Below are positions 1-64,000 of a stretch of 64,000 nt of DNA, one piece after another. Made by a program: the position numbers and the translations under genes. This stretch comes from Nitrospirota bacterium. GTDB lineage: Bacteria > Nitrospirota > Thermodesulfovibrionia > Thermodesulfovibrionales > SM23-35. The stretch lies in assembly GCA_014859105.1 (NCBI GenBank), contig JACUUX010000001.1, positions 1 through 64,000 of the forward strand. Reading direction: 5' to 3'. The notes below the pieces were generated by a model. The model did not search any database. It saw only the letters and a program-made list of their open reading frames with translations, and was not told the DNA's origin. Position 1 is the stretch's first letter. The number at the start of each line of letters is the position of its first letter.

Positions 1-27
1 TTTCTTCGAAAGAATTTAAACCCGCTT

Positions 28-97
28 AAATACTGTATCTGCCAATAATTTTATGTTATTAATCATCAAAGATCTTAAAAGTTGTTTACGATTTTTG
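28..97. repeat. Left arm of ~70-bp imperfect inverted repeat
   Basis: The reverse complement of this stretch matches 2989-3065 along almost its whole length, including the shared words ggcagatacagtattt and acttttaagatctttga. The arms differ by scattered substitutions and a few-base indel. Together they frame a 2.9-kb segment holding the SpeE-like gene and the radical SAM relic. No transposase is seen between them. Confidence 0.75.
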
Positions 98-108
98 AAT
101 AATCCAAG

Positions 109-2391
109 CTAAGAACCCTTTGAAATCGACAATCCCTTTTTCCCCATATAAACAAGAAAAAGGCTTGCTAATTTGATCGTCATTGTGAGAAGCAGAGTAT
201 TTTTTATGCCAATGGCCGGGATGAATACAACAGCAGTGAATATCGCCCCGAAAAATGCTCCGAATAAATCAAGAGCATAAAATCTTCCTGCTGTGCTACT
301 TATTGCCCTGTACGAACTGTCTGCACGGTTTACCGCTATAGGATATTCCATACCTGTCAAAAATCCTGTCATAAACATCAGGCTATAGATCAAAAACTGC
401 GAAATATATGTCTCCGGCCCACCCAGTATGAATAGATAAACAAATCCGGTAAGAAATAATATCGCAATCTCGATGGCTATCAAATCTGTTTCTATCCTTT
501 TAATGGCAAAAAAGGCCCCCAGGGCTGACCCGAGCATAAAGAGGGACGTAAGGATACCAATGTAATGGTAGACATATCCATAGTAAATCTGAAAAGATAG
601 GATTAGCAATATACTTATCAACATGCTCATAAAACCGGTTGTGGCTATTGCAAAAGTCAGGAATAACTGCCCTCTTTTTCTGTGCTGTATGCCTGTAAAA
701 GCAACGCTGATAAAAATGATAAATGCGAGGTAGTAAGTGAAAGGGATATTATCAATTATGTGCAAAATCTTTACCATAGATGGAGAAACTATAAGATTTA
801 AAAAAAGCATGCTTTCATATACACCTCTCGGGTAACTGTCATGATTTAAAATCTTACTCTCAGTTGAAGCAATCTTCTCCTCGATCATGCCGAATCCTGT
901 ACTATCCATTTTGTATCTTATATACCATTCATTTACCAGCCATGATGAGAAATCCCTTAACCGAAGTCTTTCTATAAGTATTCCGTCCGAAACTGTTTTT
1001 ATAGTCTCATCTGAAGAAGCAATAAAGATATTCCGGCCTCCTATGACTATTCTTACATGGGGAAAGACCTTTTTTAGGGAGGCATAAATTGTCCTGTTTA
1101 ATTCCATGAGCTCAGATGACAGAAAAGTCTCTGAACCAGGGACTGTTATCGATAATATTCCGTTATCCTTAAGACGTTCCTTTGCCATTTCAAAAAACTC
1201 CACTGTATAGTACCTGTTGATCTGGAGAGTCGAAGGTATCGGGAGGTTTATAAGAATCAGGTCATACAGGTCAGATGTATTTCTCAGGAAAAGTCTCCCT
1301 TCTGACAGATGAATATTAACCTTTTCATGGTCAAGCTCATATTCAGTAAGCGGGGTAGAAAAACGTCTGAAGCTTTCTATTACAAGAGGGTCCTGTTCGG
1401 CATAATCAATCTTCTCTACAGGATGTTTTAATAACTCTTTTAAAAGTCCTCCTGCTCCCCCACCTATCACGAGGATATCCTCCGGCTGACTGTGGAATAG
1501 CATGGGGAAATGGGCTGTTTCTTCAACCTGCGCTTCTGGTACCGGGGTAGTGGCATATGGCGCACCATTTGAAAAGAATGTATACTGGTCTTCCCCCTCT
1601 ATTATTGCAATATTGGAATATACGGAGTTTCTTGTCTCGATCAGAGAATGCTCGTACCAGAGGAGTTCTGAGCTTGATTTATGAATCCATTCTGGCACAG
1701 ATAGCAAAAAAGAGGCGATGACTAAGGTCAAAAGCCCTGCAGATATATTTCGTATTATGTTTAATTTTCCGGCAGATGTCAGATAAAGAATGACAGCGAA
1801 GAGATTTAAAGATAAGATTATAGCAGCTAATTCCACAGAGTTAAGATAATAGATAAGGTAAAAGACAAAGACTATACCGGCCACAAATGATCCAATGGAT
1901 TCATAGACATAGACCCATGCTGATACATTTTCTTTTTTAGAGATAACATGAAGGTTCCTGCACCCGAAAGGGAATAGCGCACCACTTACAATCGAGACAG
2001 GTGCGAGGGCTATAAGAGAGATAACCATTACATAGTGAATGCCGAGAATCTCGCCTGTGGGGATATTAAAGAGATATTTGAATGACCTGATGAAGATAAT
2101 GCTGAATAAAGAAGAAAACCCGATGGTCATCTGGAGGATTGCAAAGCAGCTTATATGCCTTTTTGTATAGTCAGCTTTTTTTCTTGAAAAAAAACTTCCT
2201 GCTGCTTCGAGAATTAGCCAATTGCCGAAAATTATGCCCAGGAAAAGTTCATTACCATGAAATGTTACGAGAAGTTCCCTGATGATAAGTATCTGGGAGG
2301 CAGTTGCAGTAAAACCCATCACAAGGAGGGCAACCCTTAAAGATGAAACGGTAGAAATGGCTACATATCCCATAAGCCAGGGATTGGACAA
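109..2391 (-). CDS. Membrane-bound spermidine synthase-like protein (fused SpeE)
   Basis: A 760-residue protein with three parts: an N-terminal block of membrane helices (about residues 15-235), a central soluble SpeE-type methyltransferase-fold domain (about 250-500), and a C-terminal block of helices (about 545-750). The glycine-rich VIGGGAGG motif near residue 307, followed by the acidic EQDPLV strand end, is the cofactor-binding signature of the spermidine synthase family. Such fused membrane proteins are annotated as spermidine synthases, but the true substrate is usually unknown, so aminopropyl transfer is inference. The ATG used here lies inside the upstream radical SAM relic. An ATG seven codons later (2370) would give a start just before the first helix. 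The whole gene sits between the arms of the 28-97/2989-3065 inverted repeat. Confidence 0.85.
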   Translation of the reverse strand: MSNPWLMGYVAISTVSSLRVALLVMGFTATASQILIIRELLVTFHGNELFLGIIFGNWLILEAAGSFFSRKKADYTKRHISCFAILQMTIGFSSLFSIIFIRSFKYLFNIPTGEILGIHYVMVISLIALAPVSIVSGALFPFGCRNLHVISKKENVSAWVYVYESIGSFVAGIVFVFYLIYYLNSVELAAIILSLNLFAVILYLTSAGKLNIIRNISAGLLTLVIASFLLSVPEWIHKSSSELLWYEHSLIETRNSVYSNIAIIEGEDQYTFFSNGAPYATTPVPEAQVEETAHFPMLFHSQPEDILVIGGGAGGLLKELLKHPVEKIDYAEQDPLVIESFRRFSTPLTEYELDHEKVNIHLSEGRLFLRNTSDLYDLILINLPIPSTLQINRYYTVEFFEMAKERLKDNGILSITVPGSETFLSSELMELNRTIYASLKKVFPHVRIVIGGRNIFIASSDETIKTVSDGILIERLRLRDFSSWLVNEWYIRYKMDSTGFGMIEEKIASTESKILNHDSYPRGVYESMLFLNLIVSPSMVKILHIIDNIPFTYYLAFIIFISVAFTGIQHRKRGQLFLTFAIATTGFMSMLISILLILSFQIYYGYVYHYIGILTSLFMLGSALGAFFAIKRIETDLIAIEIAILFLTGFVYLFILGGPETYISQFLIYSLMFMTGFLTGMEYPIAVNRADSSYRAISSTAGRFYALDLFGAFFGAIFTAVVFIPAIGIKNTLLLTMTIKLASLFLVYMGKKGLSISKGS

Positions 2392-2633
2392 CCGCAGTAT
2401 TTACACTTCCCCTCTTTTACAGCTATGTACCCTGCCTGCTCCAGCGTCTTTATCGGGGTTGGCGACAGGTGGGTCATCCTGTAAGCAGGGAAGAATCCTG
2501 TGAAATGTAAAGGCACATCGGTTCCGAGATTTTCCTTTATCCATATACACATCTCTCTTATGGTTTTCATGTCATCATTTAATGTTGGGATGATTAGATT
2601 TACTATCTCAAGCCACTTTCCTTTCTGTTTTCT
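2361..2633 (-). pseudogene. C-terminal relic of an AmmeMemoRadiSam-system radical SAM enzyme
   Basis: The frame reads through GKWLEIVNLIIPTLND and then VPLHFTGFFPAYRMT and PTPIKTLEQAG, typical of the C-terminal half of AmmeMemoRadiSam radical SAM enzymes. An in-frame TAG at 2634-2636 closes it upstream. The CxxxCxxC cluster half of the protein is absent and the tail is degraded after KYCG. It is therefore a broken copy with no radical SAM activity. It overlaps the start of the SpeE-like gene by 31 bases on the same strand. Confidence 0.7.
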
Positions 2634-2907
2634 CTATTCCTGCAGACTCCCCTTTGACCCTGTGGTATTGCACATTTCCCGAAACAAAGAAGGCATTGGA
2701 TGATGTGCATCCATATCCAAAAAAAAGCGGATGCAGTGTACAAGCTGTATTTCAAAAATGTCCGCCACGTTATCATAAAAAATTATATCATCTTTTTTAT
2801 TAACAGGTAATCCAAAAAGAGCCTGGAAGATTTAATAGCTTGATGATTCATTATTTAACCCTTTTAATCCATAGCGAACTCTGTTCAAATGGTTGATGCA
2901 TTAGGTT

Positions 2908-2982
2908 GTCATTCCCGCTTGACGGGAATCTTTCTGACTTGTTTGGAATCGTAAAGAAGGATGCCGGACAAGCCGGCATGAC
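2908..2982. repeat. REP-like double-hairpin element
   Basis: Two adjacent palindromes lie here: attcccg-cttga-cgggaat (2911-2929) and atgccgg-acaag-ccggcat (2961-2979). The outer ends gtcat and atgac are inverted too. This is the usual build of an intergenic REP/BIME-type element. The first hairpin shares a TTGACG loop with the elements at 32794 and 36306. The rest of the gene-free 2634-3152 stretch shows no coding signal. Confidence 0.6.
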
Positions 2983-2988
2983 AAAAAA

Positions 2989-3065
2989 CAAAAATCTTAA
3001 ATAACTTTTAAGATCTTTGAAAATTAATAGCATAAATTTTGCATATATTGGCAGATACAGTATTT
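2989..3065. repeat. Right arm of ~70-bp imperfect inverted repeat
   Basis: Inverted counterpart of 28-97. It ends close to the regulatory region of aroB. The arms are too diverged to be a very recent duplication. Confidence 0.75.
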
Positions 3066-3077
3066 TCTCTCATTCTC

Positions 3078-3098
3078 AGCCCCGATGGGATCGGGGCT
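3078..3098. repeat. Perfect 8-bp stem palindrome upstream of aroB
   Basis: agccccga-tggga-tcggggct is a perfect 8-bp stem with a 5-base loop. It lies 55 bases upstream of the preferred aroB ATG. It could be a small repeat unit or a terminator remnant, but there is no T-run on either strand. Confidence 0.5.
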
Positions 3099-3137
3099 TC
3101 CGGGATTACAATGATAACCATTATAGCTGGATTTGGG

Positions 3138-3143
3138 TATAAT
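3138..3143 (+). promoter_or_regulatory. Candidate -10 box of aroB
   Basis: A perfect TATAAT ends 9 bases before the preferred aroB ATG (3153). No good -35 hexamer is seen 16-18 bases upstream. If used, transcription would begin at or beside the start codon. Confidence 0.35.
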
Positions 3144-3152
3144 ATACAGGAA

Positions 3153-4229
3153 ATGGAAAAAGTAAGAGTTGAGTTAGGTGATAGAAGCTATGACATTGTG
3201 ATAGGGAGCGGAATTCTGGAAGGAATTGGAGAGACGCTCAAATTATTAGGCTTCAGCCCCAAAATGGCATTAGTCAGTAACCCTACAGTTTTTACGCTTT
3301 ACGGCGAACGTTTGACTGATTCATTAAGGAAATCAGGTTTTGATCTTATTTCCATTCAAATCCCGGACGGTGAAAAATTTAAAAATCTTAAAAGTCTGGA
3401 ACATATATACGATGAACTTCTGAAATACAGGCTTGACAGGTCATCCGCACTTATTGCACTGGGAGGCGGAGTTATAGGTGATATCACAGGATTTGCTGCA
3501 TCCACATACATGAGAGGAATTTCATATATACAGGTGCCTACAACCCTTCTTGCCCAGGTAGACAGTTCTGTCGGGGGAAAAACGGGTGTAAATCATGAGC
3601 TCGGCAAAAATATGATAGGGACTTTCTGGCAGCCAGACCTCGTCTGGGTTGACGTAGAAACACTTAAAACCCTCCCTAAGAGAGAGATCCTGGCCGGAAT
3701 TGCAGAGGTGATCAAATATGGTGTGATATATGACAGGGAATTATTTGGATTCGTTGAGGTTGCGAAAGAAAAAATTCTGAATCTTGATAAAGATTCTCTG
3801 ACACACATAATTAAACGATCGTGCAGGATAAAGGCAGAGATTGTATCGAGGGATGAAAGAGAGTCAGGTTTAAGGTCGATATTGAACTATGGCCATACAA
3901 TAGGACATGCAATAGAGACAGTTACAGAATACAGGAGATTTCTTCACGGAGAAGCTGTTGCAATAGGCATGTGTCTTGAGGCAGGGCTTTCCCGGATACT
4001 TAACTTGATTAATGACAATGAGCTGTCAAGGATAAAGTCTGTTATTGATTCATATGGACTACCTTCAGAAATGCCGCCAGATATAAATGTTGATGGCATT
4101 TTTTCATCCATGCAGATTGATAAAAAGGCTGTTGCAGGGGAGTTGAAGGTTATCCTTCCGGAGAAGATCGGGGTTGTGAGAATATATAAAGGTGTAACAG
4201 AAAACGAAATAAGAAAATTATTTAAATAA
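3153..4229 (+). CDS. aroB: 3-dehydroquinate synthase
   Basis: Second step of the shikimate pathway: conversion of DAHP to 3-dehydroquinate, NAD- and metal-dependent, cytosolic. Visible family motifs include IPDGEKFKNL, ALGGGVIGDITGF, QVPTTLLAQVDSSVGGKTG, the metal-site stretch GHTIGHAIE, and LHGEAVAIGM. From the ATG at 3153 the protein has 358 residues, the usual AroB length. The open frame extends upstream to 3039, but those 38 residues come from repeat DNA and do not resemble AroB. The gene converges on the PiT transporter, the two stops overlapping by a few bases. Confidence 0.95.
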   Translation: MEKVRVELGDRSYDIVIGSGILEGIGETLKLLGFSPKMALVSNPTVFTLYGERLTDSLRKSGFDLISIQIPDGEKFKNLKSLEHIYDELLKYRLDRSSALIALGGGVIGDITGFAASTYMRGISYIQVPTTLLAQVDSSVGGKTGVNHELGKNMIGTFWQPDLVWVDVETLKTLPKREILAGIAEVIKYGVIYDRELFGFVEVAKEKILNLDKDSLTHIIKRSCRIKAEIVSRDERESGLRSILNYGHTIGHAIETVTEYRRFLHGEAVAIGMCLEAGLSRILNLINDNELSRIKSVIDSYGLPSEMPPDINVDGIFSSMQIDKKAVAGELKVILPEKIGVVRIYKGVTENEIRKLFK

Positions 4230-5205
4230 ACAGGCTCAGTACCGTACATGTTATCCATGCTATGATTGCACATGCAGGTAATGTAAAAATCCATGCATTT
4301 AATATCTTTCTCCCGATCCCCCATCTTACAGCAGTCAACCTCTTCGTTGCACCCACACCCATAATTGCTGTTGCTATCACATGAGTCGTACTGACAGGAA
4401 GTCCGAGTTTTGTCGCACCGAGGATAACAGCAGTTGCGGATGTCTCTGCAGCAAAGCCGTGTATAGGTTCTAACTTTAACATCTTTACACCGAGGGTTTT
4501 AATTACCTTCCATCCGCCGACTGCTGTTCCAAAACCCATGGCAAGCGCACATGTCAGTATAACCCAGAAAGGAACCTCAACAGTATGAAGATATCCGCCG
4601 CTCACAAGAGCGAGGGTGATAATTCCCATGACCTTCTGGGCATCATTCGAACCATGGCTGAATGCCATGAAGCTCGCAGAGATGATCTGAAGTTTTCCAA
4701 AGTATTTATTAATCACAGACGATGGAAGTCCTCCCCAGAATTTCAATACGATGCTCATGGATATGAATCCGAAAACAATTCCAATAGCAGGAGATATAAT
4801 AAGGGAAGATAATATTTTTGTGAGACCTGAAACGTTGAGAATCTCCATCCCGCCGAATGACACCGCTGCGCCGATAAGCCCTCCTATCAGGGCATGCGAT
4901 GCGCTTACCGGAAGGCCGAAGAATGTCATCAATGTGTTCCATAAAAACCCGGCAAAAAGCGCAGATGCAACAACTACTTCTGTAACAGCCCCCGGGTCAA
5001 CGATTCCCTTTCCGATTGTTTTAGCCACCGCTGTTGTCAAGAAAGCGCCGAGTACGTTCATCACGGCAGCCAGCAGGACTGCCTGCAACGGGGTGAGAAC
5101 CCTTGTTGAAACGACTGTTGCTATCGCATTTGCAGCATCATTGTAACCGTTACTGATATCAAAGAGGATTGCAAGTACAATAACGGTAACGATTAATTCA
5201 GGCAT
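4222..5205 (-). CDS. PiT-family inorganic phosphate transporter
   Basis: A 327-residue polytopic membrane protein with the duplicated PiT signature: NGYNDAANAIATVV near the N terminus and SHGSNDAQKVMGI in the middle. PiT proteins move metal-phosphate with H+ or Na+ at low affinity. The gene overlaps its partner DUF47/PhoU-like gene by 8 bases, an arrangement widely conserved for this pair. It is divergent from phoBR, so it belongs to the phosphate locus. Confidence 0.93.
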   Translation of the reverse strand: MPELIVTVIVLAILFDISNGYNDAANAIATVVSTRVLTPLQAVLLAAVMNVLGAFLTTAVAKTIGKGIVDPGAVTEVVVASALFAGFLWNTLMTFFGLPVSASHALIGGLIGAAVSFGGMEILNVSGLTKILSSLIISPAIGIVFGFISMSIVLKFWGGLPSSVINKYFGKLQIISASFMAFSHGSNDAQKVMGIITLALVSGGYLHTVEVPFWVILTCALAMGFGTAVGGWKVIKTLGVKMLKLEPIHGFAAETSATAVILGATKLGLPVSTTHVIATAIMGVGATKRLTAVRWGIGRKILNAWIFTLPACAIIAWITCTVLSLFI

Positions 5206-5821
5206 GCTTGAGGACTACGCCTTCCAGGATGTTGGCAACATCTTCACATTTGTCAGAGGCATCTTCGAGGTGCTCATAAATTTCTTTCCACTTGATAATA
5301 AGAATAGGGTCTTTTATTTCTTCAAATAAATATCCGAGTGCATCTCTGAATTCCCTGTCCAGTCTGTTTTCAAGTTTGTTTATCTCGATACAATATTCCT
5401 GAATGTGGGAGTAATTCTTTTCTCTCAGTTTCTTGATAGCCTTGTGTACGAATTCTGTTGTTAAGAGGAGATCCCTTGACATTGTGACAGCCCATTTTGT
5501 AGACTCCTTTAATTTAAAGACAGTGAGCCTGTCAGCAGCAGCCCAGATAAGGTCTATGATGTCATCCAGTGTTGTTGCAAGGGCATGAATATCTTCTCTG
5601 TCGATAGGTGTAACAAACGTCTTGTTCAGCTTCCTGATAATATCATGTGTAAATAAATCGCCCTCCTGTTCTAACTCATGTATCTCTTTTGCCCATGCCT
5701 CAACTGTAGAAAAATGCTCCATCATAGCAACTAAAAGGGTGGCAGCATGTGTGACGTTTGCCGCAGCTTTATCAAACACCTCAAAAAAGTCTACTTCCTT
5801 GGGAAAAAATCTTATTGGCAT
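5198..5821 (-). CDS. PhoU-like DUF47 protein, partner of the PiT transporter
   Basis: A 207-residue all-helical protein of the DUF47/TIGR00153 family. It has acidic helical repeats, for example EIHELEQEGDLFTHDIIR and DREDIHALATTLDDIIDLI, which in PhoU-like proteins help bind metal clusters. It is thought to regulate the adjacent PiT transporter. It is first in the two-gene unit with pit. The 131-base divergent region to phoB (5822-5952) shows no clear Pho box. Confidence 0.9.
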   Translation of the reverse strand: MPIRFFPKEVDFFEVFDKAAANVTHAATLLVAMMEHFSTVEAWAKEIHELEQEGDLFTHDIIRKLNKTFVTPIDREDIHALATTLDDIIDLIWAAADRLTVFKLKESTKWAVTMSRDLLLTTEFVHKAIKKLREKNYSHIQEYCIEINKLENRLDREFRDALGYLFEEIKDPILIIKWKEIYEHLEDASDKCEDVANILEGVVLKHA

Positions 5822-5952
5822 GTTTTGACTCCTAACGACAATGTAGGATATAAAATTTTTGGGTCAAAGTCAACAAATGACATTACACAAATGATATTGC
5901 CTTAAAATCACTTCTGTTGCATAAGAATGCAAGATAATGATATAAGTATTAT

Positions 5953-6651
5953 GTGGAAAGTTCAAAGCATATCCTTGTTGTTGATGATGAGACAGATCTC
6001 GTTGAGCTGGTGTCTTATAATCTTAAGAAAGAAGGTTATGCCGTAGACACGGCCTCTGACGGTGAGGTTGCCCTCGCAAAGATAAGAAAAGTAAAATATG
6101 CCCTTCTGGTACTTGACTTATTGCTTCCCGGTTTACAGGGGATTGAACTCTGCCGCATACTGAGAAGCGATCCAAAGACAGTGAATCTACCAATTATTAT
6201 GCTTACTGCGAAGGGAGAAGAAGTAGACAAAATACTCGGGCTCGAGATGGGAGCAGACGACTATATGACAAAGCCTTTCAGTCCAAGGGAACTTGTGGCA
6301 AGAGTCAAGGCTGTACTCAGAAGGTCGGCCGAGAAACCTGTTGCAGAGAAAATATTAAAACAGGGAGATGTCGAGATAGATAAGGAGCGATATATTGTTT
6401 CTATAAAAGGAAGGCCTATTAAACTGAGTGCGACAGAGTTTAAACTCCTGCTCTTTTTAGCCGAAAGAAAAGGAAAGGTATTCAGCAGGGATCAGCTCCT
6501 CGATGCTATATGGCGTGATGAGGCATTTGTTGAGCCGAGGACAGTTGATGTGCACATAAGAAGGTTAAGGGCTCATATTGAGGAGAACGCTGCTAATCCC
6601 GGATATATCAAGACCATGCGCGGCATAGGGTATTTCTTCGATGGTAAATAA
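5953..6651 (+). CDS. phoB: Phosphate regulon response regulator PhoB
   Basis: A 232-residue OmpR/PhoB-type regulator. It has a receiver domain (1-120) with acidic pocket DD at 11-12, phospho-acceptor D55 in LVLDLLLPG and the TKPFSP lysine. A winged-helix DNA-binding domain follows (about 133-232), with the RTVDVHIRRLRAHIE recognition helix. The start is GTG, with no Shine-Dalgarno sequence. The stop overlaps the phoR start (TAATG). Pho boxes at 8420 and 14224 are its expected targets. Confidence 0.93.
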   Translation: MESSKHILVVDDETDLVELVSYNLKKEGYAVDTASDGEVALAKIRKVKYALLVLDLLLPGLQGIELCRILRSDPKTVNLPIIMLTAKGEEVDKILGLEMGADDYMTKPFSPRELVARVKAVLRRSAEKPVAEKILKQGDVEIDKERYIVSIKGRPIKLSATEFKLLLFLAERKGKVFSRDQLLDAIWRDEAFVEPRTVDVHIRRLRAHIEENAANPGYIKTMRGIGYFFDGK

Positions 6652-8420
6652 TGAAGAGGATATTGTTCAAAAAAATCCTGATTTTATATTTTATTATCAC
6701 TCCTCTCCTTATCATATCGCTTCAATTTTATCTCTCATCTGTTATAAAGAATAATTATCTCTCAAATCTTAGAGAAAATCTCATCATACATGCCCGATTA
6801 ATTGCTGAAAAAATACCTTCTTCTTACACATCAAATCTTGATGATTTCTGCAGGGGTTATAAGGAAAAGACAGGGGCAAGGGTTACCATCATAAATGATT
6901 CCGGACGAGTTTTAGGAGACTCCGATGAATCTTCATATGTAATGGAAAACCACCTGAACAGGCCCGAGATCCAGGATGCAATGATCAGTGATGTCGGGAG
7001 CTCTGTCAGATTAAGCAGAACATTATCAGAAAACTTTTTTTACCTTGCAATAGCAATCAACCGCCCGGAAAAAATTTTTCTTAGACTCTCTATGCCCCTG
7101 AATGAAATTGAGACGGAGATAAATAAAATAAGGATGAAGGTTGTCATTGCCTCTCTTGCTTCCTTACTCGCTGTTATTTTCATAGGTCTTTTTCAGACAA
7201 AAAGGATTACGAAATCAATCGAAGAGATTACCTCTTTTTCTAAAGAAGTTGCAGCAGGGAATTTCAAAAAAAGGCTGTTTCTCAGCGGGAAAGACGAACT
7301 CGGAGAGCTGGGTAGAAATATCAGTGATATGGCTCAGCAGCTTAATATAAGACTTAAACAGAGTGAAGAAGAAAAACAGAAAGTGGAGGCTATCCTTAAA
7401 AACATGTCTGACGGCTTGATTCTGACTGATACGAAAGGAAAAATCATCTTGAGCAACTCTGCTTTTAAGAATCTTTTCGGGTTAGAAACACAGATCGAAG
7501 GAAAAACACTTATGGAAATCCTGAGAAAAGCAGAACTTATAGATGTAATAGAGGATGTTGTTGAAAATAAAAAAAGGATATCGCTTGAGTTTGGAATCAA
7601 CTATCCCGGAGAACTTTATTTAATGACTACTGCTTCTCCTTTTACTATCAAGGGAGAGGTATCCGGAGCTGTTTTAACTTTTCATGATATCACAAGACTC
7701 AAAAGACTGGAGGAAATAAGAAAAGATTTTGTTGCAAATGTCTCACATGAGATTAAAACACCTATCACAGCAATAAAAGGTTTTGCGGAGACTCTCCTTG
7801 AAGGCGCAATCGAGGATAAAGAAAATGCGAAAAAATTCCTTGAGACAATAAAGAACCACAGCGAGCGTCTCAATTCCCTTGTAACCGATCTTCTGACACT
7901 TTCAAAGATAGAACTCGGTGATATAAAGATAGAAAAGACAGATGTAAATCTCGATGAAATTATAGAAGCTGTATTCACAACATTGAAAGAAGAAGCCTAT
8001 AGCAGAGGTCTTTATCTAAAGAAGCAGATAGATTCTGAAATTAGAGAAATAAAGGCTGACAGGAACAGATTGATTCAGATATTGATCAATCTTGTGGATA
8101 ACGGAATTAAATTTACAGAAGAAGGCGGAGTAACGGTAAAAGTTAGAAGTGAAAAGTTAAAAGTGAAAAACGGTGAAGAAAGAAACTTTGTAACAATTTC
8201 AATAGAAGATACAGGGATGGGTATCCCTAAAAAACATATTCCACGCCTTGGAGAGAGATTTTACAGAGTCGACAGTGCCCGCTCAAGGGAACTCGGAGGC
8301 ACAGGACTTGGCCTTGCTATAGTCAAGCATCTCGTTAAGGCTCACGGCTGGGAAATGGAGATCGAGAGTGAAGAGGGTAAGGGCACAACAGTTCGTATTC
8401 TTTGTAATCCTATAATTTAG
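6651..8420 (+). CDS. phoR: Phosphate regulon sensor histidine kinase PhoR
   Basis: A 589-residue sensor kinase. It has a membrane helix at about 8-27, a periplasmic segment to about 160, a second helix (about 162-182), HAMP (about 184-238), PAS (about 245-350), HisKA with H366 in VSHEIKTP, and HATPase_c with N, G1 (DTGMGIP) and G2 (GGTGLGLAI) boxes. Unlike the short PhoR of E. coli it keeps a full periplasmic domain, as in many Gram-positive and deep-branching PhoR proteins. It is translationally coupled to phoB. The role is inferred from the surrounding phosphate genes. Confidence 0.9.
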   Translation: MKRILFKKILILYFIITPLLIISLQFYLSSVIKNNYLSNLRENLIIHARLIAEKIPSSYTSNLDDFCRGYKEKTGARVTIINDSGRVLGDSDESSYVMENHLNRPEIQDAMISDVGSSVRLSRTLSENFFYLAIAINRPEKIFLRLSMPLNEIETEINKIRMKVVIASLASLLAVIFIGLFQTKRITKSIEEITSFSKEVAAGNFKKRLFLSGKDELGELGRNISDMAQQLNIRLKQSEEEKQKVEAILKNMSDGLILTDTKGKIILSNSAFKNLFGLETQIEGKTLMEILRKAELIDVIEDVVENKKRISLEFGINYPGELYLMTTASPFTIKGEVSGAVLTFHDITRLKRLEEIRKDFVANVSHEIKTPITAIKGFAETLLEGAIEDKENAKKFLETIKNHSERLNSLVTDLLTLSKIELGDIKIEKTDVNLDEIIEAVFTTLKEEAYSRGLYLKKQIDSEIREIKADRNRLIQILINLVDNGIKFTEEGGVTVKVRSEKLKVKNGEERNFVTISIEDTGMGIPKKHIPRLGERFYRVDSARSRELGGTGLGLAIVKHLVKAHGWEMEIESEEGKGTTVRILCNPII

Positions 8421-8475
8421 TTTAACCAAAATTTCATCCTTCCTTAATATTCCTGTAACGTTCAGCCGGTAGATT
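8420..8475 (+). promoter_or_regulatory. Four-repeat Pho box and -10 upstream of the porin
   Basis: Heptamers gtttaac (8420), atttcat (8431), ccttaat (8442) and ctgtaac (8453) recur every 11 bases, the 7+4 spacing of PhoB sites. A candidate -10 (tagatt, 8470-8475) starts 10 bases after the last heptamer, as expected where the Pho box replaces the -35. The first heptamer overlaps the phoR stop codon. Confidence 0.65.
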
Positions 8476-8547
8476 AGAAATATTTCTATAAGTGAAAAAA
8501 GTCTTTAAAGGTGTAATCATCAAAAAATCCAAAAAGGAGGAAAATGT

Positions 8548-9675
8548 ATGAGGAGAAAGGTTATGGCTTTGATTGTAGGTTTGTGTTGCGTGCTATTTTT
8601 TGCAGGAACATCTATGGCAGCAGAAGATGAGGTATCTCAAAAAGATATCGAAAAAATTGTGAAAGCACTTAAAGGCTGGAAATTTGGTTACCTGTGGTAT
8701 ATTTCATATCAATATGGTGAAGACGGCAAGGGGATGGGAGAAGATTTTAACCAGTTCACTATAAAACGGGGCTACATAAATATAAGGAAAGAGTTTACTC
8801 CATGGTTCAGTGCCAGGATAACTCCGGACATAAACCAGATGAAAGATGACGAAAATAATTTTGACGGATCTTTTACGGTAAGACTCAAATACTTATATAG
8901 CCAGTTTAATATTCCGGATTTTGCCTTCTTTACTAACCCTTTCATTGAAGTTGGTATGGTTCACATGCCATGGCTTGACTATGAAGAGCATGTAAATTTC
9001 TACCGCTGTCAGGATACCATGTTCCTCGAGAGAAATAGCCTCTTCAATTCAGCAGACCTCGGTGCAACGTTTGTTTCCTTACTTGGCGGGGAAATGGATA
9101 AAGAGTATCAGGAGAAAGTAAATCACTACTATCCCGGCCGTTATGGAAGCATGGCTGCTGGAATCTACAATGGCGGCGGATATCATGCAAGTGAAAAGAA
9201 TAAAAATAAAGTCTTGGAAGGAAGGCTGACAATAAGACCCCTCCCGGACATCATTAAAGGTCTTCAGTTCTCATACTTCGGAATAACCGGGAAAGGGAAT
9301 AAAGATACGAACCCTGATTGGCGGGTTAATCTTGGATTCGTAAGTTACGAGCACGAATATGTTACGCTGACAGGCCAGTATTACCGGGGTAAGGGAAACC
9401 AGAAAGGTACGGATGAATATAACAAAGACGGCTATTCATTCTTTGCAGAAATAAAGCCGAATAAGACATTCAGCATTATAGGGCGTTATGATTTCTTTGA
9501 CCCAAATGATGATGTAAAAAATGATGAGAATGAGAGATATATTGCAGGTGTTGTCTATCATTTCCACAAGCAGCATAAGAATATGGTAGTTCTCGATGTC
9601 GATCATGTAAATTATAAGGATAGCAGTAAAAAAGATGATAAAAGAGTGCAGTTAACCTTACAGGTTGCTCTTTAA
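8548..9675 (+). CDS. Outer-membrane porin, phosphate-selective O/P type
   Basis: A 375-residue secreted beta-barrel with a clear signal peptide (hydrophobic run to about residue 22, cleavage near SMA-AEDE). It has alternating aromatic/charged strands and the KRGYINIRKEF and FSARITPDI strands found in short OprO/OprP-like porins. Its strong AGGAGG site lies 7 bases before the ATG. The Pho box in front and its place after phoBR support phosphate or polyphosphate passage. Selectivity itself cannot be read from sequence. Confidence 0.75.
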   Translation: MRRKVMALIVGLCCVLFFAGTSMAAEDEVSQKDIEKIVKALKGWKFGYLWYISYQYGEDGKGMGEDFNQFTIKRGYINIRKEFTPWFSARITPDINQMKDDENNFDGSFTVRLKYLYSQFNIPDFAFFTNPFIEVGMVHMPWLDYEEHVNFYRCQDTMFLERNSLFNSADLGATFVSLLGGEMDKEYQEKVNHYYPGRYGSMAAGIYNGGGYHASEKNKNKVLEGRLTIRPLPDIIKGLQFSYFGITGKGNKDTNPDWRVNLGFVSYEHEYVTLTGQYYRGKGNQKGTDEYNKDGYSFFAEIKPNKTFSIIGRYDFFDPNDDVKNDENERYIAGVVYHFHKQHKNMVVLDVDHVNYKDSSKKDDKRVQLTLQVAL

Positions 9676-9762
9676 ACGCCAGCTCCTGCAAAATCCTTTT
9701 CTGTAATTTCTGGCTCGTAATGGGGGAGATATTGACACATAAGAACTACTTGGGATACGTCT

Positions 9763-10704
9763 TTAATTCTTCTTAATAAATTTTCTTGGAACATGTTTCA
9801 TTATTATTGATTCAAGCATATTTAGGTGTTGGAGATTAAGAAAGTAATGACATTCTTCAACGAGTCGTTTAAAATCTGCCTTTCTCGCTAACCAGCCTAT
9901 TCCATCAACAAAGTTTATAAAGACCCTCTTTTCTTTATACCGCATATTTCTTTCTCTGACCCGTTCATATGCCCTATACATATCTCGTGCCTTATTCGTT
10001 TGCCCACTGGATGTTGTTTCCTGATAAGAGGCCATGATGATTACATAAGGATTATTTTTGCTCGGCACAACCCAGTCTGCATCTGTGTGAATTAAGTCTA
10101 TTCTACCCCTTTCGTAAGTTACACCACATTTTTGTTTTATCCTTTCCAGTTCACCTTTAATAAGGCTCTCAACCTTCTTGCCTTTGAGATTACCATACCA
10201 TTTTCGGGATTCTTGCTCTTTAATTTTCAATCGTCTTTTTATTTCAGGTTCTCCTACAACTTCTTTTAGATTCAATTTTTCAAGGTAATAGCGAGGCAAA
10301 AGATTTTTCAGTTCTTTATCTTCGGCACCCTCAACCAATAATTTTGCAATCTCCTTAGCAAAACTATTATCTCCTTTTATCTTAGTTTTAATTTTTTTGA
10401 AGTCCCATTCTGAATCAAACCCTGTACCCACCCTGCCAATTCTTCTTAATAAACTTACAATCCTTATAAATTTTTCTTGAGAAAGGGTAAGGTCGGATAG
10501 GATTACCTCTAAGCCCTCTTTTTTCTCTCTGAGGTACTCAGCGACCTTATTGACTTTTATAGGTTTTTGAGAAATTCTACCATTTGCTGAGTCTTTTGCT
10601 ATAGATCCTACTTTGCCGTCAATTATATTTTCAATTTCTTCATCGATTAAAAACTCGGTTGTCGTAGACCATGCCTCTTCAAAAGTAATTTTTCTAGCTT
10701 GCAT
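9763..10704 (-). CDS. Probable type II restriction endonuclease
   Basis: A 313-residue protein whose C-terminal half carries VIIMASYQETTSSGQT and a later FVDGIGWLARKADF stretch. These resemble type II restriction enzymes of the PD-(D/E)XK fold (DpnII-like group). An Asp in the DADWVVPSKNNPY stretch and the following strand are the likely active-site region, but the usual E-x-K is not obvious. The start overlaps the end of the methyltransferase gene by 11 bases, the standard layout of a restriction-modification pair. The family call rests on motifs plus context; the recognition site is unknown. Confidence 0.65.
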   Translation of the reverse strand: MQARKITFEEAWSTTTEFLIDEEIENIIDGKVGSIAKDSANGRISQKPIKVNKVAEYLREKKEGLEVILSDLTLSQEKFIRIVSLLRRIGRVGTGFDSEWDFKKIKTKIKGDNSFAKEIAKLLVEGAEDKELKNLLPRYYLEKLNLKEVVGEPEIKRRLKIKEQESRKWYGNLKGKKVESLIKGELERIKQKCGVTYERGRIDLIHTDADWVVPSKNNPYVIIMASYQETTSSGQTNKARDMYRAYERVRERNMRYKEKRVFINFVDGIGWLARKADFKRLVEECHYFLNLQHLNMLESIIMKHVPRKFIKKN

Positions 10705-12346
10705 TTCGCAACTCCAGCTTTGCAGCCTTTAATGCCTTACCCCAGGTCTGGAAAGCCTCTTTAAACAAACAGATACTATATTTGCTAATTCTTTGTACGT
10801 CTTTTTCTGAAGGAAGTTTGCCTAAAGATAGCGTTATTTTCTTAAGTTCAAGCTGAAGTTCTTTTTTCGTAACGGGTCTTACATTTTTTTCTATAGAAGG
10901 TCTTGGAATAAATCCATTAGATTCAAGTTGTGCTAACTTCCTTTGTGTTATATCAACGTAGTGTTTATCTATGTCTATGGATATATACCGCCGTCCGAGC
11001 TTATATGCAGCTATTGCTGTAGTCCCAACACCGGCTAAAGCATCTAAGACAACTTCTCCTTCATTAGAGGATAACATGATTATCCTTTCTAAAAATTTCT
11101 CTGGTAACTGGCATGGATGTTGATCTCTTTCTCTCTTGTGTTTTATCCTGTGTATATCCCACCATATGTCAGTTAAAGGAACTTTAGGATCTATTCCTTG
11201 TTCTTTTCTTTTTCTTATACATGATTGCCTGAGGCAAAAAGATGGAGCGTCTATGGGACTAACATCCTTATAGTTAAAAGTAAATTTTGTAGGATGCTTG
11301 GTGTAGAAAAGAAGTGCATAATGAGCAGGCATTATCTTTCCCCGCGGTTCTGAAACTGCATCCCATACAATCCAATTTTGAAGATAAAGATATTGATTAA
11401 GAAAAGAGGCATGATAAATAGACCACTTGGGAAGATTTAGCAGATAAAGAGATCCAGTGGGTTTAAGAACCCTGATGTATTCCCTTAACCATGAATTGCA
11501 CCAATTTATATACCTCTGGTCTTCCTTCTCATCATCATATGAATTATATGCTTTATCTAAATTATAAGGAGGGTCTGCAAAGACTAAATCAATGCAATTA
11601 TCAGGATATTTTTTGAGTATCTCTATTGCATCTCCACAATAAACAACATCAAGAAGATTCTTATTAAGTTTGTTAATCTTATCGATTGATTGCGATAAAG
11701 AAGGTTGGGAATTAAAATAACTACGAATTGAAGAATTATTGCCAAAGTCTATCCCCTCATATGGAAATATTAGGCATCTTCCATTTTCAGCATCAGCATT
11801 ATCTATTAGCTGTAATGCAACTTGCAGCGCTGGTAGAGAAATCATAGTGTAATTATTTTGTTTAGGTAAATTTCGCCAAACATCAGATATAACATATCCT
11901 GTAGGATTCATAAGGTGAGACTTTCCACCCCAATCCTTTAGGGTTTTGTTACAAAAACTACAATACTGATGAGGAAACCGAACTTTATTCACTTCAAAAG
12001 TATCTTTAGATTTTGAAAACATAACAATTGCTGCATGGCTTGAGGGAAGGCCGGATTTATCGTTGATAGTTTTTGAGTCGATAGCGATCCAGTATTTGAA
12101 ATATAGAGACTTTATTAATGGTTTTACTATATCTGTCAGATCCTTAGGAATCCCTTGAATTAAAAGGATGCCTTTCTTCCTAAGAACTCTTATACATTGA
12201 TCTAAAATCTCTTTGATATTCTCTCTTTTAGAGGATTTTAGGATACAAGAGCTTGCAATTATTATTGAGTCAATGCATTGGTCATCCATGGATTTTAATA
12301 TTTTTATGTAGTTTGATTTTTTTAGATAATCTATTTTCATTTGCAA
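10694..12346 (-). CDS. DNA methyltransferase with a degenerate N-terminal duplicate domain
   Basis: A 550-residue protein. Its middle-to-C-terminal part (about 230-475) is a complete amino-methyltransferase: catalytic FADPPYNLDKAY, then a target-recognition segment, then the SAM-binding DALAGVGTTAIAA, the motif order of beta-class enzymes. The N-terminal 200 residues appear to be a second, decayed copy. KILKSMDDQCIDSIIIASSC aligns with EILKKYPDNCIDLVFADPPY, and HAAIVMFSKSKDTF aligns with HYALLFYTKHPTKF. The N-terminal copy has lost DPPY and the glycine-rich loop but holds a CSFC and WGGKSH zinc-ribbon-like segment. A 70-residue tail follows. The partner restriction gene overlaps its 3' end. 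Confidence 0.82.
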   Translation of the reverse strand: MQMKIDYLKKSNYIKILKSMDDQCIDSIIIASSCILKSSKRENIKEILDQCIRVLRKKGILLIQGIPKDLTDIVKPLIKSLYFKYWIAIDSKTINDKSGLPSSHAAIVMFSKSKDTFEVNKVRFPHQYCSFCNKTLKDWGGKSHLMNPTGYVISDVWRNLPKQNNYTMISLPALQVALQLIDNADAENGRCLIFPYEGIDFGNNSSIRSYFNSQPSLSQSIDKINKLNKNLLDVVYCGDAIEILKKYPDNCIDLVFADPPYNLDKAYNSYDDEKEDQRYINWCNSWLREYIRVLKPTGSLYLLNLPKWSIYHASFLNQYLYLQNWIVWDAVSEPRGKIMPAHYALLFYTKHPTKFTFNYKDVSPIDAPSFCLRQSCIRKRKEQGIDPKVPLTDIWWDIHRIKHKRERDQHPCQLPEKFLERIIMLSSNEGEVVLDALAGVGTTAIAAYKLGRRYISIDIDKHYVDITQRKLAQLESNGFIPRPSIEKNVRPVTKKELQLELKKITLSLGKLPSEKDVQRISKYSICLFKEAFQTWGKALKAAKLELRNAS

Positions 12347-12446
12347 ACCTATTACTTATTAAAAAAACTTTTGAATATTATAGCAAAACTTTTTTCTTCT
12401 GTATCTTTTTAATACCTAAATTGAGCTGTTCTTTGATCAAATTCAG

Positions 12447-12465
12447 GACAGGCAAGACGCCTGTC
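12447..12465. repeat. Small GC-rich hairpin
   Basis: gacaggc-aagac-gcctgtc is a perfect 7-bp stem with a 5-base loop. It lies in the 292-base gap upstream of the methyltransferase gene, in otherwise AT-rich DNA. It resembles a REP-type unit. Confidence 0.45.
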
Positions 12466-12638
12466 TCAGTGGTATTATGAGATAATAAATCGCTCAATTT
12501 TGGTAATAAAGAATTTTTTATCCATTTAACAAATTTCTGATAGGCTGTATGTTCAGTCTTGTGGATGGTTATTTAGAAGGGGCTTGTAACTTTTGCGGGC
12601 TTTTAGGTGAGCTTGGTTTTCTTCATTTCTTTTTTTGT

Positions 12639-13166
12639 TTATAAAATCTTCCATCCCCTTTTGGTTTTCAGGTCGTAAACATCCTCTCCTTCTCTGACAA
12701 GAGTGGTTCCTTTGTATTTAAATCTCTTCACAAGGTATTTTATTACTGAAATAGGATAAAGAACCTCAAACCCCTGCACCTTTATCTGTCCTTTTTGTTT
12801 CACAAACATAGGGAATATCAAATCCTTTTCCATTCCATCAACTACAAAACCAGTTGTCTTAAGAAAATCTACTGAAAATAACTCTCTGCGCTCGCATGAA
12901 TCTATTGAAACAGACTCAATCCTTCTTGGAAAATTCAGGGTCTTCTTATAACGTGTTTTCAGATAGTCAACAATAAATACCCTCGGATCAATAACAAAAC
13001 CTGTCAAATACTTTTTCCCATTTTTATGGACATCAATCTCAAGATATCCATAGTCGAAGTTAAACTTCTCCTTTCTGGAATCTAACCAATTCTTACCATA
13101 CCAGTCCATACTATAAAATTTAGCAACTGAGATATGTAACATATTTTTTTCTATAACTGCATACAT
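12639..13166 (-). CDS. Unrecognised 175-residue protein
   Basis: No family recognised. The protein is compact, basic and aromatic-rich (for example FYSMDWYGKNWLDSRKEKF, GFVIDPRVFIVDYLKTRYKK), with beta-rich composition and no signal peptide or membrane helix. It starts 3 bases after the stop of the 57-residue gene upstream, so the two are probably co-transcribed and translationally coupled. It lies in the accessory island with restriction-modification genes, which makes a defence or mobile-element role possible. Nothing in the sequence shows a function. Confidence 0.6.
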   Translation of the reverse strand: MYAVIEKNMLHISVAKFYSMDWYGKNWLDSRKEKFNFDYGYLEIDVHKNGKKYLTGFVIDPRVFIVDYLKTRYKKTLNFPRRIESVSIDSCERRELFSVDFLKTTGFVVDGMEKDLIFPMFVKQKGQIKVQGFEVLYPISVIKYLVKRFKYKGTTLVREGEDVYDLKTKRGWKIL

Positions 13167-13169
13167 ATT

Positions 13170-13343
13170 TTAATTCTTCCGGACCGAACTGCTAATTACT
13201 TTATTTATCTCCCTATTTATCTCCCTGTCCATATCTTTTTCAATAGCGATGACCTTTGTCTTCTTCTTTGGAGCCCACCCATGCTGATGAGGCTTGCATA
13301 ATGCACATCCTTTTGATTTTTTGTCTTTGTAAACTTTTCCCAT
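13170..13343 (-). CDS. 57-residue basic CxxC mini-protein
   Basis: A short frame starting MGKVYKDKKSKGCALCKPHQ, then HGWAPKKKTK. The CALC pair followed by HQHG suggests a small metal-binding (zinc) peptide. The basic first half could contact nucleic acid. The start codon lies 8 bases after the stop of the RadC-like gene, and the stop 3 bases before the next start, so it fits an operon. I have seen similar small CxLCKP proteins in bacterial genomes without a known role. Confidence 0.6.
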   Translation of the reverse strand: MGKVYKDKKSKGCALCKPHQHGWAPKKKTKVIAIEKDMDREINREINKVISSSVRKN

Positions 13344-13351
13344 ATTATCTT

Positions 13352-13654
13352 TTAGTTTGATTCCTTATTATATTCTTTTAACACCTGATTAACAATTCTT
13401 CTTGCAATCTCAAAGGCTGCTGCAATCCTTATAATTTTCACATCTCCAAGTCCTTTAAACTGAAGAAACTTTTCAAGGGGCTGGTTTGACATACCTTTAA
13501 AAGAGCCGAATTTATCAAGAATTTCCTGTACAACTTTTTCAGCAGGTATGCCTTTTGTGCCGGTGGAAATAAGAATTGATAATAACTCGGCATCTGTTAA
13601 AGATTCAGCGCCAAGCTCTCTTAACTTACCGCCAGGATGTGTCCATGTTTTCAT
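13352..13654 (-). CDS. RadC N-terminal helix-hairpin-helix domain only
   Basis: A 100-residue protein matching the first domain of RadC/UPF0758: KLRELGAESLTDAELLSILISTGTKG, then FKGLGDVKIIRIAAAFEIARRI. Full RadC is about 220 residues with a C-terminal JAB/MPN metalloprotease-like domain (HxH...D), which is absent here. It may be a stand-alone helix-hairpin-helix DNA-binding protein or a truncated radC. RadC-like genes are frequent in mobile elements and defence islands. It heads the small gene run 13654-12639. Confidence 0.7.
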   Translation of the reverse strand: MKTWTHPGGKLRELGAESLTDAELLSILISTGTKGIPAEKVVQEILDKFGSFKGMSNQPLEKFLQFKGLGDVKIIRIAAAFEIARRIVNQVLKEYNKESN

Positions 13655-13719
13655 AATATTTTCTCTGCAGGTTTATTTAAACGCATCTGCATAATTTTAA
13701 TTGCATTTTCCGGGTTAAA

Positions 13720-14025
13720 TTATCTGTTACGTAAAAAATCACCGAGCAGTCCCCTGCTGTGCTCATCCTCATGACAGTAAACACACAGTTTTTCCCAGTT
13801 GGAACCGTCAGGTTGATTATTCAGGGGATTTCCGTCTTTATGATGTACAGTCAGGAGCTGTCTGCTTTTGTAATCGAATTCCCTCGCGCATTTGGCACAG
13901 ATAAGCCCGTGTATCTTCAATGATTGTTCTCTGAAATTGCTGACCGCAGATATTCTTTTTAATTCCCTGACAATATCTTCAGCTGATTTAGTGCTGTCCA
14001 CCTTTCTAAACTGCTTTTTGCGCAC
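13720..14025 (-). CDS. HNH nuclease-like protein (YajD type)
   Basis: A 101-residue protein with CAKC...HHKDGN...N...CVYCHEDEH, the zinc-binding and catalytic pattern of HNH proteins of the YajD group. The two CxxC pairs hold a structural zinc and the HH of TVHHKDGN is the active-site histidine pair. A close paralogue lies at 47069-47410. YajD-type proteins have no settled function. It stands alone beside a glycosidase relic at the island's right edge. Confidence 0.8.
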   Translation of the reverse strand: MRKKQFRKVDSTKSAEDIVRELKRISAVSNFREQSLKIHGLICAKCAREFDYKSRQLLTVHHKDGNPLNNQPDGSNWEKLCVYCHEDEHSRGLLGDFLRNR

Positions 14026-14030
14026 CTATA

Positions 14031-14216
14031 AAGAATAAATTCCTCTGGGGTGTTGCTACATCAGCCTTTCAGCTTGAAGGGTCTCCTTATGCCGACTGGA
14101 CTTCATGGGATGTGATACTTAATTCGAATCCTGATGTTACAAACCACTACAAACTCTACAGAGACGATTTAAACCTGCTGAAAGAACTGGGTGTAAACGC
14201 ATATAGGTTCTCAATT
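14031..14216 (+). pseudogene. N-terminal relic of a family 1 glycoside hydrolase
   Basis: The plus strand reads KNKFLWGVATSAFQLEGSPY, then DWTSWD, then LLKELGVNAYRFSI, the N-terminal signature of GH1 beta-glycosidases. The start codon is missing, and the rest of the roughly 430-residue enzyme is cut off after RFSI, eight bases before the pstS Pho box. It marks the boundary of a deletion or insertion. Confidence 0.75.
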
Positions 14217-14223
14217 GTGAGAT

Positions 14224-14280
14224 ATGTAACAGAAACTTAACAAAAATGTAACATAATTGTAACAATCAATCGGGTATTTT
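14224..14280 (+). promoter_or_regulatory. Four-repeat Pho box and -10 upstream of pstS
   Basis: Heptamers atgtaac (14224), acttaac (14235), atgtaac (14246) and ttgtaac (14257) sit exactly 11 bases apart. A candidate -10 tattttaa begins at 14275, 11 bases after the last heptamer. The layout matches PhoB-activated promoters and the arrangement before the porin. Confidence 0.8.
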
Positions 14281-14303
14281 AAAACCAAGAAGGAGGATAA
14301 AGT

Positions 14304-15116
14304 ATGAAAAAGTTCTTAACAATTATAGTCGCTGTTCTCTTCGCGTGTTCTTATGCCGGCATTTCTTTTGGCGAGAACATTCGAATCGATGGTTCGACAA
14401 CGGTTCTGCCGGTGGCACAGAAGGCTGCCGAGGTTTATATGAAGAAAAACCCTGAAACGAGGATATATGTGTCCGGAAGCGGCTCTGGAACCGGGATAAA
14501 GGCACTTATTGATGGGACAACCGATATTGCGACCAGTTCAAGGGAGGCAAAAGATAAAGAGATAGGTTCTGCCAGGTCGAAAGGAGTTATCCTTACAGAC
14601 CATAAAGTCGCACTTGATGGTATAGTGCCGGTAATTCATCCTTCTATGAAAATTGATAACTTAACGATGGAACAACTCAGAGATATCTATAACGGAAAAA
14701 TCAAAAGATGGAAGGAAATCGGAGGTCCGGACAGGCCTATTTCCGTGGTATCAAGAGATACAAGTTCTGGTACATACGAGGTGTGGGCTGAAAAGGTTCT
14801 CGAAAGCGATAAGGTAAGGCCTGACGCACTCCTTGTTGCATCAAACGGTCAGGCTGTACAGACCGTTGCACAGAACAGATATGCTATTGGCTATATAGGT
14901 ATCGGGTATATTGACAGGTCTGTTAAGGTTCTGAAGGTAAATGGTAAGACCGCCTCACCTGAAGGTATCCGTGATGGTTCATGGCCGGTTGCAAGGCCGC
15001 TTTATATGTACACGAATGGGAAGCCTTCTGGTGTTATTGGTAATTTCATTGACTTCGTTTTATCAAAAGAAGGCCAGCAGATTGTAAACGAAGTCAAATA
15101 TATCAGCATTAAATGA
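14304..15116 (+). CDS. pstS: Phosphate ABC transporter substrate-binding protein
   Basis: A 270-residue periplasmic binding protein with a signal peptide (about 1-23). Phosphate-binding segments include GSTTVLPVAQKAA, SGSGSGTGIKALIDG and SRDTSSGTYEVW. It delivers phosphate to PstCA. AGGAGG stands 8 bases before the ATG. It follows a four-repeat Pho box and is separated from pstC by a stem-loop, so it is probably made in excess over the permease. Confidence 0.95.
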   Translation: MKKFLTIIVAVLFACSYAGISFGENIRIDGSTTVLPVAQKAAEVYMKKNPETRIYVSGSGSGTGIKALIDGTTDIATSSREAKDKEIGSARSKGVILTDHKVALDGIVPVIHPSMKIDNLTMEQLRDIYNGKIKRWKEIGGPDRPISVVSRDTSSGTYEVWAEKVLESDKVRPDALLVASNGQAVQTVAQNRYAIGYIGIGYIDRSVKVLKVNGKTASPEGIRDGSWPVARPLYMYTNGKPSGVIGNFIDFVLSKEGQQIVNEVKYISIK

Positions 15117-15150
15117 TGAATTTAAAATAAGTAAAAAATATAATTATTCT

Positions 15151-15180
15151 AAGGAAAGAAACCAGATAGTTCCTTTCCTT
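15151..15180 (+). terminator. Stem-loop between pstS and pstC
   Basis: aaggaaagaaac-cagata-gttcctttcctt forms a 12-bp stem with one mismatch, followed by an A/T-rich stretch lacking a pure T-run. Such hairpins after a binding-protein gene usually act as a leaky terminator or 3' mRNA stabiliser. Confidence 0.5.
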
Positions 15181-15221
15181 ATTTAAAATCCTTTTAAATA
15201 TTTAAAGGGGGTAGAAACTAT

Positions 15222-16214
15222 TTGGCATTAAAGTGGCAGACCAGGGAAAAGGCTGTTGAGATCATCGTCACTTCTGTTGGGTTTTTATCAGTTATAGTGC
15301 TTTTATTAATAGGCTTTTTTCTATTCAAAGAAGCCTTTTACATATTTTATAAGGCTGGGGTCTTAAAGGTTCTTTTTGGTACAGCCTGGTATCCTACCTA
15401 TGAACCACCAAGTTTTGGTATGTTCCCTTTAATTATGGGTACAGTTGCTGTCACAGTCCTTACAGCCATCATGGCTATACCTTTAGGTCTGGCAACTGCA
15501 GTGTATATAGCCGAAATTGCACATTATAAAGTTAAAGAAATTTTAAAGCCACTAGTTGAGATGCTCGCAAGTTTCCCATCCGTCGTTCTCGGCTTTTTTG
15601 GCATGGTTGTGATAGCTCCTATTCTTTCCAGCTGGCTTTCACCCATTATCTCTGAAAGACTTCCTGAGCTATTGAGAAGTACAAATTTACCCTTTGTTTC
15701 AACCACACTTGCCGATATGTGCTATGACAAATTATTTATCGCATCCGGGCTGAATATTTCTACCGCAGCCTTAATGCTCAGTGTCAGGGCAATTCCCATA
15801 ATTTCGAGTATCGCAGAAGATGCCCTGACAGCCGTCCCCCGCACTTACAGAGAAGCGTCTTATTCCCTTGGTGCAAGTAAATGGGAAACCATATGGAGGG
15901 TTGTTATCCCTTCCTCCGTGTCAGGATTAAGCGTCGCAGTAATTCTGGGAATCGGCACAATTATCGGCGAGACAATGATTGTACTTATGGTTGCAGGAGG
16001 CGCCGCCGTAATTCCACTCTGGATTTTTGACCCTGCCAGACCGATGCCATCTGCAATAGCTGCTGAGATGGCAGAGGCACCTTACCAGAGCCTCCATTAT
16101 CATGCACTTTTCGGTGTGGGGGCGATCCTTTTTCTTATAACTTTTTTATTGAGCCTTATCTCTGATTTCGTATCCAGAAAATACAGGGCTATAAGAATAG
16201 GAGAGAAAATATAA
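15222..16214 (+). CDS. pstC: Phosphate ABC transporter permease PstC
   Basis: A 330-residue inner-membrane permease with six or more helices. The conserved binding-protein-dependent loop reads EASYSLGASKWETIWRVVIP near residue 210. The start is TTG at 15222 after AAAGGGGG. The gene is about 30 residues longer than PstA and carries the periplasmic insertion typical of PstC. Its stop overlaps the pstA ATG by one base. Confidence 0.94.
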   Translation: MALKWQTREKAVEIIVTSVGFLSVIVLLLIGFFLFKEAFYIFYKAGVLKVLFGTAWYPTYEPPSFGMFPLIMGTVAVTVLTAIMAIPLGLATAVYIAEIAHYKVKEILKPLVEMLASFPSVVLGFFGMVVIAPILSSWLSPIISERLPELLRSTNLPFVSTTLADMCYDKLFIASGLNISTAALMLSVRAIPIISSIAEDALTAVPRTYREASYSLGASKWETIWRVVIPSSVSGLSVAVILGIGTIIGETMIVLMVAGGAAVIPLWIFDPARPMPSAIAAEMAEAPYQSLHYHALFGVGAILFLITFLLSLISDFVSRKYRAIRIGEKI

Positions 16215-17113
16215 TGCGCAATAAAGAAAAAAATTCTGAAACTTCTGATTTGATGCGCAAGAAAAAATTCAATCTGAAGGAAGGTTTTTTCCTGTCACTT
16301 ATAAGGACACTGGGATTCACCGGGGCAGTAATCCTATTTATAATATTGTTTTTTGTGGCTTATAACGGAATCCACATTTTGAGCTGGGAATTTATCACAC
16401 AACCACCTGTTGATGCCATGACGAAGGGCGGTATCTTCCCGGTAATTGTCGGAACAATCTTGCTGACCGCCTTATGTATGATAATAGTTGTACCCATCGG
16501 TGTTATAACAGCTATTTTTCTGGCTGAATATTCAAAACCCGGGGTGCTTCTAAAAACTGTTATGATGTCAATATATACCCTTGCAGGCGTTCCTTCGGTT
16601 GTATTTGGACTCTTTGGACTTGCAGTTTTTGTTGTTGCTTTTAATTTCGGCATGAGTTTGCTTGCAGGTTCGCTAACACTCGCTGTTATGATACTCCCTT
16701 ACATAATATCAACATCTGAAGAGGCTATTAAGACTGTACCATACAGCTTTAAAGAGGCCTCTTTTGCCTGTGGCGCTACAAAATGGCAGACTATAAGAAA
16801 AGTGGTTCTGCCTACCGCAATGCCGGGTATCCTGACAGGAGGTATATTAGGCACGGCAAAAGTTTCAGGGGAGACAGCTCCGATTATGTTCACTGCGGCT
16901 GCCTTTTTTACACCCGGCGTCCCCAGATCTTTGTTTGAACCCTTGATGGCATTGCCTTATCACATATATGTATTAGCCACATCTGGAACACACATTGAGG
17001 AAACAAGGCCGATACAGTATGGCACAGCCTTGACCTTAATTGTTTTAGTGCTTGGAATGAATCTTTTGGGAATAATCCTGAGGTCGAGGCAGAGAAAGAA
17101 AAAGGCGTGGTAG
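16214..17113 (+). CDS. pstA: Phosphate ABC transporter permease PstA
   Basis: A 299-residue permease, the second half of the phosphate channel. Its EAA loop [20 protein letters not shown] is visible near residue 180, with six predicted membrane helices. It overlaps pstC by one base and pstB by seven, indicating one translationally coupled operon. Confidence 0.94.
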
Positions 17114-17871
17114 AAAATAAGAATATTTTTGAAATACGGGATTTCAACATTTACTATGTTGATTTTAAAGCCGTCTCAAATATAACTCTCGATATAGAAG
17201 CTTACAGGATTACTGCAATCATAGGGCCTTCAGGATGCGGGAAGTCAACACTCCTCAGGTCATTGAACAGAATGAACGACCTCATTACAACTTCCCGGGT
17301 TGAGGGAAAGGTCTTTTTCAAGGGAATAGATATCTACCACAGGGATACAGATGTCATCGAATTAAGAAAAAGAGTTGGCATGGTTTTTCAGAAGCCAAAT
17401 CCTTTCCCGAGTTCTGTTTATGAAAATGTAGCATATGGACCAAGGATCAGGGGAATAAATAAGAAGAGCCTGCTGGATGAGATTGTGGAGAATGCCCTTA
17501 TAAGGGCTGATTTATGGAAAGAGGTTAAAGATAAAGTGCATGAATCGGGAATGAGCCTGTCAGGAGGACAGATGCAGAGACTCTGTATTGCAAGGTCACT
17601 GGCGCAGGAACCTGAAGTACTCCTTTTTGATGAACCTACCTCGGCTTTAGACCCGATATCAACAGCGAATATAGAAAACCTGCTCCAGGAACTTCAAAAA
17701 ACTATTACCATAGTGATTGTGACGCATAACATGCAGCAGGCGGCGAGGATATCAAACTACACTGCTTTTATGTATCTCGGTGAATTGATTGAATTCGGAG
17801 ACACTGATACAATATTTGTTAATCCTCATCATAAGCTTACCGAGGAATACATTACAGGAAGGTTCGGATAG
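17107..17871 (+). CDS. pstB: Phosphate ABC transporter ATPase PstB
   Basis: A 254-residue ATPase. Walker [10 protein letters not shown] lies at 40-48, the Q-loop is in [10 protein letters not shown], the signature is LSGGQMQRL, Walker B is [13 protein letters not shown] and the switch histidine is in VTHNMQQAA. The start is GTG at 17107, overlapping pstA. The stop TAG shares a base with the phoU GTG. Confidence 0.96.
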
Positions 17872-18527
17872 TGGCTATTTTTGATGATGAATTAATTGCA
17901 TTGAGAGAAAGAATTTTAAAACTGGGTTGCATGGTCGAGAATGCCATACGTGATTCTGTGAGATCTCTTGTAGAAAGGGACAGTGAACTTGCCGGGGAAG
18001 TAATTAAGAGAGACCATTTAATTAATGCTCTTGAAGTGGGAATAGACGAAGAATGTGTAAGATTGATTGCCCTGAGGCAGCCAATGGCAAGAGACCTCAG
18101 GCTGATAACTACAGCCATGAAAATAACCACAGACCTCGAAAGGATGGGAGACCTCGCCGTGAATATCGCAGAAAGGGCAATAGAGCTGAATGAAGAACCT
18201 CAATTGAAGCCTTTTGTCAACATACCAAAAATGGCCGAGATTTCACAGAAAATGGTAAGAGATGCACTTGATGCTTTTGTAAAAGGATGTTCTGTTTTGC
18301 CATATGAGGTAATTAAAAGGGATGATGAGGTAGATGATCTTACAGTTAAAAATTTCGAAGAGCTATTGGCACTCATGATTCAGAACCCCGGGATCATCCC
18401 TCTGGCGGTAAAAAGGACATATGTTGCCAAATACCTTGAAAGAATCGCTGACCACGCTACTAATATCGCCGAGATGATCATTTATATGTGCAAAGGTAAA
18501 ATGATAAGGCATATGGAGATTCCTTGA
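17871..18527 (+). CDS. phoU: Phosphate signalling protein PhoU, first copy
   Basis: A 218-residue protein of two three-helix PhoU repeats. The repeated motif pair includes DLRLITTAMKITTDLERMGD and, in the second half, KYLERIADHATNIAEM. PhoU links PstB and PhoR to keep the regulon off in high phosphate. The GTG start is fused to the pstB stop. A second copy follows 30 bases later. Confidence 0.95.
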   Translation: MAIFDDELIALRERILKLGCMVENAIRDSVRSLVERDSELAGEVIKRDHLINALEVGIDEECVRLIALRQPMARDLRLITTAMKITTDLERMGDLAVNIAERAIELNEEPQLKPFVNIPKMAEISQKMVRDALDAFVKGCSVLPYEVIKRDDEVDDLTVKNFEELLALMIQNPGIIPLAVKRTYVAKYLERIADHATNIAEMIIYMCKGKMIRHMEIP

Positions 18528-18557
18528 ATTTGTTTAGATTAAAGGTAATTCTGGATA

Positions 18558-19223
18558 ATGGCAATTTTTGATGATGAATTAATAGCATTAAAGGAAAAAG
18601 TTTTAAAACTTGGTTCGATGGTTGAAACTTCCATACATGATTCTGTCCGTACACTTGTTGAAAGAGACAGCGGCCTTGCTGAAAAAGTTATTAAGAAAGA
18701 CCACCTGCTTAATGCCCTTGAGGTGGAGATTGACGAAGAATGTATCAGACTTATCGCCTTAAGACAGCCAAAGGCAGGAGACCTCAGATTTATTATAACA
18801 GCCATGAAGATAACCACAGACCTCGAAAGGATTGGAGACCTTGCTGTAAATATTGCTGAAAGGGCAATTGAACTGAATAGAGAGCCGCAGCTAAAACCTT
18901 ACATAGATATACCGAGGATGGCCGAGATTGCTGAAAGTATGGTAAGAGATTCACTCGACGCTTTTGTGAAAGGATGTACAAGATTGCCCTATGAAGTTAT
19001 GAAGAAAGAAGAAGAGGTGGATAATTTGACTGTCCAGGTCTTTAACGAGCTACTCTTTTACATGATTCAGGATCCAAGTACAGCCTCAAGGGCTACGAGA
19101 ATCAGTTACATCGCGAAATACCTTGAAAGAATCGCTGACCATGCTACTAATATCGCCGAGATGGTTTTTTATTTATGTACAGGTAAGATTATAAGACACA
19201 CTGTTTTTCCTGAAACAGTATAA
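18558..19223 (+). CDS. phoU: Phosphate signalling protein PhoU, tandem second copy
   Basis: A 221-residue paralogue that matches the first PhoU over its whole length (shared MAIFDDELIAL, ALEV-IDEEC-RLIALRQP, KYLERIADHATNIAEM). DNA similarity is visible, so the pair arose by tandem duplication. Both keep the metal-binding acidic motifs and look functional. The copies may divide signalling between PstB and PhoR, or one may respond to PiT; this is inference. Confidence 0.94.
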   Translation: MAIFDDELIALKEKVLKLGSMVETSIHDSVRTLVERDSGLAEKVIKKDHLLNALEVEIDEECIRLIALRQPKAGDLRFIITAMKITTDLERIGDLAVNIAERAIELNREPQLKPYIDIPRMAEIAESMVRDSLDAFVKGCTRLPYEVMKKEEEVDNLTVQVFNELLFYMIQDPSTASRATRISYIAKYLERIADHATNIAEMVFYLCTGKIIRHTVFPETV

Positions 19224-19273
19224 CTCTCCTGAAAATACTTCCCTTTTAAAAATCAAGCAAATTTACTTTTTTC

Positions 19274-19302
19274 TTGACAAAATAGCTGTATTTGAGCTAA
19301 AA
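19274..19302 (+). promoter_or_regulatory. Candidate sigma-70 promoter of the MltD-like gene
   Basis: TTGACA (19274-19279), a 17-base spacer and CTAAAA (19297-19302). The ATG at 19314 is 11 bases after the -10, so the mRNA would have almost no leader. No Shine-Dalgarno sequence is visible. Confidence 0.5.
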
Positions 19303-19313
19303 AGTTGGCTGAT

Positions 19314-20504
19314 ATGTTTAGATATGTGTTTCTTATTGTACAATTTGTTGTTTTTTTTCTGGTTTCGCCCGTTTATGCTTCAGATACCGATCAACCAACA
19401 TTTACCGAATTAACAGTAAAATCTTCTTTATCAGATACTGAATTTGATACTTCAGGTATATTATTCGATTACAACTATAATGAACTGGCAGTGAAGGCTG
19501 TACAAAAACAAGTTACACTTTTTAGTGAAAGAATAAGGGAGAGGTTTTCTATCTGGCTAAGCAGGTCGGGTAAATATATTGAAATGATGAAAAATATATT
19601 AAAAGAAAACAATATCCCGGAGGAGATAGTATTTTTACCTCTGATTGAGAGTGGATTTAATCCAAATGCCTACTCCAGGGCTAAGGCTGTAGGATACTGG
19701 CAGTTTATTGCATCTACTGCCAGGAGGTACGGCCTTGAGATAAACTGGTGGAGAGATGAGAGAAGGGACCCTGAAAAGTCCACAGAGGCAGCAGCGAATT
19801 ATCTCAGCGATCTTTACAAAATGTTCGGCTGCTGGAACCTTGCCATGGCCGCATATAATGCCGGGGAAGGAAGGATATTGAAGGCCATGAACAAGACAGG
19901 AACAGATGACTACTGGGCCCTCCTGAATACAAATTATATTAAAAATGAAACTAAAGACTATGTCCCGAAATTCATTGCAGCGAGCTTGATTGCAAACAGT
20001 CCGCAGGATTTTGGGTTTGAAGACCTCGAGTTTTATCCTCCGCTTGAATATGACACTGTAATGATAAGTTCACCTGTTGATCTTGATATTATTGCAAAAT
20101 GTGCAGAAACATCCATAGATGTAATAAGAGAGTTAAACCCCGAACTTAAAAGATGGTGTACACCTCCCGATGTACCTGAATATACAGTCAGAATACCTGC
20201 AGGTAAGAATGAGCTTTTTCTTGAGAATCTCGAAAGTGTCCCGGAGGAGGAACGCTTTTCAATAGATATTTATAAAGTCAAAAAAGGAGACACATTTACA
20301 AAAATTTCGAAAAAGACAGGTGTACCTGTAAAGGTTATCCTCGACTTGAATGCATGGGAAAAGGTGACACTCCTTAAAATCGGCATGAAGATTTACCTCC
20401 CGCCGAAAGGTAAGTACAAGTTAGAAAAGGATGATAAGGGAGCAGTAAAAAAGGCGACATATAAATATCAAAATACAAAACCGAAGCCCAAGAAAAAAAT
20501 TTAG
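19314..20504 (+). CDS. Membrane-bound lytic transglycosylase with LysM domain (MltD-like)
   Basis: A 396-residue exported protein with a signal peptide over about residues 1-22. A goose-lysozyme-like SLT domain (about 95-235) has the catalytic glutamate in FLPLIESGFNP and the supporting GYWQFIASTARRYGL and AMAAYNAGEGRI. A LysM repeat near the C terminus begins YKVKKGDTFTKISKKTGV. It cleaves peptidoglycan glycan strands with 1,6-anhydro formation. The frame extends nine bases further to a TTG at 19305, but the promoter spacing and signal peptide favour the ATG. Convergent with the TPR gene (4-base overlap). Confidence 0.9.
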   Translation: MFRYVFLIVQFVVFFLVSPVYASDTDQPTFTELTVKSSLSDTEFDTSGILFDYNYNELAVKAVQKQVTLFSERIRERFSIWLSRSGKYIEMMKNILKENNIPEEIVFLPLIESGFNPNAYSRAKAVGYWQFIASTARRYGLEINWWRDERRDPEKSTEAAANYLSDLYKMFGCWNLAMAAYNAGEGRILKAMNKTGTDDYWALLNTNYIKNETKDYVPKFIAASLIANSPQDFGFEDLEFYPPLEYDTVMISSPVDLDIIAKCAETSIDVIRELNPELKRWCTPPDVPEYTVRIPAGKNELFLENLESVPEEERFSIDIYKVKKGDTFTKISKKTGVPVKVILDLNAWEKVTLLKIGMKIYLPPKGKYKLEKDDKGAVKKATYKYQNTKPKPKKKI

Positions 20505-21199
20505 CTTTCTTTATTCTCTGATAATTTTGCATTCGCCTCATCAAAAAATGGTGAGGCAGGAAATCTGGTGGTGAGTTCTTTATATTTTTTCTTTGCCTCA
20601 TCCGGTTTACCTGCTTTTTCGAGTAGCCTGCCGTATTCCATAAGTGCGAAATCCTTATAAATATCACCTTCGAGGTTAAAAAGTGCGTCGAGTGTCTTCA
20701 TAGCTTCTTCCGCATTACCTTTCTTTATGTGAACCATCGCCATCTTCTGATATGCAAGTGGTAAAAGCCTCTCTTCTTTTGCATACCTCCTTGTAAAATC
20801 TTTAAGTGTCCCGAGAGCATCATCATGGCTGCCGAGTTCATAATAGCAGGCTGCTATATAAAAAAGTGATATGGGCGATTTTTTAGTATCATAAGCTTTT
20901 TTAAACTTATCCAGAGCTTCTCTGTACTGTTCCTGTCTATCTTCATATTTTTTATCATCGATATTGTAGAATATCTTGTATGCCTCGTACTCAAATATCT
21001 TTGCCTTTTTCTGTAAGTTATACGAATATAAAAGAAAGCCGGAAATGGCAACAAGTACAACAAGAATACCGGCAACATACATCAATACCGTTTTCTGTCT
21101 TTGTCTTATTGTGTCCTTGAGAGTGGTTAATTTTTCTCTTACATCTTCTTCTGTGGCTATATCCTTCTTCGTGACTTTCTTTTTAATAGCCTTCGGCAT
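20501..21199 (-). CDS. Membrane-anchored tetratricopeptide protein (YfgM-like)
   Basis: A 232-residue protein with a basic cytoplasmic N terminus (1-38), one membrane helix (about 39-61) and a periplasmic run of TPR units, for example FYIAACYYELGSHDDALGTL and EYGRLLEKAGKPDEAKKKY. The layout is that of YfgM/TPR_21 proteins, which work with periplasmic chaperones near the Sec translocon. The stop codon of the upstream PHP gene and its start are adjacent (21199). Confidence 0.75.
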   Translation of the reverse strand: MPKAIKKKVTKKDIATEEDVREKLTTLKDTIRQRQKTVLMYVAGILVVLVAISGFLLYSYNLQKKAKIFEYEAYKIFYNIDDKKYEDRQEQYREALDKFKKAYDTKKSPISLFYIAACYYELGSHDDALGTLKDFTRRYAKEERLLPLAYQKMAMVHIKKGNAEEAMKTLDALFNLEGDIYKDFALMEYGRLLEKAGKPDEAKKKYKELTTRFPASPFFDEANAKLSENKES

Positions 21200-21855
21200 T
21201 ATTCCCTCGTAAGAGATTTCTCAACAATTGCCTTAGAATTTTCAAAAACTGAAGCAATGCGGTTTTTTTCTATTCCTGAAGCGAGAAGTATATTTATCGC
21301 AAAGTCTTTTGTTATCAAATCTGACGGGCTATGGGCGTCGGTGTTTATGCAAAGTGGAACGCCAAATCTTATAGCCTCTTTTGCAACATATCCATTCGAT
21401 AGAGAATGCCCCTTACGTGATGTTATTTCAAGGGTAACACCTTTTTCCTTGGCAAGAAGGAGGTCTTCTTCAGATATAAGGCCCGGATGAGCCAGAATAT
21501 CTGCAAAAGCTTCAATGGCAGCCCTGTTGGTGCCTGCTGCAACAGGTTCCACAATGGTCTCTCCATGGACAACCACTATTTTTGCACCGAGATTTCGGGC
21601 TTCTTTTACGATCTCCGGAATAATACCGGGTGGTACATGTGTAATCTCGGCACCCGGAATGGCTTCTATTGAAATAAATTCTTTTATCTTTTTAAGTGCA
21701 CGGACTATCTTAGGAACTACATAATCGATATTCGATGAATCAACATGGTCTGTGATGGCAATAGCCTTATATCCAATAAACTCAGCCCTTCTGATTAACT
21801 CTGAAGGTATCAATTCCCCATCACTTAAAAAGCTGTGTGTATGTAAATCAATCAT
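21199..21855 (-). CDS. PHP-domain phosphoesterase
   Basis: A 218-residue PHP hydrolase with the metal-binding set DLHTHS, ITDHVD, VVHGE, LAHPG and NTDAHS in the right order. PHP proteins of this size act as histidinol-phosphatase-like or nucleotide phosphoesterases. The substrate is unknown. One-base overlap with the TPR gene suggests a two-gene unit. Confidence 0.85.
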   Translation of the reverse strand: MIDLHTHSFLSDGELIPSELIRRAEFIGYKAIAITDHVDSSNIDYVVPKIVRALKKIKEFISIEAIPGAEITHVPPGIIPEIVKEARNLGAKIVVVHGETIVEPVAAGTNRAAIEAFADILAHPGLISEEDLLLAKEKGVTLEITSRKGHSLSNGYVAKEAIRFGVPLCINTDAHSPSDLITKDFAINILLASGIEKNRIASVFENSKAIVEKSLTRE

Positions 21856-21918
21856 TATTTTCTCCGTTGTTACAAAAGAAATATAACTATTCTATCAAAA
21901 TTTTTTTTAAATAACCAT

Positions 21919-22779
21919 TTATAATTTCTTCAAAACAACAACACTCCACTCTTCATCAAAATAGCGGGTATACTCTTTTAAACCATATTGAGTAAAAGAA
22001 GGGATAACCATTTCGCTTTGCTGGATATTCATTCCCCCCGCAATAAGCCAGCCTTGAGGAATTAATTGCCTGACCAAGGAAGATGATATTTCTAAAAGAA
22101 GGGAGCCATAAAGATTGGCAAGTATTATATTAAACTGACCCCTTACATCTGTTATAGAGCAATGGAAAATATGGATAGCCCCTGTTAAGTCATTTAGTAT
22201 TATATTTTCTTGAGCTTCTTTTATAGATTCATCGTTTATATCCACAGCTGTGATATCCTTAGCTCCTAATTTCCCTGCTGCAATTGACAGAATGCCTGTC
22301 CCCATCCCGGCATCCAGAATCTTTCCTGTATAACACTCTCCGGAATTACTTTTTAAAATGCTTTTCAAACCTTCGAGGCAATAAATGGTGCAGGGATGGC
22401 TTCCTGTTCCAAAAGCCCTTCCCCTTTGAATGAAGATCGAGATGCCGAAAGGAGGGACGTGAGGAGTAGGGTGCGGCACAATTATGAAATCATCAGTTAA
22501 AGATAAACTTGCATGATTTACTGAAGGAACTTCATACTCAACATTGAAACTTCTTGCCTGAATGCGTAAAATTTTTTGAAGTTTTTTGAGAAGATCGTGA
22601 GGGTAAAGGGAAAACACATAGGCTTTTAACGAAAAGCCTTGCTCGTCTTTCTTTACCGTAAGCCCATTAACGTAGAACCATAAAAAGTTATAAGTAGACT
22701 CCAGAAGAGCCAGTGGCATGTTTATAATTATTTCATACCATTGCAATCCCTGAATATTCTCATCTGCATAAATCTTCAT
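21919..22779 (-). CDS. prmA: Ribosomal protein L11 methyltransferase-like protein
   Basis: A 286-residue SAM-dependent methyltransferase. Residues about 120-285 show the PrmA features: ISIFIQRGRAFGTGSHPCT, the SAM loop ILDAGMGTGILSIAA, AVDINDESIKEA, and NIILANLYGSLLLE at the catalytic position. The N-terminal domain is divergent from classic PrmA, so another protein substrate is possible. Its ATG overlaps the end of the interrupted DUF433 gene. Confidence 0.8.
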   Translation of the reverse strand: MKIYADENIQGLQWYEIIINMPLALLESTYNFLWFYVNGLTVKKDEQGFSLKAYVFSLYPHDLLKKLQKILRIQARSFNVEYEVPSVNHASLSLTDDFIIVPHPTPHVPPFGISIFIQRGRAFGTGSHPCTIYCLEGLKSILKSNSGECYTGKILDAGMGTGILSIAAGKLGAKDITAVDINDESIKEAQENIILNDLTGAIHIFHCSITDVRGQFNIILANLYGSLLLEISSSLVRQLIPQGWLIAGGMNIQQSEMVIPSFTQYGLKEYTRYFDEEWSVVVLKKL

Positions 22780-23087
22780 CCAGGTTTTGCTTTTAGCTCA
22801 GATGGATACTGTTTCTTAAGCTGAGTTAGGAACGATTGGTCGTCCCGATATTTTTTATCAAACATGTTCTTATTTTAATAGTAATAGGATAGTGCGTCAT
22901 GAATTTGCTCAAGTTTCAGATGAAGATATTCATCAATAATCTTATCAGCACTCTGTCCTATAAGTTCATATTTAATAGCGATATCCATTACCTTTATCCG
23001 CGTACCTTTTATAACAGGCTGCCCTACTGAAATCTTTGGGTCTATGGATATATACGGATGTTTCGTCTTCTTTTCTGTAACTGGCAT
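22776..23087 (-). pseudogene. DUF433 antitoxin-like gene interrupted by an in-frame TAA
   Basis: The first 70 codons encode a DUF433 domain (PYISIDPKISVGQPVIKGTRI, then LTL-type helix and IHDALSYYY). A TAA at 22875-22877 follows. The same frame continues NKNMFDKKYRDDQSF, then LTQLKKQYPSELKAKPG, which is the usual acidic/basic tail of this family, to a TGA at 22776-22778. The intact gene would be 103 residues. DUF433 proteins pair with PIN-like DUF5615 toxins, but none is adjacent here. Confidence 0.7.
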
Positions 23088-23266
23088 AATAAATACTCCT
23101 TCAAGTCTTTATTTTACCTGAATACTTCCCTGAAATAATCCGCCCTCAATTATCTTATAACAATAATGTATTCATATGCTGTTAAGCGAAGATTGAAGAC
23201 CAGAGCCTGTTTAAATTCTTAATCGGTTTCATCGTCTTCCCTGTACAATCTTTATTTCATTAGGAG

Positions 23267-24021
23267 TTAGGTTATACTTATTCTCCTGTCTTCTGCAATA
23301 CGGATAAAGATAATCCTGTCGAGGAGTTTCTGAACAACATCGTTTAAAAGCTTCACATCAAATTCAGGATTCCTTTTGTGAACATCCTTTGCAAGTTCTG
23401 TTCTCCATAAAGTCAAATCTTCAAGGAAAGATTTATCCGGAGGTATACGTAATCTTTTGCTTTTTTTTTATCTCTGCGCAGAAGAGATTCTAAAGAACCC
23501 TGTTCGCCCTTTTCTCTGGATAATTCCCGGAGCTTTTCGATATTATGGAGATAATCGGAATATTTAAAATCAAAAATTAGACCTTCATTTGGGAATCTTG
23601 GGTTTGGTTTTAATGAAGCATCATATAACTTGAATCCTTCAAAGTCTGTAAGTACAACAAAATAAACTTCTTTTGTAGACCATGCATAACTTTTTGCCTG
23701 TAAAATATGGTTAATGTAATCAAGGGATTCAGAAGGGGTCTTTGCTTCTACAAAAAACTTCGTAACGCCATTTATGCGGAAATTATAATCCGGTCTCTTC
23801 GTTGTTTCTGGGTAAAGTTCAACTATAACATCTCTTTCATGCGGTGGTTTTTGGGCTTTGTTTTCAATATCCCAGCCGAGGGCTGTGAAAAAAGGATTGA
23901 TAAAATCAACTCTTACCTGTGCCTCGGGATAGCCCTTTGAGAGATAGTGGGTTTTGTCTTTTTCAAATTTTGAGACTAAAGACTGGAGTTTCTCTCTGAA
24001 TGAATCGATATCAGACATCAA
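23267..24021 (-). pseudogene. Truncated, frameshifted type IIG-like restriction enzyme N-terminal part
   Basis: The first 185 codons encode an HsdR_N-like nuclease domain: AQVRVDFINPFFTALGWD, KRPDYNFRINGVTKFFVEAK and SYAWSTKEVYFVVLTDF, with a D...E-x-K active site. At a run of nine T (23461-23469 on the plus strand) the frame is lost. The next frame continues PPDKSFLEDLTLWRTELAKD and LLDRIIFIRIAEDRR, the normal continuation in these combined restriction-methylation enzymes, then stops at 23267. The methyltransferase and specificity domains are missing. Confidence 0.78.
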
Positions 24022-24036
24022 ACAAATTATATCACA

Positions 24037-24759
24037 TCACATCATACTTGCCCTTGCGAGGGTGAGGACAACCACTTCTTTTGCCCCGGCTTTCAGAAGC
24101 TGTTTTGAACATTCTGTAACTGTTGCTCCTGTTGTCATCACATCGTCAACGAGAAACAGTCTAAGACCTTCGACATTTCCTTTTACCACAAAAGCATTTT
24201 TAAGATTTAACAGTCTCTCTTTTGCAGATAGACCTGTCTGCGGAGGGGTTTCCCTTACTTTTAAAAGTGTGTCCATTAAAAGCGGAATTCTTATGTTTTT
24301 TGAAATAACCCTTGCTATCAGCAATGACTGATTAAAACCCCTTTCTCTCAATCTTCTTATACTCAGGGGCACCGGTACTAAGCCATCCATCTCGGGAAGA
24401 TCAAAGTTCAATAATAACCTGCCGAGAGGTTTTAAAAGTCTTTTAACATTGTAAAATTTAAGCTGATTTATTGCCTCTGCTAACACCCCATCATAAAGTC
24501 CATAACTGATGACCATGGAAAAGGGAGGCGGGTTTTTAATACACTGACCACAGACTCTAGAGTATTCTGAAGAAAACGGCAAATTACATATTTCACATGA
24601 AGGCCCTTTGTATATATCAATCTTTGACCAGCATGAAGAGCAGATTGGTGAATAAATAAACCCGTCGGTCAGATTTCCACATAACGGACATTTTGAAGGG
24701 TATAGAATATTTAAGAATCTCGATATCAGGACATTTCGATAACTAAGGGTGTTCCACAT
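24037..24759 (-). CDS. comF: ComF-family phosphoribosyltransferase-like protein
   Basis: A 240-residue protein. An N-terminal zinc ribbon (CPLCG...CSSCW, CEIC...CGQC) precedes a type I phosphoribosyltransferase domain with the PRPP loop LFLVDDVMTTGATVTEC. ComF is needed for DNA uptake in naturally competent bacteria, but its biochemical activity is unproven. Its start overlaps the PilZ gene by 34 bases. Confidence 0.88.
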   Translation of the reverse strand: MWNTLSYRNVLISRFLNILYPSKCPLCGNLTDGFIYSPICSSCWSKIDIYKGPSCEICNLPFSSEYSRVCGQCIKNPPPFSMVISYGLYDGVLAEAINQLKFYNVKRLLKPLGRLLLNFDLPEMDGLVPVPLSIRRLRERGFNQSLLIARVISKNIRIPLLMDTLLKVRETPPQTGLSAKERLLNLKNAFVVKGNVEGLRLFLVDDVMTTGATVTECSKQLLKAGAKEVVVLTLARASMM

Positions 24760-25204
24760 TTACCACATTTAGGTTTCCTGTAAAATTTATTAATCAAGAC
24801 CTTATTTTTTATCCCACATTTTTGGCAGAAGACTATTTTAAATTTCTCTGCAGCAGGTTTTTCTTCTATTTTAGTTATTTTTTCTCCTGTAAAGGATTTC
24901 ACGAAATTTAAATATGTTTTATCTTTTTCTATCAGCTCAATACCCATACCATTCTTAATTGTCGATACAGGTCTCCTGATAGTTCTTTTCACAACGCCTT
25001 TTAGACGTGAGACCTTGCTGTCCGGCATTATTAGTTCGATGTCAATTATGGTATCTGGTGCAAAACCGCGATTTGTCCGTATAAAAAGACCGCTTTCAGA
25101 AAGATTGCTTAGTATACCCCTGTAACTCAATCCGCCTGCACCGAATGTAGCTTCCAATCTTTTGGCAAACCTATTATGCCTTTGATGCCCTCTTTCTCTT
25201 CCCA

Positions 25205-25205
<1 letters not shown>
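24726..25205 (-). CDS. PilZ-domain protein with C-terminal zinc ribbon
   Basis: A 159-residue protein. Residues about 5-100 fit a PilZ beta-barrel, with RLEATFGAGGLSYRGILSNLSESGLFIR resembling the RxxxR...(D/N)xSxxG c-di-GMP pattern in degenerate form. The C-terminal 35 residues hold CQKCG and CGKCG, a rubredoxin-like zinc ribbon. It lies directly downstream of purA (one shared base). Confidence 0.75.
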
Positions 25206-28083
<2,878 letters not shown>

Positions 28084-29232
28084 CTATCCTCCCTGAGCCA
28101 TTAAGAGTTCCTGAGCAACAGCCACTCCTGTACCGAATTTTAACGGATACCCCATTCCTTTCAGTACCATCTCAATTCCTGCAATCGCTGTTATAATATC
28201 GAATCTGTCCGAATATCCCAAATGTGCAATCCTGAAAACCTTACCTCTGGCCCTGTCCTGACCTCCGGCTGCAGTAATACCGTATTTTTCACGAAGGTTT
28301 TTATATACCGCCTGACCGTCTAATCCCGGGGGAGACATTATAGCAGTCACAGCATTTGAGGGAGACTCCTGTGCGTAGAGTTCCAATCCGAGTGCCTTAA
28401 CCGCTTCTCTTGTTGCATTAGCAAGCGTTTCGTGTCTTTTGAATACATTCTCCAGCCCCTCAGCCCGGAGCATCTTCAGACTCTCATTAAGTCCGATGAT
28501 AAGTGTAACGGGTGATGTAAAATTCGTCTGATTTCTGGCTAAATTTTCCCTCTCCTTTTTGAAATTGAAATAAAACTTAGGCAGCTTAGAAGTCTCTGCC
28601 TTTGCCCATGCCTTTTCGCTCACGCTGACAAACGCTATGCCGGGTGGCAACATTAAGCCTTTTTGTGAACCTCCTACCATTATATCTATACCCCATTCAT
28701 CTGTTCTGAGGTCATGGGCAACGAGTGCGCTGATAGCATCGACAATAAAAAGGGTATCTTCGTATTTTTTTACAACAGAGGCAATGGCTTTTATATCGTG
28801 ATAAACACCGGTTGAAGTCTCTGATGCCTGAACAAAAACGCCCTTTATATCTTTGTTTTTCTTCAGACGATCTTCTACCTCTTCAGGCTTAACTGCATGC
28901 CCCCACTCTACAGTAATCTCTTCAACACCGAGGTTATAAGCCCGGCATATTTTTGTCCATCTCTCACCAAATTTCCCGCCATTTATTACAAGGACACTGT
29001 CTCCCTTATTGAAAAAATTATTGACAGCACCAACCATTCCACCGGTGCCTGTTGAGCATAATATAAGGACATCATTATTTGTTTGATATAACCATTTAAG
29101 CCCTTTCTTTGCTGAATCCAGTACGGGCAGGAAATCAGGTGCACGGTGATGTATTACAGGAGACGCCATAGCAAGAAGAACATTCGAAGGTACAGGCGTA
29201 GGCCCGGGTGCTAACAGGTAACGTTTCAACAT
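28084..29232 (-). CDS. Class V aminotransferase (serine/alanine-glyoxylate type)
   Basis: A 382-residue PLP enzyme of the alanine-glyoxylate/serine-pyruvate group. It has LLAPGPTPVPSNVL at the N terminus, STGTGGMVGAV, an aspartate in IVDAISALVAHD, and the PLP lysine in VGGSQKGLMLPPG. Directly ahead of serA, it probably works in serine/glycine metabolism, and may take the place of phosphoserine aminotransferase. That substitution is inference. Confidence 0.88.
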   Translation of the reverse strand: MLKRYLLAPGPTPVPSNVLLAMASPVIHHRAPDFLPVLDSAKKGLKWLYQTNNDVLILCSTGTGGMVGAVNNFFNKGDSVLVINGGKFGERWTKICRAYNLGVEEITVEWGHAVKPEEVEDRLKKNKDIKGVFVQASETSTGVYHDIKAIASVVKKYEDTLFIVDAISALVAHDLRTDEWGIDIMVGGSQKGLMLPPGIAFVSVSEKAWAKAETSKLPKFYFNFKKERENLARNQTNFTSPVTLIIGLNESLKMLRAEGLENVFKRHETLANATREAVKALGLELYAQESPSNAVTAIMSPPGLDGQAVYKNLREKYGITAAGGQDRARGKVFRIAHLGYSDRFDIITAIAGIEMVLKGMGYPLKFGTGVAVAQELLMAQGG

Positions 29233-29327
29233 TATATACCTCCTGAAAGATATCTTCCTTAAAGAAGTAAGAAATACCAGACTTTGGAAATTAGCATAAC
29301 AGGGGCTCTTTGGTCAAGGGCAGCTAC

Positions 29328-29357
29328 TTTACAATGTTTTAATCACCCGATTATAAT
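29328..29357 (+). promoter_or_regulatory. Candidate sigma-70 promoter of htrA
   Basis: TTTACA (29328-29333), an 18-base spacer and a perfect TATAAT (29352-29357), followed 7 bases later by the ATG at 29365. No Shine-Dalgarno sequence is present. A leaderless mRNA is expected. Confidence 0.6.
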
Positions 29358-29364
29358 TAAATTT

Positions 29365-30834
29365 ATGAACAGAAAAATATTATTTGCCGTATCTATCCTG
29401 CTCGCAGGCATTCTTTTAGGAGGGCTTACTTTCTATATTCTCGAAAAGTCTTCCAGACAGCATAAAGCTGTGCCATACAGTTTTACGCCGAATGTCCCGC
29501 AACAGATAATAGAGACAGGCATGGCTTTTTCGGACATAGTCAATGCTGTCTCGCCTGCAGTGGTCAACATATCAACAACAAAGGTTGTGAGAAGAGATAC
29601 GGGCAACTTTTTTGATGACCCATTTTTTGATTTTTTCGGGCCCCTTCATGATTTTGGAACACCTAAAAAATGGAAAGAACGGAGTCTCGGTTCCGGTGTT
29701 ATTGTTTCTTCTGATGGATACATAATTACAAACCACCATGTTGTGGAAAAGGCTGACGAGATTAAAGTGACCTTGCTCGACAACAGGACATTTAAAGGAA
29801 AAATAGTTGGTGTGGACCCTAAAACAGACATCGCCATAATCAAGATAGATGCGGATAAACTCCCGACTTTAATATGGGGTAATTCTGACAGGTTACAGGT
29901 GGGCGAATTCGTCCTCGCAATCGGGAGCCCCTATGGTTTAAGCCATACTGTAACGATGGGGATTATTAGTGCTGTAGGAAGAGCCAATGTGGGAATTGCA
30001 GACTATGAGGACTTTATCCAGACGGATGCCGCGATAAATCCCGGTAATTCGGGCGGGCCTCTTGTAAACATAAAAGGAGAGCTTATCGGAATAAATACGG
30101 CTATATTTTCAAAGACTGGAGGCTATCAGGGGATTGGGTTTGCGGTGCCGAGCAATATGGTTGGACTTGTTATGGAACAACTGATACAGAAGGGGAAGGT
30201 TATCAGAGGGTGGATTGGAGTTACGATTCAGGAACTTACCCCGGAACTTTCACAGAAGTTCGGGCTTAAAAAAACAAAAGGAGCACTTGTAAGTGACGTT
30301 ATGAAAGACAGCCCTGCTGCAAGGGCAGGAATTATAAGAGGTGATATTATCCTTGAATTTAACGGTAAGGAAGTAAAAGATGTAAGCACTCTCAGAAATA
30401 TGGTTGCTCAGAGCAAAACAGGCAGTGTAATACCTGTAAAGATACTTCGATCGGGGAAGGAATATGCCCTCAACGTAGTTATTCTTGAGTTGCCAAAGGA
30501 AATTGCAGAGGTTGCGCCGGCCAATTTGCAGGATGATACAAAGGAAGATGCACTTACAGGTCTTACGGTTATGGACATGACAAAGGAAATAATAAGACAA
30601 CTTGGCTTTAACAGAGACGAAAAGGGTGTTATTGTTGTAAGGGTAGAACCCGGAAGTCCTGCAGATTATGCTGAAATAAAGAAGGGAGACATTATAAAAG
30701 AAATCAATAAAAAAGTGATATATAATCTTGAGGATTTTAACAGAGCAGCTGAAAGTATAAAAAATAACGAGTCGGTTCTTCTCTTTGTTAATAGGGGTGG
30801 CAAAAATTTTTATGTTATCCTCAAGGCATCTTAA
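29365..30834 (+). CDS. Periplasmic serine protease, Do/DegQ (HtrA) type
   Basis: A 489-residue envelope protease/chaperone. It has an N-terminal signal anchor (about 4-24), a trypsin-like domain with H in ITNHHVVEKA, D in KTDIAIIKID and S in GNSGGPL, and two PDZ domains (about 285-375 and 400-485). The open frame reaches back to 29284, but the promoter spacing and the hydrophobic start make ATG 29365 the likely start. Confidence 0.93.
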   Translation: MNRKILFAVSILLAGILLGGLTFYILEKSSRQHKAVPYSFTPNVPQQIIETGMAFSDIVNAVSPAVVNISTTKVVRRDTGNFFDDPFFDFFGPLHDFGTPKKWKERSLGSGVIVSSDGYIITNHHVVEKADEIKVTLLDNRTFKGKIVGVDPKTDIAIIKIDADKLPTLIWGNSDRLQVGEFVLAIGSPYGLSHTVTMGIISAVGRANVGIADYEDFIQTDAAINPGNSGGPLVNIKGELIGINTAIFSKTGGYQGIGFAVPSNMVGLVMEQLIQKGKVIRGWIGVTIQELTPELSQKFGLKKTKGALVSDVMKDSPAARAGIIRGDIILEFNGKEVKDVSTLRNMVAQSKTGSVIPVKILRSGKEYALNVVILELPKEIAEVAPANLQDDTKEDALTGLTVMDMTKEIIRQLGFNRDEKGVIVVRVEPGSPADYAEIKKGDIIKEINKKVIYNLEDFNRAAESIKNNESVLLFVNRGGKNFYVILKAS

Positions 30835-30839
30835 AGGCG

Positions 30840-30861
30840 TCTGACAAATATTTATGTCAGA
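30840..30861 (+). terminator. Stem-loop after htrA
   Basis: tctgaca-aatattta-tgtcaga forms a 7-bp stem with an 8-base loop, followed by a T-rich but not continuous tail (ttcccttcttt). It is a possible weak terminator. Confidence 0.4.
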
Positions 30862-30932
30862 TTCCCTTCTTTATTGGAAAAAATTCCTTCCCTTTGTTGT
30901 ATTAAATAAAAGCAGGAAAGGAGGTGAAAAGA

Positions 30933-31937
30933 GTGTTCCTGTTTCTCAGGATTCTTATCTTCATACTTTTTGTATTATCAGGATATATAATTGGTATCAA
31001 ATATAATTATGAATATTATGGTATCCTGATAGGTGCTCTTTTTGGTCTGGTCGCCAATTTTACAGAGATTTTATTTAAAAAAATGGAACTCAGATCAATT
31101 ATTGGTGGTTTATTGGGAATTTCCTGCGGGCTTTTATTTGCATACCTTCTTATACTTCCTTTAAAGTTATTGTTGGGAGAGGACGTAAAAACCATATATT
31201 TTAGTTTGATGGCAGTATTTGGATATGGAGGGCTTCTCCTCGGTCTTAAAAAAGGTAAGATGCTCTCTCTTGCCGGTATATTCAGACTTTTCAGAGGTCA
31301 GGGTGTAGAGGAGAACCTTAAACTTCTCGATACAAGCGTAATAATAGATGGCCGTATTGCAGATGTCGGTGAAACAGGATTCCTTGAAGGTGTTTTCATA
31401 GTTCCACAGTTCATCCTTCAGGAATTACAGCATATTGCAGATGCTGCTGATTCAATGAAAAGGGCAAGGGGCAGGCGTGGACTTGATATCCTCCACAAAA
31501 TGCAGAAAATGCCCCACATAACGGTAAAGATAGTCGAAGAGGATTTCCCGAAAATAAAAGAGGTTGATGCAAAACTTGTTGCTTTAGCAAAGATTTTGAA
31601 TGCCAAGGTTGTAACAAATGATTTTAATCTGAATAAAGTAGCAGAGCTTCAGGGGGTATCGGTTCTAAATATAAATGAACTGGCTAATGCTTTAAAACCT
31701 GTAGTACTCCCCGGTGAATCAATGAGAGTTTTTATTCTTAAAGAAGGGAAGGAATACAATCAGGGAGTTGCTTACCTTGATGATGGGACAATGGTAGTTG
31801 TAGAAAACGCAAGAAAACTTATCAGTAAAAATGCAGATGTTACCGTAACAAGTGTATTACAGACAACTGCAGGCAGGATGATATTTGCAAAGCTGAAAGA
31901 GGATTATGAGAGAGAAGAGGCCAGGGCAGGGAAATAA
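30933..31937 (+). CDS. PIN/TRAM-domain membrane protein (YacL type)
   Basis: A 334-residue protein with four N-terminal helices, a PIN nuclease domain (LLDTSVIIDGRIADV, acidic residues in LGAKVVTNDF-type strand) and a C-terminal TRAM domain (LPGESMRVFILKEGKEY). It belongs to the YacL/integral-membrane PIN-TRAM family seen next to ispD in many bacteria. The GTG at 30924 overlaps the AGGAGG sequence; the GTG at 30933 is 8 bases from it and is preferred. Confidence 0.9.
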   Translation: MFLFLRILIFILFVLSGYIIGIKYNYEYYGILIGALFGLVANFTEILFKKMELRSIIGGLLGISCGLLFAYLLILPLKLLLGEDVKTIYFSLMAVFGYGGLLLGLKKGKMLSLAGIFRLFRGQGVEENLKLLDTSVIIDGRIADVGETGFLEGVFIVPQFILQELQHIADAADSMKRARGRRGLDILHKMQKMPHITVKIVEEDFPKIKEVDAKLVALAKILNAKVVTNDFNLNKVAELQGVSVLNINELANALKPVVLPGESMRVFILKEGKEYNQGVAYLDDGTMVVVENARKLISKNADVTVTSVLQTTAGRMIFAKLKEDYEREEARAGK

Positions 31938-31938
31938 T

Positions 31939-32721
31939 TTGAAGGTTTCCCATTCACAAAAAAAAGTTATCGCTATTATACCGGCTGCCGGTCTTGGAAA
32001 AAGATTTGGACCAGTAATAAATAAGCCCTTTCAAGAACTTGGCGGTAAACCTCTTGTTGTCTGGTCGATGCAAGCTTTAGATGAGACAGATGACATAGTA
32101 GAGATAATCCCTGTTCTTAAAGAAGAAGATGTGGAATATGGAGAAAAGATTTTCAGGGATTATGGTATTTCAAAGGTGAGAAGGATAGCTATTGGTGGGC
32201 GGGAAAGGCAGGATTCTGTTTATAATGGTCTCAAGTTTATAGAGGATAAAAATTGTTTAGTGCTTATTCACGATGGAGCCAGACCTCTTATAGAAAAAGG
32301 CCTGATTGAAAAGGTAATAAAGGTAATAAAGGAATTAGTAATCACCCCTTTACCCCCCTTTATTAAAGGGGTGGAGGGGGGGGTAAAAAGGGGCGGGGGA
32401 GAAGTCAGGAGTTACGATGGAGCTATTCTTGGTGTTCCATTAAAAGATACGATTAAAGAATTAGAAAATGGGATAATAACAAAAACTCTAAAAAGGAATT
32501 CACTCTGGGCTATACAGACGCCTCAGGTATTTCCTTATACAACTATTTTTTCAGCATATGACAAAGCAATGAGGGAAAATTTTTATTCGACAGATGATGC
32601 AGCCCTCGCCGAAAGATACGGCGGTAAGATAAAAGTTATAATGGGTTCATACAGGAATATTAAAATTACTACTCCGGAGGATATGGATTTAGCAGAATTC
32701 CTCGTTTCAAAAAAGGATTAA
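31939..32721 (+). CDS. ispD: 2-C-methyl-D-erythritol 4-phosphate cytidylyltransferase
   Basis: Third step of the MEP isoprenoid pathway: CTP plus MEP to CDP-ME. The CTP loop AIIPAAGLGKRFG, IHDGARPL, PLKDTIKE, and STDDAAL motifs are present. The best start is TTG 31939 after GGCAGGG. At 260 residues it is about 25 longer than usual. The surplus, residues after VIKELVITP, is encoded by a repeat (32344-32394) lying in frame between two structural elements. If functional, the extra loop must be surface-exposed. Confidence 0.92.
   Translation: MKVSHSQKKVIAIIPAAGLGKRFGPVINKPFQELGGKPLVVWSMQALDETDDIVEIIPVLKEEDVEYGEKIFRDYGISKVRRIAIGGRERQDSVYNGLKFIEDKNCLVLIHDGARPLIEKGLIEKVIKVIKELVITPLPPFIKGVEGGVKRGGGEVRSYDGAILGVPLKDTIKELENGIITKTLKRNSLWAIQTPQVFPYTTIFSAYDKAMRENFYSTDDAALAERYGGKIKVIMGSYRNIKITTPEDMDLAEFLVSKKD
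32344..32394 (+). repeat. Palindromic C/G-run repeat inserted within ispD
   Basis: The stretch starts acccctttacccccctttat, then taaaggggtggagggggg, and is nearly self-complementary. This is the look of intergenic dispersed repeats, yet it keeps the ispD reading frame open and encodes a Pro/Gly-rich loop that IspD proteins lack. Confidence 0.75.
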
Positions 32722-32793
32722 CCTTAATAATGCGGACATTGCTCAAAAATTTTATGAATACTTCATGCAGAAAACTGCAAGGTCTTCAAATTA

Positions 32794-32836
32794 TTTCCGC
32801 TCCCTTGACGGGAGCGGAAATAGGGGAGGGGCTAAT
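32794..32836. repeat. REP-like hairpin between ispD and ispF
   Basis: tttccgctccc-ttgac-gggagcggaaa is a perfect 11-bp stem, followed by taggggaggggct. The TTGACG loop and the trailing tagggga/g word recur at 36306. Confidence 0.7.
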
Positions 32837-32850
32837 ATGAGCTGGTTACC

Positions 32851-33333
32851 GTGAGAATAGGAATTGGTTATGATTCTCACAGGCTTGTAGAGGAAAGGAA
32901 GTTAATAATTGGTGGAGTCCATATCCCTTTTGAGAAAGGTCTTCTCGGCCACTCCGATGGCGATGTTCTATGTCATGCAATTATCGACTCAATTATTGGC
33001 GCCCTCGGCCTCGGCGATATCGGGAAACATTTTCCTGACACAGATCAAAGATGGAAGGATGCATCGAGCATCGAACTTCTAAAACATATTGTTGAACTTA
33101 CACGGGCATATGGTTATGAAGTATCATGGATTGACTCGGTAATTGTAGCAGAGAAGCCAAAGCTCTCTGGTTATATTGAGCATATGAAAGATTCTATCTC
33201 CAAATCAGGAATCCCTTATGGTTCTGTTAATATCAAAGCTAAGACAAATGAAGGCATGGGTTTAACAGGTCATGGCGAAGGCATCGTAGCATACGCAGTA
33301 TGCTTGCTTAGACGTTTTGAGTCCCAAGATTAG
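32851..33333 (+). CDS. ispF: 2-C-methyl-D-erythritol 2,4-cyclodiphosphate synthase
   Basis: A 160-residue enzyme of the MEP pathway forming MEcPP. It shows the zinc-binding GIGYDSHRL and LLGHSDGDVLCHAI, plus ALGLGDIGKHFPDTD and the C-terminal TNEGMGLTGHGEGIVAYA. The start is GTG at 32851. It follows ispD with a repeat-filled gap of 129 bases. Confidence 0.96.
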   Translation: MRIGIGYDSHRLVEERKLIIGGVHIPFEKGLLGHSDGDVLCHAIIDSIIGALGLGDIGKHFPDTDQRWKDASSIELLKHIVELTRAYGYEVSWIDSVIVAEKPKLSGYIEHMKDSISKSGIPYGSVNIKAKTNEGMGLTGHGEGIVAYAVCLLRRFESQD

Positions 33334-33440
33334 GGATGCTGAAATATCCTGAAATTGATTCTTATGGCCTGTTTACAATCAGTGACTTTTATACTGCTCC
33401 GAGATATTCCATAAGTAGATCAATCTTTCACAAAGTTAAT

Positions 33441-33911
33441 CTACTGTGTCCAGAGATAGTCTCTATGAATCCATCCGATATTTCCCTTTTCGTCTTTTAC
33501 CTCAACCCATGTTGAGTGTCTTTTGATTACTTTGAAAGTATCATAATGTAAAGCAGGGCTTACAGGACTTTTAGGGTAACCTGTCCCCGGTCCCGTTCTT
33601 ACATTTACCTGTTCGGTTTTTACAACAGTGCAATGGTATTTTGTTGTTACCAGGTTTTTATGAATCCAGTTTACATCACCATCTACATCTTTTACTGCGT
33701 ACCAGTTTCCGCATGTCGAAACTCCAACCTTTAAAAAAGGCATATATCGAAATACCTCCCAGGCCTTCTCATAATTTGTACCAGGTCCCATTCTTATATT
33801 GGCTTTGGATACTTTCACACAGAGTGCATGAATATCATAAACACCTGTCACAAAAAACAGAATGCAAAAGACGATAACAATTATTCTTTTTATGTCCTTA
33901 CCTCCCTTCAT
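33441..33911 (-). CDS. Secreted protein with two bacterial SH3 domains
   Basis: A 156-residue exported protein with a signal peptide (about 8-30). Two SH3b domains follow, each with an N(I/V)RxGPGTxY motif (NIRMGPGTNYEKAW and NVRTGPGTGYPK) and a WIH strand. Such proteins bind cell-wall peptides. The target here is unknown. Confidence 0.8.
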   Translation of the reverse strand: MKGGKDIKRIIVIVFCILFFVTGVYDIHALCVKVSKANIRMGPGTNYEKAWEVFRYMPFLKVGVSTCGNWYAVKDVDGDVNWIHKNLVTTKYHCTVVKTEQVNVRTGPGTGYPKSPVSPALHYDTFKVIKRHSTWVEVKDEKGNIGWIHRDYLWTQ

Positions 33912-33928
33912 AAAAATCCGGAAAAACT

Positions 33929-34177
33929 CTATAACATGCGACGTTTCTCTCTTTTTTCTTTTGGTTTTGTCATGCTTTTCTGACTCACTTTTTTAGGTGC
34001 TTTTTTAACTTTTCCTTCAACGCTTGCTGTTTCTGTCTCCGGTTTTTCATGCTCTTTATATTGTGCCATCACAATCCTCTCTGCTTCAAGCCAGTTGTCG
34101 AGCTCACGACCTTCCACTCTTCCGCTCTTCTCATAAAGTTCACGTGCAATCTTTGCTATTTCATCATGCCATTTCAT
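33929..34177 (-). CDS. DUF2934 small protein
   Basis: An 82-residue protein. The first 45 residues match DUF2934 (IAKIARELYEKSGRVEGREL, DNWLEAERIV). The tail is lysine-rich and probably disordered. The function of the family is unknown. It lies downstream of selB beyond a terminator, and is possibly co-transcribed with the SH3 gene 18 bases away. Confidence 0.75.
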   Translation of the reverse strand: MKWHDEIAKIARELYEKSGRVEGRELDNWLEAERIVMAQYKEHEKPETETASVEGKVKKAPKKVSQKSMTKPKEKREKRRML

Positions 34178-34285
34178 TTTGTCACTCCTATAAAAAGTTT
34201 AGTTTAAATAAAATCTTCTCTTTCAATTATTTTAAGTTTCTTAAGTAGGTTATAATCGTCTTTGTCCCAGCATTCCAAAAAACAC

Positions 34286-34314
34286 AAAAAAGAGACCCTT
34301 TCTAAAAAGGTCTC
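34286..34314 (-). terminator. Rho-independent terminator of selB
   Basis: On the minus strand GAGACC, an 11-base loop, GGTCTC and then six T, followed by further T-rich sequence. It lies 91 bases after the selB stop. Confidence 0.75.
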
Positions 34315-34404
34315 ATTGAAGATAGTATAGCAGTTACAGTTCATCTAATCAATAGAAAAATGGCTTTATAAGCTGAAAGTTCTCCGGGAATTTCATCTCC
34401 CCGA

Positions 34405-36282
34405 TTATTTAATCAAGAGCTTTCTTACATCTTCTACTCTTAAAGTAATCTTATTCGAGTCAAGGTATTCAAGGAAGGGCAGGGCATACTTTCTTGATGT
34501 GTTCAGTAAATCTCTGAACTCTGCAACAGTCATTTCAGGTTTCTTGATGAAAAAATTCTTAAGGGTTTCCATCATTTTTTTGTAATGATTCAGCGTGATG
34601 TACATCGAATCATTAATCCGCACAAGGCTTGATTCTTTTGCCATTAGTTTGAGGATATCCGTCAGAATTCTCTGGTCGATTTTAAGAGACTGAATTAATT
34701 CTTCTTTAGTCAGAGGTTGAAAGCCGCTTTTTTCAAGAAGTTCCATAATTTTTGCTTTTAAGGTCTCATCTAACTGTGAAAGAGCTACTTTAAATGTTGC
34801 AAGCCGTGCTGTTTCTTTTTCTGTTATAATTTCTTTCATTGCGCCGATCAAATTGCCAAAAAGCCTGGCTTCAATATTAAAACCGGCTCTTAGTTCTTCT
34901 TTAAATATCCCGGTCTTTAAAGGATTTTTTTTGTGAAAATCAGAGAGCATCTTTATTATATTTTCCTTGAATGAATTAAAAATACCGCTATGAATCAATA
35001 TGTCTTCAAACTGCATCAGGATGCTCTGATCTTTCAAGGATTTAATTGAATCTCTAATGGAAGGAATCTCTTCCTTAATCCATCCTTCAAGCAAAGAAAC
35101 TTTTATCCCGTATATGCCTGCTTTCTTTACCTTTGTGGCTAATTTTTCTGGTAGTGTCCCATTCTCAAATATAGCCAAATCTTCTGTGCCTGCTTTAAGG
35201 CTTCTTCTATAAGGGGAAGGATCAAGTATTGCCCCACCCCCAATGGTTTCAACAGGCGAAAACCTTCTTATAATATATCTATCTCCTGACATAGTGAGTA
35301 CCGGATCCCTTAGCCTCAACTGGCAGTAGCAACTCTCGCCAGCCTTTAACTCATTCCTTCCATAAAGTACAATCCTTGCTACTGTTTCAGAAGTGCTTAG
35401 ATGAAAATGGACAAGACTTTTGTTTTTAACAACAGGTGAATCAGATAGCAACTCCACCCTCGTATCAATTTTTCTGGTTGGGATAAATTTTTCGGGTACT
35501 ACAACAGAATCTCCTCTCTTTAATTCTTCCTTATCCACCCCCTGAAGATTAATAGCTACTCTCTGTCCGGCGTATGCAGTCTGTATGGGCTTTCCGTGAC
35601 TGTGAAGTCCTCTTACCTTACTTTTAATATTGCTTGGAAGTATCTCAACAGCGTCCTCAACAGAAACAGTACCGGAAACCGCAGTCCCTGTGACAACTGT
35701 ACCAAATCCCTTAAGTGTAAAAACCCTGTCTATAGGTAGTCTGAAAAGACCCTTTGTCGGTTTTGCTTCAACATTTAGTGCAACCTCTCTAATTTTTTCT
35801 TTTAGTAATTCGATATTTAACATAGTCTTAGACGAAACGGGAACTATCGGAGAGCCTTCGAGAAAAGTCCCCTTAACAAAACTTTCTGCATCGTCTTTGA
35901 TAAGTTCAAGCCAGTCTTTTTCTGCAAGGTCAGCTTTTGTTATTGCTATGAGACCGGACTTTATTTTTAAAAGGTTGCATATATAAAGATGTTCACGACT
36001 TTGAGGCATGATACCCTCATCAGCAGCTATGACAAGAAGAACCAGGTCAATACCACCTGCGCCTGCGAGCATATTTTTGACGAGCCTTTCGTGTCCTGGA
36101 ACATCTACGATTCCAACGGTCATCCCATCAGGATACCGAAGGTCCGCAAAACCAAGATCAATAGTTATACCACGCTCTTTTTCTTCTTTTAGTCTATCGG
36201 GATCTATGCCAGTCAGCGCTTTTACAAGAGCACTCTTACCGTGGTCTATGTGCCCCGCTGTTCCAAGGATTACGTATCGCAT
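34405..36282 (-). CDS. selB: Selenocysteine-specific elongation factor
   Basis: A 625-residue GTPase that carries Sec-tRNA to the ribosome at UGA codons with a SECIS element. The GTP motifs are [25 protein letters not shown] and ITKADL. EF-Tu-like domains II and III follow, with the SelB-specific domain III (about 180-360). The C-terminal part (about 370-625) is the winged-helix array that binds SECIS RNA ([22 protein letters not shown]). With selA (39112) and selC (59367) it proves Sec use. Confidence 0.96.
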
Positions 36283-36305
36283 ATTTAATTCAACTTTTTA
36301 ATAAT

Positions 36306-36343
36306 TCCCTCCCCATTGACGTGGGAGGGATAGGGAGGGTAGT
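36306..36343. repeat. REP-like hairpin upstream of selB
   Basis: tccctccc-cattgacgt-gggaggga, then tagggagggtag. It has the same plan (TTGACG loop, trailing tagggagg) as the element at 32794. Confidence 0.6.
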
Positions 36344-36396
36344 ATTTTTATATTCAGCAATAATTTTTTCACAACGCCTGCATTATTTTTTCTGCA

Positions 36397-37530
36397 TTAA
36401 TTTGGCTGACATAGCATTCTGCCAGATTTAAGTATAACTTTTTTATTACCACTTTTATCAATCAAAGCCACGGTTGGTTTGAAAAAAACAAAATCCTGAT
36501 GGAAAGGGGTTCTTACATTTCCACCGAATGAACTATTGTCGCCAAGGGCGACGTGAACTGTCCCCAATATCTTTTCTGATTCAAGGATATTATCAGGCCT
36601 TTTTGCTGCATCGTTTGTTCCTATGCCGAACTCGGCGATATTTGCATTTTTCTTGTTTTCAGAAATCTTCTCAATGAGATATTCAGTATATTTTTCACTA
36701 CCTGAAATATCAAAAACATATCCATCCATAACAGTAAGAGATATCGGGGCTTCGAGTTTTCTCGTTGGAGCCCATTCGATGATAAGTTTTCCATTTGCTG
36801 TTCCCTCAACCGGTGCTAAAAATACCTCACCCGCAGGAAGATTTCCGAAAGAGCCGGGTCTGGTCAGTATTCCTGTATCTGATAAAGCTTTTCTTCCTTT
36901 TTTGGAAAAAGTGAGATGGGTACCGTTTGAGGTTTTTAATTCCACCGATACCGCCTTGTTTACAACCCTTGCTATCTCTTTTGTCCTTTTTAAAAGCGCT
37001 TGCCAGTTAACATTCATAGCACCTTCAAGCATAGAGATATCAAAAAGAGGCATACTCGCATATCTGCAATTACAAATTCTCGTTAAAAAATCCCTGAATC
37101 TCGTATGGCTTGTGGAATAATTCGAAAGGGCGATCACGCAGTCAACTGCGTTTTTTTTATATTTTTCGATGATTTGTTCTGCTTTTTTGATATCTATGTC
37201 ATCAACTGTTTTTTTAAGAATTGGACCGAGAAGCTGCTCTCTTTTTAAGGCTTCAACAGCTTTTTCCCCGAAGGCAAGTCGCCAGAGTTCTGCCGGAGGC
37301 TCCGCACCGTGTCTGCCGGTAGCAGGATATTCATGGAGTATGATAGATTTGCAAAAACTTTTGCCTATTTCTGATGCAAACAAAGATAAACATCGCAGTT
37401 TTAATATCCTTTCTTTATCAGTTTCACTTATTTCTCTGCCATCTAAGACTTTGTCATTAAATATAAGAACTGTCTCGTGTTTCTTTACACCGAGGTTAAT
37501 TCTAAAAATGTCTCTTAAGGTGTTTATCAC
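36397..37530 (-). CDS. M29-type aminopeptidase-like metalloprotein
   Basis: A 377-residue protein resembling the family M29 (AmpS/leucyl aminopeptidase-like) metallopeptidases. Candidate metal ligands are the E in NLPAGEVFLAP, E in AEFGIGTN, H in LGTVHVALGDN and H in TPFHQDFV, in the family order. It probably acts in the cytosol on short peptides; specificity is unknown. It lies 4 bases downstream of purF. Confidence 0.8.
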   Translation of the reverse strand: MINTLRDIFRINLGVKKHETVLIFNDKVLDGREISETDKERILKLRCLSLFASEIGKSFCKSIILHEYPATGRHGAEPPAELWRLAFGEKAVEALKREQLLGPILKKTVDDIDIKKAEQIIEKYKKNAVDCVIALSNYSTSHTRFRDFLTRICNCRYASMPLFDISMLEGAMNVNWQALLKRTKEIARVVNKAVSVELKTSNGTHLTFSKKGRKALSDTGILTRPGSFGNLPAGEVFLAPVEGTANGKLIIEWAPTRKLEAPISLTVMDGYVFDISGSEKYTEYLIEKISENKKNANIAEFGIGTNDAAKRPDNILESEKILGTVHVALGDNSSFGGNVRTPFHQDFVFFKPTVALIDKSGNKKVILKSGRMLCQPN

Positions 37531-37534
37531 TATT

Positions 37535-39022
37535 TTATCTGAATAAAAATTCCATCTGTTTGAGATGTTCTCCGGGAAAACTTATAGGGTAGTTACAGTC
37601 GAAACATGCAGTACAATAATCGTGTGAGTTCGGGACTATATTCTTGAGTCCTTCGAGGCTTAAATAAGCAAGTGAATCAGCGGTTATGTATTTCCTTATC
37701 TCTTCCGTGAGATGAGAGGAGGCGATGAGTTCTTGCCTTGTAGGAGTGTCTATACCGTAAAAACAGGGGCCGATTGTGGGTGGAGAACTTATTTTTAGAT
37801 GTATCTCTTTTGCTCCTCCTCCTTCCTTTAGCATCTTGACAATCTTTTTGCTTGTAGTCCCCCTTACAATTGAATCATCTATAACGATCAGCCTCTTGCC
37901 CTCAAGGAGTTTTCTGACAGGATTAAGTTTTATCTTAACACCAAAATGTCTTATGTTATGTTTTGGTTCTATGAAGGTTCTTCCAATATAGTGATTTCTT
38001 ATAAGTCCGAAATCAAATGGTATATTGCTTACCTCCGAAAATCCGAGGGCTGCCGGAACACCCGAGTCAGGCACAGGGATGACAAGGTCTGCATCGATAG
38101 TAGACTCCCTAGCGAGCTGTCTGCCAAATTCTTTCCTCATTTCATTAACATTCTGCCCGCCGAATATATTACTGTCCGGCCTGGAAAAGTAAATGAATTC
38201 AAATATACAGAACGCCCTTCTGTGATTATTGAATAATTTCAGGGATTCAAGCCCCTGCTCATTGATTATCAGCAATTCCCCTGGTTCTATATCGCGTATG
38301 TAAGTTGCGCCTATGAGATCGAAAACACAGGTTTCTGAAGCAAGAACATATGCACCATCCTTCATGCCGAGACTGAATGGCCTCACCCCGTAGGGGTCCC
38401 TTACTGCAATGAGCTCTTTTTCTCTTAAAATAAGCAGGCTGAAAGACCCGTTTATCTGTGTAACAGCATGTGCTACCCTCTCATAAAAATCGCTGCCTTT
38501 TGAGTGGGCTATGAGGTGGACTATCACTTCACTGTCTGATGTAGACTGGAATATTGCCCCCTCTGATTCAAGAGATGCCCTGAGTTCCATAGCATCGACG
38601 AGATTCCCGTTATGTGCTATTGCAAGTGAGCCGAGAGCAAAATTTGCAACTATAGGCTGGACATTTTTTAATAAGCTGGTGCCGGCTGTAGAGTAACGGT
38701 TATGACCTATTGCGATATAGCCAGGGAGTCTCCTCAGTCTTTTTTCAGTAAAGATATCAGCAACAAGTCCCATTGATTTTTCTATAAAAAGCTGTCTTCC
38801 ATCAGATGAGCATATCCCTGCTCCCTCTTGGCCTCTGTGCTGGAGTGAATATAAACCGAGATAAGTGAGATTGGCTGCTTCGGGGTGCCCGTATACCCCA
38901 AATAAGCCGCATTCTTCATGAATGTCGTGAATTAAGGGTTTTTTATTACAAATACCCAATGCCTGCCTTTGTTTAAAAGAGGGGATATTCTTAGCCTTTT
39001 TAGGCTTTCTATATTTTAACAT
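37535..39022 (-). CDS. purF: Amidophosphoribosyltransferase
   Basis: First step of purine synthesis: PRPP plus glutamine to phosphoribosylamine. The glutaminase nucleophile Cys is in [10 protein letters not shown] near residue 38, so a leader is probably removed. The Ntn domain shows [10 protein letters not shown] and GHNRYSTAG. The PRPP loop is [16 protein letters not shown]-terminal CFDCNYP may belong to an Fe-S site as in the B. subtilis type. At 495 residues it is normal in size. Confidence 0.95.
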
Positions 39023-39075
39023 ATATAAGGCTTCCTGAAGTAAAAATTTTTTAAACCTTTATTTTTACAAATCCA

Positions 39076-39104
39076 TTGACCTTATTTTAATTATATGGTA
39101 GAAA
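39076..39104 (+). promoter_or_regulatory. Candidate sigma-70 promoter of selA
   Basis: TTGACC (39076-39081), a 17-base spacer and TAGAAA (39099-39104). The selA ATG follows after 7 bases with no Shine-Dalgarno sequence, so the transcript should be leaderless. Confidence 0.55.
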
Positions 39105-39111
39105 AATATAC

Positions 39112-40503
39112 ATGCAAGAAAAGCAGAACTTACTCTCCACACTCCCTTCCGTAGACGAAATCCTTAAGAGCAATCAAGGCATTGAATGGTTAAATACTTA
39201 TCCCAGAAGATTCGTGCTTCAGGGCATAAGAGAGGCGATTGACAGAAGACGGAAGGGTATTATTGAAGGAACGGTTAGCGATATTTCAGATGAAGTAACG
39301 TTTGCTGATATAGAAAACATTATTAAAAGGCTTGCCGCGTATAGCCTCAAACCTCTTATAAATGCAACAGGAGTTGTAATCCATACAAACCTCGGCCGTT
39401 CGGTGCTTTCCGAAAAGTCCCTCAGGAATATATTACAGGTGTCCGGAAGTTATTCAAACCTCGAATATGATATTGAAGAGGGAAAAAGAGGGAAAAGATA
39501 TACGCATGTAAAAAGGATTCTGAAAGAGGTTACAGGTGCAGAGGATGCGCTGGTTGTGAACAATAATGCTGCTGCTGTTCTGCTCTGCTTGAACAGCATT
39601 TCAAAAGGGAAAGAAGTCATTGTTTCAAGGGGCGAGCTCGTTGAAATAGGCGGCTCATTCAGGATGCCCGATGTTATGGCCTCAAGCGGTGCGATACTCA
39701 GAGAAGTGGGTACTACAAATAAAACCCATATTTTTGATTATGAAAATGCTATAAATGAGAATACTTCACTCATTCTGAAAATCCACAAGTCCAATTTCAG
39801 GATTATAGGATTCACTGATGAAGTATCAATAGAAGAACTTGTCAATCTCGGCAAAAAATATAAAACCCCGGTTATGTTTGACCTTGGAAGCGGGTGTCTT
39901 CTGGATTTGCGAGCTTTTGGTATATACACCGAGCCAGCTGTAAGGGAGGTTGTGGAAGCCGGAGTTGATATAACTACATTCAGTGGCGACAAAATGCTCG
40001 GCGGACCGCAAGGCGGAGTAATTGTCGGTAAAAAAGATTATATAGAAAAGATTCAGAAAAACCCCATGACAAGGGCGGTTAGGATAGATAAGCTTACACT
40101 TGCCGGATTTGAGGCCACACTCATGGAATATGTGGACGAAGAAAATGCGATTGAGAATGTACCCACTCTCAAGATGTTACTTCAAAAGCCTGAAACACTT
40201 AAAGAGCGTGCGAAGAGAATAGCTAAAAGACTGAAGAAAGAGATAAAAGATGTCCATATTCATGTCATGCCGGATTCCTCAAGGGCAGGTGGAGGGGCAC
40301 TTCCTGAGGTAGATCTTTCGACCTATGTTGTCTCAATAAAATCCGGGGGAATATCTGTAAATAAATTCGAGGAAAGACTGAGAAAAGGCAATCCTCCGAT
40401 TATCTCGAGGATAAAAGAGGAATCTTTAATTATTGATGTAAGGACTGTGAGGGACAAAGATATAGATGGCCTTGTAACGGGAATAAAAGCAGCTTTATCG
40501 TAA
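39112..40503 (+). CDS. selA: L-seryl-tRNA(Sec) selenium transferase
   Basis: A 463-residue PLP enzyme that converts Ser-tRNA(Sec) to Sec-tRNA(Sec) using selenophosphate. It shows the N-terminal LPSVDEIL helix, INATGVVIHTNLGRSVLSE, NNNAAAVLLCLNS, GSGCLLDL, and the PLP lysine in TFSGDKMLGGPQGG. Full length. Divergent from purF and selB; selC is 19 kb away. Confidence 0.97.
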   Translation: MQEKQNLLSTLPSVDEILKSNQGIEWLNTYPRRFVLQGIREAIDRRRKGIIEGTVSDISDEVTFADIENIIKRLAAYSLKPLINATGVVIHTNLGRSVLSEKSLRNILQVSGSYSNLEYDIEEGKRGKRYTHVKRILKEVTGAEDALVVNNNAAAVLLCLNSISKGKEVIVSRGELVEIGGSFRMPDVMASSGAILREVGTTNKTHIFDYENAINENTSLILKIHKSNFRIIGFTDEVSIEELVNLGKKYKTPVMFDLGSGCLLDLRAFGIYTEPAVREVVEAGVDITTFSGDKMLGGPQGGVIVGKKDYIEKIQKNPMTRAVRIDKLTLAGFEATLMEYVDEENAIENVPTLKMLLQKPETLKERAKRIAKRLKKEIKDVHIHVMPDSSRAGGGALPEVDLSTYVVSIKSGGISVNKFEERLRKGNPPIISRIKEESLIIDVRTVRDKDIDGLVTGIKAALS

Positions 40504-40590
40504 TAGATGAAATTTTTTCCAAAAAAGTTAACTCCTCTCCGTCATTCTACGGCTTGGAGGCCGTGTCACAATCAACTTGATGTGTAAACA

Positions 40591-40854
40591 ATGAATTTGA
40601 GAAACTTTCAGGTTATTCGTAAGAAGAACACGAATATCATTCTGATGGACCTTAAATTGCCCGGGATGAATGGTCTCGAAGCAACCCGCCTTGTTAAAGA
40701 AAAAAATCCGGATACTAAAGCAGTGATACTTTCCATGTATGATGCCTCTGACTATCAAAATTCTGCAATCTCAGCGGGTGCAAATGCTTATGTAACAAAA
40801 CATAAGATGTATACTGAGCTTGTACCTGTTTTAAATAAATTCTTATATAATTAA
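40591..40854 (+). pseudogene. Receiver-domain fragment lacking its N-terminal strand
   Basis: An 87-residue frame containing the phospho-acceptor strand IILMDLKLPGMNGLEATRLV and the AYVTKHKMYTEL end of a response regulator receiver domain. The first third (acidic DD pair) and any output domain are missing, with a TAA two codons before the ATG. It lies 30 bases before the HD-GYP gene and may once have regulated it. Confidence 0.65.
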
Positions 40855-40884
40855 GAAAATGGCAGATTAAAAAGCAGGGATAGC

Positions 40885-43089
40885 ATGAAAAGCGATAACC
40901 CGTGTAAATTGAAGGTAAGGCGTAAAAGTGAACCCTCAAAAAAATTGAAATGCTGGCAATTTTTTAAATGTCAGGAAAAAGTCTGCCCTGCTTATAAATC
41001 AAAAAATCTCAGGTGCTGGTTATTTTCAGGAACCCTTTGCCGTGACGAAATTCAGGGAAAGTTTCTCGAGAAAATGGAAATGTGCTTTGATTGTGAAGTT
41101 TTTATTGAAAATATGGATACTGCTGCAATGCAGGAGACCTGTAAGGTTTACAATGAACAGTTTCAGGAGTTCAGAAAAATTATTGAAGATACAAACGATG
41201 TGTTGCACAGCGTTTCAAAAGGCAACCTTGATGCAAGACTATCAGGAACGTCAAATATGGAACTTCTCGAGGCTTTAAAGAATCTCAACAACACAATGAT
41301 CGAGAGCAGAAAAGAGGCTGAAGAGTCAATACGTAAACTGGAAGAAATCGAATCTTCAATTTTGAGCGCAATACCACATGCTGTCATCGGACTTCAGGAA
41401 CGGGTCGTCTTTTTTGCCAATGAAGCAGTTGAAAAGGTTTTTGGCTGGAAACCGGAAGAACTGATCGGTAAAAAGACAGCAGTCTTATACAGAAACGATG
41501 AGGAATATGAAGAGATTGCAAGGCTTTTTTATCCTGTTCTTGAAAGACAAAGAATCCATATCGAAGAATTCCCCTGCCGGCGAAAAGACGGTGAGGATAT
41601 CATCTGCAAGGTAAGTGCATCTGTAATAGGTAAGGAGATGAAGGAAAAGGGAATTTTCGTCGTGTATGAAGACATTACTGAAAAAAAGAAGATGGAAGAT
41701 GTATTGTGGAAAAATGAACAAAAATATCGTGACCTGTATCAAAACGCGCCTGACGGGTATCATTCTTTAGGGCCTGATGGAGCTATTCTTGAGGTTAACG
41801 ATAAATGGCTCAGGATGCTCCGGTATAAAAAAGAGGAAGTTGTTGGAAAGATGAAACTTACCGACCTCCTTACCGAGAATGATCAAAAAATCTTCAGGGA
41901 AACTTTTTCTGCTCTAAAAGAAAAAGGTTACATAGAAAACATAGATTATTTTTTGAAAAGAAAAGACGGCACACTCCTCCCTGTATTAATTAATGCTACA
42001 GCTATTTATGATGAGAACAGGAATTTTTTAAAGAGCAGGGCGATTGTCAGGGACAATACACAGAAAAAATCTTTTGAGAAAAAGCTCAAGCACGCATCAG
42101 AGGAGTGGAGAGCAACATTCGACTCAATGCCATATGGTGTCCTGCTCCTCGACACTGATTTGACCGTAAAGAGGGCAAATAGCCTTATATCCGCGATGTT
42201 CGATATTCCGTTTAAAGAAATAATAGGGAAAAAATGTTATGAATTACTCGAGGGAGGTAATAAACTAAAAGAATTTTATAATACAATCAAAGCAAAAAAT
42301 GACAGAAGCCCCGTGATTTCCGAATATTATGATACACGGATTAATAAATATTTAATGTTACATGTATCCCCTGTTGTCGATGAACGGAGAATTCTGAAGA
42401 ACCTTGTACTTGCACTTATTGACATTTCCGGCATAAAAGATAAGGAAAAGAGACTTATTGAAAGCCGTGATGCATTTCTGAATATGCTAAAAGAGATCGA
42501 TCACTCCTACAAGGAATTAAAAGAACTCTTTAACGGTCTTATCCATTCTTTTGTCAATGCAATAGACGCAAAGAGCCCCTGGACAAAGGGACATTCAGAG
42601 CGTGTTACAATTTATGCTGTATCTATTGCAAAAGAAATGGGCTTAAAAGAGAGAGATATTGAAAAACTGAGGATTGCTGCACTTCTCCATGATATAGGTA
42701 AGATCGGGACATATGACGTTGTACTCGATAAGCCCGGAAAACTTACAGAAGAAGAATTCCAACTTATAAGGATGCATCCTGCCAAAGGTGAAGAGATTCT
42801 TAAGCCTGTCAGACAGTTGCAGGATTTATTGCCAATAATCAGATACCACCATGAAAGGATGGATGGAAAGGGCTACCCAGATGGACTGCAGGGCGAAGAG
42901 ATACCTTTGCTATCAAGAATAATAGCCGTTGCAGACGCATTCGACTCTATGACATCAGATAGGCCATACAGGCCAAATCCTCCAAGAGAGTATGCAATTT
43001 CGGAAATTAAAACGTGCATCGGTACCCAGTTTGACCCTGAGGCGGCTGAAGTATTTTTGAGAGTCATAGACAGGAAACACCGAGGATAA
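40885..43089 (+). CDS. Two-CW/PAS/HD-GYP cyclic-di-GMP phosphodiesterase-like protein
   Basis: A 734-residue cytosolic sensor. An N-terminal cysteine-rich module reads KCWQFFKCQEKVCPAY, CWLF..TLCR and MCFDCEVF, the two-CW pattern. A helical HAMP-like stretch (about 95-150) follows, then three PAS domains (about 150-275, 278-400, 405-520). A C-terminal HD-GYP domain (about 555-725) has HSERV, LLHDIGKIG and the diagnostic HHERMDGKGYPDG. The metal ligands and GYP motif are intact, so c-di-GMP hydrolysis is expected. The cysteine module may sense metal or redox state. Confidence 0.92.
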   Translation: MKSDNPCKLKVRRKSEPSKKLKCWQFFKCQEKVCPAYKSKNLRCWLFSGTLCRDEIQGKFLEKMEMCFDCEVFIENMDTAAMQETCKVYNEQFQEFRKIIEDTNDVLHSVSKGNLDARLSGTSNMELLEALKNLNNTMIESRKEAEESIRKLEEIESSILSAIPHAVIGLQERVVFFANEAVEKVFGWKPEELIGKKTAVLYRNDEEYEEIARLFYPVLERQRIHIEEFPCRRKDGEDIICKVSASVIGKEMKEKGIFVVYEDITEKKKMEDVLWKNEQKYRDLYQNAPDGYHSLGPDGAILEVNDKWLRMLRYKKEEVVGKMKLTDLLTENDQKIFRETFSALKEKGYIENIDYFLKRKDGTLLPVLINATAIYDENRNFLKSRAIVRDNTQKKSFEKKLKHASEEWRATFDSMPYGVLLLDTDLTVKRANSLISAMFDIPFKEIIGKKCYELLEGGNKLKEFYNTIKAKNDRSPVISEYYDTRINKYLMLHVSPVVDERRILKNLVLALIDISGIKDKEKRLIESRDAFLNMLKEIDHSYKELKELFNGLIHSFVNAIDAKSPWTKGHSERVTIYAVSIAKEMGLKERDIEKLRIAALLHDIGKIGTYDVVLDKPGKLTEEEFQLIRMHPAKGEEILKPVRQLQDLLPIIRYHHERMDGKGYPDGLQGEEIPLLSRIIAVADAFDSMTSDRPYRPNPPREYAISEIKTCIGTQFDPEAAEVFLRVIDRKHRG

Positions 43090-43194
43090 AATAGAATTCT
43101 TGACGTCATTTGAAAAATACTATTGCTTCATATATCACATGATATAACAAAAATCCTGACCTCACAAGTTTAATTGAACAGAAAAGCAGGAAGC

Positions 43195-43221
43195 TTGACT
43201 TTTAGATACAATGAATATGAT
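43195..43221 (+). promoter_or_regulatory. Candidate promoter upstream of the RRM gene
   Basis: TTGACT (43195-43200) and TATGAT (43216-43221), spacer 15; alternatives overlap at 16-17. It leaves a leader of about 160 bases with several short inverted words, as often seen with cold-induced RRM genes. Confidence 0.35.
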
Positions 43222-43388
43222 ACTTTATTATGAAGCCGACGGAGTATATTGTTATATCGAAACCGCATCGTTTCCTGCACTCGCGGTCCTTATGACATTT
43301 CCTCCATTACTTCGGGCACGGGGCAAGAATCATATCTTTTAGTAAAAACAACAGAGAGGGAGCTAAAAACACTTCTATGGAGAAGAAG

Positions 43389-43712
43389 ATGGCAAGAAAA
43401 ATCTATGTGGGCAACCTCCCCTACCAGGCAGATGAAGATTCCCTGAGGGAGGTATTTGCAGCTGTCGGAAAGGTTCAGTCGGTAAGGATAATTACGCACG
43501 ATACCGGACGCTCAAAAGGGTTTGGATTCGTCGAGATGGCCTCTGATGAGGATGTCGATAAGGCTATCTCCACTCTTAACGGCACTACACTATCGGGCAG
43601 AAGCCTCAAAGTCAGTGAGGCCCGGCCTCAGACCGAAAGAGGCAGGACCGGCGGTCCAGCATGGCAGAGAAAGTCCTCTGGAAGGGGAAGAGAATCGGGT
43701 AGGTGGAGATAA
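43389..43712 (+). CDS. RNA-binding RRM protein
   Basis: A 107-residue protein. The RRM fold covers about 1-80 with RNP2 KIYVGNLPY and RNP1 SKGFGFVEM. A Gly/Arg/Ser-rich tail (GRTGGPAW, RGRESGRWR) follows, like bacterial glycine-rich RNA-binding proteins that help at low temperature. GGAG lies 6 bases before ATG 43389; the frame-mate ATG at 43377 is less well placed. Confidence 0.9.
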   Translation: MARKIYVGNLPYQADEDSLREVFAAVGKVQSVRIITHDTGRSKGFGFVEMASDEDVDKAISTLNGTTLSGRSLKVSEARPQTERGRTGGPAWQRKSSGRGRESGRWR

Positions 43713-43797
43713 CAGTCGCAGAAGAGAAAAGCGAAGAATTCAATATTACGGATGCAAAAATATGCAAAACAGATAAGAAAAATTGAAGGGGGTCAAG

Positions 43798-43965
43798 TTG
43801 GCAAAGCGGACAGGAACATATAAGAGCGAAAAGAGGAAAAAGGAATTGCTGCGTCAGAAAAAACAGGAAGAAAAACGGCAGAAGCGTCTCAACAAAAATA
43901 CAGGTAGGCAATATGACACAGAATTCATAGACCCTGAGCTTAAAGACAAGGAACAGAATACCTGA
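43798..43965 (+). CDS. Small basic coiled-coil protein
   Basis: A 55-residue lysine/arginine-rich protein (AKRTGTYKSEKRKKELLR, then KKQEEKRQKR) starting at TTG 43798, five bases after AAGGGGG. Similar short highly basic proteins follow RRM genes in related genomes. The role is unknown; RNA or ribosome binding is a guess. Confidence 0.6.
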   Translation: MAKRTGTYKSEKRKKELLRQKKQEEKRQKRLNKNTGRQYDTEFIDPELKDKEQNT

Positions 43966-44015
43966 TCAGTGTGCTGAGATTTTCACAAATAAAACCGTTT
44001 TTTCCAAGCCATATC

Positions 44016-44246
44016 TCATTTTTCCGGCCTGTCCATCTTATCGAAGATCATCTGCAGCACCGCAAATATCTCGTTGGAGAGTCTCTGGAGTGTGTCCATC
44101 CTCTCGACCGCCTTCAGGAGGAGATTGCGGAGATCATCTTCCTCCACCGATGCATCGAGGAGCTCCAGTGTGCCCCTGACAGCGATTATATGCTCGTTCA
44201 CTTCAAAGGATATCTCTTTGAGGCGATCACGCGATTCTGTGTTCAT
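44016..44246 (-). CDS. Unrecognised 76-residue helical protein
   Basis: All-helical composition (EVNEHIIAVRGTLELLDASV, RMDTLQRLSNEIFAVLQMI), resembling the dimerisation helices of a histidine kinase but without a kinase domain or an H-E/D-x-x box. AGGTGAG lies just before the ATG. It may be a small regulator; no function can be read. Confidence 0.5.
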   Translation of the reverse strand: MNTESRDRLKEISFEVNEHIIAVRGTLELLDASVEEDDLRNLLLKAVERMDTLQRLSNEIFAVLQMIFDKMDRPEK

Positions 44247-44442
44247 CCCCGCTCACCTTCCTATATTATAACCTACTCACACAAATTGTGCCCCCGCTCT
44301 TTTCCCCGCAAAAAGTTTACAAGGAGTGAAAAAATGTTGAGGAAACATAGCGGTTAAGAATATTCGTTCCTTGCTACGATGATAGTGTTGTGCATCGCAG
44401 TGAATCTTTCTGCTAAAAAATTAAAATACACTTCGAGATGTA

Positions 44443-46533
44443 TTAACTGGCCCGGTGTTCTCTCATGGCTTCTTTTCTGCTCAGCCTGATCTTGCCCATC
44501 TTGTCGATCTCAATGACCTTTACGATAACTTCATCTCCCTCCCGCAGCACATCAGTGACCTTTGCTGTTCTTTCCTCCGCAATTTGTGAAATATGAAGGA
44601 GCCCTTCCCTGCCCGGCAGGATTTCCACAAATGCGCCGAAATCCATTATCTTTTTAACCGTGCCCTTATAGACCTTGTTCAGCTCAGCATCGGCTGTAAT
44701 ACCTTTGATGATCTCGATCGCCTTTTGTGCTGAAGGTCCATCGGCGGAGGCGATATGTACCACTCCAGTGTCATCGATGTCGATCTTTGCGCCTGTCTGT
44801 TCGGTGATTCCCCGTATGACCTTCCCCCCTGTGCCGATCACGTTGCGAATCTTTTCCCGATCGATCTGCATCGTATACATCCGGGGAGCGAGGACCGACA
44901 GTTCAGGACGGGATTGAGCAAGTGTCTCTTTCATCTTATCAAGGATAAAGATTCTGCCCTGTCTGGCCTGTTCGAGCGCCCTCTCCATGACATCGCGGGA
45001 TATCCCCCGTATCTTAGTATCCATCTGGAAGGCGCAGATGCCGTCAGTAGTCCCTGTCACCTTAAAGTCCATGTCACCAAGATGGTCTTCGATCCCCAGG
45101 ATATCCATCAGTATCGCTACCCTGTCCCCTTCTTTTATCAACCCCATCGCAATGCCAGCCACAGGCGCCTTGATCGGGACGCCGGCGTCCATGAGCGCCA
45201 GGGTGCTTCCGCAGACCGTCGCCATAGAAGAGGAGCCGTTCGACTCAAGGACATCCGAAACGATCCTGACCGTATAGGGGAATTCCTCTTTCGAAGGCAT
45301 TACTGCCTGCAGCGACCTTTCGGCAAGAATACCGTGGCCTATCTCCCTTCTGCCCGGTGCCCTAAGGAACTTTACCTCTCCGACGCTGAAAGGAGGAAAG
45401 TTGTAGTGGAGCATGAAAGACTTGAATGTTTCACCTTCCAGCGCATCGATTCTCTGCTCGTCCACGGAGGTGCCGAGGGTCACAACCACCAGACACTGCG
45501 TTTCACCCCTGACGAATAGGGCAGACCCATGGGTCATGGGCAGGATGCCCACCTCAGCGCTTATATCTCTTATCCGGTCTGGGGACCTCCCGTCAGTCCT
45601 GATATTTTCATCGAGGATCATATTCCTCACAAGCCTCTTTTCTAAATCATTAAAAACAGAAGCGATATCCATGGAGATATCATCTTCCCCCGTATTCAAT
45701 TTTTCGACAATCGAACGCAGTATTTGATCAAGCGCTGCCTGTCTCCGGAGCTTGTCGGGGATGATTATAGCTTTCTCTATCTCATTCAGGGACATTTCCT
45801 TCACGGTCGTGCTCAACGCCTCGTCAATAACCGGCTCCTCCACAACTCTCTTGGTCTTCCCGGCTTTCTCCCTTAGCTCATTCTGGAGGGCGCAGAGTTT
45901 TCTTATCTCCTGATGGGCAAGGCCGACAGCCTCAAGGAGATCCGCCTCGCTCATCTCCTGGGCGCTGCCCTCGACCATGCTCACCGCCTCCGCTGTACCA
46001 GCGACCACAAAATTCATATCACATTCTTCCGACTCTCTGAGGTCCGGATTGATAACAAATGAGCCTGCTATTCTCCCGATTCTCACCGCGCTGACCGGGC
46101 CGTCAAAAGGGATATCCGAGATGTGGAGCGCCGCTGACATGCATATAATCCCGAGGATGTCGGCAATGTTTTCATCGCCGAAGGAGAGCACATTGACGAT
46201 CCCCTGGGTTTCGCAGTTGAACCCTTTTGGGAAAAGTGGCCGTATGGGCCTGTCGATAAGTCTGGAGGTAAGGACTTCTTTTCCCGCAGGTTGTCCCTCT
46301 CTTTTGAAGAACCCTCTTGGTATTTTCCCTGCTGAATACGCCTTTTCCCGATAATCTATGGTTAACGGAAAAAAGTCGATGCCTTTTCTGGATGTTTTTT
46401 CCGCTACTGCGGTGGAAAGGACAATTGTATCGCCGTATTGAGCAACTACTGAACCATCCGCCTGCCGGGCCATCACGCCGGTTTCCAGATTCATTTTTTT
46501 TGTACGTGTCTCGATAGCTACGTTGTGAACCAT
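44443..46533 (-). CDS. pnp: Polyribonucleotide nucleotidyltransferase (PNPase)
   Basis: A 696-residue phosphorolytic 3'-5' exoribonuclease with two RNase PH domains (about 1-230 and 300-530), a helical linker, a KH domain (about 545-610, IGTGGKVIRGITEQTGAKIDI) and an S1 domain (about 615-690, VYKGTVKKIMDFGAFVEILPG). The start is ATG 46533 after AAGGAG; the longer open frame to 46602 lies in non-PNPase sequence. Codon use looks more GC-rich than in its neighbours to the left, and rpsO is not adjacent. A relic of another pnp lies just upstream. Confidence 0.95.
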   Translation of the reverse strand: MVHNVAIETRTKKMNLETGVMARQADGSVVAQYGDTIVLSTAVAEKTSRKGIDFFPLTIDYREKAYSAGKIPRGFFKREGQPAGKEVLTSRLIDRPIRPLFPKGFNCETQGIVNVLSFGDENIADILGIICMSAALHISDIPFDGPVSAVRIGRIAGSFVINPDLRESEECDMNFVVAGTAEAVSMVEGSAQEMSEADLLEAVGLAHQEIRKLCALQNELREKAGKTKRVVEEPVIDEALSTTVKEMSLNEIEKAIIIPDKLRRQAALDQILRSIVEKLNTGEDDISMDIASVFNDLEKRLVRNMILDENIRTDGRSPDRIRDISAEVGILPMTHGSALFVRGETQCLVVVTLGTSVDEQRIDALEGETFKSFMLHYNFPPFSVGEVKFLRAPGRREIGHGILAERSLQAVMPSKEEFPYTVRIVSDVLESNGSSSMATVCGSTLALMDAGVPIKAPVAGIAMGLIKEGDRVAILMDILGIEDHLGDMDFKVTGTTDGICAFQMDTKIRGISRDVMERALEQARQGRIFILDKMKETLAQSRPELSVLAPRMYTMQIDREKIRNVIGTGGKVIRGITEQTGAKIDIDDTGVVHIASADGPSAQKAIEIIKGITADAELNKVYKGTVKKIMDFGAFVEILPGREGLLHISQIAEERTAKVTDVLREGDEVIVKVIEIDKMGKIRLSRKEAMREHRAS

Positions 46534-46795
46534 TTTCTCTTTTCTCCTTATTGCAAGTTGGCTAATAATAACATCGCATTGCTCGTTTCTCGTATTTTCC
46601 AAGACAGCCGGAAGGCTTTTCCCCGGCCATAGGCTTCAGCCATGGTAGGGGCTTCCCAAGACAAATCGTTGTGTTTTTTATTAAATCGGAAGAGAGAAAT
46701 ACTCGATGGGATATCCGAACCGTTCTAAAGAAATTACCATAGTGATATAAATTAACGTATGTTTGCCTGTTTTGTAAAGTTTTTTTTAGAACAAA

Positions 46796-46885
46796 CGGGT
46801 CAAGACATTGAGCACTGCCTTCGACCATGAGGACTGCCTCCAAAGTTCCGGCACCGACGAGATTCATATGCTCCTTGAGATCCAC
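46796..46885 (-). pseudogene. Short relic of a second pnp gene
   Basis: The frame reads DLKEHMNLVGAGTLEAVLMV and EGSAQ, which matches the intact PNPase at DLRESEECDMNFVVAGTAEA and VSMVEGSAQ. Only about 28 residues survive; the surrounding sequence is not PNPase. It is 260 bases upstream of the intact pnp on the same strand. Confidence 0.7.
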
Positions 46886-47068
46886 ACGTCATACCATCAG
46901 GATGAAAAAAGACGCTGTCCATAATACCTCTGTAAATTTCCGGTCCTAATTGCTTAAGGATTAAGCTTCGCAAAGTGAAAATTTAATGTCCTTTAAACAC
47001 ATCTTTTACGGACGGTAATATAAAAGTTCTCACAGTAAGCAAGAAAGCATCATTTCCTCGGCATCCGT

Positions 47069-47410
47069 TCAGTCTGCCTCTCTTTTGCCTGTCAGATAAT
47101 CGCCAAGAAGCCCTCTGCTGTGCTCGTCTTCGTGGCAATAAACACATAGATTTTCCCAATTGGAGCCGTCGGCAGGATTGTTCTGGCGATTACCGTCTTT
47201 ATGGTGTACAGTAAGGAGATGCCTGCTTTTGAAATCAAACTCTCTTCCGCATTTGGCGCAGATGAGTCCGTGAATTTTTAGAGACTGTTCCCTGTAGTTT
47301 GCGGAAGCAGGTGAATCCGCTTTTAATTCCCGTACGATCTCAGCAACAGATTTGTCTCTCGCGGGCTTTTTTGGTTGCGGTTTCCTGATTTTACGCCGTC
47401 TGATTCCCAA
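47069..47410 (-). CDS. HNH nuclease-like protein (YajD type), second copy
   Basis: A 113-residue paralogue of the protein at 13720-14025, with the same CAKC...TVHHKDGN...CVYCHEDEHSRGLLGD core and a basic N terminus (RRRKIRKPQPKKPARDK). The HNH residues are intact. No restriction or phage genes adjoin it. Confidence 0.82.
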   Translation of the reverse strand: MGIRRRKIRKPQPKKPARDKSVAEIVRELKADSPASANYREQSLKIHGLICAKCGREFDFKSRHLLTVHHKDGNRQNNPADGSNWENLCVYCHEDEHSRGLLGDYLTGKREAD

Positions 47411-47652
47411 AACTGTCCTCCTAACAGGGAATGAGCATGCAGCATCGAATACCTGACAATATCCCCGTGTTCCAATATATTATATACTGTTCGGGGACAG
47501 CTTTTTGAAATCTTTTTTGCAATAGATCATAGGCGAATTTCAGAATCTTTATCGAAAGGGGTCCACGGGCGTGCAGTGAGGCGGTCGTGCTATGTTAGTG
47601 TTCATCTCGGAAATGACATGAAAATTCTTTGGGAAGTTGTGCGCGGTCCTGA

Positions 47653-48093
47653 GTGAAGAATCAATATCGTCGAACTCCTGTTTTCAGTGATAAAATAACT
47701 TATCTTGTTTTAAACCCTTATTGGCATATTCCTCCCAAAATTGCTGTACAAGATAAATTGCCATTGATACAAAAAAATCCCGACTATTTAGAGAAAGAGA
47801 AAATAAGAGTTTTTCAGGGTTGGGGAGCAGAGTCAAAGGAAATAGATCCAAAATCCGTTAATTGGTCTCAGGTAACAGAGAAGAGTTTTCCTTACAGATT
47901 AAGGCAAGAACCTGGTTCTCATAATGCACTGGGTCGTATAAAATTCATGTTTCCCAATAAATATAACGTGTACCTTCATGATACACCATCAAAGGAACTT
48001 TTTTTAAAAACAGAACGAACTTTAAGTTCAGGGTGCATACGCATTGAAAAACCTATCGAACTCGCTGAATATCTATATACAATTTATAAATAA
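47653..48093 (+). CDS. C-terminal catalytic part of a YcbB-type L,D-transpeptidase
   Basis: A 146-residue protein covering the YkuD catalytic domain of LdtD/YcbB: RRTPVFSDKITYLVLNPYW, GWGAESKEIDP, FPYRLRQEPGSHNALGRIKF and the active-site HDTP...SSGCIRIEKP. Family members are about 550-600 residues with a peptidoglycan-binding and scaffold domain before this. Here nothing of that precedes the GTG at 47653, and there is no signal peptide. It is probably a 5'-truncated gene, though the catalytic residues are intact. mepK follows, as ycbK follows ycbB in E. coli. Confidence 0.85.
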   Translation: MKNQYRRTPVFSDKITYLVLNPYWHIPPKIAVQDKLPLIQKNPDYLEKEKIRVFQGWGAESKEIDPKSVNWSQVTEKSFPYRLRQEPGSHNALGRIKFMFPNKYNVYLHDTPSKELFLKTERTLSSGCIRIEKPIELAEYLYTIYK

Positions 48094-48170
48094 AATTCTT
48101 GATTAATTCTGTAAATTTTACTGAGAAGCTAATATTTGCTAAACTTTAAACAAATGGAGGATAACAGCCT

Positions 48171-48707
48171 ATGATATCACGGAGGAAATTTTTAAAGATT
48201 TTTGCTCTTATCGCAGCTTATTTACCTCTTCAGATTAAATATACATTCGCAATAACTAAAAATAATAAAACCGAAAGAATCCTTAATCTTTATAACATTC
48301 ACACAGATGAAAAACTTAACATAAAATATTATCATTCTGGTATCTATGATCATGATGCTATTGATAAGATCAATTATATATTAAGGTGCCACTATACTGA
48401 TGAAATAAAGCCTATAAATCTTAAAGTTATCGACCTTTTGTGTGATATTAAGGACAGAGTTGGCAAAGAAAAAGAAGTTTATATAATATCGGGATATCGT
48501 TCATCATTATATAATGATTATTTAAAGAACACGGGTAGAAACGTTGCAAAAAACAGTCTCCATTTGTATGGTCTTGCAATAGATTTCTCAATTCCAGGTA
48601 TTTACAATAATAAACTTTTTCAGATCGCAAAATCATTTCGTGCAGGAGGGGTCGGAAAGTATACAGAATTTATTCATATTGATATTGGATCTGTAAGGTA
48701 TTGGTAA
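48171..48707 (+). CDS. mepK: MepK-like (YcbK, DUF882) murein endopeptidase
   Basis: A 178-residue exported protein with a Tat-like start MISRRKFLKIFALIAAYLPL. The M15/DUF882 zinc-peptidase core shows YIISGYRSSLYNDYL, SLHLYGLAIDFSIPG and EFIHIDIGSVRYW, giving the H...D...H zinc set. MepK of E. coli cleaves the 3-3 cross-links that L,D-transpeptidases make. AAATGGAGG stands 9 bases before the ATG. Its partner L,D-transpeptidase fragment is 77 bases upstream. Confidence 0.88.
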   Translation: MISRRKFLKIFALIAAYLPLQIKYTFAITKNNKTERILNLYNIHTDEKLNIKYYHSGIYDHDAIDKINYILRCHYTDEIKPINLKVIDLLCDIKDRVGKEKEVYIISGYRSSLYNDYLKNTGRNVAKNSLHLYGLAIDFSIPGIYNNKLFQIAKSFRAGGVGKYTEFIHIDIGSVRYW

Positions 48708-49177
48708 ACAATTACAAACAAATAATATAAACTCGGGACAGAAGCCGGTTTATTTTGAATATATGTTTTTGGATTTGAAGTCAAGCTCTTCTGCCATTTA
48801 TATTGTGCCCAACATTATTTTTTATGCAACTCATGCTATTTGTTAAAACAATAATACTTTCAGGTGCTTCCGTGATGGTATTTAGTCCGTAATATCAGGA
48901 AATGCCATTTTAAAATAAATATTACATCGATTTAATTCACTTTTGTTTTCGCAAGTTGCTGCTGATATGCTAATATTTCGCTCATAGGTAAGAAAACGCC
49001 CGGAGTGTATAATATATTGTTATTTTGAAAATATCAGCCATACTTGGTATATATTATTGAATTGCACGTTATTGCTCTTGCGATGGAATTGAGCCTTGCG
49101 CATCAATACGATCAAGTGCTTTACTGAAAAATGGTTTATTAAATTTTCTTCATTAAAAAAAGGACCTTATTTGTCTC
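48708..49177. other. 470-base gap with no recognised gene
   Basis: AT-rich, no open frame with coding character, no strong hairpin and no clear promoter. It separates the mepK pair from the LysM L,D-transpeptidase and marks a change to more GC-rich DNA. Confidence 0.5.
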
Positions 49178-50497
49178 ATGTGCCGAACTATTGACCTGTT
49201 ACCCTTATCCAATAGGCTTCATCTTATAGTTCTATTAATATTCATCTTATCTTTGCATGGCTGTGCGGGTATGAAAAGAGTCGTGGTGGAACCCCTGCCC
49301 CCTCCAGGCTATCTGGAAGAAGATATCGAACGAAATGACTTTCTGGCTGAAAAAGAAGATGATGTCATTGGCCGGTTGGCGTTTATCAGGCTTGAAAAGG
49401 GAGATACGCTACCGGATATTGCAAGACACTTCAGTCTGGGAATCAATGCAATCAGTGCGGCAAATCCAGGTGTAGATGTATGGGTGCCTGAGGCCGGAGA
49501 GCGTATCCTGTTGCCTCTGAGTTTTATCCTGCCGGATGTTCCTAGAAAAGGCATTGTGATCAACTTAGCCGCAATGAGGCTCTTTCAATTTAAAGGTGAT
49601 AGTAAGTCACAGGTGGTGTCGACCTACCCGGTCGGTATCGGTACTGCAGAGCGACCCACGCCCACAGGTCAAATGCATGTGGAGCGCAAGGTAATCCGGC
49701 CGACCTGGTATGTGCCTGCCTCAATTGCTGAGGATTATCGAAAAAAAGGAGATCCTCTGCCCGCTGAAGTTCCGCCGGGACCTAAAAATCCCTTGGGAGA
49801 ATACGCGATATATTTAAGTAAGCCGAGTTATTTGATCCATGGTACAAATAAGCCGTCCAGCATTGGCCTCAGGGCAACCAATGGCTGTATAAGACTCTAT
49901 CCGGAAGACATAAAGAGGCTCTTCGAAAGCACCCCGGTTAAAACACCTGTATGCATTGTTAACCAGCCATATCTTGTAGGTCAACGTGATGGAGTAGTTT
50001 ACATGAAAGTTCATACGCCTTTTGAAGACTCGGGCAGTGTTGAGCTGGAGAAGATATATGCAAAATTGAGAAATATTGAAAAGAAATTGGGGTGCACGCT
50101 CGACTGGAGCAAAGTTAAGAAAGTATTGGCCGAGGCCCGGGGGATTCCTGTTCCCATATTCGAGATCCGTCAAGGAAGTGAAAAGGGGATTGCGGAAACC
50201 GTTGAGGTCAAGCACCCGGATAAATTGTACGGCAGACCGGAAATACTAGAACTGAAAGCGGACGCTTGGTATGTTTTGGCTGCTAACGTGCGTGACAGGA
50301 TTGATGCTCTGAGGATTGCCGCCATTATAAACCACCAGGGTCCACAAATTCCGGCAAGGGTGTTATCAATGAGCGACAGCCACCGTGTTATCGCTGGCCC
50401 TTTCAATGATATAAGCGAGGCCAAAGATGCAGTAAAACGCTTGAAAATTGATTTGGAAATAGACGGTATATTGGTTGAACCTGTCAAGGAGAGATAG
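49178..50497 (+). CDS. L,D-transpeptidase lipoprotein with LysM and SPOR-like ends
   Basis: A 439-residue lipoprotein. The signal ends in the lipobox LHGC (Cys29). A LysM domain (about 68-112, FIRLEKGDTLPDIARHF) is followed by a YkuD domain (about 122-270) with HGTNKPSSIGLRATNGCIRL at the active site. A C-terminal SPOR-like domain covers about 358-435 (WYVLAANVRDRIDALRIAAI). The family (ErfK/YbiS-like) cross-links peptidoglycan or attaches Lpp to it. Context with an Lpp-like gene 240 bases downstream favours lipoprotein attachment. Confidence 0.88.
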   Translation: MCRTIDLLPLSNRLHLIVLLIFILSLHGCAGMKRVVVEPLPPPGYLEEDIERNDFLAEKEDDVIGRLAFIRLEKGDTLPDIARHFSLGINAISAANPGVDVWVPEAGERILLPLSFILPDVPRKGIVINLAAMRLFQFKGDSKSQVVSTYPVGIGTAERPTPTGQMHVERKVIRPTWYVPASIAEDYRKKGDPLPAEVPPGPKNPLGEYAIYLSKPSYLIHGTNKPSSIGLRATNGCIRLYPEDIKRLFESTPVKTPVCIVNQPYLVGQRDGVVYMKVHTPFEDSGSVELEKIYAKLRNIEKKLGCTLDWSKVKKVLAEARGIPVPIFEIRQGSEKGIAETVEVKHPDKLYGRPEILELKADAWYVLAANVRDRIDALRIAAIINHQGPQIPARVLSMSDSHRVIAGPFNDISEAKDAVKRLKIDLEIDGILVEPVKER

Positions 50498-50620
50498 CTG
50501 ATTGTGCCTTTTTTGATGCATGGAATATCATACACTGTTTTGTTTGCCCGAATTCGTCAGACGTTGTTTCATTCTTAAATTTTCATGAAATATCATATAG
50601 TTATTCAAAATATCCCTTTC

Positions 50621-50636
50621 TGGCATGTTACTTGCG
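50621..50636 (+). promoter_or_regulatory. Candidate sigma-54 promoter of the Lpp-like gene
   Basis: TGGCATGTTACTTGCG has GG and GC separated by 10 bases, with the conserved TGGCA and TTGC halves. Transcription should start near 50647, leaving a leader of about 90 bases before the lipoprotein ATG. The palindrome TTTCATGAAA at 50581-50590 lies where a nearby regulator might bind. Confidence 0.65.
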
Positions 50637-50693
50637 AAATACAAGTCGGTTCAAGTAAAAAACTTTAAACTTTAGGATCGGAGGAAACCTGTC

Positions 50694-50813
50694 ATGAGGA
50701 AGATTGGTAAACTGGACAGAAAGGAGGTGTTTAAAGATGAAGAAGAGTCTTTTGATGATCTCAATGATGCTTGTTCTCGCTATTGCCGTGTGGGGTTGTG
50801 CAACAAAAGGTGA
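50694..50813 (+). other. 39-codon overlapping leader ORF
   Basis: ATG 50694 stands 8 bases after GGAGG and opens a 39-codon frame (MRKIGKLDRKEVFKDEEESF...) that runs past the Lpp-like start in another frame. Its translation could modulate initiation at 50737. It may be chance; the signal is the good ribosome site. Confidence 0.35.
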
Positions 50814-51060
50814 CCTTGCGCGAGTGGAGACGCAGGAAAAACTGATTGGTGCTAAAGCTGATCAGGCAGCTCAGGATGCGCAGGCTGCCAAGGCGGCAGC
50901 CGATGCGGCCACGTTAAAGGCAAATGAAGCCGCAGCCCGCGTTGAAGATGCTATAAAGAGGGCAGAGGAAAGGGAGAGGATCGCGGAGGAAAAGGCGAAG
51001 ATCGCAGATGAAAAGGCAAAACAGGCTGAAGACGTTTTCCAGAAATCAATGAAGAAATAA
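50737..51060 (+). CDS. Lpp-like alanine-zipper lipoprotein
   Basis: A 107-residue lipoprotein. The signal ends in the lipobox VWGC (Cys21). The mature part is one continuous helix rich in alanine at heptad positions (ADQAAQDAQAAKAAADAATL), then charged (ERERIAEEKAKIADEKAKQA), and ends in two lysines (KSMKK). Braun-type Lpp has the same plan with a C-terminal Lys bound to peptidoglycan by an L,D-transpeptidase. It is about twice the length of E. coli Lpp. The AAGGAGGTG ribosome site is ideal. Confidence 0.82.
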   Translation: MKKSLLMISMMLVLAIAVWGCATKGDLARVETQEKLIGAKADQAAQDAQAAKAAADAATLKANEAAARVEDAIKRAEERERIAEEKAKIADEKAKQAEDVFQKSMKK

Positions 51061-51106
51061 ATCAATCTTATGGGAACCGTTAACTTCACCTTTAGTGCTC
51101 CGTAAA

Positions 51107-51140
51107 GGAAGTGGAAGGGTTTGAAGACCCTTCCACTTCC
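51107..51140 (+). terminator. Strong stem-loop after the Lpp-like gene
   Basis: ggaagtggaagggt-ttgaag-acccttccacttcc is a perfect 14-bp stem with a 6-base loop. Only a short T-rich tail follows (tcatattt). It probably terminates or protects the abundant lipoprotein mRNA. Confidence 0.7.
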
Positions 51141-51160
51141 TCATATTTCCACAGCTTAAT

Positions 51161-52210
51161 ATGGTACATATTTCGGACATATCAGGAATACGACCGGTTT
51201 TGCAATCATCAAACATATTATTAACAAACACGAAGGCGTATGCGGATAAAAAGCAGAGCAAGTTAGGTGAGCATCTTTACTTTTTCCTTGTCTGCATCAT
51301 TATAACACCAATTCTCATATGCGGATGCAGTCATTCCAGAGCAATCTTCAAAGAAGCGAATGATTTTTTCAGCCAGGGAAACTACAAGGCATCTCTGAGC
51401 AAATATGAGCAGATTATTGAGAAATATCCCGCAAAGGTAGACAGGGTTCTTTTCGAGATGGGTATTATTTATGCGTATCCCCGGAATGAGCAAAAAGATT
51501 ATCAGAAATCTCTGGAATGTTTTCAGAAACTCATAAAGGATTTCCCGGAGAGTCAGTACAGGCAGGACAGTGAGATGATGATATTTCAAATCCATAATGT
51601 CACTATCAAGGATAAGACGATTGCTGCGCAGCAAACACAGATTGAGACTTTCCAGCAACAGGTTAAGAGCAAAGTGGATGAGATTATTACACTGCAAAAA
51701 GAGATTGAAGCGCTTAAACAACAGGTTAAGAGCAAAGAGAATGAGATTGTTACACTAAAAAAAGAGATTTTTGCAAGCCAGAATGGACCGGCAGATAAGA
51801 TTCTGATAGAAAAGAAAGAACGACGATTGACGTTGTTCTCAAAGGGCAAGGTGCTCAAGACCTACAAAATAGCCCTGGGGGGAAACCCGGATGGTCCAAA
51901 AGAAAGGCAAGGCGATAACAAAACCCCGGAGGGAACCTACGTTATCGATTCAAGAAACAAGGACAGCCGTCATCACATATCTCTTCATATTTCCTATCCA
52001 AATGAGAAAGACAAAAAGCGAGCAAAAGAACTTGGTGTTTCTCCGGGCGGAGACATCATGATCCACGGCATTAAGAATGGTTTCTCGTGGGCTGGTGATT
52101 TTCACACAAGGGTTGACTGGACGAAAGGATGTATTGCCGTTACAGACGAAGAAATAGAGGAAATTAATAGCTTGGTGCCAAATGGTACGATTGTTGAGAT
52201 AAGGCCATAG
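51161..52210 (+). CDS. YafK/YkuD-type L,D-transpeptidase lipoprotein with coiled coil
   Basis: A 349-residue frame. A hydrophobic run at about 40-56 ends in ICGC, a lipobox-like site, so the real start may be later than the first ATG. TPR-like helices (about 62-120) are followed by a heptad coiled coil (about 138-195) with the repeated unit QQVKSK..EI.TL.KEI. A YkuD/YafK catalytic domain (about 205-349) has IMIHGIKNG and the nucleophile in WTKGCIAVTDEE. The active-site H and C are intact. It is the third L,D-transpeptidase-type gene within 4.6 kb. Confidence 0.85.
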   Translation: MVHISDISGIRPVLQSSNILLTNTKAYADKKQSKLGEHLYFFLVCIIITPILICGCSHSRAIFKEANDFFSQGNYKASLSKYEQIIEKYPAKVDRVLFEMGIIYAYPRNEQKDYQKSLECFQKLIKDFPESQYRQDSEMMIFQIHNVTIKDKTIAAQQTQIETFQQQVKSKVDEIITLQKEIEALKQQVKSKENEIVTLKKEIFASQNGPADKILIEKKERRLTLFSKGKVLKTYKIALGGNPDGPKERQGDNKTPEGTYVIDSRNKDSRHHISLHISYPNEKDKKRAKELGVSPGGDIMIHGIKNGFSWAGDFHTRVDWTKGCIAVTDEEIEEINSLVPNGTIVEIRP

Positions 52211-53128
52211 AAAGCCACATAACTCTTATAAGGCCCCGCTCTGTCAAGAGAAAAAACGATCCTGATCGGAAATAAAAAATAAATTCCATTTCCTTATTTT
52301 TTTTTAAAAGATTGTCCAATAGCTCTGACTTGGTTTCCAAAGCGGCGTCAGATCAAAAGTCTACACCAAACACTTATCGATGCTCGATAGCCAGGCAGCA
52401 CGGAACATTACAACTCTTCCGTGCCGACGACGACAGTGGATAGACCACTCGGTCTTATTCTCCACGACATAGAAACTATTTTGTTCCCTTCTGCCGTCCT
52501 ATTCAAAGGTCTGGTTAAGATGGACTCTTTCCAGTTAGCTCCAGGATCGGTTAAGGGGCAGAACCCGTATAATCTTTTTATATGTTTGAGAGACCTGGTG
52601 TCCTAATCAAAGCAATTGGCGCCGGGCATTACATTCCAGGATACTCAAGTCATGGTCAGAGCCATATACGTATTGTTTGAAAGTATCCGTCGGACTTCAC
52701 CCTTTTGGCGCCAGTTAGACGAGCAGGATCACCCGGTCTCAGCTTTATTTCGCGAAAAACACTTTCGGGTGAAGGACTAAACCGCTGCGCGGTGGTAACA
52801 GTTAACTGCAGTCGGTTATCTTCCATAGTTCACGCTCACGTATCTGATTGTAAGAGAGAATCTTAGGGGCAGGTCTTGAAATATTGGTAATCGATAAAGC
52901 ACTCTTCATGACATGTTACCACAGAAACACAACAGTACAAATACAAATCATCATTTTTCATCATATGCTCCATTTGCAACATTGCATGTGAACAGCAAAG
53001 ATTCTCATTGTCTCAGAAGTAAAGAAAATCTTCTGCAAAATATTTTCCAAGCCCTGAAGGAAAAAGGAGGGGACTAGTTGTATCTGCATTCTTATCAAGG
53101 TTCTTCAGCGCAGCCATAAGAGATACAC
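52211..53128. other. 918-base gap with no recognised gene
   Basis: No frame here resembles a known protein on either strand. The best minus-strand frame (about 52656-52830) reads EIKLRPGDPARLTGAKRV, which is not recognised. There is no strong terminator after the YafK-like gene, and no tRNA or CRISPR pattern. Confidence 0.4.
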
Positions 53129-54040
53129 TTACTCAAAATCAAACTCTTCCGACTCTTGGTTGGTGTAGAATAGGTATAGACTCTGGTCTTCTGCCATGTC
53201 ATGACCGGCATAGAGCAGGTGTTCTTCAGCATCTTTTCTGAACCCTTCTGCCCGTTTTTTGAGATCACGAAGTTTTTCTGTCACGCCATGTTCATGCAAC
53301 AATGCCTTGATAGAGGCAAAAAAAGCTTCACTGCCGTGCAGTAATATCCCTTCATCCAAAATCTTGCATGCAACCATATCTTTGAATGTATCAAATTGAA
53401 CCTGTTCACGGACCCGGCTTCTTCTTTTTACAACATAGTCGACCTCTTCCCTGAATAAGGGGGAGGTGAGGATTCTATATTTTTCCTGGTAGATAGAATC
53501 GTCAAGACTTTCGACAAATTCCTCCGGCAGTCTATCTTCAAGGACAACAACCAAATCGATATCGGAACCTTTCACTATCCTGCCCGTGCTCTGTTCGGGT
53601 CGGGGAACATCATGCGCCATCTTGTATACGATATCCCCGGCAATAACAAAACAGGTCTGATATTCCTTCCTCCATTTATCCCCCAGTTGTTCTTGAATAT
53701 TTAATACAAAGCTATGAGCCAGATCGAGCTTATCCTTGCTCACCTTCTCGATGTGAGAAGAAACTTCACGGGCCTTTTTCGAAATGGAAGCAGGGTCGAC
53801 ATCAAGCCCTATGACCGAATAGGTCAAAAATTCTCTTAATATCGAGGGGGAGAGACGGGCAAAACCATTCACGCGGCTGTCGAGCCTCAGGTAGCGTCTA
53901 CCCACCCTTTTTATTATGAGTTTTTTAGAGTGTTTACATGTCTGCCAGAGGGTCAGGCTGTCAGCGCTGAAAACCTTTTTTATATCTGATCCTGTCAGGG
54001 GTCCTTTTTGCTCAATACATTCTACTATCTCTTTTTCCAT
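53129..54040 (-). CDS. Nucleotidyltransferase-domain protein
   Basis: A 303-residue protein. An N-terminal helical/winged-helix-like part (about 1-70) precedes a nucleotidyltransferase fold with the catalytic GSDIDLVVVLEDRLPE near residue 155 and a later acidic strand EEVDYVVKRR. The substrate is unknown; the fold serves antibiotic, tRNA or protein targets. It ends the minus-strand amino-sugar cluster, 50 bases after nagB. Confidence 0.65.
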   Translation of the reverse strand: MEKEIVECIEQKGPLTGSDIKKVFSADSLTLWQTCKHSKKLIIKRVGRRYLRLDSRVNGFARLSPSILREFLTYSVIGLDVDPASISKKAREVSSHIEKVSKDKLDLAHSFVLNIQEQLGDKWRKEYQTCFVIAGDIVYKMAHDVPRPEQSTGRIVKGSDIDLVVVLEDRLPEEFVESLDDSIYQEKYRILTSPLFREEVDYVVKRRSRVREQVQFDTFKDMVACKILDEGILLHGSEAFFASIKALLHEHGVTEKLRDLKKRAEGFRKDAEEHLLYAGHDMAEDQSLYLFYTNQESEEFDFE

Positions 54041-54090
54041 ACCCTAACAGTAATATAAGCGTTCCCCGTTTACAATTTTCGATCGATTTC

Positions 54091-55038
54091 TCACACGACT
54101 TCGATCTTAACCCCTTTCTTTTTCAATACCGCTTTGTTTGAAAGCAACCCACTGGCCGCTACCTTATCAAGTACGTAAATTAAATCCCCTCCCTTTTTTG
54201 CATATATCTGACCGTAAGAGATGGGGATATCATGGGTCGGATCACCGAGAAGGGATTCTGCCACAGGTTCAACTTTGCGCTCTCCATTTGCCAGAAGCAC
54301 AACGGTCATTGCCTCATAAACCAGTTCAGCCCCCATACTTACAGCATATTGTGGGCACTCCTGCTTTGATTGAAAGTGTCCGTCAGCAATGGCATTTGTA
54401 ACCGTATTGTCGTCCAATTCTACCAACATAACCCTGCTGCCACTGAAAGGGATACCTGACTCATGAAAACCTACATGTCCGCGTCCGCCGACGCCTATGA
54501 TCTGAATATCTATGCCCCCTGCCTTGCGGATCTTCCTCGCATAACCCATTAAAACTTCAGAGCGTATCCATGCGAGATATTCTGAAGAAGCATTGGACTT
54601 GATCACAATAGACTTACCTGCATTAACCCCGATCTTCTTCCAGTCGCCGGTATGAGTTTCGAGTTCTTTTACCAGGCGCTTCTGATCTATCAGTGCACCG
54701 TACGGCAGACTTGTTTCGATAAACTTGTGTTTAAGGAGGCCAAAAAATTTCTGTATCATAAAATAGCAGTAACTTTCGTGGTGCATCAAGCGTTGCTGGG
54801 CATTTTCGCCTGGAAGGCCGATATACTCATCGAGATTATAACTGCGGATTTTACTACTGTCGAATTCACCGGTATTTGCCGCCTTTGCAAGGTATTTATA
54901 CATACCCGTCGGGGAGTTACCTGTTGCCAGACCCATCCTTACTTCTTTCTTTGTATCGAGTGTTTCGATAATACCCTTTTAAACGATTTCTCCGGCCACT
55001 TTACTCATGTGCTCAAAATCGCGTGTTACGAAAACCAT
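54091..55038 (-). pseudogene. nagB: Glucosamine-6-phosphate deaminase-like gene with an in-frame TAA at codon 20
   Basis: From ATG 55038 the frame reads MVFVTRDFEHMSKVAGEIV, then TAA (54979-54981), then KGIIETLDTKKEVRMGLATG, continuous NagB sequence. The rest shows NLDEYIGL, QIIGVGGRGHVGFHESGIPF and VYEAMTVVLLANGERK. NagB turns glucosamine-6-phosphate into fructose-6-phosphate and ammonia. A shorter product could begin at ATG 54936 (281 residues) but would lack the first beta strand of the fold. The Asp common in GxGxDGH is Arg here, so activity is doubtful even without the stop. Confidence 0.75.
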
Positions 55039-55061
55039 GATCGACATTCTCCTTCACCCCT

Positions 55062-56411
55062 CTATCCCAACAGTCTCTGCAGGACTTCTGCTATCTGCTT
55101 GCAGTGCTTTTCAGTCAATTCATCACTTGGACCTTCAACCATTACGCGACAAACATTTTGTGTCCCGGAATAGCGGACCAGCACACGTCCACCATCGCCC
55201 AGTTCCTTCTCAACCTCCCTGATCACATCGACCAACTGGGGCACCGAAGAGATCTCCGGTTTGCTTTTAACCGCCACGTTGATTACCTTTTGAGGATACA
55301 CATCCATTATTTTTGCAAGCTCCGACAAAGGTTTACCTGTCTTTATCATGGAAGCAATCAGTTGCATTGCCGTTACAATGCCGTCACCGGTTGTGTGGTA
55401 ATCGAGGAAGATCATATGACCAGATTCTTCACCTCCTATGGCAGCTCCCAAAGTCAGCATATCCTCAAGCACATACCGGTCACCGACCTTGGACGCATGA
55501 TGTCTGAAATTGTATTTCTTACAAGCTATCATTAGACCGAGGTTACTCATAATAGTACTGACAAGAAGGTCATTTTTCAATCTGCCCTCATCCTTTAATG
55601 TCTTGGCGCATATCATGAGTATCTGATCACCGGTAATCTCACAGCCTTTCTCGTCAATGGCAATCAGTCGATCCCCGTCGCCGTCGAAGGCAAGTCCTAT
55701 TGCCGCCTTTTTTTCTACGACACGCTTTTTGAGATCATGGGTATGCTGGGAACCGCAATTGTCATTGATGTTAAGACCATTCGGATTATTGTGGATAACA
55801 TCAATATCGGCACCGAGTTCAAAGAATGTCTCGGGGGCAACCTTATAGGTGGCGCCATTCGCTGCATCTATGACAATCTTCATATTCTCCATGGATAATT
55901 CACGGGGAAAGGTATTTTTCAGGAAAACAATATACCTGCCGAGCACGTCATTCAGCCGGTATGCGCGACCCATTTCTCTGGCCGGGGGAACCATATCAGG
56001 GAGTTTGCCCTCTAAGATCAGGTTCTCTATCGTTTCTTCCTGTTCGTCAGACAATTTGAAGCCACTGCCTGAAAATATTTTGATCCCGTTATCTTCGTAG
56101 GGATTATGGGAGGCAGAAATGACGATCCCCGCATCGGCGCGCATACTCTGGGTAATAAAGGCTATGCCCGGTGTAGGCAATACCCCGACAAGATAGGGTA
56201 CACCGCCCATGGAAGTAATGCCGGCCTCGATGGAGCTCTCCAGCATGTAGCCCGAAATCCGTGTGTCTTTTCCAATAATTAACCTTGGTTTATGACTGGA
56301 TTTTTTTAGAATATAGGTCACTGCCTGCCCTACTGAAAAAGCAACGGCAGAGTTCATTGGATAGCGGTTCGCTTCCCCCCGTATGCCATCCGTACCGAAT
56401 AGTCGACCCAT
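55062..56411 (-). CDS. glmM: Phosphoglucosamine mutase
   Basis: A 449-residue enzyme interconverting glucosamine-6- and glucosamine-1-phosphate for UDP-GlcNAc synthesis. It shows GRLFGTDGIRGEAN at the N terminus, the phospho-serine loop GIVISASHNPYEDNG, metal loop AFDGDGDRLIAID, GEESGHMIF, and the phosphate-binding RVLVRYSGTQNVCRVMVEG. ATG 56411 follows AAGGAG. The neighbours are an interrupted nagB and a GlmU-like protein. Confidence 0.95.
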   Translation of the reverse strand: MGRLFGTDGIRGEANRYPMNSAVAFSVGQAVTYILKKSSHKPRLIIGKDTRISGYMLESSIEAGITSMGGVPYLVGVLPTPGIAFITQSMRADAGIVISASHNPYEDNGIKIFSGSGFKLSDEQEETIENLILEGKLPDMVPPAREMGRAYRLNDVLGRYIVFLKNTFPRELSMENMKIVIDAANGATYKVAPETFFELGADIDVIHNNPNGLNINDNCGSQHTHDLKKRVVEKKAAIGLAFDGDGDRLIAIDEKGCEITGDQILMICAKTLKDEGRLKNDLLVSTIMSNLGLMIACKKYNFRHHASKVGDRYVLEDMLTLGAAIGGEESGHMIFLDYHTTGDGIVTAMQLIASMIKTGKPLSELAKIMDVYPQKVINVAVKSKPEISSVPQLVDVIREVEKELGDGGRVLVRYSGTQNVCRVMVEGPSDELTEKHCKQIAEVLQRLLG

Positions 56412-56442
56412 ATTTTCTCCTTTGTGATATAGATTTAAAATG

Positions 56443-57696
56443 CTATTTTTTGAAGAGATGTAAGGACGGCATGTAATTGCCGGCTTTACTGCACAGTTCT
56501 CGAATAATCGATTCAAGCCATTTCACGCCGACGCCCGAGACTTCAGCGGTCAGTCCCTTAATAAACTCGATATAATCCTTTTCGTTCCCCTTCTTATGTC
56601 TATCCAGCCTCGTGAGAAAACGATCCTGTAACTCCAGACTTTCATCACCGGCTTCGTTCTGACTAAATACCTCCCGGATTCCATCGATGTTATTATAGAA
56701 TTCATGCTTTCCGGCGTCGCTTTGTTTTTTTTCCGATTTTTTTTCAAGGGAAACCTTTACCCTGTCGGCCATATCTTTGAACCGGTTGATTCGTTCTTTC
56801 CTTGCAAGAGCTAATTTGTCGATTAAACCGGCAAAGATAAGGTCGCCAAATTCTCTTATCTCAAAAAAGGGCCGCCGAACGTGGTTATACCATCGCTCAA
56901 GGGCAATAAGGTTCGCCATGTAAAGTATGTTATTCTCTACCACACGGGAGATTGCAGGGTAACTTCTTGGACTTGCATCAATTATTGCGCCTGAAGTTCC
57001 TTCACCGTAAATCAATCTGTTTTCATCAAGTATGTCTTTGCGTAGGATCGCACCTGCCGCAACGATATTGCCATACCCAATCCGTCTCGGTCCAACAATC
57101 CCCCCTTGGCCGCCAAGGAAAATCGCCGGTTGGTTGAGCATAACGCCCCGCGGGACTTCACCAATAAGCGATGGGGTGGTCTTGTCTCCGTCTGGAGTGA
57201 AATTAAAATGGATATATGAGCTGCCCACCTCGCTGTGGTCTTTCCGGCTCCTCCCACCTGCCATCAGACAATCACAGAAATTTATCAGGCTGCCCAAGGT
57301 AACAAAGGGAAAAAGAATGGTCTGCTTCAACCCAACACAGTGAGCGCCGCTCGCCTGTTCTTCCAAAATGCACCCTTCGCGTACATGAGCGCCTAATCCC
57401 ATGCTTGATCTTTCGAGGAATACCGATTTGTTGAAATATCCCCCCTTCAATTCAACACCTTGACCGATCTGGCAATCATCTATTATCGCTGGACCTTCGT
57501 AGCCTATCTGTACGCCTTCCGAGATGACGGTTTTGTCTCCGTAAATCCGGCAGCCAGGATAAATCGTTACCCCATTGCTTGATATATGTTCAATATTCAC
57601 TTCGACGCCGATATCCAGGGTTAATGGGTTGGGGATATTGACGTTTTTGCGTATCAGCTGTTTGATTTTGTCATACAAATCAGGCCTTAATTCCAC
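56443..57696 (-). CDS. GlmU-like left-handed beta-helix protein without a pyrophosphorylase domain
   Basis: A 417-residue protein. Residues about 20-260 are hexapeptide repeats (VTIYPGCRIYGDKTVISEG, IIDDCQIGQGVELKG, GNIVAAGAILRKDI), the acyltransferase-type left-handed helix. A helical C-terminal part follows (about 285-417). The N-terminal nucleotidyltransferase Rossmann fold of GlmU is absent. The family is annotated as UDP-GlcNAc pyrophosphorylase-like, but the reaction is not shown by sequence. It precedes glmM by 31 bases. Confidence 0.75.
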   Translation of the reverse strand: MELRPDLYDKIKQLIRKNVNIPNPLTLDIGVEVNIEHISSNGVTIYPGCRIYGDKTVISEGVQIGYEGPAIIDDCQIGQGVELKGGYFNKSVFLERSSMGLGAHVREGCILEEQASGAHCVGLKQTILFPFVTLGSLINFCDCLMAGGRSRKDHSEVGSSYIHFNFTPDGDKTTPSLIGEVPRGVMLNQPAIFLGGQGGIVGPRRIGYGNIVAAGAILRKDILDENRLIYGEGTSGAIIDASPRSYPAISRVVENNILYMANLIALERWYNHVRRPFFEIREFGDLIFAGLIDKLALARKERINRFKDMADRVKVSLEKKSEKKQSDAGKHEFYNNIDGIREVFSQNEAGDESLELQDRFLTRLDRHKKGNEKDYIEFIKGLTAEVSGVGVKWLESIIRELCSKAGNYMPSLHLFKK

Positions 57697-57889
57697 AAAA
57701 AACTCCCGGGCGACAGCATTCTATTGATTTTTTTATCACAGAATATACCACAAAATCAAGTAAGTGTTACAGAATTCCGTTTCATGGTACTCGCAGGACT
57801 CGGCTTAGTTTATTACCTTAGAAGACAGAGAAGAGCATAGGGTTAACCCTGGTTTTAAAAGATAAGCACACCAAAGGGCGAGGATAAGG

Positions 57890-58096
57890 TCAACCTGCCT
57901 TTTCCTTCACTTCACCTGCAGTTTCAGCAGCCTTCTCCTTAGCAGAGATTTCACTCTTTTTCGAATGAATTTTGCATTGAAGATAACCTAACCCTAATTG
58001 CTTCTCAATATTCCTGAAATATAAACCTTGCTTGCGTAATTTTGTTGCTTCTTGAAAGATGTTTTCAGCAACGGAGTTCCTCTTTGCTTTACCCGA
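57890..58096 (-). other. Possible gene remnant after vapC
   Basis: An open frame without ATG, GTG or TTG reads NSVAENIFQEATKLRKQGLY and FRNIEKQLGLGYLQCKIHSK, resembling a helix-turn-helix, then an Ala/Glu/Lys tail. It overlaps the vapC stop. It may be a 5'-deleted gene. Otherwise the 57697-58088 gap shows nothing. Confidence 0.3.
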
Positions 58097-58559
58097 TCAC
58101 CTTCAGATTTTTGAAATATGCCCTGTAAAATCCGCGATCCCTTGAAAGGAGAATTTCAGCATGAACAATCGCATGAGCAGCTATGAGAAAGTCGCTGATG
58201 ATATGCTGTCTTGAATAAATATTATGGCCGCATTTTGAGCATGTAACTGTTATTCTGTTACCACAATATGGACACTGAAGCTTTTGATCCCTGTCTTTGG
58301 CATATTGCCTCCACCGTTCACCTGCTATATACAGGGCCTTTTCGCTTGAATGAATCAGCCTGATGCCTGTGTCACCAAGAAACGCTCTTATATCCTTCTC
58401 AGCGGGGAATTGAGAGGCAAGCTCAGCATGGACAACTTCACAAATGATCAGCTGCCCCTTTTCAAAATGCTCATCAAGCAGTTTTTTAGACCTCTGGAAA
58501 TGAACGTCATCGGGGATAAGAACATCAAGCAGGATATTTGTATCCAATGAGGTTATCAT
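58089..58559 (-). CDS. PIN-domain VapC-like toxin with zinc-ribbon insert
   Basis: A 156-residue PIN protein with acidic residues in SLDTNILLDVLI, VVHAELA and HIISDFLIAAHA, and DRGFYRAYF at the end. Residues about 96-118 hold CPYCGNRITVTCSKCGHNI, a four-cysteine zinc ribbon not present in classic VapC. VapC toxins cleave tRNA or rRNA. The ATGA overlap with vapB marks a toxin-antitoxin operon. Confidence 0.85.
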   Translation of the reverse strand: MITSLDTNILLDVLIPDDVHFQRSKKLLDEHFEKGQLIICEVVHAELASQFPAEKDIRAFLGDTGIRLIHSSEKALYIAGERWRQYAKDRDQKLQCPYCGNRITVTCSKCGHNIYSRQHIISDFLIAAHAIVHAEILLSRDRGFYRAYFKNLKVIG

Positions 58560-58783
58560 TCCCTCCTCAATTCCTTGATAACTTCGTCAGATCTCTTGCC
58601 CTTGAGGGTTTTCAGCTTTCCTTTCCATTTGTCAAAAGGGGATTTAACTACGGATTTCTTGATATAAAATACACCGTCTTTTTCCTCAAAATTAATGCCT
58701 TCACCCGCTTTAATGCCAAGCTTATCCCTCACATTTTTCGGAATCGTTATTTGTCCCTTGGATGTAACTTTTGCAGTCAGCAT
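58556..58783 (-). CDS. AbrB/SpoVT-type antitoxin (VapB-like)
   Basis: A 75-residue protein with the swapped-hairpin fold MLTAKVTSKGQITIPKNVRD and a C-terminal helix that would cover the toxin. ATG 58783 lies 8 bases after GGAGG; the in-frame GTG at 58792 overlaps the ribosome site. It overlaps the toxin by four bases. Confidence 0.88.
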   Translation of the reverse strand: MLTAKVTSKGQITIPKNVRDKLGIKAGEGINFEEKDGVFYIKKSVVKSPFDKWKGKLKTLKGKRSDEVIKELRRE

Positions 58784-58810
58784 AAAATGCACCTCCGGTA
58801 AGGAAATATT

Positions 58811-58851
58811 TTCCTTACTAATATAGTAAGGAATTATCAGGCTTATGTCAA
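58811..58851 (-). promoter_or_regulatory. vapBC promoter with palindromic operator
   Basis: On the minus strand TTGACA (58851-58846), a 17-base spacer and TACTAT (58828-58823). The perfect palindrome ttccttact-aatat-agtaaggaa (58811-58833) covers the -10, the classic place for autorepression by an AbrB-type antitoxin. Confidence 0.75.
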
Positions 58852-59366
58852 GTTATACAGGTTGATTATCGTTTTTAATATCCAATAGATACATTTTAAG
58901 AAGAAAGGTTTTCGGTCTGTTTCTTCCTGTTACAAGCGGCAAGAAAAATAAAATATTCGTGCATATTTCAATCCGAAATAATTTTCTGTGAAATTATGCT
59001 GATGCAGTTTAATAATTTGTCTGATGAACTATTTTTGCAATCACTGGAGATAAAAGCTGAATATTTCTAGTACAAATGAACAGATAACGGAATTTTCTTT
59101 TCACTTCTGAATCAGGGTCGCTTTTTCTCTTGACAGAACGGCGCCTCATAAGTGTTATGCCTTATCCGATTTTTCTGATTTTTCTGACATTTGCCATTGT
59201 TGTCGACGATTGGGCAAATACAGGAAAACGACTGAATGAAAAAGAAGATTTAGAGTTCACAAAGGGTGAAGAGAAAAACTGATTTAGTGGAGCGTTTTAC
59301 TAACTGTTTACTGACTGTTTTTTGAAGGTTTTTAAGACAATAACTTATTGATATTGTTAGATTTTA
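58852..59366. other. Gene-poor 515-base stretch between vapBC and selC
   Basis: The only candidate is a 41-codon plus-strand frame at 59157-59282 (MPYPIFLIFLTFAIVVDD, then a charged tail) behind TTGACA and tgttat. Coding value is uncertain. Nothing else is seen. Confidence 0.35.
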
Positions 59367-59464
59367 TGGCGGGAGTGTGTGGGAATCGAACCCACCCTGC
59401 CCGTTTGTAACAGGCAACACTGGATTTGAAGTCCAGGAGGGACACCAGAACCCTATGCACTCCC
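59367..59464 (-). tRNA. selC: tRNA-Sec (anticodon TCA)
   Basis: On the minus strand the gene begins GGGAGTGC and ends CACTCCC-G-CCA. The anticodon arm is CTGGA-CTTCAAA-TCCAG with TCA, which reads UGA. There is a long variable arm (GCCTGTT...AACGGGC) and T arm GTGGG-TTCGATT-CCCAC. About 98 bases with the encoded CCA. It supplies the substrate for selA and selB. A phage-type integrase relic follows its 3' end. Confidence 0.95.
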
Positions 59465-59540
59465 AGGTTTGATATTACTTAATTTGCTGACTTTTAGGCA
59501 ACTGCCGGTTTCACCGATTGTAACCAAATTGTGACCAAAA

Positions 59541-59832
59541 TTATCCAGAACCCTTATTGACGGTCTCAGGGTGATGAGCGTACCGCCCGGTGGTTTTAAT
59601 GCTTCGGTGTCCCATCAACTGTTTTACTGCATATAGGTCGACACCATTCTGGACGAGGCGGGTCGCAAAGGTATGCCTTAAATCGTGGAAATGGAAATCT
59701 TCGGAGTCCTGCCTTCTTGACAGCTCTCTCAAATGCGTCCTTCAGGGTTGTAGCCTCAATTGGAAACACTTTGCCGGATATGTCTCTGACCTTAGATCTT
59801 TTCTGGAGCATCTGATTTAGGATGTAACACAC
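59541..59832 (-). pseudogene. Tyrosine recombinase (integrase) C-terminal relic
   Basis: One frame reads [20 protein letters not shown]; a frameshift leads to [20 protein letters not shown], then [15 protein letters not shown]. These supply the R-H-x-x-H/R-Y active site of tyrosine recombinases. Only the last 95 or so residues survive and the frame is broken. It sits 76 bases beyond the 3' end of selC. Confidence 0.85.
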
Positions 59833-59843
59833 TTAATCTGTAG

Positions 59844-60014
59844 TTACAGTTCTCCCCTAATGAACATTATCAGTAGTATCAATAACAATATAAAAATGAT
59901 AATCAGAAGCCTCTTTGGATTCCTGATAATATTCATCGAAACCTCATAATCCCACTTCCCATAGGCCTCAGAGCCCTTCTTAAGAAACTCATAAATTTTT
60001 CTCGGAAAGCTCAT
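59844..60014 (-). CDS. 56-residue single-span membrane protein
   Basis: A short frame, MSFPRKIYEFLKKGSEAYGK, then WDYEVSMNIIRNPKR, then a hydrophobic run IIIFILLLILLIMF. AGGGGAC lies 6 bases before the ATG. It has no known family; the basic, amphipathic N terminus would be cytosolic. Confidence 0.55.
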   Translation of the reverse strand: MSFPRKIYEFLKKGSEAYGKWDYEVSMNIIRNPKRLLIIIFILLLILLIMFIRGEL

Positions 60015-60333
60015 TTTTCTGTCCCCTGGGCCTTCAAACTTTAAAAGTTCCTGATTAATGAGTTTGTAGTAAAATTCGTATTTTTACATTAAGATGTTGA
60101 GAGTGATTAAGTCAAGAACCAAGACCTCTACTCCATAATTCTCAGTAAATTGTTCGTATTTGCCCTAAGCTTCATACCAGCACCGCAAGTCTATGACTTA
60201 TATAGATGTAGAGAGGCAACTAATGCCTTTCCCCATACTTGTCCTTTTTGCCCTGGCGAGTTGATTGCTGTGTATGTCAAACTAATCTTTTACATATGAA
60301 GAATTTAACACCTGTCTGACATTGTCTGATAGG
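60015..60333. other. 319-base gap with no recognised gene
   Basis: A minus-strand stretch near 60190-60270 reads AINSPGQKGQVWGKALVA without a start, possibly a gene relic. Nothing else is supported. Confidence 0.3.
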
Positions 60334-60522
60334 TTAAGTAGCTGCAATTACATATGAAGTATAAAAAAGTAGAACCCTAAATATCTTGAGGAAAAAGGCG
60401 ATCTCTCTAACCTTCTGTAGTTTATGTGCTTCTGTATAAAAAACTTCTTCTATATACCTTGCGACCTGATGATACTCAGCCGAATTTCTATAGATGGTTT
60501 CTTGAATTTGAATTTGTTTCAC
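60334..60522 (-). CDS. Unrecognised 62-residue protein after the UbiB-like gene
   Basis: GTG start overlapping the upstream stop region, with AAGGA five bases before. A charged first half (AEYHQVARYIEEVFYTEAHK) is followed by a hydrophobic C-terminal half (FFLKIFRVLLFYTSYVIAA) that could span the membrane. Possibly coupled to the UbiB-like gene. Confidence 0.4.
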   Translation of the reverse strand: MKQIQIQETIYRNSAEYHQVARYIEEVFYTEAHKLQKVREIAFFLKIFRVLLFYTSYVIAAT

Positions 60523-62183
60523 TATTTCCTTATCAACTTAAATACTGATAATAGACCTAAGGTTACAGAAGAAGCGGCTGCAATAATCGCCAGCACTCTT
60601 TGATTTATCATCTCAAAAAAAAGCGCTGCCACAGCCATGGTTACAGTGAGGATTACCATCATCATTATTCTGGTTACAAATGAGAATTGCTGAGTTGTTT
60701 TCTCTATATCAGAATGTGACATTCTTACCACCAGATCGCCCCTGTTTGCCCTATGGAAAAATTCATCCATCAAAGACGGTATCCTCCAGAGTTTTATACT
60801 TGTATCTTTAAGCTCCTTCAGGATAGTTTCAACCTGCTCTTTCTTTCCGCCTCTTAGAAATTCTTTTATAAATGGCGTGCCTATCTCTATGATATTAACC
60901 TCAGGGTTTAACCTGTAGGAAATACCATTTAAAATCCCTATTGTTCTGCCAAGAAGAATAAAGTTATTAGGAATCTGGATAAAATCGAGAACATTTATTA
61001 CATTCTCGATTTCTTTGTAGATATGGTCAACGGTGAGCTCCTTAAGCTCTTTGGGAGTTATATCCCTGTACTTATCCATCAGAGATTGTGCAAGCTCTAT
61101 TAAAGACCTGTAATCTGCGCCTTCGAGTATAAAGCGCATTCTTCTCAGTGGGTCAACAGCATTCTCTGGATCCCTTTCTACAATTGCATTTGCAAGCCTC
61201 CTCAGTTCCCTTTTTATTCTTTCTGGTATAGTCTGAACTATCCCGAAATCCACAAAAACAAGCTTTGGCCCGGGTTGCACATGGATGTTGCCTGGATGCG
61301 GGTCTCCATGAAAAAAACCGTGTAAATAGATCATCCTCGAGTATACTTCACCAAGGAGTGTAGCTATTTCCTTGCTATCAATACCGGATGCCCTCAGGGA
61401 GTCATACTCGGTGATTTTTACGCCCTCTACAAACTCAAGTGTTAATACATGTTTAGTTGTATATTCCCAGTAGACCTTTGGAAATATAACTCTCTCATCT
61501 CCTTTGAAATTCTGACTGAACTTCTCAGCATTCTTTCCTTCTTCCAGATAGTTAAGTTCAGCTCTTAAAATCCGTGAAAATTCCTCATGCAACATGTCGA
61601 AGTTTATACGCCCGAATTTTCCTCGAATTAATTTTATAACTGTCTTAAGTGTCCTTATATCTGTCTCGATTATCTTCTCGATATCAGGATACTGAATCTT
61701 TACTGCTACTTTTTGACCATCTTTTAAAACTGCCTCATGCACCTGCCCCAGAGATGCTGCTGCTATAGGCGCGGTGTTAAACTTCAGGAAGATGTCCTCA
61801 GGAGGTGCACCAAGCTCTTCTATAATCCTGTTCTTTATTCCGTTATAGTCATGGGGAGGAACACTGTCCTGAAGGAGAGAAAGCTCCGAGGTATATTCAT
61901 CTGGCAGGAAATCAACCCTTGAGCTTAGAAATTGACCTGCTTTGATCATAATACCTTTCATTTCTACGGCTTTTTCCCTGAAAAAGATGGCATTCTTCCG
62001 ATGAAGGGCCTTCAATCTTAACTCTCTTTTGTAACTTGCCATAAGAAAATTCAAGATGTTAAAAAGTGCATAGGAAGAAATGATTCTCAGGGCGATAAAG
62101 ATTCCTTTAAGAAATCTTTTTTTGTAATGGATACCGTCCATCATCAACATTATAACAAATGCAGACAAAACACCTATGAGCAT
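60522..62183 (-). CDS. ABC1/UbiB (AarF)-family protein kinase-like protein
   Basis: A 553-residue protein. It has an N-terminal helix, the family KxGQ motif (IMIKAGQFLSSRVDFLP), an A-rich loop (APIAAASLGQVHEA), the nucleotide lysine in KVAVKIQYP, and the kinase-like FHGDPHPGNIHV and LVFVDFGIV. Two C-terminal membrane helices (about 500-550) complete the UbiB plan. Members support quinone synthesis or lipid handling and act as unusual ATPases. No quinone genes adjoin it. Confidence 0.93.
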   Translation of the reverse strand: MLIGVLSAFVIMLMMDGIHYKKRFLKGIFIALRIISSYALFNILNFLMASYKRELRLKALHRKNAIFFREKAVEMKGIMIKAGQFLSSRVDFLPDEYTSELSLLQDSVPPHDYNGIKNRIIEELGAPPEDIFLKFNTAPIAAASLGQVHEAVLKDGQKVAVKIQYPDIEKIIETDIRTLKTVIKLIRGKFGRINFDMLHEEFSRILRAELNYLEEGKNAEKFSQNFKGDERVIFPKVYWEYTTKHVLTLEFVEGVKITEYDSLRASGIDSKEIATLLGEVYSRMIYLHGFFHGDPHPGNIHVQPGPKLVFVDFGIVQTIPERIKRELRRLANAIVERDPENAVDPLRRMRFILEGADYRSLIELAQSLMDKYRDITPKELKELTVDHIYKEIENVINVLDFIQIPNNFILLGRTIGILNGISYRLNPEVNIIEIGTPFIKEFLRGGKKEQVETILKELKDTSIKLWRIPSLMDEFFHRANRGDLVVRMSHSDIEKTTQQFSFVTRIMMMVILTVTMAVAALFFEMINQRVLAIIAAASSVTLGLLSVFKLIRK

Positions 62184-62254
62184 CTAAAATTTGGGCTTAA
62201 AACACCTTATTAATCCTTGACAATAAATGCTTTTTTAGAAATAATCAGACCTGA

Positions 62255-62356
62255 AAAGGAGAAAATCCTGACAATGTAAAGCTCAATCTTGTTATTGATG
62301 GCAAAGGCACAGCTTGGATTGATGATATCCGTTTGTTAAGATTACCTCTTAAATAA
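62255..62356 (+). pseudogene. C-terminal relic of a carbohydrate-active protein
   Basis: The frame reads KGENPDNVKLNLVIDGKGTA, then WIDDIRLLRLPLK and a stop. GTAWIDDIRLL is the terminal strand pair of carbohydrate-binding modules and some glycosidases. All upstream parts are missing (TGA just before). It is the second carbohydrate-enzyme relic in the window. Confidence 0.55.
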
Positions 62357-62370
62357 AAAGAAGAAAAATT

Positions 62371-62763
62371 TTATGAATATTTTAGGAGGTCTATATTTCT
62401 TCGATGGTTTTTTTTGTTTTCAATTTCGGAAATGGTATTAAACAGGGAAGAAAAGTCTTCTCCGGAATAAAACCTTGCTACTTCCGAAAGGGGTAAAATA
62501 ATAAAATCCTTTTTGTTATCCAATCCTTTGATGATTTCTATCAAATCTTCTGCTGATATCCAACCATCAGAGTGTGGCAAAAAATCGGGAAGTTCTATTT
62601 TTCCAACTCCAAGCTTATCAAATGTTTTTACCATATCCTTCAACATATTCATCGAAGGCAAAAAGATTAATCTGGCAGGATATCGGCTAACAAGGGAACT
62701 TCTTGACTTCTTATCTGATTCAATTTCGATGAGTAGTTCTTCAACTGAGTTTAAAATCTTCAC
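62371..62763 (-). CDS. Unrecognised 130-residue protein
   Basis: An alpha/beta protein with VSRYPARLIFLPSMNMLKDM, ELPDFLPHSDGWISAEDLIE and FIILPLSEVARFYSGEDF. The end (ENKKNHRRNIDLLKYS) looks cut off, so it may be the N-terminal piece of a longer protein. It lies 14 bases after hicA. I cannot assign a family. Confidence 0.45.
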   Translation of the reverse strand: MKILNSVEELLIEIESDKKSRSSLVSRYPARLIFLPSMNMLKDMVKTFDKLGVGKIELPDFLPHSDGWISAEDLIEIIKGLDNKKDFIILPLSEVARFYSGEDFSSLFNTISEIENKKNHRRNIDLLKYS

Positions 62764-62777
62764 TCCTGTTTTATTTC

Positions 62778-63008
62778 TTAAACTTTTTCTAAAAGATCAA
62801 AATATTCTTCCCTGCTTATACCGGATGTCCTTAAGTTGTTCTTAATGATAAATACAGGCACCTCATGCCAGTCGGGTATAACTACAGGCCGTTGAACTCC
62901 TGGTTTCGTATAAACGTAATGGTCACCTTCTACTCGCATGCATGTAAATCCTGCCATCTCGAATACTTTCCTCAGCTTCCATGCCGGTACAGGAACTATC
63001 TTGGGCAT
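62778..63008 (-). CDS. hicA: HicA-family mRNA interferase toxin
   Basis: A 76-residue protein with the dsRBD-like HicA fold: KLRKVFEMAGFTCMRVEGDH holding the catalytic histidine, VVIPDWHEVP, and LRTSGISREEYFDLL. It follows hicB by three bases. Usually hicA precedes hicB; the order here is reversed, as in a minority of loci. Confidence 0.85.
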   Translation of the reverse strand: MPKIVPVPAWKLRKVFEMAGFTCMRVEGDHYVYTKPGVQRPVVIPDWHEVPVFIIKNNLRTSGISREEYFDLLEKV

Positions 63009-63011
63009 AAA

Positions 63012-63275
63012 TTATATGCTCACAAGTTCTGTGGCAATTAGTTTCGGAGGTATCCATTTGCCACTCGCATCTTTTTTGTAATTTGATTCTTCCAGTATGC
63101 TCTCGAGTGTTCCCATCTTCTCGGCTTCCTCAATAAAGAGTCTTACAGCGGTTTTAAGCATTTCCTTGGCATGTTCCACAGTATTACCACAACTTGAAAT
63201 ATCAAGTTGCGGACAGTAAGCCACGAAGGTATCATTTTCTCTGAAAACAATCACATCAAAATCTATAGGTGTCAT
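63012..63275 (-). CDS. hicB: HicB-family antitoxin
   Basis: An 87-residue protein with the partial RNase H fold of HicB: VIVFRENDTFVAYCPQLDIS, SCGNTVEHAKEMLKTAVRLF. No C-terminal DNA-binding domain is visible, so autoregulation may rest on another factor. AAGGAGG lies upstream. Confidence 0.85.
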   Translation of the reverse strand: MTPIDFDVIVFRENDTFVAYCPQLDISSCGNTVEHAKEMLKTAVRLFIEEAEKMGTLESILEESNYKKDASGKWIPPKLIATELVSI

Positions 63276-63379
63276 AATTCCTCCTTCTTAATTAAGTTTC
63301 TGTCTGTGACTATCATCTATTAACACCCTCCGTTATAAGAAAAAGATGAACTGCTTAATTTAATGCCTTTTTTACCTCA

Positions 63380-63571
63380 TCAGTAGTTTTTCCGCCGCTC
63401 CAGTGTAACAATATGTCGTCTCGGTATAATCAGTGTGTGGCCTAGAGAAATAGGAAAGCCATCGAGAACAGCAACAGCATGTTTATTGGACAAAAGGATT
63501 CGGGTAGGTTCAATGGCGCAAAAATTACATTTACGCTCCTCATAATATCCATTTTCAATATTAGACCTCAT
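63380..63571 (-). pseudogene. Truncated HIT-domain protein
   Basis: A 63-residue frame with CNFCAIEPTRILLSNKHAVAV and GFPISLGHTLIIPRRHI, the N-terminal half of an HIT hydrolase. The catalytic HxHxH motif is missing after a short unrelated tail, so no enzyme activity is expected. Confidence 0.7.
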
Positions 63572-63818
63572 TTCCCGCCTCTTGGATATCCTCGATAATA
63601 TTAGTCCGCTCTTTCAATTAATTTTAACTCTGCTTACTATACCGGGCACTGCCTGCTATTCTTTTTTATTTTAAAACGAGACCACTCTATTTTCCAGCAA
63701 TATAATCATGTTCTGAGATTAGCAAAGGTAACAATCAGGATAACGGTATCTTTTGACCAGCGTCGAGGTCTGAATGATATAATGTCATAGTACAGCATAG
63801 AAAAGTGTTTTATTTGAA

Positions 63819-64000
63819 ATGAGGATTGAACATTATTCATTTGGCAAAATAACAATCGACGGAAAGACATATACCTCTGACGTAATTATCTATCCAGGCA
63901 GGGTTGATTCTTCTTGGTGGAGGAAAGAAGGCCATCGGCTTCAAACCGATGATTTGACAGACATTGTCAATGCAAAGCCAGAAGTGCTGGTTGTCGGGAC
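63819..64000 (+). CDS. Mth938/NDUFAF3-like protein, 5' part
   Basis: The first 60 codons of a gene that runs off the window: MRIEHYSFGKITIDGKTYTS, DVIIYPGRVDSSWWRKEGH, and AKPEVLVVGT. The pattern is that of DUF498/Mth938-like proteins, whose bacterial role is unknown and whose mitochondrial relative helps complex I assembly. Complete members are about 115-125 residues. Confidence 0.75.
   Translation, partial: MRIEHYSFGKITIDGKTYTSDVIIYPGRVDSSWWRKEGHRLQTDDLTDIVNAKPEVLVVG

Follow-up and report, generated by a model that had tools for sequence, protein, structure and literature searches.

The closest described relative of the locus reported here is the Lpp system of E. coli, in which a helical outer-membrane lipoprotein with a C-terminal Lys is served by YkuD transpeptidases that carry an Arg in their catalytic motif (LdtA, LdtB and LdtC) and by a YkuD hydrolase that carries an Ala there, DpaA (LdtF/YafK). 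Ala or Asn rather than Arg two positions past the catalytic Cys is the residue that discriminates DpaA (PMC8263019). In E. coli these genes are not clustered: lpp and ldtE stand tail-to-tail, and dpaA and ldtA-C are elsewhere. A survey saw Lpp (PF04728) in some Gammaproteobacteria and in no other group, and did not settle what DpaA-like enzymes do in the Deltaproteobacteria that lack Lpp (PMC8263019).

We have analysed a stretch of 64,000 nucleotides from a Nitrospirota bacterium (positions 1 to 64,000 of contig JACUUX010000001.1, hereafter the window), in which the counterparts of these three proteins are encoded in one cassette. From sequence comparisons we consider it likely that this cassette, at 49178-52210, encodes a portable and reversible covalent tether of the Braun type, with its own writer and its own eraser. 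It would work like the E. coli system, the family membership of its proteins being mixed. Several features set it apart from that system: a SPOR domain and a lipobox in the writer, a lipoprotein with a long arm as the eraser, a tether of 69-108 residues compared with 58 in E. coli Lpp, and a 3' hairpin after the lpp gene. A literature search found no published paper on this three-gene set.

An ldtD relic and mepK beside the cassette

A sequence-only reading of 47653-52210 had described five genes there as a cluster for peptidoglycan 3-3 cross-links. By Pfam and NCBIfam profile searches, all five open reading frames are indeed present at these positions, on the forward strand, and what had been named a YcbB-type catalytic domain is a truncated relic. 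In the whole genome there are five YkuD matches; three of them lie in these 4.6 kb, and the clustering is therefore not due to chance. The five genes are nevertheless two unrelated things, a pair formed by the ldtD relic and mepK, and the three-gene tether unit at 49178-52210.

The ycbB/ldtD relic (47653-48093, outside the cassette) is a YkuD fragment whose alignment with E. coli LdtD (615 residues) is confined to residues 407-541 of the latter; it covers about 141 of the approximately 560 residues of intact relatives and is truncated at both ends. Its frame comes after an in-frame TGA and is devoid of signal peptide, N-terminal part and C-terminal part, so that it is not the complete exported protein with an N-terminal domain by which LdtD/YcbB is recognised. 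No upstream remnant of the N-terminal part was detected by tblastn, and no intact YcbB was found in the window's genome. The next gene, at 48171-48707, is a neighbour of the cassette and is complete; it encodes a MepK-like L,D-endopeptidase with a Tat-like signal, which matches PF05951 with 139.9 bits (cut-off 27) and the NF053624 equivalog model with 155.1 bits (cut-off 185).

The gene order of this pair is the same as that of E. coli ldtD-mepK; in the window, by contrast, what is left of ldtD is a fragment, and the pair merely stands beside the cassette. The GC content of the relic/mepK stretch is 29-34%, versus 41-50% in the three tether genes. Among 81 related genomes, the mepK gene adjoins a YkuD gene in 12 of the 20 cases where it is present, and has an alanine-zipper lipoprotein gene at 10 kb or less in one of the 20 genomes that carry it, the window's own. 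The AT-rich ldtD-mepK pair is a unit separate from the cassette, which it adjoins by happenstance. With ldtD reduced to a relic and mepK unlinked elsewhere, we reject the 3-3 cross-link cluster; the YafK-type gene of the region, moreover, carries DpaA-type (tether-cleaving) residues and not those of a transpeptidase.

Distribution of the cassette and of a second lpp-ldt system

The conserved unit is 49178-52210, composed of the genes for an L,D-transpeptidase (the writer), an alanine-zipper lipoprotein (the tether) and a DpaA/YafK-like lipoprotein (the eraser). Loci were collected by a contig scan with the YafK-type protein and by genome searches with the lipoprotein. All three genes stand together in 44 distinct loci, a biased count since the contig scan was seeded with a single gene, through two short peptide patterns, and favours near relatives. 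The linkage among relatives that the sequence-only reading had anticipated thus holds for its last three genes and fails for MepK. The carriers are Nitrospirota and genomes labelled Geobacter, Pelobacter, Desulfobacteraceae, Syntrophus and other 'Deltaproteobacteria' (Desulfobacterota-type), nearly all of them uncultured and most from related subsurface and sediment lineages. The isolate Geobacter sp. OR-1 (L087) is one cultured carrier. One of these genomes (locus L094, genome G405, 2.2 Mb, possibly incomplete) has only two YkuD genes, both of which are cassette members.

The commonest order is writer-tether-eraser. We also observed the order eraser-writer-tether in four loci (L075, L082, L092 and L100) and tether-eraser-writer in one (L091, where the match to the tether is weak). 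No flanking gene is common to more than four cassette loci. A writer tree built with a quick method implies four changes of label between the two phylum groups, of which three are forced by starred branches. In addition, when the Geobacteraceae were sampled, the lipoprotein was present in 4 of 13 genomes and the whole cassette in all four of them. Taken together, the unshared neighbours, the mixing of phyla on the writer tree and the intact cassettes of the Geobacteraceae lead us to conclude that the cassette behaves as a portable unit. It is self-contained and shows signs of transfer between distant phyla, as judged from these comparisons. In a plasmid collection we found only relatives of the L,D-transpeptidase below 60% identity, and no record covers 80% of the writer.

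The three-gene order could also reflect the shared ancestry of a local neighbourhood instead of a functional unit, in keeping with the origin of most loci in related subsurface and sediment lineages and with a scan seeded by one gene. Permuted orders, unshared flanks, mixed phylum labels on the tree and the coevolving lengths described below speak against this explanation, which they largely refute and which we regard as extremely improbable.

A second type of alanine-zipper lipoprotein occurs in the same bacterial order. It is encoded tail-to-tail with an L,D-transpeptidase in 41 of 59 hits, the others being in same-strand cassettes (4) or alone (14), and none being divergent. These convergent pairs are present in the window's genome (G000:C118, locus L046) and in 40 further genomes, and almost every lipoprotein copy read has a final Lys. 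The window's genome has both systems, with tethers of 87 (G000:C42) and 105 residues (G000:C118). As in the cassette, an alanine-zipper lipoprotein with a final Lys is encoded beside an ErfK-type L,D-transpeptidase. Unlike the cassette genes, the two genes are arranged tail-to-tail, like E. coli lpp-ldtE, and have no eraser alongside; their transpeptidase is shorter (about 300 residues) and forms a clade separate from the cassette writers, and their lipoprotein typically ends in QQKK, compared with SMKK for the cassette tether.

Two further observations concern YkuD genes. A free-standing YafK-type protein with GCIA (G000:C48:126463-126864, L047) might serve the other tether as its eraser. The loci G039:C87, G048:C92 and G013:C126, and G008:C52 and G017:C77, carry YkuD genes in tandem (about 366 and 210 residues) or, in two of the genomes, both YkuD matches within one open frame of 583 residues.

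Predicted roles of the three proteins

The writer (49178-50497, forward strand) is an L,D-transpeptidase of the ErfK/YbiS/YcfS/YnhG type by Pfam and NCBIfam, and a predicted outer-membrane lipoprotein with LysM, YkuD and SPOR domains and a lipobox LHGC followed by Ala at position +2. Its YkuD match reaches 83.9 bits (cut-off 23.4) and its LysM match 17.3 bits, below the cut-off of 20.9. It matches PRK10190 (2.7e-54) and the LdtE model (7.8e-54). The catalytic motif of the window's copy is HGT...NGCIRL, and the transpeptidase Arg is kept in all 39 cassettes compared, within the motif NGC[IML]R. Its identity to E. coli LdtA, LdtB and LdtC is 35-39%, and about as much to LdtE. On a tree of the transpeptidases the sequences group by system and not by activity, with LdtA/B/C (tether) and LdtE (3-3) inseparable by sequence here. 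The structure predicted by AlphaFold for the writer is poor (pLDDT 46). The writers of loci L067, L068 and L070 have about 545 residues, roughly 100 more than other cassette writers.

The tether (50737-51060, forward strand, starting at the ATG at 50737) is an alanine-zipper lipoprotein of the Lpp/OprI type. In the window it has a mature helix of 87 residues and ends in FQKSMKK, the final Lys being the candidate residue for attachment to the wall. Like the OprI/alanine-zipper lipoproteins it scores above both curated cut-offs (56.1 bits versus 43 for NF040598 and 34.8 versus 23.1 for PF11839). It differs from them in being longer, heptad-stepped, found in Nitrospirota and Desulfobacterota and genetically linked to a writer and an eraser of its own. 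When four tethers were scanned, all four matched PF11839 and none matched the Braun Lpp family PF04728 at E values up to 1. A Cys-Ala pair at the lipobox and a C-terminal Lys are present in all 46 distinct cassette lipoproteins (43 plus three further), even though the penultimate residue is variable (K, R, L or M). The sequence-only reading had proposed a tether from wall to outer membrane with an Lpp-like lipoprotein that can be attached to the wall, and both this invariant Lys and the linkage of the three genes support that part of it. A protein of Geobacter sulfurreducens annotated as 'murein lipoprotein', GSU0182, is affected by csrA and ihf mutations (PMC11934962, PMC7962754).

The eraser (51161-52210, forward strand) is a DpaA/YafK-like lipoprotein made of a TPR part, a coiled-coil arm and a YkuD domain. 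Translation probably starts further downstream than the listed ATG; a lipobox, ICGC, lies at residues 53-56. The best NCBIfam model for this protein is LdtF/DpaA/YafK. Against the DpaA equivalog model NF040599 the window protein scores 47.7 bits, far under the cut-off of 365; all 30 aligned members match the DpaA model significantly (best E value 1.2e-13). GCIA replaces GCIR in 41 of 41 readable sequences, and the DpaA positions K83 (42/42), Q86 (41/42), Y109 (40/42) and M133 (41/42) are kept. K83, Y109 and Y131 are substrate residues of DpaA, the mutants Y131A and Y109A retaining 4% and 0.7% of the activity, respectively (PMC10653827). The window's eraser has a His at position 109 and, for this reason, this particular copy may be weak. 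In the predicted structure the TPR and catalytic parts are separated by one uninterrupted helix of about 75 residues (134-208, good local confidence). A fold search returned generic YkuD matches only, mostly with an rmsd of 5-10 Å, the catalytic domain being too uncertain to discriminate between them.

Since a lipobox is present in all three cassette proteins, the residue at position +2 being Ala or Ser in most cases, their anchoring in the outer membrane is likely. In the mechanism that we propose, the writer would join the side chain of the tether's C-terminal Lys to the meso-diaminopimelate of peptidoglycan tripeptides. This attachment would hold the outer membrane one helix length from the wall (87 residues, about 13 nm if fully helical). 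The eraser, anchored in the outer membrane, would reach the wall on a coiled-coil arm length-matched to the tether, and would hydrolyse the same Lys-meso-diaminopimelate bond that the writer makes.

The third gene might instead encode an L,D-carboxypeptidase of the Csd6/Pgp2/Bd1075 type, trimming tetrapeptides and not cleaving a tether as an amidase. Such enzymes are related, are also without the Arg and conserve the Lys equivalent to K83 (PMC8263019, PMC10653827). The eraser also matches Bd1075 (7O21) weakly by sequence, and Tyr131 of DpaA is found in none of 42 erasers, which have Asp or Asn instead. We nonetheless hold this explanation to be unlikely: the best YkuD structure for the eraser by sequence is 8IKR, that of DpaA; the position where carboxypeptidases have a specific Trp is Met in 41 of 42 erasers, as in DpaA; and trimming of tetrapeptides gives no reason for the linkage with lpp or for the covariation between arm and tether lengths. 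Alternatively, the writer could make 3-3 cross-links like LdtD or LdtE, the lipoprotein being a free, non-covalent coiled coil and the cassette a set for wall remodelling. The similarity of the writer to E. coli LdtE, about as high as to LdtA-C, and the presence of the ldtD relic and mepK next door are in its favour. It is quite unlikely, however, given a C-terminal Lys that is invariant next to a variable residue, the lack of linkage of the relic and mepK to the cassette elsewhere, and a pairing of lpp with an L,D-transpeptidase that recurs independently in the convergent pairs.

If the interpretation as a covalent tether served by the writer and eraser of its cassette is correct, covalent outer-membrane tethering would be far wider than thought and would move between phyla as a cassette. 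The cassette loci would put a likely substrate and its writer right beside the DpaA-like enzyme of the Lpp-less Deltaproteobacteria, the subject of the question raised previously (PMC8263019). Their tethers of different natural lengths, each with its matched enzymes, would also allow tests of how the width of the periplasm is set and reset.

Tether and arm lengths, and the hairpin behind lpp

The mature tether and the eraser arm vary in length mostly by heptads, and 39 of 43 tethers are in one heptad phase (80, 87, 94, 101 or 108 residues). The two lengths are correlated over 45 loci (Spearman 0.64, Pearson 0.67), in an exploratory test conceived after viewing the data. With independent contrasts on the writer tree, the correlation is 0.59 (n = 40, permutation p = 2e-4), and 0.58 in a rebuilt run; it is 0.55 when the extreme loci are removed and 0.52 without the Geobacter-type group. 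The control segments (TPR, catalytic domain, and the LysM-to-Cys and Cys-to-SPOR segments of the writer) hardly vary and do not covary. The linker between the lipobox and LysM of the writer gave a contrast correlation of 0.54 and no clear raw one. We give even chances to the idea that the cassette carries its own periplasmic ruler, in which the eraser would measure the tether with an arm coevolving in heptad steps, and which could reset the spacing between membrane and wall in a new host.

A sigma-54-like site, TGGCATGTTACTTGCG, is present upstream of the window's lpp (about 50621-50636, score 16.1 of 18.9) and missing from most other cassettes. It is the sole sign of the stress induction that had been suggested for the region, and we do not retain this suggestion.

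Behind lpp, at 51107-51140 on the forward strand, there is a hairpin with a 14-bp stem and the loop TTGAAG (wider model match 51060-51155). Such a hairpin is found in most cassettes, the great majority beginning about 35-55 nt past the stop codon. In the alignment of 13 pairs, 95.5% of the cells are paired and 8 of the 13 pairs have double-sided changes, a level that none of 500 shuffles attained. We ruled out a scattered repeat: of 396 genomes searched with a covariance model, 12 had matches of more than 45 bits, all of which fall at a cassette lpp, and a strict pattern was found at lpp only (seven genomes). An Rfam search with the hairpin gave two sub-threshold matches and no family. In the permuted loci L075, L082, L092 and L100 the hairpin keeps with lpp and not with the eraser, and it is therefore part of the lpp message. 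Most copies have no T-run downstream. The hairpin probably ends or stabilises the lpp message, with a terminator-like or message-stabilising role, and the tether would then be made in excess of the eraser encoded downstream. It is also possible that the hairpin is the source of a small RNA.
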